From contig JAPPNM010000074.1 of assembly GCA_028873825.1 (NCBI GenBank), positions 1 to 42,681 on the forward strand: DNA of 42,681 bases, written 5' to 3'. Below the pieces are notes generated by a model. It did not search any database and had not been told where the DNA came from. It saw only the letters and a list, made by a program, of their open reading frames with translations. Numbering within the stretch: the stretch's first letter is position 1; the number at the start of each line of letters is the position of its first letter. Source of the stretch: Gemmatimonadota bacterium. Its GTDB lineage: Bacteria > Gemmatimonadota > Gemmatimonadetes > Longimicrobiales > Gaopeijiaceae. This document shows, one piece after another, positions 1 to 42,681 of the stretch. A program made the position numbers and the translations under genes.

Positions 1-51
1 GCAGTCCGTGGATAAAGCCGCCCGAGCACCGAGAGCGGCGAGGCGCCGGGC
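1..51 (+). repeat. Dispersed repeat, copy A
   Basis: Bases 14-51 are identical over 38 bp to the reverse complement of 42644-42681 at the other end of the window. A third, diverged copy lies at 40881-40943, and shares with this copy the flank reading GGATAA and the core GGCGAGGCGCCGGGC. It lies outside any gene, downstream of the minus-strand operon. The core can fold on itself (GGCGCC is palindromic), as REP-like intergenic repeats often do. The family is not one I can name. Confidence 0.75.
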
Positions 52-102
52 CGGGGGGATTTTGTCCACGGGCTGTTAGGGGCCTTCAATGGGGGCGTTC
101 GG

Positions 103-1089
103 TCATCCCGCCGATCCTCGAATCAGCACGATTCGGATCCTCTCGGCCTTCCGATCCGGCAGCTCGATCTCCTTCTCCTCTCCCTCGCGGGCTCCGAACA
201 GCGCGTGGCCGACGGGGGAGTCGCGCGAAACCTCCCCCCTGTCCCAGTCCGGCTCGCGACCGACCACCGTACGCGCGACGATCTCGCGGGTCTCGAAGTC
301 GTACACCCAGACCCTGTCTCCCACCTCCACCCTGCGCGCGGGCTTCGGATCCGGCGGATCGGCCGGCCACCTCATCGAGCCGAGCTGGCCGCGAACGAAG
401 CTCATCGCCCGGCGCCTGTCGGCCGGGACGCCCACGGCGTCCTCCATCTCCCGCAGAAAGCGGCGCGCAACTTCGCGCCCGGCCAGGGAGCGGCGCCACG
501 CTCCGCGAGCCTCGGCCGGAAAGCGCCTCTCCGCGTAGGTTCGCTCGGCTTCGCGGAACGCCTCCCCCGATTTGGCGGCGTGGAACGAAAGGTGGGTGTC
601 GAGGACCTCGGCGATGTCCTCGTTCACGTTGTCCGCGATGTCGAAGCGGGCGAACTGCCGGTTGCGGACGCTTCCCCGTCCCGCCGGGAAGTGGAATCTC
701 CAGCGGCGACCGTCCTCCGAAATCGCCAGCTGGACGGCCCGGATCGAGCAGTCGTCGAACGGGTGACCCCCCGGAGCCGGCGCCGATTCGGCCACCGCTC
801 CGATCTTGACGAGGATGCGCGGATCGCCGGGAGGATGGCACAGCGCGAAGTCGACGGCGCCGGCCGGGGTCTCGAAACCGGGCGCCACCGCGTCCGTGTC
901 CCCGACGTCCCATCCGAGGTGGCGCAGGAGGGGCAGGAGGACGCGGTCCACGACATCGCGCCCGGTCGCGAAGCCGCCCTGTTCGAATTCGCTCGCCAAG
1001 TCGCCGAGCCTTTCGGCGAGGGACTCGATGCGCGAGCGGCGGTCGAAGAGGGGCAGCCCGTCAACCGGGTCGTCCGCCCTCTCGCTCAC
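103..1089 (-). CDS. HsdR-N-like (degenerate PD-(D/E)XK) domain fused to a GreA/GreB C-terminal domain
   Basis: 328 aa. The GTG start at 1089 overlaps the stop of the upstream ATPase (GTGA), so the two are probably translationally coupled. Residues about 20-210 follow the HsdR-N-type restriction-nuclease fold: LLPLLRHLGWDV (51-62), VDFAL (79-83) with the usual Asp, then ILVK (92-95) where active members have IEVK. The acidic residue before the Lys is therefore Leu, and the nuclease is probably inactive. Residues about 252-328 align with the FKBP-like C-terminal domain of GreA/GreB, including the SPVGHALFG segment (family: SPIARGLIG). The Gre N-terminal coiled coil that reaches the RNA polymerase active site is absent. 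Known biology: the Gre C-domain binds the rim of the polymerase secondary channel. Inference: the protein tethers the partner ATPase/nuclease to polymerase or to DNA. Domain calls are from reading motifs only. Confidence 0.75.
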   Translation of the reverse strand: MSERADDPVDGLPLFDRRSRIESLAERLGDLASEFEQGGFATGRDVVDRVLLPLLRHLGWDVGDTDAVAPGFETPAGAVDFALCHPPGDPRILVKIGAVAESAPAPGGHPFDDCSIRAVQLAISEDGRRWRFHFPAGRGSVRNRQFARFDIADNVNEDIAEVLDTHLSFHAAKSGEAFREAERTYAERRFPAEARGAWRRSLAGREVARRFLREMEDAVGVPADRRRAMSFVRGQLGSMRWPADPPDPKPARRVEVGDRVWVYDFETREIVARTVVGREPDWDRGEVSRDSPVGHALFGAREGEEKEIELPDRKAERIRIVLIRGSAG

Positions 1090-3542
1090 CCCGCTCCCAG
1101 CGCGACGATCCTCGCCCCCCGGTCCTCCAGGTCCGCCGCCATGGCCGGATGGCAGGTGAACAGGAACACCTGGCGCTCCTCCGCCACCCGCTCCAGCAGC
1201 TCGAAGGCGCGGTCGCGGCGCGACGCGTCCCAGTTGACGAGCGCCTCGTCCATGAAGAGAGGCAGACGTTCCCCGCCGGCGTCGAGGTGGTCGATGATGG
1301 CGAGGCGGAGCGCCAGGTAGATCTGCTCCCTGGTGCCCTGTGAGAGGGGCTCGCCGACCTGCCGCCGCTCCGGGGCCGCCGGGCCGCGCAGGTAGAAGGA
1401 CTCGTCGCCCGGATCGCCGATCTCGATGCGGTCGTAGCGGCCCCGGGTGAGGTGGCGCAGGTGTCCCCCGGCCCGGAGCAGCAGGTCGGGCTGGTGTTCG
1501 TCGCGGAAGCGGCGGTCCGCGACCCGTACGAGGCGAGCGAGCACGAAGGCCCGGTCCCGGCGCTCCCGAGCATCGCGGATCAGCCGCTTGACCGCCGCGA
1601 CGCGGCCCTCGATGCGATCCGCCGTGTCGCCCTCCCGGAGGTGGCGGATCTCCGAGTCCAGCCGGCCGGCCTCGCCTTGCAGCTCCTCGGCCCGTCCGGT
1701 CAGCTCGTCGACCCGCGCGTCGGCCTCGTCCAACCGCCCGGAGAGCGAATCCCACCGCTCCCCGGTCTCCTCCGCCCCGCGGATCTCGCCCTCGATTTCG
1801 GCGAGATCGGAGTGCTGCCGCTCCAGCTCGGCCCGCAGCTGTTCCGCACGGTGCAGGTCGTCGAGGCGCCGCCGCGCCGCCGCCGCGCCCCGCCCGGCAT
1901 CCCCGTCCCCGAGGCCGAGCAGCCGCTCCTCGAAGGCGGCAAGACGGCCAGCCGCCAGGGTGGCGTCCAGCTCCCGCCCCTTGATTCGGCTGCGGTTCCG
2001 CAGGTCCGCCAGCAGCTCCACCATGCGCTCGATCGCGGTGACCAGGTCGTACCCGGGCGATTCCAGCAAGGGTGCCCGCACGGGGAGCCCGCGCAGACTC
2101 TGAACGGCCGCGCGCCTCGCGACCTCCTCGCTCTCCTCGAGCCCGCGCAGTTCGGTCCGCCTGCCCTTTTCCGCGGCCGCGAACGCCTTCCCGTAACGCT
2201 TGGCGTGGCGTACGGTGTCGAGCCACAGGACCAGCATGAACAACCCCAGGACGCCTACGCCGACGCCCACCAGAAACACCATCTCCGGGCTTACCTCGAC
2301 CGCGGGGGCGGGGCGCAGCAGACCCGGGAAGAAACGGCCCGCCACCGCCGCCGCGCCCCCGAGCGCGACGCCCGCCACCCCCGACCACAGCCGCCCCCGG
2401 CCCGAAGGGGCCGCCTGGCGGAGGCCGTCGAGCGCCTCTTCGCGCAGGCCCTCCTCGGCGATCTTGCGCTGTTCCCGCTTGATCTCGTAAACGCCGACCA
2501 TCTCGCGAAGGTCGCCGACCGGAATCGCCAGAAGCAGCTCCTGGTCCACCTCCTCCCAGGGCACCGAAAACAGGCGTTCCCGCAGCTCGCTCAGGCGTTC
2601 GTCGACCTCCTCCGGGCCCCCGCCCGCCCCCGCCGCCCCGCCGCTCAGCGCCTCCACCCGCCCGGCCGCGTTGCGCGCCGCCCGTCGCAGCTCCTCCAGT
2701 CGCGCCTCGGGGTCGGTGGGCAGCCCCTCCAGCTCCCCGGCCGCCCCGCCCCTGGCGCGCAGCTCTCCGATTCGCTCCAGCGTCCGCCGCACGGGAAGCA
2801 GCCGGTTCAGCCGGTCTTCCAGCACCCCGCGGCGCTCCCGCACCCCCTCCCGCTCCTCCCGGAGACTCCTCAGCTCGTCCTCCGCGGCGGCCTGCGCGGC
2901 CACCTTCTCCCTTAGGGTCCGGTCGCGCTCCAGCACCTCGCGCCGCCGCGCCCTCAGCTCCCGAAGCTCGCGCTGCAACGTTCGCGCACGGGGCCGCCCG
3001 CGCCGGTCGGGACGCCAGAGCCGCACGGCCTCGTCGTCGAACTCCGCCGCCACCGCCCGCGCGGGCCGCAGGTCGGGAGCGGCCATCGCCCCCACCAGCC
3101 GGTCCTGCACCAGCTCCCAGCTCTCGCGCTCCAGCCCGGCGAGCTCGGACAGGGTGAGAGCGTACACCTGCCGGAAGACGACGCGCGCCACATGGCCCGC
3201 GGCGGGCACCGGCCGGTTGCCGATGTTCTCCGTATGTCCCGCAACCGTCAGCGTGCAGCGGCCGGACGAGAGAAGGCGCCGACGTACCCGCTGAGTCGTG
3301 CCGTCGTCCAGCCGAAGGACCGCCCCTCCCTCCGGATCGCCCCCGGCCCACGGCGCGTAGGGGTGACGCGCCCGCGTCGCGGGGCGAAAACCGTAAAGTA
3401 AAGTTGACAAAAAGTCAAAAAAAGTTGACTTTCCGCTCTCGTTCGGCCCCATCACGACGACGATCGAGGGTAGCGGATCGTCCCCGGTCGAGAGTTCCGC
3501 CAGGCAACCGTAGCGGACGACGCGAACGGACTCGAACCTCAT
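1086..3542 (-). CDS. YhaN-like SbcC/Rad50-family ATPase
   Basis: 818 aa. The ATG at 3542 overlaps the stop of the metallophosphoesterase (ATGA). It has an N-terminal Walker A, GPNESGKST (32-40), a long Arg/Glu/Leu-rich coiled-coil middle, an ABC signature LSQGTREQ near 733, a Walker B LPLFMDEALVNWD near 760-772 and an H-loop FTCH near 795. This is the SMC/Rad50 head split by a coiled coil. Near the middle (about 395-460) lie two hydrophobic stretches, one reading MVFLVGVGVGVLGLFMLVLW, as in Bacillus YhaN, so the protein is probably membrane-anchored. The partner is the YhaO/SbcD-like gene upstream. Expected role: ATP-driven clamping of DNA ends for the nuclease partner. The segment just after Walker A uses very AT-rich codons unlike the rest of the gene. 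It could also be annotated as AAA family ATPase or DUF2813. Confidence 0.85.
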   Translation of the reverse strand: MRFESVRVVRYGCLAELSTGDDPLPSIVVVMGPNESGKSTFFDFLSTLLYGFRPATRARHPYAPWAGGDPEGGAVLRLDDGTTQRVRRRLLSSGRCTLTVAGHTENIGNRPVPAAGHVARVVFRQVYALTLSELAGLERESWELVQDRLVGAMAAPDLRPARAVAAEFDDEAVRLWRPDRRGRPRARTLQRELRELRARRREVLERDRTLREKVAAQAAAEDELRSLREEREGVRERRGVLEDRLNRLLPVRRTLERIGELRARGGAAGELEGLPTDPEARLEELRRAARNAAGRVEALSGGAAGAGGGPEEVDERLSELRERLFSVPWEEVDQELLLAIPVGDLREMVGVYEIKREQRKIAEEGLREEALDGLRQAAPSGRGRLWSGVAGVALGGAAAVAGRFFPGLLRPAPAVEVSPEMVFLVGVGVGVLGLFMLVLWLDTVRHAKRYGKAFAAAEKGRRTELRGLEESEEVARRAAVQSLRGLPVRAPLLESPGYDLVTAIERMVELLADLRNRSRIKGRELDATLAAGRLAAFEERLLGLGDGDAGRGAAAARRRLDDLHRAEQLRAELERQHSDLAEIEGEIRGAEETGERWDSLSGRLDEADARVDELTGRAEELQGEAGRLDSEIRHLREGDTADRIEGRVAAVKRLIRDARERRDRAFVLARLVRVADRRFRDEHQPDLLLRAGGHLRHLTRGRYDRIEIGDPGDESFYLRGPAAPERRQVGEPLSQGTREQIYLALRLAIIDHLDAGGERLPLFMDEALVNWDASRRDRAFELLERVAEERQVFLFTCHPAMAADLEDRGARIVALGAG

Positions 3543-4792
3543 TCGGCGGAGCCGTCCGCGGTGAGCATGCGGGTCAGGATCTCCTCCGGAGCGCCCTCCA
3601 GCAGACGCCGCAGGTAGTCGTCGGCGGAGCCGTCGCGCTCCGCGTCGAAGCCGGCGAGATCCGTCTCCGCAAGGCCGAGGCGCTCGTCCCCCTCCCGTAC
3701 CTCCCGGCACAGCCGCAGGGCGGCGCCCAGCGCATCGTGGCGGCCCGCATGGTCCTCGACCCGGGCGGGAGGATGCACGCCGGCCGTGCGGACTTCGCAA
3801 CCGAGGACGTCCAGCCGCTCGACAAGGTCGTCCGCGATCGCCTCCAGCTCCTCCGGTTCGCGCAGCTCGCGCCAGAGGGGCGAAGGCCCGGAGAGTTCGG
3901 CCACGATCATCCACTCGGTGTCCTTCTCGCCCGGGTCCGCCGAGCGCGCGCGCTCCCAGGCGGCCGCCACCGGACGCACGAGCGCCCCGAGCGTGCGCGC
4001 CTCCCCCAGCCCCCCCACCGCCAGCTTCTCCCAGCGCACCCGCGAGAACTCGCGGAACCGAACCGCGGGGTGGGCCGGATCGCCCAGATCCACGAGCAGC
4101 CCCCCCTTGGGACCGGTCTCGCCCGGAGTGCGTCCCTGGAGGTTGCCGCAGTAGTGCACCGGGGGATCGCCGGAGAGCTCCTGGCGCCGGTGGACATGCC
4201 CCAGCGCCCAGTAGTGGAAGCCGGCGGCGCGCAGCCGCCCGAGGTCGGAGGGGGCGTAGGGACGGTGGACCGCGCCCCCGCGGGCGGACGCGACCAGGGT
4301 GTGCAGGAGCGCCGCCTGGGGGAGGGGGGTGCCGGAGACCGGGCGAAGCCGCCGCGAAAGGTCGCTCGTGACGCGCCCGGTGGCGTGGCCGGCCGCGGTG
4401 ACGTACCCCGCCGCGGAGCCGTCCGGCCTCCGGATCGTGACCGCGACCGGTTCCTCGCCGGAGGCGACGGTGACGTTGCCGGGCAGGCCGAGGGCGCCCG
4501 CGCGAGGCCCGCTCCCCGGGTCGTGGTTGCCGGTGGCGTAGACGACCTGGATGCCCGCGGCGCCGAGCCGCTCGAGCTGGGCCAGCAGAAAGCGTTCGGT
4601 GGCGAACGACGGACGGGGCCCGTCGAAGAGGTCGCCGGCGATCAGCACCGCGTCGACCTTTCGGGCGACCGCGAGGTCCACGCACCGGGCGAGGGCGTCG
4701 CGCAAGGCCTGGCGCAGCCGGTTCCGCACGGCCTCCGAGCGGCCGCCGAAGGCGGTGTCGAGGTGAACGTCCGCGATGTGGATGAAACGCAT
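3539..4792 (-). CDS. YhaO/SbcD-like DNA repair metallophosphoesterase
   Basis: 417 aa. The start is the ATG at 4792 (MRFIHIADVHLD), the canonical opening of SbcD/Mre11 nucleases. Metal-ligand motifs are visible in order: D8 and H10 (ADVHLD), GDLFDG near 52, GNHD near 90, an HT pair (LLHTLV) near 170 and GHVH near 200. After about 250 the capping region is family-specific. Members cut DNA ends as a complex with an SbcC/Rad50-type ATPase, which here is the next gene, overlapping by ATGA. It is the first gene of the three-gene operon. The 140-bp divergent gap to the glutamate dehydrogenase gene must hold promoters for both directions; I see no clear consensus box. The length fits YhaO (about 410 aa). 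Confidence 0.85.
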   Translation of the reverse strand: MRFIHIADVHLDTAFGGRSEAVRNRLRQALRDALARCVDLAVARKVDAVLIAGDLFDGPRPSFATERFLLAQLERLGAAGIQVVYATGNHDPGSGPRAGALGLPGNVTVASGEEPVAVTIRRPDGSAAGYVTAAGHATGRVTSDLSRRLRPVSGTPLPQAALLHTLVASARGGAVHRPYAPSDLGRLRAAGFHYWALGHVHRRQELSGDPPVHYCGNLQGRTPGETGPKGGLLVDLGDPAHPAVRFREFSRVRWEKLAVGGLGEARTLGALVRPVAAAWERARSADPGEKDTEWMIVAELSGPSPLWRELREPEELEAIADDLVERLDVLGCEVRTAGVHPPARVEDHAGRHDALGAALRLCREVREGDERLGLAETDLAGFDAERDGSADDYLRRLLEGAPEEILTRMLTADGSAE

Positions 4793-4932
4793 CGGCCGAC
4801 TCCGGAGCTTTGGTGGGCGCCGACGGGTTGAAAGGTAACGTCTGGCGGCGGGGGCGGCGGCCGGATTACTGTTGGGCGCCGTTCGAATCTCCCTCGCTTC
4901 GCACCGCTTATCCAGAGCCACCGCGTGACGAA

Positions 4933-7900
4933 ATGACCGAGCCGGGTCCCGCCGCTCCAACCGCGGCCGATTCAACAGTCGTCGGCGAAGTGCTCCGGAC
5001 CCTGCGCCGCACGGCCGGGGACGACCGCTACCGCCTCCTGGAGAAGTTCGTCCCCTTCTTCCTGGGCAAGGCGACCGCGGAACTGCTCGAGGAACGGGCG
5101 CCCGAGGACCTGGGCCGGATGTGCGTCGACTCGCTCGACTTCCTGGACCGCAGCCGTCCGGACCGCGTCGACGTGGAGGTCGCCAATCCGGTCCGGGACG
5201 GGGGCCGCTGGTCGGCACCGGTCACGATCATCCGGACCAACGTCTCCGAACGGCCCTTCATCGTCGACACCATCCGGGAGTTCCTCTCCTCGCAGGACCT
5301 GCAGATCATGCACTTCGCGTACCCGCTCATGACCGTGGAACGGGACGACGAAGGCCGGATCGCCGATCTGCTGGCCCCCGGAGAGCGTACCCGCACCGAG
5401 TCGATGGTCTACGCGGAGGTGGCGCAGGTCGCCGACCCGGCCGTGCGCGAGTCGCTGCGGGCCGAGACGGCGCGGCGCCTGGAGGACGTGGTGAAGGCCA
5501 CCGACGACTTCGGCCTCATGGTCGACAAGATCGGCGACGTGGTTTCGGAGCTGGGCTTCCGCCTGCGCGACGTGCCCGGCCGCCGTGAAGAGTTCCGCGA
5601 AATCCAGGCGTTCCTGCGCTGGCTGCGCGACGGGGGCTTCGTCTTCCTCGGGTATCGCTCCTACACCTTCCGGCCGCTCGAACCGGGAGGAGAGGAAGCG
5701 GTCACCCTCGACCCCGGGTCGGGGCTGGGCGTGCTCCAGGAGGAGGAGTCGTCGGCCTACGCGCAACCGGTCCCCGTCAGCCAGCTCTCCGGCGGGATGC
5801 GCGAGAGGGCGCTTTCCGGCCCGGTGCTCATCATCAGCAAGACGAACGCCGAATCGACCGTCCACCGCCACGCGCGCATGGACTACATCGGCGTCAGGAA
5901 GATGCGGAAAGACGGCTCGATCGCCGGCGAGCACCGCTTCCTGGGGCTCTTCACCTCCAGGGCCTACTCCGAGCCCGCGCAGGACATCCCCATCCTGCGG
6001 CGGAAGCTGGCGGAGATCATCGAGCTGGCCGGCGCGTCCGAGGGGTCGCACGACTACAAGGAGATCATCACGATCTTCGGCTCCCTTCCCAAGGAGGAGC
6101 TCTTCCTAGCGACCGCCGGGGAGATCGCGAAGGACATCCGCGCCATCTCGAGCCGCTACAACACCTCGGAGGTGTTCGTAACGGTGCGGCGGGACCAGCT
6201 CGGACGCGGCGTGTCCATCATGGTCGTGCTGCCGCGCACGCGCTTCTCGGGCACCTTCCGCCGGGAGCTCGAGAGCGAGCTGGTCAATCGCTACGGGGCC
6301 GAGGTCCTGAACTATCACCTCGCGCTGGGCGAGGGACACCAGGCGCGCCTCCACTTCTATCTGGGCGGTCCGCCCGAGCGCCTCGACGAGATCGAGTGGC
6401 GGGAGCTCAGGGCCACGGTCACCAGCCTTACGCGGTCGTGGCTCGACGAGGTGCGGGACCTGCTGGCCGAGGAGCGTCCGCCCGACGTGGCGGGTCGCAT
6501 GGCCCGGCACTACGCGAGCGCCTTCGCGCCCGAATACAGGGCCGCCACCGATCCCGCGACGGCGGTGCGGGACATCGTGGAGCTAGAGGCCATGAAGGCC
6601 GAGGGGCGCATGGAGTCCGTCCTGTTCTTCGACGACTCGAAGACCGGCGGCGAATTCGACCTCAAGGTGTACATCCGCGAGCACCGGATCATCCTGTCGG
6701 ACTTCATGCCGGTGCTGGAGAACTGCGGCCTGCGGGTGATCGCCGTCTCGCTCTTCGAGCTGCGCGAGGGAGGCGGAGAAGCCGATTCCTCGATCTACGC
6801 CTTCGACGTGCAGACGTCGGCCGGGGACCGCGTCGACGTGGACGCGCTCGGCGGGGTGCTCTCGGAAGCGATCCTGGCCGTGCGAGCCGGCGACGCCACC
6901 AACGACTCCTTCAACCGGCTGGTGCGGCGCGCCGGGATGGCGTGGCGCGAGGTCGAGGTGTTGCGCGCATACGCGCACTACGCCTTCCAGATCGGGGCCG
7001 TGCCGAGCCGGCAGGTGCTGCGCTCCGCGCTGAAGGACCACCCGAGAATCGGGCTCCTCCTCTTTCGGCTCTTCGAGACCCGCTTCGATCCGGCGAGGGG
7101 AGACGGCACGCGCGGGCGGGAGGCGAAGGCAGCCGAGCTGAGGAGCGAGATCGGCGAGGAGCTGGCTGGGGTGAGCTCGCTCGCCTACGACAGGGCGCTG
7201 CGGGCCTTCCAGACCGTCATCGAGAGCACGGTCCGCACGAACTACTACCGCGGCGGCGCGCGCACGCCGACGGTCCGCTCGGGGGGCGTTCCGTACCTCT
7301 CCTTCAAGTTCGACTCCGAGCGGCTGCAGCCCGTGTCGAAGAGCCGGCTCATGTACGAGGTGTGGGTGCGGTCGTCGCGGATGGAGGGGATCCACCTGCG
7401 GGGCGCGGCGGTGGCGCGGGGCGGGATCCGCCACTCGGACAGGCCCGACGACTTCCGCGCCGAGGTGATGGGGCTGGTGCTCACCCAGATGGTCAAGAAC
7501 GCGGTGATAGTGCCGAGCGGGTCGAAGGGAGGGTTCGTCTGCCTGCGGCAGCTGCCCGGCCGCGAGGCAACGGCTCGCGAGGCCCGCGAGCAGTACTGCA
7601 CCCTGATGCGCGGCCTGCTCGACGTCACGGACAACCTGGACGGGGAGGATTCGGCGCCGGAGGGCGTCGTCCGCTACGACGGTTTCGACCCCTATCTGGT
7701 CGTGGCCGCCGACAAGGGAACCGCGCCCTTCTCGGACACCGCCAACGCGGTCGCCGCCGAGTACGGCTTCTGGCTCGACGACGCCTTCGCCTCCGGGGGC
7801 TCGAACGGGTACGACCACAAGGAAGTGGGGATCACCGCGAAGGGGGCGTGGGAATCGGTCAAGCGGCACTTCCGCGAGATGGGCAGGGACATCGGCGAGG

Positions 7901-9804
7901 AATCCTTCACGGTGGCGGGGATCGGCGACATGAGCGGCGACGTGTTCGGCAACGGCATGCTCCTGTCGCGCCGAACCCGGCTCGTGGCCGCCTTCGATCA
8001 CCGGCACGTCTTCATCGATCCCGACCCGGATCCGGAGACTTCGTTTCGGGAACGTGAACGGCTCTTCCGGCTGGGCCGCTCCTCATGGGACGACTACGAC
8101 CGGGGGAAGCTGTCGCCGGGCGGGATGATCGTGTCCCGCGGCGTCAAGTCGGTGGACCTCGCCGAGGAGGCCGCCGAGGCTCTCGGCCTGGGCCCCGAAA
8201 CGGCCACGCTGGACGGCGAGAGCCTCATCCGGGCCGTGCTCGCCGCACCGGTCGACCTCCTCTGGAACGGCGGGATCGGCACGTACGTGAAGGCGAACCG
8301 CGAGAGCCACGCCGACGCGGGCGACGCCTCGAACGACGCGGTGCGCATCGACGTCGGGGATCTCCGGGCGAAGGTGGTGGGCGAAGGCGGCAACCTCGGC
8401 TTCACCCGGGCGGCGCGGGTGGAGTACGCGCTCGGCGGCGGCCGTATAAACACCGACGCGCTCGACAACTCGGGCGGCGTGAACCTCTCCGACCGCGAGG
8501 TCAACCTCAAGATCCTCCTGAACGAGGCCCTGAACGCCGGCCTGGTTACGCGGGAGGAAAGGAACCGGCTGCTGGAGCGCCTCACCGACACCGTCGCCGC
8601 GCTGGTCGTGGCGGACAACGAGTCGGGCTGCCAGGCCGTCTCGCTGGACGAGTACCGCGCCCGCAGGGGCATGGACCACTACTGGACGCTCATGGGCGAC
8701 CTGATCCGGACCGGCCTCCTGGACCGCGACGCCGAGGGACTCCCGTCGTGGGACGAACTCACCGCCCGCAAGGAGGCGAACCAGTCGCTCACCCGGCCCG
8801 AACTGTCGGTCCTGCACTCCTACGCCAAGCTACACCTCAAGGCGGCGCTTCTGGCCTCGGGCCTGCCGGACGACCCCTCCGCCGAGGACTACTTCTTCGG
8901 CTACTTTCCGCACGAAGCGGTGGCGGCCGTCCCGCGGGAGATGGCCGTCGGCCACCGCCTGCGCCGCGAGATCGTGGCCTGCCAGCTCACCAACGACCTG
9001 GTCGACCTGATGGGTTCGGCGTTCATCGGCCGGCTGGTGCGCGAGACGGGAAGGAGCGCCGCGGAGATCGCGCGGGCCTGGCTCGTCGCCGCCAGGCTGA
9101 CCCGCCACGATTCGCTCCTGGAGAAGATCCGCTCGCAAGAGGGCACCGTGTCGGCCGCCGTCACCTACCGCTGGACGATGGGTCTTGCGCGCGTGCTCGA
9201 GCGCACCACCCGCTGGGTCCTCGCCAACTGCGACCCCGACGAGCCGACGAGCGCGCTCATCGAGGGGAGCCTGGACGGGCTGGAGTCGTTGCGCGAACGA
9301 TTCCACGACATCGTGGCGGGCCGGGACAGGGAGGATTTCCGGGACCGGGTGGCCGCGCTCATGCCGCAGGTGGGGGACGAGGGCTTCGTGCGCAACCTGG
9401 TGGCGCTGCGCTTTCTCGACCACCTGCTCGAGATCCTGCGCGTGGCCCGCGCCACCGGCACCGATCCGGTGAGCGCCGCCCGGATGTACTACTGGGTGAC
9501 CGAGGAGCTGCGCATTCCGTGGCTCGTGGATCGCATCGAGAGGTCGAGCGGCGAGGGGAAATGGCAGCAGCGCTGGGCGCTGGGACTCGTCAACGACCTG
9601 GGGGCGATCCGTCGCAATCTGACCGAGGGGGCGCTTGGCGGGGAGGGGCTGCTCGCAGGCGCGCTCGGTTTCGGGGGAGGGGACGAGGCGGGCCTTACGC
9701 GCTTTCACGCCATCCTCCAGGAGGTGGAGGCGGAGGAGCCGGTCAGTCTGGCCGGGTTGTCGGTGGCGATTCAGGAGATACGGCACCTGGCGTCGAAGCG
9801 GTGA
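4933..9804 (+). CDS. gdhB: NAD-dependent glutamate dehydrogenase, large (about 180 kDa) type
   Basis: 1623 aa from the ATG at 4933; an in-frame start at 4810 would add an atypical 41-residue leader. It oxidises glutamate to 2-oxoglutarate and ammonium with NAD+, a catabolic cytosolic enzyme. The N-terminal ~500 residues correspond to the ACT-like regulatory region of this family. Catalytic motifs: RGGIRHSDR near 830, QMVKNAVIVPSGSKGGF near 850-865 (catalytic Lys region), FSDTANAVA near 935, SNGYDHKE near 957 and the NAD-binding GIGDMSGDVFGNG near 995-1008. The C-terminal ~400 residues form the helical domain. Length and motif order are normal and the 4.9-kb frame is uninterrupted, which argues against a generally high indel error rate in this assembly. 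It is a single-gene unit, with a convergent gene starting 18 bp after its stop. Confidence 0.95.
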   Translation: MTEPGPAAPTAADSTVVGEVLRTLRRTAGDDRYRLLEKFVPFFLGKATAELLEERAPEDLGRMCVDSLDFLDRSRPDRVDVEVANPVRDGGRWSAPVTIIRTNVSERPFIVDTIREFLSSQDLQIMHFAYPLMTVERDDEGRIADLLAPGERTRTESMVYAEVAQVADPAVRESLRAETARRLEDVVKATDDFGLMVDKIGDVVSELGFRLRDVPGRREEFREIQAFLRWLRDGGFVFLGYRSYTFRPLEPGGEEAVTLDPGSGLGVLQEEESSAYAQPVPVSQLSGGMRERALSGPVLIISKTNAESTVHRHARMDYIGVRKMRKDGSIAGEHRFLGLFTSRAYSEPAQDIPILRRKLAEIIELAGASEGSHDYKEIITIFGSLPKEELFLATAGEIAKDIRAISSRYNTSEVFVTVRRDQLGRGVSIMVVLPRTRFSGTFRRELESELVNRYGAEVLNYHLALGEGHQARLHFYLGGPPERLDEIEWRELRATVTSLTRSWLDEVRDLLAEERPPDVAGRMARHYASAFAPEYRAATDPATAVRDIVELEAMKAEGRMESVLFFDDSKTGGEFDLKVYIREHRIILSDFMPVLENCGLRVIAVSLFELREGGGEADSSIYAFDVQTSAGDRVDVDALGGVLSEAILAVRAGDATNDSFNRLVRRAGMAWREVEVLRAYAHYAFQIGAVPSRQVLRSALKDHPRIGLLLFRLFETRFDPARGDGTRGREAKAAELRSEIGEELAGVSSLAYDRALRAFQTVIESTVRTNYYRGGARTPTVRSGGVPYLSFKFDSERLQPVSKSRLMYEVWVRSSRMEGIHLRGAAVARGGIRHSDRPDDFRAEVMGLVLTQMVKNAVIVPSGSKGGFVCLRQLPGREATAREAREQYCTLMRGLLDVTDNLDGEDSAPEGVVRYDGFDPYLVVAADKGTAPFSDTANAVAAEYGFWLDDAFASGGSNGYDHKEVGITAKGAWESVKRHFREMGRDIGEESFTVAGIGDMSGDVFGNGMLLSRRTRLVAAFDHRHVFIDPDPDPETSFRERERLFRLGRSSWDDYDRGKLSPGGMIVSRGVKSVDLAEEAAEALGLGPETATLDGESLIRAVLAAPVDLLWNGGIGTYVKANRESHADAGDASNDAVRIDVGDLRAKVVGEGGNLGFTRAARVEYALGGGRINTDALDNSGGVNLSDREVNLKILLNEALNAGLVTREERNRLLERLTDTVAALVVADNESGCQAVSLDEYRARRGMDHYWTLMGDLIRTGLLDRDAEGLPSWDELTARKEANQSLTRPELSVLHSYAKLHLKAALLASGLPDDPSAEDYFFGYFPHEAVAAVPREMAVGHRLRREIVACQLTNDLVDLMGSAFIGRLVRETGRSAAEIARAWLVAARLTRHDSLLEKIRSQEGTVSAAVTYRWTMGLARVLERTTRWVLANCDPDEPTSALIEGSLDGLESLRERFHDIVAGRDREDFRDRVAALMPQVGDEGFVRNLVALRFLDHLLEILRVARATGTDPVSAARMYYWVTEELRIPWLVDRIERSSGEGKWQQRWALGLVNDLGAIRRNLTEGALGGEGLLAGALGFGGGDEAGLTRFHAILQEVEAEEPVSLAGLSVAIQEIRHLASKR

Positions 9805-9821
9805 GGGGAGGGCCCCCTGCC

Positions 9822-10812
9822 TCAGAACCTGTACGCGAGACTGACGACGGGACGGGTCTCGGTATTATCCTCGAACCACTTGGCGAACCCCAGCTCGGCC
9901 GCCAGGCCGCCGCCGCTCACAAGCCGGACGCCCGCAATCAGGATTTCGAGCTCTTCGTCCTCAATTCCCAATATCCGGAGTTCCGCGAACGGCTTGAAGT
10001 CGTACTCGGCGCGGTCCTCCAGCGGCACGGAATAGTCCGCGCCGATCGTCACCGCGAAGTCATCGTCTGGGCCAAAAAAATCGGCGTTGTCGGATCCGTG
10101 AACTCCCAGGGACAGGTGTCCCGCCAACCTTTCCAGGGTTGCGGAAAATGCCATGGTGACCCCGTAGAAGTACCCTTCCGCATCTTCGCCGGACGGCACG
10201 ATCAGACGACCTCCCAGGCTGGCGGATACGCCCCCGGATTTCAGGACGCGCAACTTTGGCGCCACATAGTGGAAGAAAATCGTTTCAGTGCCGCCTTCTA
10301 AAGTAACCGCCGGAGTCGTAGTTCCAGATACCCGAGCCGACGGCCAGTGTGAAATCGTCCGTGACGCCGTAGGCGACGTGCACGATCAGCGGCCGGGACT
10401 CGCCGAAGTCTGCCAGCTGCGCGAAAATGTCGGCGCCGGCGTAGCCGATTCCGGCGTACCCTCGCCCGGCCGCGAGCGTACGCGCGTCCGCGGCGGCCGC
10501 ACCCAGGAACAGCATTCGCGGTGGAACGGGGTCGGGTTGCAGGGAGTCGCTGCCGCTCTGCGAACCCTTCAACGGAGAACCGGATTGCAGAGTGTCGCCC
10601 GCCGGGTTTGCGGCCGGGGCCGAGAGGGTCTCGGCCAGCTCGGGCGGTTGAGACGGCTGGGCGGCGAGCGGAAACTGCACGACGGTCGCGACCGCCGCTG
10701 CGGCACCGACCGCGACGAGCCGGGCGCGAAACCCCTTCGGGCGCCGCCGGGCGAGGGGCTTCCCGGATTCCCGCGGCGGGGGGCGGCTGTCGGGCGCGGT
10801 ATTCCAAGGCAT
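9822..10812 (-). pseudogene. Outer-membrane beta-barrel protein, interrupted by a frameshift
   Basis: Two frames make one protein. The first part starts at the ATG at 10812 (preceded by AAGGGA) and reads a signal peptide (Arg-rich, then LVAVGAAAAVATVV, cleaved near PLAAQ), then a Gly-rich barrel segment ending GIWNYDSGGYF, and stops at 10285. The second frame continues at once with EGGTETIFFHYVAPKLRVL and barrel strands to the C-terminal ...SLAYRF, an aromatic end typical of outer-membrane barrels. Omitting one base at about 10299 joins the frames as GGYF-EGGTET. Total about 329 aa. Function is unknown; the Gly-rich VAYGVTDDFTLAVGSG pattern suggests a porin or transport-like barrel. The frameshift may be a real mutation or an assembly error. 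An ATG at 11040 overlapping the upstream gene's stop is possible, but the extra 76 residues do not look like a protein. Confidence 0.65.
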
Positions 10813-11036
10813 CGGGTTTTCCCTTGTTCGAATGGTCGAAGAGGAGTCCGCGCACCGGGCGGAGGCGGGACCGGGCAGGTCCGGTCCGGAAGGGTTGTCG
10901 ACGCGGACGGTAGCAAACCTACGGAACGGGCGGTCGAAGGTTTCGGATCCGCCGGCGCCGCACGGGAATCCTGGGCCGGAGCGGCGCAAGCGGGGAGCGG
11001 CGTAGTTTGGCAACGTCGGATATATGTGCCGGAGTC

Positions 11037-11882
11037 TCATCTTCTCGCCTTCGGAACTTGGGGCATCCTCTTAACCACGACCGTCTGGACAGATAGCTTG
11101 TCCATCTCCACGAAGGCGGCCAGGCCGTCCGGCCCGAATGCCCGTGGGATCGCGATCTCCCACGCGTCGTAGCTGCCCACGTACCGGCCGTCCATCGTCA
11201 GCACGTCCACCGCGGGTGTCCGGTCCGTCCAGCGTCGCGTAACCCAGATATTCCCGTTCCAGGTCGTGCGCAGGTAATAGACGACGGGGATTTCGTGGTA
11301 GAAGAGGGTGTTCTCGATGCCCTCTCCGATTCGCCGTCTCTCCCTGTCCGCATTGCCGCGCACCCGCCGCCCGGACCTGTCCCTGAACTCGGCGCTCCCT
11401 TCCAGGGTTTCGTCGGACATTTCTTCCAGTTTCTTCAGCCTGTCGGCCTTCCATTCCCTGATGAAGTCGTCCGTCACCGGCTCCGGCCGGAGCGGCCGCG
11501 TCAGAATGCGGGACACACCCTTTCCCACCGCGGCAACCACCTCGCCGACGAGGGTAATGCGCTCAATGGGCCGCGACGACGGGTCGAGGCGTTGCGGGGG
11601 CTCGCCCGACCAGGAGACACTTCGGACATCTTCAGGAACGGTGGCCAGCCCGCCGGCACCACGCAGGGCAAGATGTTCGGTGATGATCGTGAACGAGGGA
11701 TCTCCTCCCATGCCAACGGCGCGCTCGAAGCCGCCGTCCGCATCGAAGAGCTGATAGGCGCGGACCTCCTCGAAGCCGGGCTCCAGCCAGCGGTCCTCGG
11801 CCGGGAGCTCGATGACCTCCTGGGCATTGCCGGGTACGGCGCCGAGCAGCCATCCCGCCCCGGCCCACCTCGCTCCACGCAT
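11037..11882 (-). CDS. Exported protein of unknown function
   Basis: 281 aa from the ATG at 11882, chosen because it gives a short signal peptide ([21 protein letters not shown]); a longer frame upstream adds 26 atypical residues. No domain is recognised with certainty. The last ~60 residues ([11 protein letters not shown]..., [27 protein letters not shown]) resemble the final blade of the six-bladed beta-propeller proteins common in Gemmatimonadota. The middle is charged and helical ([15 protein letters not shown]). It lies upstream of the barrel gene on the same strand with about 225 bp between, so the two may share a function in the envelope. Periplasmic location is inferred from the leader only. 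Confidence 0.6.
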
Positions 11883-11952
11883 TGCCGGTGCCCCCCGATC
11901 GCGTGAGATGTACTCGCCCGAATGTAGACTGCACATCACATCATGGAAACTA

Positions 11953-12253
11953 CACTTCATGGCGGCCGCGGTGCGTGGCGCCGACCGGCGGAACCCGGCG
12001 AGAGGCCGTCGTCGAAGCCCACAACCATCCCGCGGAGGTCGATCTGGTGCTGGAGCTGGGTGCGGGCGAGGTGTGGGCGGTCGAAATCAAGCGGGGGCCG
12101 GTTCCGAAGGTTTCGCGAGGGTTTCGTGCTGCCTGCGAGGATGTCATGCCGGACCGCAAGCTCGTGGTCCATGGTGGCGACGAGAGCTATCCGCTGCGGG
12201 ACGGGGTGGAGGCGGCGAGTCTGGCGGGGATCTGCGGGGAGCTGGGGTCGTGA
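11953..12253 (+). pseudogene. C-terminal remnant of a DUF4143 AAA ATPase
   Basis: The frame from about 12030 reads [20 protein letters not shown], then RGFRAACEDV, KLVVHGGDESYPLRDGVEA. This is the PD-(D/E)XK-like end of DUF4143 ATPases (pattern ...GAEVDLVLE...AVEIK...). The ATPase half is missing, and the sequence before about 12030 no longer matches the family. The start drawn here is arbitrary. Its 3' end overlaps the convergent phosphatase gene by 67 bp. DUF4143 ATPases are often near toxin-antitoxin and restriction genes, and this is one of several such relics in the window. Confidence 0.7.
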
Positions 12254-13158
12254 GGGCCGGCCGCCAGATCCAGCAACACCCCCTCCTTCACTCCCACGCT
12301 CGGCACCACGACCTGCCCCGCTCCCGCCTCCCGCGCGAAGTGCCTGTAGACCAGCGCGGCGGGCAGGATCACGTCGGCGCGGTCGGGACGCAGGCGCAGC
12401 TCGTGAAGCCTCTCCGGGACGGTCATCGCGGAGAGGAGGCGGATGACGGCATCGAGGCGGTTGAGCGACAGGATCGCCGGCTTCAGAGGGTCCACGCAGC
12501 TGAGCGCGAGCCGCGCGATCGCCTCGATGTTTCCGCCCGTCGCGGCAAAGGCGGTGGGCCCCGGATAGGCTTCCGGGGGCGGAATGGTGAGGGGCTGGAG
12601 CTGGCGGCGCACCCAAGCAAGCAGCGAGTCGTGACAGCCTTCGGCCTCGGCCAGCGTTTCCAGCAGACGCACCGTCCCCACCCGGTACGACTCGCTCCAC
12701 AGTATCCCCGTGTCGTCCACCAGAGACACTTCGACGCTGCCGCCCCCGAGGTCGACCAGGATCCACCTTCCCTGCGACAGGTCCGCGCGGCTTCCTACGG
12801 CCAGGTGAACCAGACGCGCCTCCTCCCGCCCGCTTATCGGCTCCAGCTCGATGCCGGATTCCGCTAGGATTCGGGCTAGGAATGCGTCGCGGTTTTCGGC
12901 TTCGCGGGTCGCGCTGGTCGCCACCGCCCGAAAGCGCTCGACGCCCAGCGCGTCCATGTCGCGGCGGAAGAGGCGAAACGCCGCCGTGGCGCGATCCATC
13001 GCGTCTTCGTCGAGGCCGCCGCGCGTGAAGACCCCGCGGCCGAGCCGGATCGGTTCGCGGATCCTGTGGACGACGGCGTAAGATGCCGGCGTGTCGAAGT
13101 CGGCGACTACGAAGCGGATGGCGTTCGATCCGGCGTCGATGGCGGCCACGCGCGTCAT
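12187..13158 (-). CDS. Ppx/GppA family phosphatase (exopolyphosphatase or pppGpp phosphohydrolase)
   Basis: 323 aa, ATG at 13158. It has the actin-like ATPase fold signatures: phosphate-1 AAIDAGSNAIRFVVAD (5-20; family DxGSNsxR), the central GREEARL, phosphate-2 ILVDLGGGSVEVSLV near 135-150, and ATGGNIEAIARL near 207-218. The length fits the short form that lacks the C-terminal HD domain, so polyphosphate or pppGpp hydrolysis cannot be told apart. It acts in the cytosol. It lies 46 bp downstream of the VapC-like gene on the same strand and could be read through from it, but no functional link is implied. The C-terminal ~25 residues, Pro/Ser-rich, overlap the DUF4143 remnant. Confidence 0.9.
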   Translation of the reverse strand: MTRVAAIDAGSNAIRFVVADFDTPASYAVVHRIREPIRLGRGVFTRGGLDEDAMDRATAAFRLFRRDMDALGVERFRAVATSATREAENRDAFLARILAESGIELEPISGREEARLVHLAVGSRADLSQGRWILVDLGGGSVEVSLVDDTGILWSESYRVGTVRLLETLAEAEGCHDSLLAWVRRQLQPLTIPPPEAYPGPTAFAATGGNIEAIARLALSCVDPLKPAILSLNRLDAVIRLLSAMTVPERLHELRLRPDRADVILPAALVYRHFAREAGAGQVVVPSVGVKEGVLLDLAAGPHDPSSPQIPARLAASTPSRSG

Positions 13159-13204
13159 GACGGGCGCGCGCCGCGGCGCGGGTTTTTCCAGGGACTGCTC
13201 GCCT

Positions 13205-13609
13205 TCACCAGTACTCCACCTCCAGACCTTCGACCCGGCGGAAGCTGCGGCGGTCCCGCGTGGCCACGCGGTAGCCGAGGTGCAATGCCGTGGCCGCGAT
13301 CATGAGATCGTGCGCGCCAATGGGGGTGCGGGAGCGCGACAGCTGGGCACCGAGCGTCGCATGCACCCGGGCGACTTCGAGATCGAAGGAAACCACGGGG
13401 AGAACCTCCAGCCATGTCCGGGCGAAGGCCTCCGCCGCGACGCGCCGGGCTCCGGCCACGCGATGGAGGCCGTGGAGCACTTCGGCCGCGGTGATCGCGG
13501 CGATCGCCAAGGGTCCGTCCCGCGGACCCGGTCGCGCCAATAGGCGATCCTCGTCCGGCAGTCCGTGTTCCACGGCGATCAGGACGCTGGCGTCGATCAG
13601 GGTTCCCAA
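13205..13609 (-). CDS. vapC: PIN-domain ribonuclease toxin, VapC family
   Basis: 134 aa. The TTG at 13609 is the most likely start; it lies inside the end of the antitoxin gene (13-nt overlap), and no ATG or GTG fits the PIN domain opening TLIDASVLIAVEHG. The PIN acidic residues are in place: the first Asp in LIDAS, Glu in AAEVLHG, Asp in GAHDLMIAA and Asp in ATRDRRSF. VapC toxins cleave tRNA or rRNA. The overlap with the antitoxin upstream is the classical vapBC order. The frame ends VEYW. Confidence 0.85.
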   Translation of the reverse strand: MGTLIDASVLIAVEHGLPDEDRLLARPGPRDGPLAIAAITAAEVLHGLHRVAGARRVAAEAFARTWLEVLPVVSFDLEVARVHATLGAQLSRSRTPIGAHDLMIAATALHLGYRVATRDRRSFRRVEGLEVEYW

Positions 13610-13902
13610 GGACTCTTCGGCACCTCGACGCGGTTGAACAGCGCGATCCCGTCCTCCACCGCACGTGCGTATTCGGGACCGGCCGGGGGGACCCTTCCGG
13701 AGCGAATCAGCTCGACAAAATCGCGACCGGTAAAGATCCGGTCCTCCACCGGGGCGATCTGGGCGACCGGCTTTCCGTGCCGCTCCACGACGTAGACGGC
13801 GCGCTTCTCGCGAACGCGCGCCAGAACCTCGCCGAAGTTCTTTGCGGCTTCGGTGGCGCTGACCACGCGCGAGCGGTCCGGTCTCACGATTCGTTTCGAC
13901 AT
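13597..13902 (-). CDS. Phd/YefM-type antitoxin paired with VapC
   Basis: 101 aa from the ATG at 13902. The N-terminal half matches the Phd/YefM fold: VVSATEAAKNFGEVLARVRE, then YVVERHGKPVAQIAPVE. This part binds operator DNA, and the C-terminal ~45 residues (FVELIRSGRVPPAGPEYARAVEDG) would wrap the toxin. It precedes and overlaps vapC. Autoregulation of the pair is expected from the family; I did not find a convincing palindrome in the 17-bp gap to the CPBP gene, so the promoter may lie inside that gene's 3' end or the pair may be read from upstream. Confidence 0.85.
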   Translation of the reverse strand: MSKRIVRPDRSRVVSATEAAKNFGEVLARVREKRAVYVVERHGKPVAQIAPVEDRIFTGRDFVELIRSGRVPPAGPEYARAVEDGIALFNRVEVPKSPWEP

Positions 13903-13919
13903 GTCCCAAGATACGGAAA

Positions 13920-14879
13920 TTACGGAGTTTCCGCAATTCCTGGTCCTGCAGCCCTCCGGTCCTTCGCCGGGTACGGAATCTCCGCCCCGCGCCCGGGCCA
14001 ATACCGCCGCACGTACCACGCCAGCACCGGCAGCGTGGCCGTCACGACGGCAACCCCCCAGAGGCCTGCCTCCCGGATTTCCTCAATCTCGGCCGCCACG
14101 TCCATGGGCTCCATCGGACCCATCACGAACTCGGGGATTGTCGCGACGAGGTTGTTCGCGGCGTGAAAGGCGATGGGGACGACGAGCGACCCGGTCCTGA
14201 GGTAGAGGACGGCCGCGACGAGACCCACCATCGCGATGCCGACCGGGTTGCCGTGCAGGAGCCCGAAGGCGATCGAGGTCGCGGCCACGGACGTGCCGAC
14301 GCCCCACTTGACCGCCCAGCGGTTGAGCAGGATTCCTCGAAAGAGCACCTCCTCGATCACCGGCGCGAGGATCGCCACCACGATGACCATGGCCACCTTG
14401 TAAGCGAGCGGCGGGTCGGGTACGCCCTCCAACGCCTCGAGCAGAAACTCGAGCACTCCCGGGGCGGCCGAGGCCAGGCCGCGTGCGAAGACCTGCCATG
14501 ATCCGATGGAAAAGGCCATCGTCACCGCCAGCAGGCCCAGGGTCGCCAGCCAGTTGTGCCGCGCCGGCAACCTGCCCACCAGACGGCGCAGGCCGATTCC
14601 GGAACTCCGGCAAGCCCACACGATCCACGCCAGCAGGACGCCGTAGCCCGAGAGCATGAAAGCGACCTGTCCGGTTGCCGGGTCGTCGGTATTGAGCGGC
14701 GTCACCAGGGACGCCAGGAGCAAGGCCGCAAAGAGAAGCGCACCCCCCAGGATCATCCACGGGATGAGCGTGCGGGTCCGGAGCGCCTCGAAAGGGTTCC
14801 GAGGCTCTTCTGCCAGGCGGGTCTCGGCTGGAATCCCGGATGGCTTCCCGGTCGGCGCCGGCTCGAACGGCTCCGTCAA
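13920..14879 (-). CDS. CPBP family intramembrane metalloprotease
   Basis: 319 aa. The start is the TTG at 14879, ten bases after the M14 peptidase stop and preceded by CCGGAG; no ATG is available nearby. It has several membrane segments (for example MILGGALLFAALLLASLV and VAMVIVVAILAPVIEEVLF). The CPBP/Abi catalytic motifs are present: EEVLFRG near 176, FGLLHG near 204 and HAANN near 235. Bacterial members are membrane proteases, some acting in bacteriocin self-immunity or regulated proteolysis; the substrate here is unknown. It follows the exported M14 peptidase closely enough to be co-transcribed. Confidence 0.85.
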   Translation of the reverse strand: MTEPFEPAPTGKPSGIPAETRLAEEPRNPFEALRTRTLIPWMILGGALLFAALLLASLVTPLNTDDPATGQVAFMLSGYGVLLAWIVWACRSSGIGLRRLVGRLPARHNWLATLGLLAVTMAFSIGSWQVFARGLASAAPGVLEFLLEALEGVPDPPLAYKVAMVIVVAILAPVIEEVLFRGILLNRWAVKWGVGTSVAATSIAFGLLHGNPVGIAMVGLVAAVLYLRTGSLVVPIAFHAANNLVATIPEFVMGPMEPMDVAAEIEEIREAGLWGVAVVTATLPVLAWYVRRYWPGRGAEIPYPAKDRRAAGPGIAETP

Positions 14880-14888
14880 CGCTCCGGC

Positions 14889-17642
14889 TCAGCTCGCCGG
14901 CCCCGGCCGCTTCGCCGCCCCGTAGTGGATCGCGTTGAAGAGGAGCGGGAAGGTCCCGTGGGACTGCGACCGGAAGGTGATCTTGGGCCCGAAGAGGAAC
15001 AGCTTTCCGGCCCCGATGTCGGCCTCGATCATGCTGGCGCCGCCTTCCAGGTGACGCTGGCCCCAGGCCCACCCGCTCACCAGGGGCTCGGCCGTGTCGT
15101 ACCACGCCAGGCGGCGCACGTTCTCCGCGCCGTCCTCGATGCGGTAGACCGGGCTGTGGCTGTGCAGCACGTTGACGCGGTCGCCGAGCCCGTGGGTGAC
15201 CGGGCTGACGTGCTCGACGCGGATGTCGTGGATGGAGCCGGGGGTGAAGTAGTCGTCCCGGCCGAGGGGCCGTCCCTCGTCGTCGACGAGGAAGTCGGCG
15301 AGAGGAAGGCCGAGTTCGGCCCCCAGCGCGGTGGACGAGCCGATCGCGACGACCGCGCCGCCCTTCTCGACGAACTCGCCGAGCGCGGGCACGCTTTTCT
15401 CGGTCGTCAGCGACCCCGCCCGGTCGCGCAACGAGTCCGGCAGGCCGGCCGGCAGCTCGTCGCCGGAACCGCCGAAGCGACGGACTCCGCCCCCGCCTCC
15501 CATCGCCCCGTCGGGCAGAACGATCACGTCGAAGCGCTTGTTCAGGCCGCCCTTGTCGATCTCGGGCGGATAGACCACCTCGAAGTCGAACTCGAAGTCC
15601 TCCAGCACGTACCGGATCCAGCCCGAGGGCATCGACCCGCCGTAGCGGTCCCAGAGGCCGATCCTCGCGCGGGTCAGCTCGAAGGCGCCCCCGGGCGCGG
15701 CCGCGACGCCGTGAAGGGAAACCCCCAGCTGCTCGGCCCACTCTTCCAGCTGGGACGGCGCGGCGGCCGCCGCCGGGATGTAGAACGCGCCCGGCTGGAA
15801 CGACACTCCCGCCGCGTCGAACGTCCCTTCGACCCAAAAAACCTCGCCGCCGCCCGCCAGCACGCGGTTCACAACCGTGTACGCCGCATTGATGTGGTCC
15901 ACTACGTACCCGGCGGGCGATTCCGCGCCGGCGACGACGCCCGGCAGCGGCTCGGCCAGCCCCTCGATCTCCTGGAAGGGACCGCTGAACCCGTCGAGGA
16001 TGCGGTCGAACTCGATCCCCATCTGGAGCGCCAGCGTCCACCCGGCGTTGTCGTAGGGCGCGATCGGCGGCCCGCCCGGGTACCGGAAGTCGTTCGGGTG
16101 GTTCTGCGGCTCGAACATGTCGAGCACGTGGGGCCGGAAGGCCTGCGCCGCGGTCACCGCGTACGAGCCGGCCGCATAGTCCTTTCCGGCCACGTTGAAG
16201 CCGGCCGCCGCCCGGTGCACCTTGACGCCGCCCTTGAGGAGCGCGTTCACGAAGCGCGTGGCGGTGGGGAAGTCGCGCTGGCCTGCGGGCAGAATGTAGC
16301 CGCGCGCGTCGCGTTTGGCGGGATCGCGCAGGTAGCGGTCGTAGTCCTCCAGCGACGGGCGCCCGCCGGCTTCCTCGGCCACTCCGTCGATCCAGTCCGG
16401 CAGCACCGTCCACGAGTCGCGGCTGCCGCGCTCGATCGAGTTCGTCCCCATGCGCCAGATGTTGAAGAGCAGGTGCTCCCGGTTGCGCGACGCGTAGTCG
16501 AGCACGGCCCTGTTGGCGGTCTGCGAGTAGTCGACCGACTGCCGGAAGTGCCAGCGACCGGGGGCGACCGGAAGCGGCAGGTCGCCGTGGGCGAGCTGGC
16601 GGTCCGGGAGGAAGGGGATCTCGATGGGCGTGGGGTGGCCGGCGGTCTCGGTGAGCAGCCCGATCATGTTCTTGAAGTAGGGCGTCGTGCGCAGCCCTCC
16701 GTTCCACCAGGTGGAGTAGCCGGCGCCGCTCCGCATCGTGGTGCCGCCCTTGCCTTCGACGACCATGCGGTGGTGCATCGCCGAGCCCACCTGGTCGACG
16801 CTCGTGAGGACGATGGGGTCGAGGTTGTGGTTGGGCGGGTCGCGGAAGGGCGGTGCGAACATGACCGTGCCCCGCGGGGCCGTCTGGTGGTGGTTGTAGA
16901 CGATCTGCGGGAACCACTCGCGGTACATGACCCGGTTCATGTTCTCGGTCTCGGCGAGCGAGGCCATGTAGAAGTCGCGGTTGTTGTCGTGCCCGGCGTA
17001 CTTCTGGTAGAGGACCGGGACGCCGCGGCTGGAGCGCTCGAGCGGGTCGTCGTGCCGCATGTACCAGTTGGCGACCAGGGCGTGCCCGTCGGGGTTGGCG
17101 TGGACCGCCAGGAGGATGACGTCGTCCAGGATGCGCATCGTCTCGGCGTCGTCCCGGCTCACCATCTGCCACACCAGCTCCATGAGCTGCTGGACGGTCA
17201 GCACCTCGTTCGCGTGCAGACCTCCGTCGATCCACACGACGGCCCTGCCCTCGGCGGCGAGCGCGCGGGCCTCATCCTCGCCGACGCCCTCGGCCCGCGC
17301 CAGCCGCCGCGCGATCTCCCTGTAGCGGGCGAGGCCGGCCATGTTGGCGGGCGAGGTGATCGTCGCCATCCACTGTTCGCGCCCCTCTTCGGAGAGGCCG
17401 ATCGACTCGAGCGTCATGCGGTCGGACTGCCGGGCGAGGACGTGCCAGTAGTCGGTGAGCTGCTCGTAGTTGACGAGCCGGTAGTCGGTGCCGATCCGGA
17501 AGCCGAACTGCTCCTCGGGGGTGGTGAGCTGGGCGGCGGCGGGAGTGGGGGGGGCGAGAACGGCCAGGGCCGAGAGGGCGACGAGCGTGGCCGGAGCAGT
17601 TGGGAAGCGGGACGGCGAATGTGCGGGAGGGCCGATGTTCAC
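14889..17642 (-). CDS. Exported M14 family zinc carboxypeptidase
   Basis: 917 aa from the GTG at 17642, chosen because it opens a signal peptide (TLVALSALAVLAPPTPAAAQ) preceded by GAGAAAA; an upstream ATG would add 59 Pro/Arg-rich residues. Zinc site: GLHANEVL near 139 (HxxE) and the third ligand in NHHQT near 252. The middle matches large M14 peptidases (DNNRDFYM, WWNGGLRTTPYFKNM). The C-terminal third resembles a class I glutamine-amidotransferase-like fold (VIVLPDGAMGG, GGAVVAIGSSTALG), common in these enzymes. It acts in the periplasm or outside on peptides. First gene of a probable pair with the CPBP protease. Confidence 0.9.
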   Translation of the reverse strand: MNIGPPAHSPSRFPTAPATLVALSALAVLAPPTPAAAQLTTPEEQFGFRIGTDYRLVNYEQLTDYWHVLARQSDRMTLESIGLSEEGREQWMATITSPANMAGLARYREIARRLARAEGVGEDEARALAAEGRAVVWIDGGLHANEVLTVQQLMELVWQMVSRDDAETMRILDDVILLAVHANPDGHALVANWYMRHDDPLERSSRGVPVLYQKYAGHDNNRDFYMASLAETENMNRVMYREWFPQIVYNHHQTAPRGTVMFAPPFRDPPNHNLDPIVLTSVDQVGSAMHHRMVVEGKGGTTMRSGAGYSTWWNGGLRTTPYFKNMIGLLTETAGHPTPIEIPFLPDRQLAHGDLPLPVAPGRWHFRQSVDYSQTANRAVLDYASRNREHLLFNIWRMGTNSIERGSRDSWTVLPDWIDGVAEEAGGRPSLEDYDRYLRDPAKRDARGYILPAGQRDFPTATRFVNALLKGGVKVHRAAAGFNVAGKDYAAGSYAVTAAQAFRPHVLDMFEPQNHPNDFRYPGGPPIAPYDNAGWTLALQMGIEFDRILDGFSGPFQEIEGLAEPLPGVVAGAESPAGYVVDHINAAYTVVNRVLAGGGEVFWVEGTFDAAGVSFQPGAFYIPAAAAAPSQLEEWAEQLGVSLHGVAAAPGGAFELTRARIGLWDRYGGSMPSGWIRYVLEDFEFDFEVVYPPEIDKGGLNKRFDVIVLPDGAMGGGGGVRRFGGSGDELPAGLPDSLRDRAGSLTTEKSVPALGEFVEKGGAVVAIGSSTALGAELGLPLADFLVDDEGRPLGRDDYFTPGSIHDIRVEHVSPVTHGLGDRVNVLHSHSPVYRIEDGAENVRRLAWYDTAEPLVSGWAWGQRHLEGGASMIEADIGAGKLFLFGPKITFRSQSHGTFPLLFNAIHYGAAKRPGPAS

Positions 17643-17903
17643 GGGGTTTTCTCGGAGCTCGGGGAAGTGCTGGGATGGATGCGGACAGCTACAGTAGCGG
17701 GCGGGTGGCGAGGCGGGGAAGGGGTGGGGCGCAAAACGACCGTTGCTCGTCCCTCCTTTGGGCGTGGTGCCTTCCTCGGGCGGATGCGCCCGCAGGCGGC
17801 GCCGATGCGCTTCGAGCAAGGCATCCGCCTGCTTGGGGAATTACATACGTGAGTAACCATACTCAGGATTTAATTCCCACCACGCCTCCCGAAACGATCG
17901 CGT

Positions 17904-18605
17904 TCACACCAACACACCTCGATCACCCCACTTGTCCATGAACTCATGAAGTCGCCGGCGTATATAGTTGTCCGGATTGATGATGAAGAACGTCCGGTTG
18001 CTCAGGCGGCGCCAGTAGTAGGCCATCGTACCGTAAGGGAGGTGGTATTTCCAACACCGAATCTCATTGGCGTGGTCACCCATGTGCCTTGCGTTGTGGT
18101 GGTAGATCACGGCGGCTCGCCCATCGGCTAGTCCCATTGCTTCAAAGAGCGGGATTCGCTTGGTACTCTCCCTTCGCCTCGGATCAAAACGTGCGTCCGG
18201 GAAGAGTCCGTTGTCAGGATCGGCGAAGACGAGATCGCACTGGCCGATCTGACTCCTCGTTCGGTCAAACCACTGCTGCCGCCAGCACTCGCGGTCGCGG
18301 ATATTGATGTCGTTGACCGCAAGGCGATCAGCGGCAAAAACAGCGTCGCCAAGAATGCCCGACTCCTGGATGTTCGCGACGGATCGCCGGTCGGGAACCA
18401 ACTCCCTCAGCGCTTCGAACAGGTCGGGGTCAAGGTGTCGCCACTCGTGCGAATTACGGAGATACGCAGTGTGTCGCCCGTCACCGACCGGTCCATCGTT
18501 GGGATGCAGGTACCAAGCGACACCGAGACTTCTTCCTCCTCGGATGGCCCTCAGAAGTCCATACTTGACGAAGTCCCCGATATCCCCCACGTAACGGTCC
18601 TGCAT
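17904..18605 (-). CDS. Conserved protein of unknown function, possible nucleotide-binding or methyltransferase-like fold
   Basis: 233 aa, ATG at 18605 preceded by CAGGAG. It opens MQDRYVGDIGDFVKYGLLRA, a start I associate with a widespread but uncharacterised family. A strand followed by VFADPDNGLFP near 128-138 resembles the D/N-P-x motif loop of some Rossmann methyltransferases (DPPY-like), but no SAM-binding glycine loop is evident, so the function stays open. No signal peptide or membrane segment. GC is clearly lower than in the flanking genes (ATA, TTT and AAT codons are frequent), suggesting recent transfer. It is flanked by AT-rich spacers and stands alone. Confidence 0.7.
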   Translation of the reverse strand: MQDRYVGDIGDFVKYGLLRAIRGGRSLGVAWYLHPNDGPVGDGRHTAYLRNSHEWRHLDPDLFEALRELVPDRRSVANIQESGILGDAVFAADRLAVNDINIRDRECWRQQWFDRTRSQIGQCDLVFADPDNGLFPDARFDPRRRESTKRIPLFEAMGLADGRAAVIYHHNARHMGDHANEIRCWKYHLPYGTMAYYWRRLSNRTFFIINPDNYIRRRLHEFMDKWGDRGVLV

Positions 18606-18655
18606 ACGGTCGCTCTCCTGTTGAGTTTGTGAGACAATATCATGGCTGCATTCTT

Positions 18656-18688
18656 ATATAACCTTAACGAATTATGAGATTTTGTCAA
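18656..18688 (-). promoter_or_regulatory. Possible promoter of the 18605 gene
   Basis: On the minus strand a perfect TTGACA (18688-18683) is followed after 21 bases by TTATAT/TATATA (around 18661-18655). The boxes are good but the spacing is longer than the usual 17, so another -10 in the same AT-rich stretch may be used. The region is by far the most AT-rich near this gene. Confidence 0.35.
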
Positions 18689-18782
18689 CCCCTCTTGAAT
18701 CACACAGCCAAAGGGGAGTGTCCGGTCTCGGCCTGGAGAGTGGCGTACCGCAGCAGCTTGCCGTCCAGTCCCCGCGCGCGAT

Positions 18783-19118
18783 GTGTCATGGGAGCGGCTC
18801 CGCATAGAGGTGCTCAAGGGGCCGACCGGCCCAGCTTACGCGGCGGAAATGGAACGGGTGGCCAGAAAAGCGAATCCCGATACGTACTCCCGGAGGCCGG
18901 CATGGTTCTCCGTCCCCAATCTGATCGCCTTCGGCGAACGGGTGATCGACGGCCATATCGAGCGCCTCAACCACCCCGAGGGGCGTTCTTCGGTCTTCTG
19001 GCGGAACCCCGAAGCGACCGGCGGTCCCGAGGACTGCGCCGACCGCCTATTTCTGCGCCCCTTCGCTTTGGTCGATAGCCGGACCTCGGGGGTCCCCAAG
19101 GGTCCGGCTCTTCGTTAG
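18783..19118 (+). pseudogene. Truncated homologue of the lipoprotein gene at 34048-34551
   Basis: From the GTG at 18783 the frame reads SWERLRIEVLKGPTGPAYAA and later VPNLIAFGERVIDGHIERL. The lipoprotein at 34048-34551 has RRLTVEVLRGPNGPAWVAEL and IPRLIGFHERGIQGLAARL, so these are paralogues. The signal peptide and N-terminal ~90 residues found in the other copy are absent here, and the C-terminus diverges after about residue 60. It could be a 5'-truncated relic or a short intracellular form; the upstream sequence in this frame does not resemble the paralogue. The family has no function I know. The stop overlaps the convergent hydrolase stop by 4 bp. Confidence 0.55.
19077..19109. terminator. 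Hairpin between convergent genes
   Basis: A perfect 9-bp inverted repeat, AGCCGGACC / GGTCCGGCT, with a 15-nt loop that itself holds GGGGTCCCC. It sits just downstream of the hydrolase stop (minus strand) and at the end of the plus-strand relic, so it could serve both directions. There is only a weak T-run next to it. Confidence 0.5.
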
Positions 19119-20047
19119 GCCGAGTGCTTCTTGAAGAAGCGGTCCATGGCCTCTACCGCCCGGTCAACATCTTCCGGGATATCGTAGAGCGACACGTGCG
19201 TAGCGCCGGTGATCTCAACCAACTCCTTGGGATCAGACGCTTTTTCATGGAATGAGGTGGTCAAAGGCGCAGTGTCGGCGTGTTCACCATGGATGCCAAT
19301 GAACGGCGTGTAGAGGTAGGGCGCGTAGCTCATCGCATCGGCGAGCATCGGTGCTTCCAACATGAAGGACGGTGCCAAGTGGTTGTAGTTTGGGTAGGTC
19401 TGGGCACCGGCCCTCGCGGTCATGTAGTAGTCGTAACCGTCGCGCAGGGCGCCTTCCGGGGCATCTTTGGCCGCTTCCAGCCCCAAGGCGTCCACATACT
19501 CGACCTCACCGGTTTCGTAGGTCTTTTGCCGACCGGCGTTCTGTGCCGTGATCAGCGCGGTGATCGTCTCTCGATCCATCGTACCGAAGTAGGACTGTTG
19601 GTTGCCGAGCATGCCGGAGACGGAAGCGATGGCCTTGAGGCGCTTGTCCGTCGTGGCGACGAGGGCGATGTAGCCACCTGAGGCGCAAACGCCCAGCCCG
19701 AAGAGCCTCTGACGATCGACGAAGGGCAGCGTTCCCATGAAGCTGATCGCGTCACGGATGCTCTCGATCTTCATGAAGGAGTTCTCGTTGTTGCGAATCT
19801 CCCCTTCGCTGTCGCCGTAGCCGATGTGGTCGAAGACGATGGTGACGTAGCCCCGCTCAGCGAGACGATGACCGTAGACGGCGCCGGTCTGCTCTTTTAC
19901 CTGGTTGAAGGGTCCGGAGTAGATGATTGCCGGGCAGCTGCCGTTCTCGTCGAATCCTTCCGGGATGTAGAGGTGAGCAGCGAGGTTATTACCCAAGCTC
20001 TTGAACTGGGTGTCGTTCTTGACGGGTGCGAGGGTCTGGTTCGTCAT
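19115..20047 (-). CDS. Alpha/beta hydrolase (dienelactone hydrolase/YcjY-like)
   Basis: 310 aa from the ATG at 20047; the longer upstream frame has no protein-like sequence. The alpha/beta hydrolase core is visible: strand YVTIVFDHIGYGDSEG near 85-100, nucleophile elbow GVCASGGY near 138-145 (Ser in CASGG), the acid in FIGIHGEHAD near 258, and the catalytic His in GATHVSLYD near 287. This pattern matches YcjY/DLH-like hydrolases that act on small esters or acyl groups; the substrate is not predictable. There is no signal peptide, so it is cytosolic. Codon use is less GC-rich than in the neighbours (Asn, Lys and Tyr are common), which suggests acquisition together with the preceding 17904-18605 gene. 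Confidence 0.85.
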   Translation of the reverse strand: MTNQTLAPVKNDTQFKSLGNNLAAHLYIPEGFDENGSCPAIIYSGPFNQVKEQTGAVYGHRLAERGYVTIVFDHIGYGDSEGEIRNNENSFMKIESIRDAISFMGTLPFVDRQRLFGLGVCASGGYIALVATTDKRLKAIASVSGMLGNQQSYFGTMDRETITALITAQNAGRQKTYETGEVEYVDALGLEAAKDAPEGALRDGYDYYMTARAGAQTYPNYNHLAPSFMLEAPMLADAMSYAPYLYTPFIGIHGEHADTAPLTTSFHEKASDPKELVEITGATHVSLYDIPEDVDRAVEAMDRFFKKHSA

Positions 20048-20253
20048 GGTTCGTTCCGTTTGGGTGTCGGTGCTTTCGCCGCGGCGGATACGGCTACCCA
20101 AGATAACCCCTCGGCCATCCGCTGGCGCGCAAAGGACCTCGGCTCGTGCCACGCCGATACTGCGAATCCCCCAACGGATGCGTCTGATCGAATTGACAGG
20201 GTTCGTCGGAGCGTTCGCGGGTGTCCCCGCCATCGCGTCGGCGGCGACCGCCA

Positions 20254-20565
20254 TCACAGGGAGATGTCCCCCCCGGGATCGCGGTGCCGGAGCCGTTTCA
20301 ACGCGCCTTCGGCCTCATCCAGGCGGACCCGCCGCAGCTCTTCGTCCACCCGCGCCCGCCTCCACGCGGGCTGTCCGCCCGACTGCGGCACCCGCAACAC
20401 CGCGCCTTCGCCGACCCCGCCGGGCAGGCGCGCCAGCGGCACATCGATTCGGGCGCCGTCGTCGTCCGCCACCAGGAGCGCGACCCGTCCCTCAACGCGG
20501 TCGACCACCCAGATGCGGGCGGCTGCCTCCCCGCCCACGCCGCGACCTTCCTCGGGGCCTGTCAA
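20254..20565 (-). CDS. DUF3006 family protein
   Basis: 103 aa. The TTG start at 20565 overlaps the TGA of the upstream gene (TTGA). The centre, IWVVDRVEGRVALLVADDDG, then IDVPLARLPGGVGEGAVLRV, matches DUF3006, a small beta-rich domain. The rest (EELRRVRLDEAEGALKRL) is the usual helical tail. In many bacteria DUF3006 follows or is fused to ComEC-like metallo-beta-lactamase proteins, as here, so the two products probably act together; the molecular role is unknown. Confidence 0.8.
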   Translation of the reverse strand: MTGPEEGRGVGGEAAARIWVVDRVEGRVALLVADDDGARIDVPLARLPGGVGEGAVLRVPQSGGQPAWRRARVDEELRRVRLDEAEGALKRLRHRDPGGDISL

Positions 20566-21932
20566 TAGCTGAATGCGACCACCGCCGCCCCCTTGGCATC
20601 GTAGAGCGTGGCAGTGTCCCCGTTGTTGTTCCAGACGGCCCGCCGTCGGCCCATGTAGTAGCGTTCGCCATCGGATTGGCCAACCCCCGAGTGCACCACA
20701 ATCCTGCCTTCCCCCGCGATCACGGCACCGGGCGGGAACCGGAAGCAGTGGTTCGACAGGTCGCAGAGCCGCCAGCCCCCGATGGCGGCCGCCGCCGCGT
20801 CCGTGTTTTCCACCACGACGTACTCGCCGTTGGGATTCCGGTGATCGTTGCCCGGTGCGTCGGCCTGCACGGTGATCCGCAGACCCGTATGCAGGTGTGC
20901 GGCGGATACCGCCCCGGTCGCGACGACAGCCGTTCTCTCTCGTCGTCCGTCCCCCCCGCCCGCCGCCACGGTGGCGCGTCCGCCGCCGCGCACGGAAGCC
21001 ACCCCGTCCCCCCGCACCACCGCAAAGCTCCCGTCATCGCGACCGCGAACCTCGACATGCCCATGCAGGTCGGTGCGGAGTATCTCGCCCGCGGTTGCGG
21101 CGTACGCCTCCAGCGCGACCCGGTGCGGATGGCCGTAGCTGTTGCGCCCGACCGAAATCACCACGACCCGGGGCCGCGCCGCCTCGAGAAAGCTCCGGGT
21201 GAACCCGTTGTAGCTGCCGTGATGGGGCGCTTTCAGGAGCGTCAGGGCGGGAACGGCGGTCAGCCCGACCAGGTGGTTGAGCTGGCGGACCTCCGAGTCG
21301 CCGCTGAGCAGCGCGGTGAAGCTGCCGAACCGGACCAGCAGCGTGACCGAACGGTCGTTGAGTCCGGCGGCGCCACGCGGGAGGAGCGGAAGCACCTCGA
21401 GCGTCGCGGAGCCCAGGGAGATCGTCCGGGGCGTGGCCTCCAGGTACGTGATGTCGGGCCTGGCCTCGAGGGCCGCGATCAGTCCGCGGTAGGTGGCCGT
21501 CGTGTGCGGATCTCCGTTGTCCATGAAAAAACGGACGGGGAACGACGCGATCACGCCGGCCATCCCGCCGATGTGGTCCGCGTGGGGGTGGGTGGCGACG
21601 AGCAGGTCGATCCGCTCCACGCCCAGCTCGCCAAGGAGCGAAACGACGTTGCCCGGGCCCGCGTCGATCAGTGCCGTCTGTCCCTCGGGCGCCTGCAGGA
21701 GCACCGCGTCGCCCTGTCCCACATCCAGGAGCGTGACGCGGAGGACGGTGTCGGGAGCGGAAGGGGCGGTGGTCGGCGGAGCCGTGGCCGCGATCGAGCC
21801 GGTTGCCGTCGCCACGAGGGCGGAGACAGCCAGGAGGGCGCGTATGACCCGGCGGACCGAGCCGCGGGGATTCGTCGACGAATCCCCAGGCGATCGGATC
21901 GGACCGGGCGATGCCATGGTCGATCGGGACAT
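20562..21932 (-). CDS. Secreted ComEC-like metallo-beta-lactamase protein with lamin-tail domain
   Basis: 456 aa, ATG at 21932. The N-terminus is a signal peptide or anchor (VIRALLAVSALVATATG). Residues about 50-310 are the metallo-beta-lactamase domain of ComEC/Rec2: LLDVGQGDAVLL, the zinc motif THPHADHIGG, LLSGDSE and APHHGSYNG. The C-terminal ~110 residues form a lamin-tail domain (GEYVVVENTD, GWRLCDLSNHCFRFPPG, VWNNNGDTATLYD). The membrane channel part of ComEC is absent. Such free domains are thought to be extracytoplasmic nucleases or phosphodiesterases; the lamin tail may bind a surface or DNA. It is co-translated with DUF3006. Confidence 0.85.
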   Translation of the reverse strand: MSRSTMASPGPIRSPGDSSTNPRGSVRRVIRALLAVSALVATATGSIAATAPPTTAPSAPDTVLRVTLLDVGQGDAVLLQAPEGQTALIDAGPGNVVSLLGELGVERIDLLVATHPHADHIGGMAGVIASFPVRFFMDNGDPHTTATYRGLIAALEARPDITYLEATPRTISLGSATLEVLPLLPRGAAGLNDRSVTLLVRFGSFTALLSGDSEVRQLNHLVGLTAVPALTLLKAPHHGSYNGFTRSFLEAARPRVVVISVGRNSYGHPHRVALEAYAATAGEILRTDLHGHVEVRGRDDGSFAVVRGDGVASVRGGGRATVAAGGGDGRRERTAVVATGAVSAAHLHTGLRITVQADAPGNDHRNPNGEYVVVENTDAAAAAIGGWRLCDLSNHCFRFPPGAVIAGEGRIVVHSGVGQSDGERYYMGRRRAVWNNNGDTATLYDAKGAAVVAFSY

Positions 21933-22195
21933 GCAGGGTAGTGTAGGGGGCGCCGTTCAAGACCACCAGAAGCCCGCCGCCCTCTGCGTGCAGTCCCGGT
22001 CGCAGTCCCAGCCGGAACCAGTGTATGTGGTGGAGCACGGCGGGTCGCGGGCGTACACCTGGATGAAGGAACCGCCTCCGGGAGGCGGGGCTGGAGAAAG
22101 AAGGGGCGCAGGAGGGGACCGCACCGGCAGCGGCGCGAGCGGAAGCCGACGACGGGGAGGATGCTGCACCGGGACGCCTCGACCGGCGTCCCGCT

Positions 22196-22423
22196 TCAGG
22201 CGGTCCGCTCCCTGAAGAGCACGTGTATGGCGAGAGCCCGTTTTTCGGCAGGCGTCGTACCCTCGAGATCCCGAATGACGCGATTCGCCCTAGCCAGAAA
22301 GGCCGCCACGTCACTCTTCAAGACCAGACTCAAGACACACCGAAGGTCCACCTGCCGGGGCGCCCCGCGTCGTGACCGGTGGAGTAGCAGCTCGGCCGCA
22401 TCGAGCCAGTGTTCAGGGTTCAC
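22196..22423 (-). pseudogene. HEPN-like protein with in-frame deletion of its core (module copy 1)
   Basis: 75 aa, GTG at 22423, overlapping the end of the small gene upstream by 11 bp. The ends match the intact homologue at 28275-28745: MNPEHWLDAAELL and RRGAPRQVDLRC at the start, and TPAEKRALAIHVLFRERTA at the end. About 80 internal residues are missing, including the TYYALFH helix and the R-x6-H motif. The frame is kept across the deletion, so a short protein could still be made, but catalysis would be lost. Confidence 0.65.
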
Positions 22424-22724
22424 AACCCGTCGCTTCCGCCATCGCCTCTTCCAGTTCCGCCCGCAGCTGATAGCGGAAGCCGGTGTCGATGAGCAGGTCC
22501 TCTTCGAGCATCGCGTCGCGGATCTGGTCCTGGAAATCCAGCAACTCGCCGCCCCCCATCCTGGACGGCATCTCGTCGAACACGAAGACGATGTCCACCA
22601 TGTCGTACCCGTAGTGATCCACGAACGGCTTGAGCGTCAGCTCCGTCTGGTGAGCGCCGAAATGATCGGCGTAGGCGCGCTCCGCGATGGTCCTGATTCT
22701 CGACAGACTTTCCCGGGCCACCAT
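22413..22724 (-). CDS. Small partner protein of the HEPN-like gene (module copy 1)
   Basis: 103 aa, ATG at 22724 preceded by AGGGAGG. It is clearly homologous to the product of 28751-29044: both have VDHYGYD(I/M)VD, VFVFDEMPS and a C-terminal R-ELEEAM. It is acidic, with an N-terminal helix and one strand-rich segment. I do not recognise a named family. Gene order (small acidic protein first, HEPN second, overlapping) resembles antitoxin-toxin pairs, so an antitoxin role is a reasonable inference. Here the partner has lost its core while this gene remains open, as expected if it is harmless or still useful. Confidence 0.65.
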   Translation of the reverse strand: MVARESLSRIRTIAERAYADHFGAHQTELTLKPFVDHYGYDMVDIVFVFDEMPSRMGGGELLDFQDQIRDAMLEEDLLIDTGFRYQLRAELEEAMAEATGCEP

Positions 22725-22860
22725 GTCGTCCCTCCCTTCGGTTTGAGGCGAGACGAATCTAACGCGGGGCGATAAGCGGCGCGTCATCGAGCGGTTGTCG
22801 GCGAGCCGGGATTTCCCGCCGCCCGGTCAATCCAGCGCGAGCAGGTACCTGCGCCGAGGG

Positions 22861-23064
22861 TGTCAGAAGCCGGAGGGTCTCCAGGTTCCTGCGCCTCAGC
22901 CTGCGCACCGGCGCGAACGACTCGGAAGCTGCTCGGAAGTCCAGCGCTTCCGAGTTTACTTCCGGCATCGGCCACTCGTCAAAGGCCTCGCCGATGGCGA
23001 AGCGCCGCATCTCGGCGATGAGCTGCGCGTCGGCCTGCCGGTTGGTGGAGCCGACGCGGACATG
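22861..23064 (-). pseudogene. Internal fragment of an AlbA_2-type ATP-binding protein
   Basis: The minus frame reads HVRVGSTNRQAD, then LIAEMRRFAIGEAFDEWPMP, then VRRLRRRNLETLRLLT. This matches the linker between the AlbA_2 (Schlafen-like) domain and the C-terminal part of the widespread bacterial AlbA_2/ATP-binding regulators (pattern RxGSTNRxA...RLRRxDLETLRLL). Both flanks are missing, so it is a relic. Such genes often sit in defence or toxin-rich islands. Confidence 0.6.
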
Positions 23065-23140
23065 GGGGTTCGGCTTCGGCGACCCGTGCGTTTGATGAAG
23101 TGCGGCCTCGACGGACTCTTCCGAGTCCCATGATGAGGGA

Positions 23141-23158
23141 ACGGGGTCAACGCCCCGT
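23141..23158 (-). terminator. Possible hairpin downstream of btuB
   Basis: ACGGGG-TCAACG-CCCCGT forms a 6-bp GC stem 24 bases after the btuB stop. It lacks a T-run, so this is a weak call. Confidence 0.3.
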
Positions 23159-23181
23159 CAGCATTCCCACCGCAGGTCACC

Positions 23182-25182
23182 TCATCCGCCCCCGCCCACC
23201 GCCACCCTGCCCCCCACGTAGACCCCGCGTCCCGGCGCGGCGAACCCCCACACCTCCTCGTATTCGGCGCCCGTCAGGTTCTCGGCGCGGATGGTCAGCT
23301 CCAGACCCGGCCTTCCCGCCCGCGCCCGCGCGAACTCGATTTCCGCCGCCAAGTCCACCACGGTGTAGGCGGGGAGCGTCACCGGCGTTGCTGCGGGGAA
23401 GGTGGCGAAGTCCCGGTCCGACCGTTCCCCGGTGTGGCGCAAACCCAACTCGAGCCCGGCCGCGTCGGCGATCCGGACGAAGGCCGCGGCGCCGGCGGTG
23501 TGCTTCGGCCGCCTGAGCAGCGGCTCGCCGGCCACGAAGGTCGCTCCCTCTCCCTCGTCGAACCCCGCGTCCTCGACCTCGGTAGCGAGCCAGGCGTAAG
23601 TCGCGGTGAGCCTAACCGGGCCGGCGTCCACCACCCCCTCGGCCTCCACTCCCCGGCTCCTCGCCTTCGCGACGTTGTGATAGTTCGGCCCACCCTGGGT
23701 CGGCGGAGAGGACGTGTACTGGATCAGGTCGCGGTAGCTCTGGCTGAACCCGGTCAGCGACAACCTGGCCCCGCCGCCGAGATCCTGGTCCACGCCGGCC
23801 TCAAAACTGGTCGAGCGCTCCGGTTCCAGCTCCGGGTTGCCCTTGGTGAAGCCGCTGGCGTAGGTCTCGAAGAAGGTGGGCTCCTTGATGCCGGTCCCGC
23901 CCGCCGCCCGCAGGCGCGTGCGCTCGGAGGGCGACCTCCAGACCGCCCCGGTCTTCCAGGTGGCCACCGTGCCGAAGCGCTCGTTGCTCTCCGCGCGAAT
24001 GCCGCCGGTGAGCGCGACACCGTCCCGCTGCCACGAGAGCTGGGCGTAGGCCGCATGGTTCCGGCGGTCGTTCTCGGAGTTGGACGCGCTGGGACCGTAC
24101 TGCGAAAACGACCGGCTGAAGGCACGGACGGACTGCTGCTCCAGCTCGTATCCGGCGGCCACGACCGTGCCGTCCGGGGATCGCCAGACGGCCCGCGCGC
24201 CGGTGCCCGTCCGCCGGATGTCGTTAAGGCTGGCGTAGCCGAAGAAGCCCAAGGTGTCGGCCGGGTCGTCGGGGGCATCGTCGCTGCCCCGGTCCGTCTC
24301 GTTGATGTCGAAGGTGAAGCGGGTCTCGAAGGCGTCGGTCCAGCGGCGGCCCGCGTCGAGGCTCAGGGTGAGGGCGTCGCCGTAGGTGTAGGCGTTGCGG
24401 TCGGCGAGGGCGCCGGAGCCGTCGGTGGGGAAGTGGAAGCGGCGGTCGTCGTAGCGGACGCTGAGCGTGGCGTCGGCGCGCGGCCCCAGCTGTCCCTGGA
24501 CCCGGCCGGTGAAGGTGGTCTGCCGGTAGCTGTTGTTGTACTCGAGGATGCCGTCGGTGTCGTTGCGGCCCAGTGAGAAAGCGTAGGAGAGGACGTCGCT
24601 CCTTCCCGCGAGCGTGCCCTGCGAGCGGCGCGTGGCGAAGCTGCCCGCGGCGAATGACAGGCTGCCGCTGGCCGGCCCGGCACCCCGGCGGGTGAAGATC
24701 TGGATGACCCCGCTCACGGCGTCCGATCCGTAGAGCGCCGACGCGGGGCCCCGGACGATCTCGATGCGCTCGATGTTGTCGGTGGTCAGCGAGCCCATGT
24801 CGAAGGCGCCGCCGGGCTCGTTTACGGGGACCCCGTCGACGAGCACCTGGACGTAGTCCGACTCGCCGCCGCGCAGGAACACCGAGGCGACCGCGCCGAA
24901 AGACCCGTTCCTGATCACCGCCAGGCCCGGCACGCGCCGGAGCGCATCGGCGACGTACTCGATTCCGGCGCGCCGCAGCGCGACCCCTTCGATGACGGTT
25001 GCGTGGGCTGCGACGGTCCATGCGGGAGCGGCCCGGCGGTCGGCGGTGACGACGAGCCCCTCGAGCTCGACCGGGTCCTGGGCAAGGGTGGGCGGGGGTA
25101 CTACGGCGACCATAGCCGTTGCGGCGAGGACGGCGGGCAAACGGGTGGCGGCGGTGAACGGGGGGGTGGCGCGGCGCGTCAT
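23182..25182 (-). CDS. btuB: TonB-dependent outer-membrane receptor for cobalamin (BtuB-like)
   Basis: 666 aa from the ATG at 25182 (preceded by GGGAGA); the longer frame upstream lies in the leader. A signal peptide ends near PPPTLAQ, followed by a TonB-box-like VELEGLVVTA. The plug domain spans about 45-160: VADALRRVPGLAVIRNGSFG, VFLRGGESDYVQVLVDGVPV, IERIEIVRGPASALYGSDAV. The remainder is a beta barrel with repeated GTGIKEPTFFETYASGF-like segments. It takes up a corrinoid across the outer membrane using TonB energy. The B12 assignment rests on the cobalamin riboswitch in its leader, together with its length and BtuB-like plug. No ABC transporter or cobalamin synthesis genes are in the window. 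The last strand lacks the usual final Phe/Tyr. Confidence 0.9.
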   Translation of the reverse strand: MTRRATPPFTAATRLPAVLAATAMVAVVPPPTLAQDPVELEGLVVTADRRAAPAWTVAAHATVIEGVALRRAGIEYVADALRRVPGLAVIRNGSFGAVASVFLRGGESDYVQVLVDGVPVNEPGGAFDMGSLTTDNIERIEIVRGPASALYGSDAVSGVIQIFTRRGAGPASGSLSFAAGSFATRRSQGTLAGRSDVLSYAFSLGRNDTDGILEYNNSYRQTTFTGRVQGQLGPRADATLSVRYDDRRFHFPTDGSGALADRNAYTYGDALTLSLDAGRRWTDAFETRFTFDINETDRGSDDAPDDPADTLGFFGYASLNDIRRTGTGARAVWRSPDGTVVAAGYELEQQSVRAFSRSFSQYGPSASNSENDRRNHAAYAQLSWQRDGVALTGGIRAESNERFGTVATWKTGAVWRSPSERTRLRAAGGTGIKEPTFFETYASGFTKGNPELEPERSTSFEAGVDQDLGGGARLSLTGFSQSYRDLIQYTSSPPTQGGPNYHNVAKARSRGVEAEGVVDAGPVRLTATYAWLATEVEDAGFDEGEGATFVAGEPLLRRPKHTAGAAAFVRIADAAGLELGLRHTGERSDRDFATFPAATPVTLPAYTVVDLAAEIEFARARAGRPGLELTIRAENLTGAEYEEVWGFAAPGRGVYVGGRVAVGGGG

Positions 25183-25269
25183 TTCGGCTCTCCCTATCCG
25201 CGCGGAAGAAAAGGGAGATGCCGCGGCACCTCGAGCAGTCCAGCGCGAAATTCGCCTTGGGCCCGCTCG

Positions 25270-25326
25270 CACCCTCACCTCCCCGCGGAGGTGCTTGGCG
25301 GTCCGCGGGGTTCAGGTGCGGACCGC
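25270..25326 (-). promoter_or_regulatory. Candidate expression platform of the riboswitch
   Basis: Between the aptamer and the btuB start, on the minus strand, a 9-bp perfect stem GCGGTCCGC / GCGGACCGC (25298-25326) is followed by ACCTCC-GCGG-GGAGGT (around 25277-25292). These can compete as terminator or anti-terminator or sequester RNA around 90-140 bases before the ATG. No T-run is seen, so control may be by Rho or by RNA structure. Confidence 0.4.
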
Positions 25327-25329
25327 GCG

Positions 25330-25500
25330 TGGGCGCCGGACGGGCACGTCTCCTGGCTCGAGGCCGCCTGGCCCGCCTTCCCCGGAGAACGAGGCTCCCA
25401 GTGGCATGTCGGACGGGCGTTCCGGGAAGTTCCCGGACCTCTCACAGTGGCGGGGCCGCGCCGGATTCGCACCGGCTTCCGTTGGCCCCTCCGGCCGATT
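25330..25500 (-). promoter_or_regulatory. Cobalamin (B12) riboswitch
   Basis: Read on the minus strand: GAAGCCGGTGCGAATCCGGC, GCGGCCCCGCCACTGTGA, then GCCACTGGGA, GGGAAGGCGG and the B12 box GAGCCAGGAGACGTGCC. All conserved blocks of the adenosylcobalamin-type aptamer are in order. It lies about 150 bases upstream of the btuB ATG on the same strand. By family knowledge, binding of the coenzyme lowers expression of the receptor. Confidence 0.92.
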
Positions 25501-25599
25501 TGTGATGTGATGGAGACGGTAGCGGAGGCGGGGCGGGGGGGCAAGGGGGAGGAATCAGCGCCGGGCGGGGCCGTCATCCACCCCCGCCCACCCAAGGGC

Positions 25600-25746
25600 C
25601 GACGCGGGGCCGCGGACGATCTCGATGCGCTCGATGTTGTCGGTGGTCAGCGATCCGAAGTCGAAGGCGCCGCCGGGTTCGTTGACGGGGACGCCGTCGA
25701 CGAGCACTGCACGCAGTCCGACTCGCTGCCGCCGATTCTGGAACAC
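25600..25746 (-). pseudogene. Duplicated fragment of the btuB plug domain
   Basis: The minus frame reads VLVDGVPVNEPGGAFDFGSL, then TTDNIERIEIVRGPASAL, almost identical to residues about 122-158 of BtuB downstream, and the DNA is also nearly identical (around 24750-24895). The match continues with small gaps to about 25746 and ends abruptly at both sides. It lies upstream of the riboswitch, so it is not part of the functional receptor. It is the trace of a second, lost TonB-dependent receptor or of a partial duplication. Confidence 0.8.
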
Positions 25747-26081
25747 CTGGCGTCATTGTACCCGGAGGGTAGGGGAGCCCGAGAAGGAGGACCGGGCTAG
25801 CTGGTTGGTGGAGTAGCGGGCGGAGGTACCGACGTGTCGGCCGTGCCGGGTGCGTAAGGCACCCCCTCACAGTCTGACGTTGGTCTGCTCATGCAACCTT
25901 CTTGCCCCTTCCAGGTCCCCCAATTCGGCTGCGGGCGATAGGTCCGCCAGATAATAGGACCAGACCCTATCGCTCCTGCCTTCCGGGTGGGGAATCCCCA
26001 GGTGTCGCAAGTGGCCCGTCAGCCGGATAGCTGCGGGCACTCCATGAGCGCGATGACCGGGCTCGGCTGCCGCCGAATCTC
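25747..26081. other. Spacer with no supported gene
   Basis: No complete gene is supported. A minus-strand frame ending at 25867 has a protein-like tail (DRVWSYYLADLSPAAELGDL) but no recognisable family and an implausible N-terminus. From about 26031 the plus strand already reads HigB-like sequence. Confidence 0.4.
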
Positions 26082-26282
26082 GTGCCGCGCCTGCGGCGCA
26101 TCCTGTTCCGGCTGCAGGAAGCGACACATCCGAGGAGCGCGGACGCCCCGGGCTTCCGGCTGCACCCGTTGAAGGGAGACCGGGCAGGCCAATGGAGCGT
26201 ACGCGTGTCGGGCAACTGGCGCGTCGTGTTCCGCTTCGAGGACGGCGAGGCCGTCGATGTGGACCTGATAGATTACCACTGA
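26082..26282 (+). CDS. higB: HigB/RelE-type mRNA interferase toxin, possibly 5'-truncated
   Basis: 66 aa from the GTG at 26082. It matches the C-terminal two thirds of HigB toxins: RILFRLQEAT, PGFRLHPLKGDRAGQWSVRV, SGNWRVVFRFEDG, VDVDLIDYH. Full-length family members are about 92 aa. In the same frame the upstream bases 26031-26081 read LRALHERDDRARLPPNLVPR, which also fits the family, but a TAG at 26028-26030 removes the first residues and no start codon lies between. So either translation begins at the GTG with loss of one helix, or the gene is inactivated by the TAG. HigA follows 18 bp downstream, the reversed toxin-first order typical of higBA. Confidence 0.7.
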   Translation: MPRLRRILFRLQEATHPRSADAPGFRLHPLKGDRAGQWSVRVSGNWRVVFRFEDGEAVDVDLIDYH

Positions 26283-26300
26283 AGGGAAGGAGGACAGATC

Positions 26301-26621
26301 ATGAATGGCACTGGCGGCGAGCGCGTGGGTGCGATGCTCAACCCCCCGCACGTGGGCGAACTGATCCGTGAAAGCATGGATGAAGTCGGATGGAACGTAA
26401 CCGAGACCGCGGCGCGTCTCGGATGCGAGCGCGGGACCCTGTCCCGACTGTTGAACGGCAAGGCGGGCGTGTCGGCCAACATGGCCCTCGCATTGGAAGC
26501 CCTCGGCTGGGGGACGGCCGATCACTGGATGCGAATGCAGGCGAGCTACGAGCTTGCGCGGGCACGGATGGCACGAGGATGGCGGGAGGACATGAGGGAA
26601 CGGGATGCGGTCCCTCGGTAG
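26301..26621 (+). CDS. higA: HigA family antitoxin (XRE-type HTH)
   Basis: 106 aa, ATG at 26301 with an excellent ribosome site (GGAAGGAGG). HigA-type features: NPPHVGELIRESMDEVGWNV, the helix-turn-helix TETAARLGCERGTLSRLLNG and ALALEALGWGTADHWMRMQA. It binds the toxin and the shared promoter. Intact length and start, while the toxin upstream may be damaged. Confidence 0.9.
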   Translation: MNGTGGERVGAMLNPPHVGELIRESMDEVGWNVTETAARLGCERGTLSRLLNGKAGVSANMALALEALGWGTADHWMRMQASYELARARMARGWREDMRERDAVPR

Positions 26622-26666
26622 CCCGGTCTCGTCCGGTCCGACGGTTGCTGGACACTTCGCCTCTCG

Positions 26667-28247
26667 GTGGCCATGTCCCGTGATCCGCAAGACAGAGGAG
26701 TAGCGGGGTGCGCCTCTCTTGGAACGAAGTACGGGTGCGCGCCGCGTCGTTCGCCAAAGAGTGGCGGGACGCGACCTACGCCAGGTTCGCCGGCGACACC
26801 GGCGGTCCGGATCGCGCAAGCCAACGACGCACCGTTAGCCCCCGGCGGCGATTTCGTGCTGTACTGGATGACCTCTTCCCGGCGCACGCGGTGGAACTTC
26901 GCACTTCAGCGGGCGGTCGAGCACGGCAACGCACTCCGTCTGCCGCTGCTGGTCCTGGAGCCGCTCCGCGCCGGATACCGGTGGGCGTGCGACCGCTTCC
27001 ACCGGTTTGTCATCGAGGGAATGGCGGACAACCAGGCACGCCTGAAGCGGAAGGGCGTGGGCTACTATCCGTATGTCGAGCCCGGAGACGGAGCCGGGAA
27101 GGGACTCCTGGAGGCCTTGTCAGCGCGCGCCGCGGTCGTGGTGACCGACGACTATCCGGCGTTCTTTCTGCCGCGCATGCTGCGGTCGGCGGCGCCGCGC
27201 CTGCCGGTTCGCCTCGAGGCCGTCGACTCGAACGGCCTGCTTCCGATGCGCGCGGCGGGCCGCACCTTTGCCACCGCTTACGCCTTCCGGCGCTTTCTGC
27301 AACGGGAGCTCGCCGGGCATTTGGCGGAGGCTCCCTCCCCGGACCCGCTGGCCGCCCTCTCCCTGAGAGCCCCAGTTGCAATCCCTCCGGCCATTCTCGA
27401 ACAGTGGCCCAGCGCCGAGCTTCGGGATCCGGCGGCGTTGATCGCCGGCCTCCCGATCGACCACACGGTCGGTCCAGTAGCCCTGCAAGGCGGTTCGGGC
27501 GCGGGGGCCACGCGGCTTTCATCCTTCGTCGACTCGCGGTTGGCGAGCTACGCCACTGATCGAAACCGCCCCGACGCCGACGCCACCAGCGGCCTGTCCC
27601 CGTACCTGCACTTCGGCCATGTCTCCGCGCACGAGGTCTTTGCGGGCATCGCCGCGGGCGAGGGCTGGACCCGTGGCGATCTGGCCGAAGACGCCAAAGG
27701 CCGCCGCGCCGGATGGTGGGGCATGACCGAGAGCTCGGAGGCGTTCCTCGACCAGCTCGTCACCTGGCGGGAGCTGGGGTTCAACCGGTGTCTTCACGTC
27801 GAAGGCTACGACCGGTACGAGGCGTTGCCGGCCTGGGCGCGCAAGACGCTCGCCGAACATGCGTCCGACCCGCGCGAAGCGATCTACGGCCTCGACGACT
27901 TCGAATTCGCCCGCACCCACGATCCGCTCTGGAACGCGGCGCAGAATCAGCTGCGGCGGGAGGGCGGGATCCACAACTACCTGCGCATGCTCTGGGGTAA
28001 GAAGATCCTCGAGTGGAGCGAGAGCGCCCGCACGGCGCTGCAAACCATGATCGGGCTGAACGACAAGTACGCGCTGGACGGGCGGGACCCGAATTCGTAC
28101 ACGGGAATCCTCTGGGTGCTCGGCCTCCACGACCGCGCGTGGGGGCCGGAACGGCCCGTATTCGGGAAGATCCGCTACATGAGCTCGGCGAACACGGCGC
28201 GGAAGTACCGGGTGCGCGGGTATGTCGAACGGTATTCGGGGGGGTGA
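26667..28247 (+). CDS. Deoxyribodipyrimidine photolyase, class II-like
   Basis: Up to 526 aa. It uses FAD and light to split cyclobutane pyrimidine dimers. Sequence typical of class II enzymes begins at about residue 49: ANDAPLAPGGDFVLYWMTSS, then RRTRWNFALQRAVE, SGLSPYLHFGHVSAHEVF, VTWRELGFNRC, HDPLWNAAQNQL, NYLRMLWGKKILEWS, LNDKYALDGRDPNSYTG and the C-terminal GKIRYMSS. The start is uncertain. The first ~48 codons from the GTG at 26667 (ATG at 26673) do not look like photolyase and lie over the start of a methyltransferase relic in another frame, so this N-terminus is probably makeshift. There is no clear start codon nearer the domain. Confidence 0.9.
   Translation: MAMSRDPQDRGVAGCASLGTKYGCAPRRSPKSGGTRPTPGSPATPAVRIAQANDAPLAPGGDFVLYWMTSSRRTRWNFALQRAVEHGNALRLPLLVLEPLRAGYRWACDRFHRFVIEGMADNQARLKRKGVGYYPYVEPGDGAGKGLLEALSARAAVVVTDDYPAFFLPRMLRSAAPRLPVRLEAVDSNGLLPMRAAGRTFATAYAFRRFLQRELAGHLAEAPSPDPLAALSLRAPVAIPPAILEQWPSAELRDPAALIAGLPIDHTVGPVALQGGSGAGATRLSSFVDSRLASYATDRNRPDADATSGLSPYLHFGHVSAHEVFAGIAAGEGWTRGDLAEDAKGRRAGWWGMTESSEAFLDQLVTWRELGFNRCLHVEGYDRYEALPAWARKTLAEHASDPREAIYGLDDFEFARTHDPLWNAAQNQLRREGGIHNYLRMLWGKKILEWSESARTALQTMIGLNDKYALDGRDPNSYTGILWVLGLHDRAWGPERPVFGKIRYMSSANTARKYRVRGYVERYSGG
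26708..26782 (+). pseudogene. 5' end of an MmeI-like DNA methyltransferase gene
   Basis: From a GTG at 26708, preceded by AGAGGAG, the frame reads MRLSWNEVRVRAASFAKEWR, then DATY. This is the characteristic N-terminus of the class I/type IIG DNA methyltransferases that open with LSWNEI...FSKEW. After about 25 codons the match ends and photolyase sequence starts in a different frame. I infer that a deletion removed the rest of the gene and joined its start to the photolyase. Confidence 0.55.
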
Positions 28248-28274
28248 GGGGCGGGGCCCTGCCGCGAATGAGGG

Positions 28275-28745
28275 TCAGGCAGACCTCTCCTTGAAGAGCA
28301 CGTGGATGGCGAGCGCCCGCTTCTCAGCGGGATTCCCGGCCTCGATCCCTGTGAGGACGTTCCGCGCGTTCTCGATGTGCTTGATCGCCTCCGCTTTGGA
28401 GAACCGGGCCTCCGGATCATAGTCGGCTCGATGCCTGTGGACTTGCATCGCGGCCAACTCGATGGCGCAACGGCGAATTCGCGGCGAGAAACTGCAGGGA
28501 ATTCTCTTCGATCGGCACTGGTCCCGTATCTGCCTATGATCAATGCCACGATAGGCCCGGGTCCAACTCCAGTCCTTCTGTCTGGTGCCCCCGGCGAACG
28601 CGTCGGCGGTCGAGTTGGCCAACCGGTGAAAGAGAGCATAGTAGGTCATACTCACCGCGCAACGGAGATTGACCTGCCGCGGGGCCCCACGTCTATCCTC
28701 ATCGACAAGCTGTTCGGCGGCTTCCAGCCAGTGGCTCGGATTCAC
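28275..28745 (-). CDS. HEPN-like protein, putative toxin (module copy 2)
   Basis: 156 aa, GTG at 28745, five bases after the stop of the small partner. It begins NPSHWLEAAEQL and has a helical core with MTYYALFHRLANSTADAF, RAYRGIDH (an R-x6-H arrangement, as in HEPN ribonucleases) and HRHRADYDPEARF. This layout fits a HEPN-domain family I recall only as uncharacterised (RH-ADYDP signature). HEPN proteins of this size are usually RNases paired with an inhibitor. The homologue at 22196-22423 has lost the central ~80 residues. The family fit is inferred from motifs. Confidence 0.65.
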   Translation of the reverse strand: MNPSHWLEAAEQLVDEDRRGAPRQVNLRCAVSMTYYALFHRLANSTADAFAGGTRQKDWSWTRAYRGIDHRQIRDQCRSKRIPCSFSPRIRRCAIELAAMQVHRHRADYDPEARFSKAEAIKHIENARNVLTGIEAGNPAEKRALAIHVLFKERSA

Positions 28746-28750
28746 GGCAA

Positions 28751-29044
28751 CTATTCCCGCATCGCCTCTTCCAGTTCCTCCCGGAGGTGGAACCGAAAGA
28801 GCGTGTCGATGAGGAGGTTCCGGTCGACCATTTCATCGTCGATCTGTCCGCGGAACTCCTCCATCCTGCGCCCTCGCAATTCGCTGGGCATCTCGTCGAA
28901 TACCAAGACGACATCGACGATTTCGTACCCGTAGTGGTCCACCCACGGCTCAAGGGTGATCTCCACGTCGTGCTCGCCGAAGTGACCGGCGAAGGCCCGT
29001 TCCACGATGTCTCTGATTCCGGTGAGTTCTTCCTTCGACGCCAT
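28751..29044 (-). CDS. Small partner protein of the HEPN-like gene (module copy 2)
   Basis: 97 aa, ATG at 29044, with ribosome site AAAAGGAGG. Homologous over its whole length to 22413-22724 (LEPWVDHYGYEIVDVVLVFD, EMPS, LREELEEAM). The sequence just before both starts is also conserved (GGAGGGACG). It is acidic and has no recognised domain. Placed directly upstream of the HEPN gene, it is a candidate antitoxin or regulator, by gene order only. Confidence 0.65.
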   Translation of the reverse strand: MASKEELTGIRDIVERAFAGHFGEHDVEITLEPWVDHYGYEIVDVVLVFDEMPSELRGRRMEEFRGQIDDEMVDRNLLIDTLFRFHLREELEEAMRE

Positions 29045-29102
29045 GGCGTCCCTCCTTTTGACCGTGAGGCGAACAACATAGCGTCTGATGATCAGTCCTA
29101 CA

Positions 29103-30551
29103 TCATCGTTCCGCAGGCAGGCCCACCCGCGGCGGCATGCCCAGCCGCTCCACGTTGGTACCCAGCACCGACTCCACGGCGGCAGCGCGGTCCAGCAGGT
29201 CGTGATCCGTGCCGGTGCGGCCGATCAGCTGCAGACCGACGGGCATGCCGTGCTCGTCGACGCCGACGGGGAGGCTCACGGCGCACATGTCGAGCATGCT
29301 GGCCGGGCTGGTGCCCGAGAGCATGTCGCGGTTGACCGCGCGGTAGACGTCCAAGTCCGAGAGCGCGGCAATGGGTGGTGGGGTGACGGGGAGGGTGGGG
29401 GTGGCGAGGAGGTCGATGCGTTGGGTGTCGAGGCGCGAGTGAAGGGTGGCCGAGAGGCGGTGGCGGAGGCGCAGGACGGCGACGTAGTCGACGGCGCTGA
29501 CGTCGAGCGCGGACTCGAGTCGCCTGCCTACGGTAGGATCCAGGATGGCCATCCAGCCGGGAAGGTCGCGTTCGAGGGACTCGAAGCGCTCGGGCGGCAC
29601 CAGCTGTCCGGCCAGGTAGCGCTCGCCGGCTTCGTCCAGCTCCGGGGCTTCGACTTCCAGGACATGTGCGCCGGCCGCTTCCAGCTCGTTCAGGGCGCCG
29701 CGGACGACGCTGGTGATTCCGGGAGTGGCACCGGACCAGAGGTTGGAGCGGGGCACGCCGATGCGGAGCCCGGTGATGCCGTCGGCGGAGGTGTGGCGTG
29801 CGCCCGCGTCTTCGTAGCGGGACGGTGACCTGATGGCGGCTCTCGGCGCCGCACCCGCCAGCCGATCAATCACCCCGAACGCGTAACGGGAGTCTTCGGC
29901 CGTGTGGGTCAGCAGTCCGACCGTGTCCAGGGTCGTGCTGAGGGGGACCACGCCGGCCGTCGGCCAGCGGCCGGTCGTGTGGCGGTGCCCCACCACGCCC
30001 GTCGCCGACGCCGGAATGCGAACCGATCCTCCGGTATCGCTCCCCAGCGCGAGCATCGCCGACCCTTCCCACAGGCTCACGCCCGCCCCCGCAGAGGATC
30101 CGCCCGGTGCCCGGTGCCGCGACGGATCCCAAGGGTTGACCGGCGTACCCGTGTTCGGGTTGAATCCGACGCCGCCGAAGGCCAATTCGACCGTGTGGGT
30201 CTTGCCCACGATCACCCCGCCGAGTTGCCGGACGGTGCGGACGAGGAAGCCTTCGCGCTGCCAGCGGGCGGGGAGTTCCCGCTTGGTGCCGGCCCGGATC
30301 GGAAGACCCTCGACGCCGTAGAGGTCCTTCACCGAAACCGTGATCCCGGCCAGCGGACCGGGGTCGCGGCCGTGCGCCACGGCGCTGTCGATCCTGCGCG
30401 CCTGGGTCAGCGCGCCCTCCGCGTCGAAGACGACGTAGGCGTCGAGTTCGCTGGTTTCGTGGCGGCGGATCGCGTCTTCGACGAGGTCGCGGGCCGATCT
30501 CTCACCCCGTCTTACGCGGTCGGCGAAACTCCGGATGGATTCTCGTCTCAT
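29103..30551 (-). CDS. Amidase signature family enzyme
   Basis: 482 aa, ATG at 30551; longer frames upstream run through the antisense of the oxidase relic and are not protein-like. The Ser-Ser-Lys triad of the amidase family is present: Lys in ITVSVKDLYG near 72, Ser in APGGSSAGAG near 148 and the nucleophile Ser in GSDTGGSVRIPAS near 172. The C-terminal end has SLPVGVDEHGMPVGLQLIGR. It hydrolyses amides; the GatA partners (GatB, GatC) are absent, so a free amidase, or an allophanate or aryl-amide hydrolase role is more likely than tRNA amidation. No signal peptide. Single gene, 51 bp after the HEPN module on the same strand. Confidence 0.9.
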   Translation of the reverse strand: MRRESIRSFADRVRRGERSARDLVEDAIRRHETSELDAYVVFDAEGALTQARRIDSAVAHGRDPGPLAGITVSVKDLYGVEGLPIRAGTKRELPARWQREGFLVRTVRQLGGVIVGKTHTVELAFGGVGFNPNTGTPVNPWDPSRHRAPGGSSAGAGVSLWEGSAMLALGSDTGGSVRIPASATGVVGHRHTTGRWPTAGVVPLSTTLDTVGLLTHTAEDSRYAFGVIDRLAGAAPRAAIRSPSRYEDAGARHTSADGITGLRIGVPRSNLWSGATPGITSVVRGALNELEAAGAHVLEVEAPELDEAGERYLAGQLVPPERFESLERDLPGWMAILDPTVGRRLESALDVSAVDYVAVLRLRHRLSATLHSRLDTQRIDLLATPTLPVTPPPIAALSDLDVYRAVNRDMLSGTSPASMLDMCAVSLPVGVDEHGMPVGLQLIGRTGTDHDLLDRAAAVESVLGTNVERLGMPPRVGLPAER

Positions 30552-30662
30552 GGGGTAACCGGGGTGCACGGACGGTGGAATGCCGGGGGGGGTTCCGCAG
30601 GCTCCCGGGAAATCCCCGCCACCGGGGTGGGGGCCAACTTCGAATATCGGGTAACTTCGGGG

Positions 30663-30884
30663 ATGAGGATAGAGATCGTGGGCACCGGAATCTCGGGTCT
30701 TGGAGCGGCCTGTTCGCTCGCTCCGAAACACGATGTGGCCGTCTTCGAACGTGAGCGCCAGACCGGCGGACACACCCATACCCATAGGGTGAACGGGCCG
30801 GGTCGTCCGGTCGCGCGGGATCGCGCGCGCCGCCCGCCACGGCATACCGGAAGGAAGGACGTGCGCCGTCGTGACCTCGCGTGA
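30663..30884 (+). pseudogene. 5' remnant of an FAD-dependent amine oxidase/oxidoreductase
   Basis: The ATG at 30663 opens MRIEIVGTGISGLGAACSLA, then PKHDVAVFERERQTGGHTHT: the Rossmann GxGxxG and the Glu-Arg FAD-binding pattern, ending with the GGHTHT typical of the NAD(P)/FAD-binding proteins next to cryptochrome/photolyase-like genes. After about residue 42 the sequence becomes unrelated and stops. Sequence joined to it leads into the IS21 relic, so the gene was probably cut by that element or by later deletion. Confidence 0.7.
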
Positions 30885-30921
30885 CCGCGCCCCGAGGCCT
30901 CCCGATGCCTGACGCCCGCCC

Positions 30922-31551
30922 CGCGAGAGGACCGAACGCGACCAGCGCCGCTACCAGCGCCTCAAGGGCCACGCCAGGCTGCATCTCGACGCGACCGTCG
31001 AGGACATCAACTTCAAGGCGCCGCGAGGTCTCGACCACTCCCTCGTCCTGCACCTCGCCTCCGGCCAGTGGATCCGGGACGGCCAAACGGTGTTGATCAG
31101 CGGGGCGACCGGATCCGGCAAGTCGTACATCGCGTGCGCGCTCGGCCACCAGGCCTGCCGCGTCGGCATCTCGACGCGCTACTACCGCGTCTCCCGCCTC
31201 CTCGACGAACTCTCCCTCGCCCGCGGCGACGGGTCGTATCCCAAGGTCATCCAGCGGCTCGCCCGGACCTGGCTCCTCATCCTCGACGACTGGGGGCTCG
31301 CCTCGCTCTCGGGACAGGGACGGCACGACCTCCTCGAGATCCTCGACGACCGCTACGCCCGCCGCGGCACGCTGCTCGCCAACCAAGTCCCCGTCGAGCA
31401 CTGGCACGAGGTCGTCGGCGATCCCACCTTCGGCGACGCCATCCTCGACCGTCTCGTCAACAACGCGCACCGCATAGACCTCAAGGGCGCCTTGATGAGA
31501 CGGCTCTACGACTCGACGAAGATGGTCCGCGCCGTCCCCGGCGACGCCTGA
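30922..31551 (+). pseudogene. istB: IS21-family transposition helper ATPase IstB, 5'-truncated
   Basis: About 209 residues, against ~250 in full IstB; the first ~45 and the start codon are missing. It reads RERTERDQRRYQRLKGHARL, then VEDINFKAPRGLD, Walker A ISGATGSGKSYIACALGHQA, Walker B WLLILDDWGLA, the sensor-like EILDDRYARRGTLLANQVP and AILDRLVNNAHRI. A GTG at 31090 could start a 153-aa fragment that keeps Walker A and B. IstB helps the IstA transposase choose targets; with no istA here it is not functional on its own. Confidence 0.85.
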
Positions 31552-31816
31552 TCCGCCGAAAGGCCGTCCGTAGCCGACGGCCCGAACCCGTCCGAATCCG
31601 CCCAATCCGGGACAAATGGCCCCGTTCGCAAGCCAAAACCGGTCTCCCAGAGCTCCGTAGAGGTCGTCCGAGCCCCTTCACCCTCCACCTCTCCGGTAAA
31701 CCGCCCGCAGCCGTCCCGCGACCCCCCCCGGCACTCGACGAAGACCCCCTCCAACCCCTAGACTTCAACCCCATGAACCGAGCCTCCAGCACTGCCGCGG
31801 ACCTCCGCTTCACCAC
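31552..31816. other. Non-coding tail of the IS21 remnant
   Basis: Between istB and the terminal repeats I see no gene. The stretch is C-rich on the plus strand and low in recognisable signals, consistent with the 3' untranslated part of the element. Confidence 0.4.
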
Positions 31817-31897
31817 GGTGATCGGAATCCTCTGGAATCGGTGATCGGAATCCTCCGGAACAGGTGATCGGAATCGGCGAAACAGGTGATCGGAATC
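31817..31897 (+). repeat. Terminal repeat array of the IS21 element
   Basis: Four copies of GGTGATCGGAATC start at 31817, 31840, 31863 and 31885 (spacing 23, 23 and 22 bp). IS21 elements carry such multiple repeats at their ends, where IstA binds. The array marks the right end of the element. Confidence 0.8.
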
Positions 31898-31976
31898 AGC
31901 GGAATGCGCACCGGGTGCCCGGCGGCGCGACGGCGCTATATTGGTTAGTCAACTCGTAACCTAGAGGGGAGAATCC

Positions 31977-32111
31977 ATGGGCCGCCTGACGGACCGTTTG
32001 ACGTTAGGAAGCCGAGGCCGCAGACTTGACGACACCGAACCCGAACCGGTCGGGCATTGCGTTTCCGGTCGCGATACGCGGTTCCGCTTCGGCACGCATG
32101 CCGCCGAGTAG
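31977..32111 (+). CDS. Small ORF of unknown function
   Basis: 44 aa, ATG at 31977 preceded by AGGGGAGAA at a good distance and by a TATATT 25-30 bases further up. No homology recognised. It may be the start of a gene whose remainder was lost. The following 260 bases to 32371 hold no supported gene. Confidence 0.25.
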   Translation: MGRLTDRLTLGSRGRRLDDTEPEPVGHCVSGRDTRFRFGTHAAE

Positions 32112-32371
32112 GGTCAGGCATCGGAGCTGCGGTTGGCAGGCCCGCTTCGCATGGAAGGCGTGGTCCGGGTGGGGATCGACCCCGAAGAGGCCGAAGACAG
32201 CCGCTACCCACGTGTCGCGTACAGGTCGGGAAGAGGATCGGGACCGACCTGCCGTGATCCTCATCGACTCTCACGGTGGCTGCGGCCTCGGGAGCGGAGC
32301 ACCCGCATCCGTGCCAGATCGAACGATCAGCGGAGTCGCAAACTCCGCGCTGGTCACATAGCCGAGGTCAC

Positions 32372-33275
32372 ATGCCGCGCAGCGACCTTCCGTTCGGCAG
32401 CGAGTTCTCTCCAGACCGGATCGATCTCGCGGTCCTTCTGGAGTTGGCGCACGAGCACGGTGCGGATTGGAATGCCTTCGAGGAGGGCGTGAGAGATCGG
32501 TATTCGCTGGGCACAAGACCAGCGATTACAACAAGCGGAAACTCGCCAACAACACAAAGCTGTCCCTCCGGGCCTACGGCCTCATCGGCGAGGCGGATGC
32601 CACTCTCACCGAGACCGGGAAGGCACTCTACTCCACCCGCCACGACCCGGTAGCGCTGTTCGAGGCCTTCGCTCGCCACATTCTCAAAAACTGCCGCGGA
32701 ACGAGCTTCGTTCAGGGCCTGCTGGACATGCATGCTGCGGGTGAACGAATCAACCTTCATCAAGCTCCGCCAGTGGCTTCAGGAACGAGGTATCTCTGTG
32801 CCACGCGGCGGGAAGCACATGAGCACGATGCGCCTCTGGCTTGAGAAAGACGGAGTGCTTGTCTCCGGTTACCGAGTCGATCAGGCGCGCCTCAACGAGA
32901 TTCTCGGCATCGCCATCGAGGAATTCGAGGCATTGGCTGTCTTCTCACCGCAACAGCGCGCCTATCTCAAGGCTCTCGCCAACATCGACGGGGGTGGCCC
33001 GCACCCATCCAACGACATCGAACGACTCGCGGCCGCCACCTACGGCGTGACCTTCAACGAAAAGAATCTCCCCAAACAGGTTCTCTACCCACTGAAGCAA
33101 GCTGGATACATTGAACTGGAGCGCGGTACGAAGAAGGTGGGTCGTGGTGCCAAACCGTTCCTAGTCACGGCCACCGGCAAGCTGGAGGCTGATGTCATCG
33201 CACCGTTGATTGAGCAGATCGAGCACTTGACCCATGCTGATCTGCGGCCCCTCCTGCGCAAGTCCCTCCGGGACA
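32372..33275 (+). pseudogene. Restriction-endonuclease-like protein, two frameshifts and truncated
   Basis: A single protein spread over three frame segments. 32372-32500 reads LPFGSEFSPDRIDLAVLLEL, then GADWNAFEEGVRDRY. 32500-32745 reads AGHKTSDYNKRKLANNTKLS, then AYGLI and FARHILKNCRGTSFVQGLLD. 32750-33275 reads IKLRQWLQERGISVPRGGKH, then MRLWLEKDGVLVSGYRVDQA, TYGVTFNEKNLPKQVLYPLK and RGAKPFLVTATGKLEADVIA, and breaks off after LRPLLRKSL. I associate this N-terminal region with large restriction-like proteins that end in an Mrr-type nuclease, but that part is absent here, so the call rests on memory of the family. GC is lower than the genome. It is not functional as read. Confidence 0.55.
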
Positions 33276-33350
33276 CGTGGACAGGCCGCGCGGACCGCTC
33301 GCCCGCGGCACCTGTCCGTCCCACGATGAGACGGAAGGGAACTCGCAGAC

Positions 33351-33497
33351 ATGGCCGGGAGGGACTGGCTGGATGCCGTTCTGGGCCTCGGTCCGGAGTG
33401 GAAGGTCACTAGCCAGCTAGCTAGCTGGCTAGTACTAGTGCATTACCCTAACCTGGGGTATAGTCAGCAACATTCCCTCCTCCTTGGCTCGGGGTAG
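33351..33497 (+). CDS. Small ORF spanning the palindrome
   Basis: 48 aa, ATG at 33351 with AAGGGAA upstream. The first 19 residues (MAGRDWLDAVLGLGPEWKV) look like the N-terminus of a real protein, possibly a transposase, and the rest is encoded by the palindrome and spacer. It is probably a relic cut at about 33407. Confidence 0.25.
   Translation: MAGRDWLDAVLGLGPEWKVTSQLASWLVLVHYPNLGYSQQHSLLLGSG
33408..33433. repeat. 26-bp perfect palindrome
   Basis: ACTAGCCAGCTAG joined to its exact reverse complement CTAGCTGGCTAGT with no spacer, followed at once by ACTAGT. It lies between the end of the restriction-like relic and an AT-richer spacer. It may be an integration or recombination site, or a binding site for a dimeric protein. 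Confidence 0.8.
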
Positions 33498-33545
33498 CTA
33501 CCCCCGGAGTCCCGTACCCCCCCGGAGCTACCGGGAAGGGGGAGC
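33480..33545 (+). repeat. Degenerate direct repeat, left copy
   Basis: It contains GGGGTAGCTACCCCCGGAGT, then a C-run and ACCGGGAAGGGGG. The copy at 34563-34630 has the same order: GGGG-AGCTACCCCCGGAGT, C-run, ACCGGGAGGGAG. The two copies flank the lipoprotein gene and about 1 kb of DNA. Each can fold into a GC stem around AGCTA. Confidence 0.5.
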
Positions 33546-34047
33546 TTCAAGTCAACGGACCTCAACGCACTCCGGGTCGATATCGTCGCCGGGTCCCCCG
33601 CTGCAGTCACTGTTACTCCCGCACCGCCACCGACAATCGGGGGATTCTATCATGCTCCTTTTAGAAGCCCGCGAGCCGTTAGTCCGAAGCCGGTGATCCA
33701 CTTCGGTATACGGGCATACCAATTCACATACGCCCTTATGGAGGTACCGCGCCACCCGGAGGGTTTTCTCGAAGCGAGAACTCTGGCAACCGGTCCATCC
33801 ATAGGTACGCGAACCATCGAAGATTGCCGCCCGACGGTTTGTCAATTGGCCTTGAACCCGTAGTTACGGTCATTTTCTGGTGTGCCGGATAGACGGGTTC
33901 CTGGCGCCCCTCCCCTATTACACATACCAGCCGTCCTGGGGCTCCGTCACCCCGATTACCCCGGCGCGCGCATCCCCGAATTGCGCGGCCTCTCCGCATT
34001 CGTCCTCGTCAGCGGCACAATCGTCCCCGGAGGGAGGGGTCCCAGGA
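33546..34047. other. Spacer with no supported gene
   Basis: About 500 bases with mixed GC and no reading frame that looks like protein in either strand. The minus-strand frame at 33552-33845 and short plus-strand frames have no family match and no good start sites. Possibly a decayed gene. Confidence 0.4.
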
Positions 34048-34551
34048 TTATCTCCCATAACCCATAATAAGGTTCGGGGGAACGAGGTGGGAATCGGCTA
34101 GGCGTGCGGCGAGCCCTTGGATTCCCCGCTCGTGAAATCCGATCAACCGCGGAATAGAGCTGGCTTCCGCGGGCGCCCCCCCCCTTCGTTCCAGCTCAGC
34201 CACCCACGCCGGGCCGTTCGGTCCCCTGAGCACCTCTACCGTAAGCCGCCGGTAGGCTATTCGGCGCTTTAGCCAGGACTCGCTGTCATTGAAAATCCGT
34301 TCCGCTTCGCAGCCGGTAATAACCCCGGCCCTATACTGTTCCGTCACGGCTTCCTGGGCACTCTCCCATTCCTCGGTGGCCCGCACGTAGAGCTCCGACG
34401 CAGCGTCGGGATACTTGAACCACTCCGGGGCTCCGGCCTCCGGCCAGTCCCCGGCACGCGGTTCCAGGCCGAAGCCGTCCACGCAACCGGGCAGAACCGC
34501 GACCGCAGCCGTAGCCCACACCCTGACGAACACCCCTCTCCAAACGTTCAT
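34048..34551 (-). CDS. Putative lipoprotein of unknown family
   Basis: 167 aa, ATG at 34551 with ribosome site GGGAGG. The N-terminus is a lipoprotein signal peptide (VFVRVWATAAVAVLPGC, lipobox VLPGC), so it is probably anchored in a membrane. The mature part is helical and charged (LYVRATEEWESAQEAVTEQY), then RRLTVEVLRGPNGPAWVAEL and IPRLIGFHERGIQGLAARL. A 5'-truncated paralogue is at 18783-19118, which supports it as a real gene family. No function is known. It is isolated between two copies of a degenerate repeat. Confidence 0.65.
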   Translation of the reverse strand: MNVWRGVFVRVWATAAVAVLPGCVDGFGLEPRAGDWPEAGAPEWFKYPDAASELYVRATEEWESAQEAVTEQYRAGVITGCEAERIFNDSESWLKRRIAYRRLTVEVLRGPNGPAWVAELERRGGAPAEASSIPRLIGFHERGIQGLAARLADSHLVPPNLIMGYGR

Positions 34552-34562
34552 TTCCAGCCTCC

Positions 34563-34630
34563 CTGTTTCCCCGGGGGAGCTACCCCCGGAGTTTCTCCTA
34601 ACCCCCCCCAACGCGACCGGGAGGGAGTTG
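34563..34630 (+). repeat. Degenerate direct repeat, right copy
   Basis: It includes CCGGGGG-AGCTA-CCCCCGG (34571-34589), a 7-bp stem, followed by AGTTTCTCCT, a C-run and GACCGGGAGGGAG. It matches the left copy at 33480-33545 in order and orientation. Confidence 0.5.
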
Positions 34631-34715
34631 AACAGTACCGCCTCTCCCCCGTTCCTGCAAGGCACAGCTTGCAGGATTGCCCCTCCGCAACGGTCGTCAT
34701 ACGTTCCGGCGCGAA

Positions 34716-34750
34716 CCGGACGGAGGCCCCGCAGGCTAGCCTCCGTCCGG
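34716..34750. terminator. Perfect 12-bp stem hairpin
   Basis: CCGGACGGAGGC / GCCTCCGTCCGG with an 11-base loop. It lies between the divergently read lipoprotein and hipBA genes, directly before the tRNA fragment. No T-run, so a structural or attachment role is as likely as termination. Confidence 0.5.
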
Positions 34751-34758
34751 TCGCTTCC

Positions 34759-34784
34759 GCGGGCGTGGCGGAACTGGTATACGC
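34759..34784 (+). other. tRNA-Leu 5' fragment
   Basis: GCGGGCGTGGCGGAACTGGT followed by ATACGC reproduces the acceptor 5' strand, D-stem and D-loop of a bacterial tRNA-Leu. No anticodon loop, variable arm or T-loop follows, so it is not a tRNA gene. It may be a leftover of integration or recombination at a tRNA gene. Confidence 0.55.
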
Positions 34785-34847
34785 GGTGAAGGGGTAGCTG
34801 CGCCGCCGCGGCTCGCGCCCCGTCGGAGCCTTGCCGAGCAATTGTGT

Positions 34848-34888
34848 ACATGATTATCATGTTTATCATCTTTTCCGTATATTATAAT
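34848..34888 (+). promoter_or_regulatory. Promoter and operator of hipBA
   Basis: The operator candidate ACATGAT-T-ATCATGT (34848-34862) is a perfect 15-base palindrome. It is followed by TATATTATAAT, with TATAAT at 34883-34888. Transcription from this box would begin near 34895, leaving almost no leader before the ATG at 34899. HipB proteins repress their own operon by binding palindromes like this. Confidence 0.65.
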
Positions 34889-34898
34889 GGCCACAACG

Positions 34899-35249
34899 AT
34901 GACGACACCCATCAAGTCCACCATCCCGCTGCCGGTCCTGCGGCTCCTCCGGAAGCTCGGCAACGACATCCGGGACGCCCGGCTTCGGCGGCGCATCCGG
35001 GCGGCGACCCTGGCCGAGCGGGCGCTCATCAGCCGGACCACTCTCCACAGGATCGAACGGGGGGCCGGCGGCGTCTCGATGGGCAACTACGCGACCGTCC
35101 TTTTCGTGCTCGGACTCCACGACGGCATCTCCGAGCTCGCCGATCGCGGCCGCGACGCGCTGGGGCTCGACCTCATGGAGGAACGGTTGCCACAGCGGGT
35201 CCGGGTACCTCGCGCGAGCGCCGGGCCGGGTCCGACCGACGGGCGGTAG
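34899..35249 (+). CDS. hipB: HipB-like antitoxin (XRE HTH)
   Basis: 116 aa from the ATG at 34899; an in-frame ATG at 34887 overlaps the -10 box and so would fall outside the transcript. The helix-turn-helix reads NDIRDARLRRRIRAATLAER, then ALISRTTLHRIERGAGGVSM and NYATVLFVLGL, as in HipB-like regulators. It neutralises HipA and represses the operon. HipA follows 12 bp after the stop. There is no ribosome site before either ATG, consistent with a leaderless message. Confidence 0.8.
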   Translation: MTTPIKSTIPLPVLRLLRKLGNDIRDARLRRRIRAATLAERALISRTTLHRIERGAGGVSMGNYATVLFVLGLHDGISELADRGRDALGLDLMEERLPQRVRVPRASAGPGPTDGR

Positions 35250-35261
35250 GGCGCCGCCGCC

Positions 35262-36511
35262 ATGGAGCGCGAAGTGATGGTCCACGCGGACGTGGAGGGG
35301 CTGCCCGTGTTCGTGGGGCGCCTGTGGGTCCGCGTGCGCAACGGTCGCGAGACTGCGTCGTTCGAATACGACCGCTCCTGGCTCAGGCGCCCCGACAGCT
35401 ATTCCCTCGAACCGGCGCTCTCGATAGGACCCGGCGCGTTTCACACCCGCAAGGCCCTCTTCGGCGCTATAGGCGACTCGGCGCCCGACCGGTGGGGGCG
35501 CGTTCTGCTCCGCCGCGGCGAAATCCGGCGTGCGAGAATGGAGAAGCGCGCGCCTCGCACACTCTTCGAGTCCGACTTCCTCCTCCTCGTGGACGACGAG
35601 CTCCGCGCGGGGGCGCTACGGTTCCGGGCCGGCCGCGATGGCCCCTTCCTGGCCGAACCGCGACCCGGCCGGGTGCCGCCGCTCGTGGACCTGGGACGAC
35701 TGCTGTCCGCCTGCAAACGGGTGACACGGCGCGACGAGCTGGACGAAGACCTTCGGTTGCTCATCGGACCCGGATCGTCGCTCGGAGGCGCCCGCCCGAA
35801 GGCCGCGGTGCGGGACCGCGACGGACGGGCGGCCATCGCGAAGTTCCCGCACGCGGACGACGACCGGGATGTCGTGCTTTGGGAGGCGGTGGCGCTCGCC
35901 TTGGCGGGTCGGGCCGGGATCGCGGTCTCCGACTGGCGCATCGAAAGGGTGGCCGGGCGGCGAGTCCTGGTCGTGCGCCGGTTCGACCGAAGAGGCGGGT
36001 GGCGCGTGCCGTTCCTCTCGGCGATGAGCATGCTGGGGGCCGCCGACAACGAGCGGCGCTCGTACCTGGAGGTCGCCGACGCGCTACGGTCGCACGGAGC
36101 GGCGCCGCGAGGGATCTCAAGGAGCTGTGGAGGCGGGTCGTATTCAGCGTTCTCGTCTCCAACACCGACGACCACCTGCGCAATCACGGGTTCCTGTACG
36201 AACGGGGCCTGGGCTGGCGCCTGTCTCCGGCCTTCGATCTGAACCCTACGCCCAGCGACGAACGCGCCCGCGTACTCGCCACAAACATCGACGAGTACGA
36301 CGGCACGGCGTCGCTTGACATGGCGCTGGCAACCGCCGGGTACTACGGACTCGGCCAGCTTGAGGCGAAGCGAATTGCGGGCGAGGTCGGGCGGGAGGCC
36401 GGGGGATGGCGGGAGGTGGCCGAGCGGATGGGTGCGACGCGCCGGGAGTCCGACCGGATGGAGTCGGCGTTCTCGCACGCCGACCTGGAGAGGGCGCTCG
36501 GGTTGGGTTAG
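35262..36511 (+). pseudogene. hipA: HipA-like Ser/Thr kinase toxin, interrupted by a frameshift
   Basis: ATG at 35262. The first frame gives HipA N-subdomain 1 (VGRLWVRVRNGRETASFEYD), GDSAPDRWGR, the nucleotide loop IGPGSSLGGARPKAAV and RRFDRRGGWRVPFLSAMSML, then runs out of register after SHGAAPR (about 36110) and would end at 36242. The other frame continues at once with RDLKELWRRVVFSVLVSNTD, then DHLRNHGFL (the catalytic loop S-N-T-D-D-H) and FDLNPTP (metal-binding motif), to the stop at 36511. A one-base correction rebuilds a normal ~416-aa HipA. As read, the kinase lacks its catalytic loop and should be inactive. HipA inactivates glutamyl-tRNA synthetase or related targets by phosphorylation. 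Confidence 0.8.
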
Positions 36512-36521
36512 ACGGACGGGA

Positions 36522-37175
36522 TCAGCCGTCGCTTTCGCGCCGCAGGAGTCCGGTTTCCAGCGCGAAGCGCACGATCTCGCGCCTTTTCTTGAGGCCCAGC
36601 TTGGTCTTGGCCCGGCCGATGTAGCCCTCGACGGTCTTCGGGCTGAGAAACATCTCCTCGGCCGCCTCGGAGGCCGAAAGCCCTCGGGCGTACAACTCGA
36701 TCACGGTACGCTCGCGAGGTGAGAGCGCCTCGGACCCCGGGTTGGCGCTCGCGGCGCCCTGAGTCTTGTGCCGTGCCATCAATGCAGCCGCGCGGTGGGG
36801 GAGATAGGAGTGGCCGCGCATGACCGCTTCGACAGCGCCCATGAGATCGGTGTCGGCGACGGATTTGTTCAAAAAGCCTGCGGCGCCGGCGTTGAGGGCG
36901 GGAACGAGGAACTCGTCCTCGTCGTGGATCGTGAGCACCAGGACCTTCGTTTCGAGGCCGAGTGCGGTAACATGCCGGGTCGCCCGGACTCCGCCCATCC
37001 CGGGCATTGCCAGGTCCATGATGACGATGTCCGGTTCCAGGGTCCGGGCCCCGTTCACCGCTTCCTCTCCCGACGACGCCTCGCCCACGACGTCCACCCG
37101 CCCGGTGGATTCGAGCAAAGCCCTCAGACCGGCGCGCACCACCTTGTGGTCGTCGACCAGCAGCGCTCTCACCAT
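36522..37175 (-). CDS. NarL/FixJ family response regulator
   Basis: 217 aa, ATG at 37175, overlapping the end of the sensor kinase by 7 bp. The receiver domain has LLVDDHKVV (acidic pair D8, D9), the phosphorylation Asp in IVIMDLAMPGM near 54, the Thr in VLTIHD and Lys in AGFLNKSVAD. The C-terminal LuxR-type HTH reads LSPRERTVIELYARGLSASE, then EMFLSPKTVEGYIGRAKTKL. It is a DNA-binding regulator activated by the kinase encoded just upstream. Its targets are unknown. Confidence 0.95.
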   Translation of the reverse strand: MVRALLVDDHKVVRAGLRALLESTGRVDVVGEASSGEEAVNGARTLEPDIVIMDLAMPGMGGVRATRHVTALGLETKVLVLTIHDEDEFLVPALNAGAAGFLNKSVADTDLMGAVEAVMRGHSYLPHRAAALMARHKTQGAASANPGSEALSPRERTVIELYARGLSASEAAEEMFLSPKTVEGYIGRAKTKLGLKKRREIVRFALETGLLRRESDG

Positions 37176-40100
37176 TGTCCGCTGCCCGGACCCGCCGTCG
37201 GCACGGCGGCCCGCCCCGTGGACGAGATCCGGCCAGCCCTCGCGCGGGCCTCGCGGGCGGGCTTGAACGATTCGTCCGCCGGTTCCCAAGCCGCCAGCGC
37301 TCTCTCAAGGTGGCTCGCGGCACCCTTAATGTCACCGCGCGCTTCGAGCACCGTCGCCATTTCGAGGTGCGTGTGCGGATCGGAGGGCACCAGGCGAAGC
37401 GCTTCGCGAAGTTGCGCCTCGGCCTCATCCAGGCGGCCCGCCTTCCGCAGCGCGCCCCCAAGCCGCCGGTGCACGTCCTGCACGTCGAGCATCCCATCAT
37501 CCTGGGAGAGCGCATCCCGGTAGTGGCGGATGGCCTCCTCGTAGTTGCCGGCCGTTTCCTCGATCCGGCCGAGGTCGGCGATCAGGATCGACTGGAGCAT
37601 GTCGGCGTCCCAGTTCTCGATCCAGTCCGTTGCGGCCAGATGCGTGGCCCGCGCAAGGGCGAGCTCTCCCGCTTCGAGCGCGATGTGGAGTTCCGGGCGC
37701 ACGACGTAGAAGGGATCGCTCTCGAACGCTTCAAGCTGGGACCGCAGTGCCTCCAACAGGGTTGCGGCGTCCTCGCGCCGACCCGCTTCCAGGTAGAGGG
37801 CGATGTCCGCGAACCGCCACAAGGTGATTTCCAGTGGGGTGAACGCGTCGGCTGCCGTCCTGGACCAGGCCTCCGCAGTCCGGATTGCGTCTTCCATCCG
37901 CCCCCGGAACCTGTAGTGCTCCTTCTGCTGGTCGAGCACGTGGGCCCTTTGCCGGGGCGTGCGAGCCAGTGCCCTCGCGCGCTCAAGTCCCGCCCACGCC
38001 TCGTGGAAGCGGCCGAGGTGGAGGTCGAGCAACGCCAGTTCGCTCACGGGTTCCGGCTTGTAGGGCTCGACGACGATCGCCCGCTCGACGTGCTCGCGAG
38101 CGATGTCGTGCGCCCCGAGCCGCCGGTGGATCCGGGCAAGGTCCAAATGGCCGGTGTAGTCTGCCGGCATCCGTGTCGCGTACTGTTCGAGCGCTGCCCG
38201 TGCCCCGTCGTCGTCGCCCAGGTTCTCGCGGGCTTCGGCCAATTGCTTGAGCAGCGAGTGATTGGCGGGACTCAGGCGGTACAGCGTCTCGAGCGTCTGG
38301 ATCAGACCCGCCCAGTCTCCCCGCATCGACTGCAAGAAGCCGTAGTACTCAAGCGCGACCGGGTCCTCGGGATGGAGCGCGACCCACATCTCGACGACGG
38401 CCCGCGCCTGCTCCGGCCGCTCCGTCCAAGAGTAGTAGTCGGCCCGCGCCAGAAAGCCTATCCGTTCCGGCAACCGGTAAAGGTGGTCGAGGACAGCCCG
38501 CAGGGCGGCGGTGGCCTCCTCCCCCCGCCGGTCTTTCAGGTACGCGACCGCCAGCTCGTACTGGGCGACTGCGAATGTCGGATCGAGCGCCGTCGCGGTA
38601 CGCAGCCCGTCGATGGCGGCCTCCACGTCCGCCGGACCGGCGATCAGCTGCGCATAGGCACGGCCAAAGGCTTCCAGAGCCGCGTCATCCCCGGTCAGAC
38701 GATCGCGGACCGGGAGATCCTCGATCCCATCCCGGCCGGGGAGGCCCAAAGCCTCCGCGAGAGTCCCGGACATCTCATCGACAAGCGCCAGGAAGTCGGG
38801 TCCCTCGTGCACCGTCTCGCTGACCCGTTGGCCACTTTCGGTGTTGTCGACGTTCATCGTCACCGTGTATCCGCCTCCCGTCCGGTCGATGGCGCCGCTG
38901 ACGATGAACGTCGCATGGAGCGGTTCCGCCACCGCCCACCTCAGCGGCAGCGGCAGGTCGCCCGCAGGCTGGAGCCCGAATTCCGCCAAGCGCTCGTTGA
39001 ACACCGAGAGCGAGATCGGTTCGAAGAAGTCGTCTGGGGCAAGATCCAGCTCAAGCGCGAGCGGCGCCATGTAGGTGAGCCAAAGCTCGTCTTCGCCCAG
39101 GCCAGGCGCGGCGTCGAACCGGGACAGGGCCGTCCGCTGCCGGGATTCGGGTTTCGCCACGGTGCGTTCGACCGTCTCCCCTCCCATCTCGACGAAGGCG
39201 GTGGTCGTCCGCGCACCCAAGTCCGCGCCGCGGAACAGCAGGACGAGGACCGCGACCGCCAGCGCGAGGTTTACGGGAATCCCGATCTTCTCGGCCATCG
39301 GCACCTCGTCCGGGCCGGGACGGCCGTGGTACCACGCGAGCATGGCCACGCTCGGCAACAGGAGGACGAGCGCCGCCATGACGATTCTGGTCCAGTGCGG
39401 GGAGAGGAGGAAATCGTCGACCATGAACGCGGTGGCCTCGACGATCGCCCACGACGCGCCCGCATAGATCAGGAGCACCTGCGGGACCCGGCGCTCGAAC
39501 AGGTTCCTGGTCAGACTCGTCAGCATTTCGGGTTGGGGCACGGCGGCCCGAACCGTGGTTCCCTTGCCCGGCGAGGTCCGTACGGCGAGGCTGCCCCCGA
39601 CCAGCTCCGCTCTCTCCCGCATCCCGGCGAGGCCGACGCCGGCGTGGCCCTCGTCCGGTGCCGCCCCGGGATCGCGCAACTCGAACCCGCATCCCTCGTC
39701 CCGGATCTCCGCGACGATCATCCCGCCCGCCAATCCGAGCGTCACGGAAGCCTCGCTCACCCCTGCGTGCGTTGCCGCGTTGGTCACGGCCTCCTGCACG
39801 ATCCGGTACACGGCCAGGGCGGTCGTCGGATCCAATTCGTCTGCCACCCGTTCGAGATCGACGCTGGCGTGGATCGTCAATCCGCGCACCCTCCGGGCAT
39901 CCCGAAACAGGGCGGCGAGCGCGGAAACAAGCCCCTGCTCTTCGAGTCTCGGGGACCGTAGCCCGCGAATCATCCGCTTCACCCCCCGGATCGCGTTGCC
40001 GATCTCGTCGGCGACCACCGCCCAGGCCCGCTCTCTCTCCTCCCGGTCCGCCTCGTTCGCCAGGAGCTTTCCCCTGATCTTGAACGCCACGAGGAACTGG

Positions 40101-40222
40101 AGGAACTCGTCGTGCAGCTCGCGGGCAAGATGCTTCCGCTCGTTCTCGGCCGCCGTCACCTTCATCCGGGACAGCCGCCGCTTCCGCTTCCGATCCAAAA
40201 AGTCAGGTATCGTACGGAACAC
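37169..40222 (-). CDS. Histidine kinase (NarX-type) fused to a membrane segment and long TPR region
   Basis: 1017 aa, GTG at 40222 preceded by GGGGGGAT; an ATG at codon 20 is an alternative. Order of domains: HisKA_3 dimerisation helix ENERKHLARELHDEFLQFLV with phosphorylatable H37; HATPase with N-box EAVTNAATHAG, G-box DEGCGF and GVGLAGMRERAEL (about 130-225); three hydrophobic segments (about 243-265, 272-292, 310-325; first VLLIYAGASWAIVEATAFMV); then a beta-rich stretch and about 14 TPR-like helical repeats (about 480-960, for example GNYEEAIRHYRDALSQDDGM). The kinase is N-terminal and cytoplasmic; an odd number of membrane segments would place the TPR part outside. The membrane segment resembles that of CadC/TolB-N-like TPR proteins. 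Cognate regulator overlaps downstream. Confidence 0.9.
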   Translation of the reverse strand: MFRTIPDFLDRKRKRRLSRMKVTAAENERKHLARELHDEFLQFLVAFKIRGKLLANEADREERERAWAVVADEIGNAIRGVKRMIRGLRSPRLEEQGLVSALAALFRDARRVRGLTIHASVDLERVADELDPTTALAVYRIVQEAVTNAATHAGVSEASVTLGLAGGMIVAEIRDEGCGFELRDPGAAPDEGHAGVGLAGMRERAELVGGSLAVRTSPGKGTTVRAAVPQPEMLTSLTRNLFERRVPQVLLIYAGASWAIVEATAFMVDDFLLSPHWTRIVMAALVLLLPSVAMLAWYHGRPGPDEVPMAEKIGIPVNLALAVAVLVLLFRGADLGARTTTAFVEMGGETVERTVAKPESRQRTALSRFDAAPGLGEDELWLTYMAPLALELDLAPDDFFEPISLSVFNERLAEFGLQPAGDLPLPLRWAVAEPLHATFIVSGAIDRTGGGYTVTMNVDNTESGQRVSETVHEGPDFLALVDEMSGTLAEALGLPGRDGIEDLPVRDRLTGDDAALEAFGRAYAQLIAGPADVEAAIDGLRTATALDPTFAVAQYELAVAYLKDRRGEEATAALRAVLDHLYRLPERIGFLARADYYSWTERPEQARAVVEMWVALHPEDPVALEYYGFLQSMRGDWAGLIQTLETLYRLSPANHSLLKQLAEARENLGDDDGARAALEQYATRMPADYTGHLDLARIHRRLGAHDIAREHVERAIVVEPYKPEPVSELALLDLHLGRFHEAWAGLERARALARTPRQRAHVLDQQKEHYRFRGRMEDAIRTAEAWSRTAADAFTPLEITLWRFADIALYLEAGRREDAATLLEALRSQLEAFESDPFYVVRPELHIALEAGELALARATHLAATDWIENWDADMLQSILIADLGRIEETAGNYEEAIRHYRDALSQDDGMLDVQDVHRRLGGALRKAGRLDEAEAQLREALRLVPSDPHTHLEMATVLEARGDIKGAASHLERALAAWEPADESFKPAREARARAGRISSTGRAAVPTAGPGSGQW

Positions 40223-40252
40223 GCGTTATCCCCCCGATGCCGGTTTGCCGGG

Positions 40253-40408
40253 CTACCGATCCGAGGGCAGCCCCAGGGGCGGCCCCGGAGTTCCCGAGTT
40301 CGGGCCACCGTCGTACCGTTCGCCAATCTCCTGCGCCAGCGCCGCCGCCCCGGTTCGACACGCCCATCGTCCCCGCCCATGGTTGCCGGCTCGGACCTTC
40401 AACATCAC
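40253..40408 (-). CDS. Small ORF in front of the sensor kinase
   Basis: 51 aa if read from the GTG at 40408 (ATG at 40405 is next), with an excellent ribosome site AAAGGAG and a strong promoter about 65 bases upstream. Product: KVRAGNHGRGRWACRTGAAA, then LAQEIGERYDGG and a Pro-rich tail. No family recognised. It ends 31 bases before the kinase start, so it would be translated first in the operon. It may be a leader peptide, a small regulator or a chance frame. Confidence 0.4.
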   Translation of the reverse strand: MMLKVRAGNHGRGRWACRTGAAALAQEIGERYDGGPNSGTPGPPLGLPSDR

Positions 40409-40471
40409 GGCGTGCTCCTTTACGACGGTCGAATCGATCATGCGACTCCAGCCCACCACTGCGAACCGTCT

Positions 40472-40500
40472 ATTGTACCTGTCACGTGTCCATTTCGCAA
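40472..40500 (-). promoter_or_regulatory. Sigma-70-like promoter of the two-component operon
   Basis: On the minus strand TTGCGA (40500-40495) and TACAAT (40477-40472) are separated by exactly 17 bases. This is the best promoter match in the window. Expected start of transcription is near 40465, giving a ~240-base leader to the kinase that contains the small ORF. Confidence 0.7.
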
Positions 40501-40880
40501 CCCGCGGATTGCGAATAATTATGAACAGTGCTTCTTTGCTAGGCTGAGACCGTTCTTCTGTATGACTGAAACATGTTCGAACTGCCTAGTTACATGTATT
40601 CGTCGTGATTATGGAACCCAGGGAGGATGGAATGGTGCATCGCCGGACAGGGGAGGTTGTGGACCGGCCGTCCCGTCATAGGACAGCTCGATTGCTCCTC
40701 AACATTGCACCATCCGGAATCCCGGTTGCGACGGGAAAGTCCCCGGAGTCCGGAGGGGAAAATCCCCCCCGAAGGATTGCGCAGGCACCAGCGAGGCGAT
40801 CCGGGCGCCCCACCGGTCCAGCCGTTTCTCCTGAAGTTCCTGATCGCCGTCCTCAACTGGCCGGCGAAGTCCCGCGACCT
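40501..40880. other. Spacer with no supported gene
   Basis: The part to about 40640 is AT-rich and probably upstream regulatory DNA. The remainder is GC-rich; long frames here lack any family resemblance and are composition artefacts. A small stem, GGGGAAAATCCCC, lies at about 40757-40769. Confidence 0.4.
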
Positions 40881-40943
40881 TCGTCGCGCCTTGCCCGCCC
40901 GGCGCCTCGCCACACTCGATGCTCGCGGGACCTTATCCACTGC
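40881..40943 (-). repeat. Dispersed repeat, copy C
   Basis: The reverse complement reads GCAGTGGATAAGG...GGCGAGGCGCCGGGCGGG, then CAAGGCGCGACGA. It matches copy A at 1-51 and copy B at 42628-42681 over most of its length, with scattered changes. It lies just beyond the stop of the SufU gene. Confidence 0.7.
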
Positions 40944-40968
40944 CAGGGACGCGTGGCGGCCCTCCGGG

Positions 40969-41418
40969 TCACTCCTCCTCCGTGTCCCGCGCCGGAGCCA
41001 ACGCCTCCTCCAGGGCATCGAACGGCAGGACCGCGCACCTCACTCGGCTGGGAAACCGCCTGACCCCGGCCAGCGCCCGCAGGTCGCCCAGCCTCTTCGG
41101 CAGCTCCGGGCCGTCCGGCGCCAGCCCTTCGGTGAACGCACGCCGCAGACCGGCGACCGCGCCGACTTCGCTTCCCGCGACGAGCGCGGTCAGCATCGAC
41201 GCCGCGGCCTGCGAGATCGAGCACCCGCGGCCGTCGAAGCTCGCTTCGGCGATGAGGCCGTCCTCGACCCTCGCCCAGACTCTGACCGTGTCGCCGCAGA
41301 AGGGATTGTGGGCGTGGCCGCTGGTGGCCGGGGCGCCCAGGGAGCCCCGGTTTCGGGGCCGCCGGAAGTGGTCCCGAACCACCTCCCGGTTGAGTACTTC
41401 GCCTGTGCTCGCCGCCAA
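40969..41418 (-). CDS. sufU: SufU-like iron-sulfur cluster scaffold
   Basis: 149 aa from the TTG at 41418 (MAASTGEVLNREVVRDHFRR, close to the family start). The ATG at 41457 would add 13 residues but overlaps the divergent xdhC start codon, so I prefer the TTG. The conserved Cys ligands are present: NPFCGD, GRGCSISQAAASM and VRCAVLPF, with the Asp after the first Cys. SufU assembles or carries sulfur for Fe-S clusters with SufS; neither sufS nor other suf genes are in the window. Cytosolic. The XdhC neighbour fits a metal-cofactor theme, since xanthine dehydrogenase needs Fe-S clusters. Confidence 0.85.
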   Translation of the reverse strand: MAASTGEVLNREVVRDHFRRPRNRGSLGAPATSGHAHNPFCGDTVRVWARVEDGLIAEASFDGRGCSISQAAASMLTALVAGSEVGAVAGLRRAFTEGLAPDGPELPKRLGDLRALAGVRRFPSRVRCAVLPFDALEEALAPARDTEEE

Positions 41419-41455
41419 TTGTCGAGTGCCTCGCCGGGGGTTAGCTTCCGGTCTC

Positions 41456-41824
41456 ATGGACCATCCCAACGCGATACACACGAACGCCGACCCGGTCCTC
41501 GCGCAAGCCGTCGAGTGGCTGGACGAGGGTCGCCGGATCGCCCTGGCAACGGTGACTCGCACCTGGGGGTCCGCGCCGCGCCGCGCCGGGAGCCACATGG
41601 CGATCGCCGCAAACGGGGACTTCTCGGGGTCGGTCTCCGGGGGGTGCGTCGAAGGGGCCGTCATCCAGGCGGCGATCGACGCGATCGGGTCGGGCGAGCC
41701 CCGCACGCTCGAGTTCGGGGTGACCGACGAGATGGCGTGGGAGGTGGGGCTGGCGTGCGGGGGGAGGATGCACGTGTTCGTGGAGCCGGTGGTCGGGGAA
41801 TCCGGCGGACCCCGCCGCCCGTGA
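41456..41824 (+). CDS. xdhC: XdhC/CoxI family protein, N-terminal part
   Basis: 122 aa from the ATG at 41456. The XdhC_CoxI domain is recognisable: AVEWLDEGRRIALATVTRTW, then GSAPRRAGSHMAIAANGDFS and GSVSGGCVEGAVIQAA, with GLACGGRMHVFVEPV at the end. XdhC binds molybdenum cofactor and inserts its sulfurated form into xanthine dehydrogenase. The gene ends at a TGA (41822), and the same frame continues without further stops to the C-terminal part at 41885. Confidence 0.85.
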   Translation: MDHPNAIHTNADPVLAQAVEWLDEGRRIALATVTRTWGSAPRRAGSHMAIAANGDFSGSVSGGCVEGAVIQAAIDAIGSGEPRTLEFGVTDEMAWEVGLACGGRMHVFVEPVVGESGGPRRP

Positions 41825-41884
41825 CCGGCAGGACGCATTGAATCCCTCGGCAGGCCGCCGTCCCTTCCCACGCGCCGCGAACTC

Positions 41885-42565
41885 ATGAATGCGGGCTTGT
41901 TGCGCAAGCTGGTTGCGGCACAGGAATCGGGTCGCGACGTGGTGCTCGCGACACGGCTGGGCGACGGGTTTCAGGAATTGGTTGGGACGGCCGGGGGCGG
42001 GGGCGTCATGGGGCTGGCGGAAGAGGCGGTTACCGAGGTGCTTCGGGCGGGCGAATCGCGCACCGTCGAGACCGGCGAGGGGCCCGTCTTCCTTCGCCCC
42101 TACGTCCGGCCGCCGCGCCTGATTGTGGTCGGGGCGGTTCACATCGCTCAGGCGCTGGTCCCGATGGCGACCGTGGCGGGATTTCGGGTGACGGTGCTTG
42201 ACCCGCGCGAGGGGTTCGCCACGCCGGACCGCTTTCCGGGTGCGGTACTGGCGCGCGAGTGGCCGGACCGGGCCATGGCGGTCCTGGGGCTCGACGGCCG
42301 CACGGCCGTCGTCGCTCTAACCCACGACCCCAAGATCGACGACCCGGCGCTGATCGCGGCCCTGGAGAGCGACGCCTTCTACGTGGGCGCGCTCGGAAGC
42401 GGGAAGACGCAGGCGGCGCGGCGGGAGCGGCTGGCGGAGGCGGGATTCCCGGACGCCGACCTGGACCGGATCCACGGGCCGATCGGCCTGCCCATCGGCG
42501 CGCGCTCGCCGGAGGAGATCGCGGTGGCGGTGTTGGCGCAGGTGATCGGGGCGTTGCGGCTGTAA
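41885..42565 (+). CDS. xdhC: XdhC family protein, C-terminal Rossmann part
   Basis: 226 aa, ATG at 41885. The Rossmann domain reads LIVVGAVHIAQALVPMATVA, GFRVTVLDPREGFA, then VALTHDPKIDDPAL, AFYVGALGSGKT and HGPIGLPIGARSPEEIAVAV, all typical of XdhC C-terminal domains. It lies 60 bp after, and in the same frame as, the N-terminal part. No ribosome site is evident before this ATG, so translation may depend on readthrough or reinitiation. No xdhA or xdhB is in the window; the molybdoenzyme may be encoded elsewhere. Confidence 0.85.
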   Translation: MNAGLLRKLVAAQESGRDVVLATRLGDGFQELVGTAGGGGVMGLAEEAVTEVLRAGESRTVETGEGPVFLRPYVRPPRLIVVGAVHIAQALVPMATVAGFRVTVLDPREGFATPDRFPGAVLAREWPDRAMAVLGLDGRTAVVALTHDPKIDDPALIAALESDAFYVGALGSGKTQAARRERLAEAGFPDADLDRIHGPIGLPIGARSPEEIAVAVLAQVIGALRL

Positions 42566-42627
42566 CCTTCGGCCGGAACGTCCCCCGCCCCCTCGAATTC
42601 GGTAGCCCCGCCGCTGCTATTCCCCCG

Positions 42628-42681
42628 TCGTCGCGCCTTGCCAGCCCGGCGCCTCGCCGCTCTCGGTGCTCGGGCGGCTTT
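42628..42681 (-). repeat. Dispersed repeat, copy B, at the window end
   Basis: Bases 42644-42681 are the exact reverse complement of 14-51. The upstream part (TCGTCGCGCCTTGCC) also matches copy C. The window ends inside the repeat. Confidence 0.75.

Follow-up and report, generated by a model that had tools for sequence, protein, structure and literature searches.

Introduction

Do a pair of DNA-end-processing genes and a gene that carries part of a transcription factor form one system when their start and stop codons overlap, or has an independent gene come to lie behind an ordinary pair? The question is raised by one end of a 42,681-nucleotide stretch of DNA from a Gemmatimonadota bacterium (the window), which is contig C43 of a 3.3-Mb genome assembly in 183 contigs. 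An earlier note on this DNA had read three genes there as a system that acts at DNA ends or stalled transcription, and had known of no account of the third gene in such operons. The analysis presented here corrects this attractive coupling of a DNA-end-repair pair to a transcription factor and moves the attention to a different object, the third gene (G3), which represents a small, conserved protein family that joins a restriction-nuclease fold with a lost active site to the RNA polymerase (RNAP)-docking domain of GreA.

Results

Layout of the locus

The features that matter for the argument are as follows (positions in the window).

1-83, minus strand: short copy of a dispersed palindromic (MITE-like) repeat, directly downstream of G3; the contig begins inside it
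103-1089, minus strand: G3, 328 aa with a GTG start, HsdR_N-related N-terminal domain and GreA/GreB C-terminal domain
121-342, minus strand: GreA/GreB C-terminal (FKBP-like) domain of G3 (PF01272, 43.8 bits in a whole-genome search)
1084-1089, minus strand: junction of yhaN and G3, where synteny with the relative G003 ends at the yhaN stop and G3 follows directly (blastn)
1086-3542, minus strand: yhaN-like gene for a Rad50/SbcC-type coiled-coil ATPase with a central membrane region, 818 aa (Pfam, motifs)
3539-4792, minus strand: yhaO/sbcD-like gene for a calcineurin-type metallophosphoesterase, 417 aa (Pfam, motifs, adjacency to yhaN)
4810-9804, plus strand: large divergent gene, NAD-glutamate-dehydrogenase-like, conserved neighbour of yhaO (open reading frame; adjacent in 10 of 10 genus loci)
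40878-40940 and 42612-42681: two further copies of the MITE-like repeat

The description of three minus-strand genes linked by ATGA and GTGA overlaps holds in full: read from the sequence, yhaO and yhaN overlap in ATGA at 3539-3542, and the stop codon of yhaN and the GTG start of G3 overlap in GTGA at 1086-1089. We take the gene at 4810-9804 to be NAD-glutamate-dehydrogenase-like.

yhaO and yhaN are an ordinary DNA-repair pair

The yhaO-like protein scores 49.4 bits against Pfam Metallophos (cut-off 21.5) and 69.7 bits against the NCBIfam sbcd model, below its cut-off of 77.65, and retains all of the motifs ADVHLD, GDLFDG, GNHD and LGHVH. Its partner matches Pfam AAA_27 with 54.4 bits (cut-off 22), with an intact Walker A (GPNESGKST), signature (LSQGTREQIY) and Walker B (LFMDEA), so that the proposed SbcD/SbcC-like (YhaO-YhaN) pair is borne out by Pfam matches above cut-off and by intact motifs. 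The two membrane segments that had been assigned to YhaN are only partly seen in the window protein, where one is clear (approximately residues 417-445) and the second stays below threshold, although two relatives (G001 and G017) show both of them clearly. As in YhaO-YhaN, SbcD-SbcC and Mre11-Rad50, a metallophosphoesterase and a coiled-coil ATPase are encoded by adjacent genes with intact motifs, and no notable difference from these systems was seen in the two window genes.

yhaN homologues were present in all 22 relatives of the genus that were searched, and the order glutamate dehydrogenase, yhaO, yhaN was constant in each of the ten loci inspected from this Gemmatimonadota genus. The pair is an ordinary SbcCD/Mre11-Rad50-type DNA-repair pair, which is held beside the glutamate dehydrogenase gene throughout the genus.

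G3 does not travel with the pair

If the three genes were a true system, G3 would be the RNAP adaptor of YhaON, which would process DNA ends where transcription complexes have stalled. The overlapping start and stop codons, which make the three genes a single reading unit here, speak for such a system, and the SbcCD-like and Gre domains are real. Against it, G3 does not recur beside yhaON, an outcome that the note itself had named as refuting: none of the ten yhaON loci of the genus has it in the 9-15 kb inspected around each, and the G3 loci that were read elsewhere, in seven further members of the genus and in a genome outside the family, have no yhaON nearby. In a relative assembled as a single contig (G021), about 590 kb separate G3 (754 kb) from yhaN (1345 kb). 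We consider the three-gene system, in the form in which it had been claimed, very unlikely.

The place at which the arrangement changes can be seen in G003, the closest relative (with 85% identity at the nucleotide level), in which synteny, by blastn against the locus L076, stops at window position 1084, and which has its own G3 on another contig. The constant yhaON loci without G3, together with this break, lead us to conclude that G3 lies behind yhaN in this lineage only. The operon-like arrangement is found in this one assembly, and G3 is a component of the pair in no other genome examined. Fusions of the Gre C-terminal domain with nuclease or other effector domains, of which the note showed no knowledge, are on record as predicted conflict proteins (PMC8195603). 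The seamless GTGA overlap makes co-translation of G3 with yhaN probable in this genome, and a functional link between the two may exist locally.

A contig end and a dispersed repeat

The position of G3 at a contig end leaves room for a wrong assembly join, in which case the junction with yhaN would be an artefact of metagenome assembly and the genes would not be adjacent in the organism. The contig starts inside a dispersed repeat, with G3 right at that end, the genome is fragmented into its 183 contigs, and synteny breaks exactly at the junction. However, the join is seamless, the repeat lies beyond G3 and not between yhaN and G3, and by inspection the 3' end of yhaN and the regions upstream of the G3 orthologues have no long stretch in common by which an assembler could be misled. 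Taking both sides together, we regard an artefact as improbable.

The repeat, with the ends CAGCCCGTGGACA and TGTCCACGGRCTG, occurs in about 172 copies in the genome (the reversed control pattern in 0), in 70-78 copies in two relatives and in 9-38 copies in four others, and many contigs of the assembly start or finish in it. A REP/RAYT origin was rejected, as the genome has no Y1 (RAYT-type) transposase. An integron cassette was likewise considered and rejected: although the ends of the repeat are attC-like, its copies are spread across many contigs and are not regular companions of other G3 copies.

The N-terminal domain of G3 is a nuclease fold with a lost active site

Residues 1-245 of G3 gave no match in sequence searches of Pfam, NCBIfam, PADLOC or the PDB, and the relationship of this region became apparent through relatives that lack a Gre domain, share the N-terminal domain over about 200 residues (28-35% identity) and end in DUF4268 or other regions. 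Among six of these (L041, L042, L043 and L141-L143), four exceed the HSDR_N cut-off of 25.1 bits (L041, 30.4; L043, 30.2; L141, 26.6; L143, 34.2) and two remain below it. A structure model of G3 (mean pLDDT 68, weakest at residues 170-245) has in its N-terminal half the order of strands and helices expected of a PD-(D/E)xK fold, and Foldseek gave weak matches of this half to the DrdV endonuclease domain (7lvv) and to SPARDA subunits. The HsdR-N-like N-terminus that had been proposed is consequently supported through relatives above the HSDR_N cut-off and a weak fold match to DrdV, and not by a direct Pfam match.

The Gre-less relatives carry the motif D-[FYLIV]-A-[LI]...E-x-K in eight of eight cases, followed by Q-x-x-x-Y in seven. 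QxxxY, a motif known from HsdR and RecB-like nucleases, is located immediately above the endonuclease site of EcoR124I (PMC4454674). In the G3 family, ExK and QxxxY are each found in 0 of 11 members: the aspartate D80 is kept, ExK has become xIG, xVG or similar, and QxxxY has become HPF[DEN]D. The residues that replace QxxxY (H109, F111 and D113) do not vary among the seven genus orthologues and L140, and even the 47%-identical member from another family keeps H109 and D113. In one member, L122, the region that would start with ExK is missing altogether. Compared with HsdR_N and other PD-(D/E)xK nucleases, G3 thus has the relationship in fold and sequence, by way of its relatives, and D80, but not the catalytic ExK. 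Motorless HSDR_N proteins, such as those that combine HSDR_N with DUF4268, are homologous to G3 over the same N-terminal 200 or so residues and differ in that D...ExK and, in most of them, QxxxY are retained and that DUF4268 or another domain forms the C-terminus, whereas G3 has neither motif and ends in Gre. Judged by these motifs, the N-terminal domain of G3 is a restriction-nuclease fold without its cutting residues.

Two members of the family are irregular. In L039 (8533-9831; the same protein as L122, 8001-8861), a G3 homologue has a central deletion from the former ExK strand on, with the remaining frame and the Gre domain open. At a contig start in G007 (C122, 148-979; L040), a homologue is split over two frames and appears to be frame-shifted.

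Orthologues of G3 in the genus are 66-73% identical with dN/dS values of 0.25-0.40, and the value against the distant member is 0.48; G3 is therefore no chance open reading frame. Within the genus, dN/dS is below 0.45 in each of the two domains. The broken frame in G007, the central deletion in G022 and the loss of the nuclease motifs could be taken to mean that G3 is a decaying remnant without function, but the reading frame is uninterrupted in the remaining genus members that were read, as well as in a distant family, and the dN/dS values (0.25-0.48 overall, below 0.45 in both domains of the genus orthologues) make decay the least probable of the explanations considered, and an extremely unlikely one. 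From purifying selection and the invariant H109 and D113 it follows that the domain, whether non-cutting or remodelled, is kept for some purpose.

A sliding-clamp-binding motif was also considered in this half of the protein but found no support. An N-terminal LPLF stretch is kept in nearly all members, but G, E or D stands where Q is usual, unlike in the tail of the DinB of the genus, which carries QLEF[FL] with the usual Q.

The C-terminal domain of G3 is that of GreA/GreB

The C-terminus had been named a GreA/GreB domain, and both sequence and fold agree: residues 250-323 match GreA_GreB with 40.5 bits (Pfam cut-off 26.9), and the C-terminal half of the predicted structure matches GreA, Gfh1, GreB and Rnk in Foldseek, with the best E value for GreA (8.6e-8) and about 3e-5 for Gfh1. 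The source genome encodes a separate ordinary GreA on contig C60, and the Gre domain of G3 is 44% identical to the C-terminal domain of that protein. The SPxG loop varies within the G3 family: three members have A or S in place of its proline.

G3 therefore has in common with GreA, GreB, Gfh1 and Rnk the FKBP-like C-terminal domain, while their N-terminal coiled coil, which reaches the active site, is replaced by the HsdR_N-related domain; no Gre model in Pfam or NCBIfam that would point to an antiparallel coiled coil with an acidic tip matched residues 1-245. In Gre factors, the globular domain contacts the beta-prime rim helices, and cleavage requires D41/E44 at the tip of the coiled coil (PMC7527559).

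Discussion

A proposed role for G3

The reading that we prefer, and to which we give about an even chance of being right as a whole, joins an ordinary yhaON pair with an independent G3 that has newly come to lie behind yhaN and acts by itself as an RNAP secondary-channel factor with a non-cutting nuclease fold. G3 would be a self-sufficient accessory gene of Gemmatimonadota, located at different sites in different genomes, which recently arrived directly behind yhaN and, through the GTGA overlap, would be carried on the yhaON transcript. The protein would work alone, most likely at the RNAP secondary channel, with its Gre C-terminal domain predicted to dock on the beta-prime rim helices in the manner of GreA, Gfh1 and Rnk. 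Because G3 has no coiled coil that reaches the active site, we would expect it to give no stimulation of transcript cleavage. Specific binding of RNAP by GreA is reported to need both of its domains (PMC7527559), and the lone C-terminal domain of G3 may therefore bind RNAP weakly. The nuclease-fold domain, presented at the mouth of the channel, would most likely bind nucleic acid or a partner, and G3 would then be expected to compete there with GreA-like factors, or to mark or hold particular elongation complexes. A part in the defence against invaders is plausible.

In its boldest form, this would make G3 a new RNAP accessory factor, whose Gre C-terminal domain parks a pseudo-nuclease, or a nuclease built on D80, H109 and D113, at the mouth of the secondary channel. 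In sponge-symbiont Gemmatimonadota it would serve to detect when invading DNA is transcribed, or to block this. We put this forward tentatively, as a possibility that is doubtful at present.

Precedent among predicted conflict proteins

Kaur et al. 2021 predicted a group of effector-TPR-GreA/B-C-PIN conflict proteins, in which the Gre C-terminal domain is combined with restriction-endonuclease and other effector domains (PMC8195603); these are mostly standalone genes, and are predicted to act on RNAP captured by viruses (PMC8195603). By analogy, they resemble G3 more than any other precedent that we found. Both have a Gre C-terminal domain outside Gre factors, joined to an N-terminal domain that in the conflict proteins varies and includes restriction-endonuclease-type DNases, and both occur as standalone effector-type fusions, mostly with few conserved neighbours (PMC8195603). 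G3 differs in that its nuclease-fold domain lacks the catalytic residues and in that its Gre domain is C-terminal, reaching residue 323 of 328. Pfam searches of the 328 aa matched neither TPR repeats nor a PIN domain, which is why we do not file G3 as a member of this group.

G3 might nevertheless be a defence effector of this type, with a Gre C-terminal domain that recognizes RNAP captured for foreign transcription and an N-terminal site that is remodelled around the invariant D80, H109 and D113, and not dead. The same domain is joined to restriction-endonuclease and other effectors in the predicted, mostly standalone conflict proteins (PMC8195603), the distribution of G3 is patchy, with changing neighbours that are partly defence- or mobile-element-like, and H109, F111 and D113 stand invariant in place of QxxxY in the seven genus orthologues and L140. 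In addition, the C-terminal part of L041, a sibling without Gre, gives a match to PADLOC PDC-S11 (PDC-S11 matches the DUF4268 part). The lack of TPR and PIN domains in G3 weighs against this explanation, as do the loss of ExK in 11 of 11 members, the absence in L122 of the whole region from ExK on, and a PADLOC search in which G3 itself had no match; among the neighbours and library matches, none directly linked G3 itself to defence. On balance, we rate the defence effector as possible but unlikely, and hold to the secondary-channel factor as the preferred reading. If G3 binds RNAP, it would offer a compact test case for the Gre C-terminal domains that are predicted to be recruiting modules in conflict proteins.

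Distribution and genomic neighbours of G3

Of the 22 genus relatives, 8 have a homologue of G3. Beyond the genus, a partial copy was found at the end of a contig in a further genus of the same family (G380), and a single homologue with 47% identity in another family of the class (G096). Profile-level surveys covered 298 and 394 genomes, two overlapping sets that are all Gemmatimonadota, and a scan of 84,980 species by short exact peptides reaches close relatives only, having missed the member in G096. The relatives are metagenome genomes of Gemmatimonadota, and isolate codes such as RHO and COS suggest marine sponge samples. Spread by viruses or plasmids is unsupported, with no relative found in viral contigs or in phage or plasmid records.

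The neighbours of G3 vary across the loci read, and include a DUF772 transposase-domain protein, a PemK/MazF-type toxin, an SLFN_AlbA_2 protein, a Sel1-repeat protein, a beta-propeller lipoprotein, and P450 and beta-lactamase-family genes. In G021, a fragment of a second Gre-domain copy (C1, 750164-750289) lies approximately 4 kb from the full G3. In G012 (L117, 8001-8966), G3 starts about 15 bases past the stop codon of a different, unrelated upstream gene, so that close packing is not unique to the window. Three genus members have, as the convergent neighbour of G3, a conserved protein of approximately 733 aa for which Pfam gave no convincing match, and a fourth has it close to G3 (L034, 5350-7902; L037, 2077-4278; L038, 2697-4898; L039, 9844-12045); judged by eye, it resembles GHKL-type ATPases.
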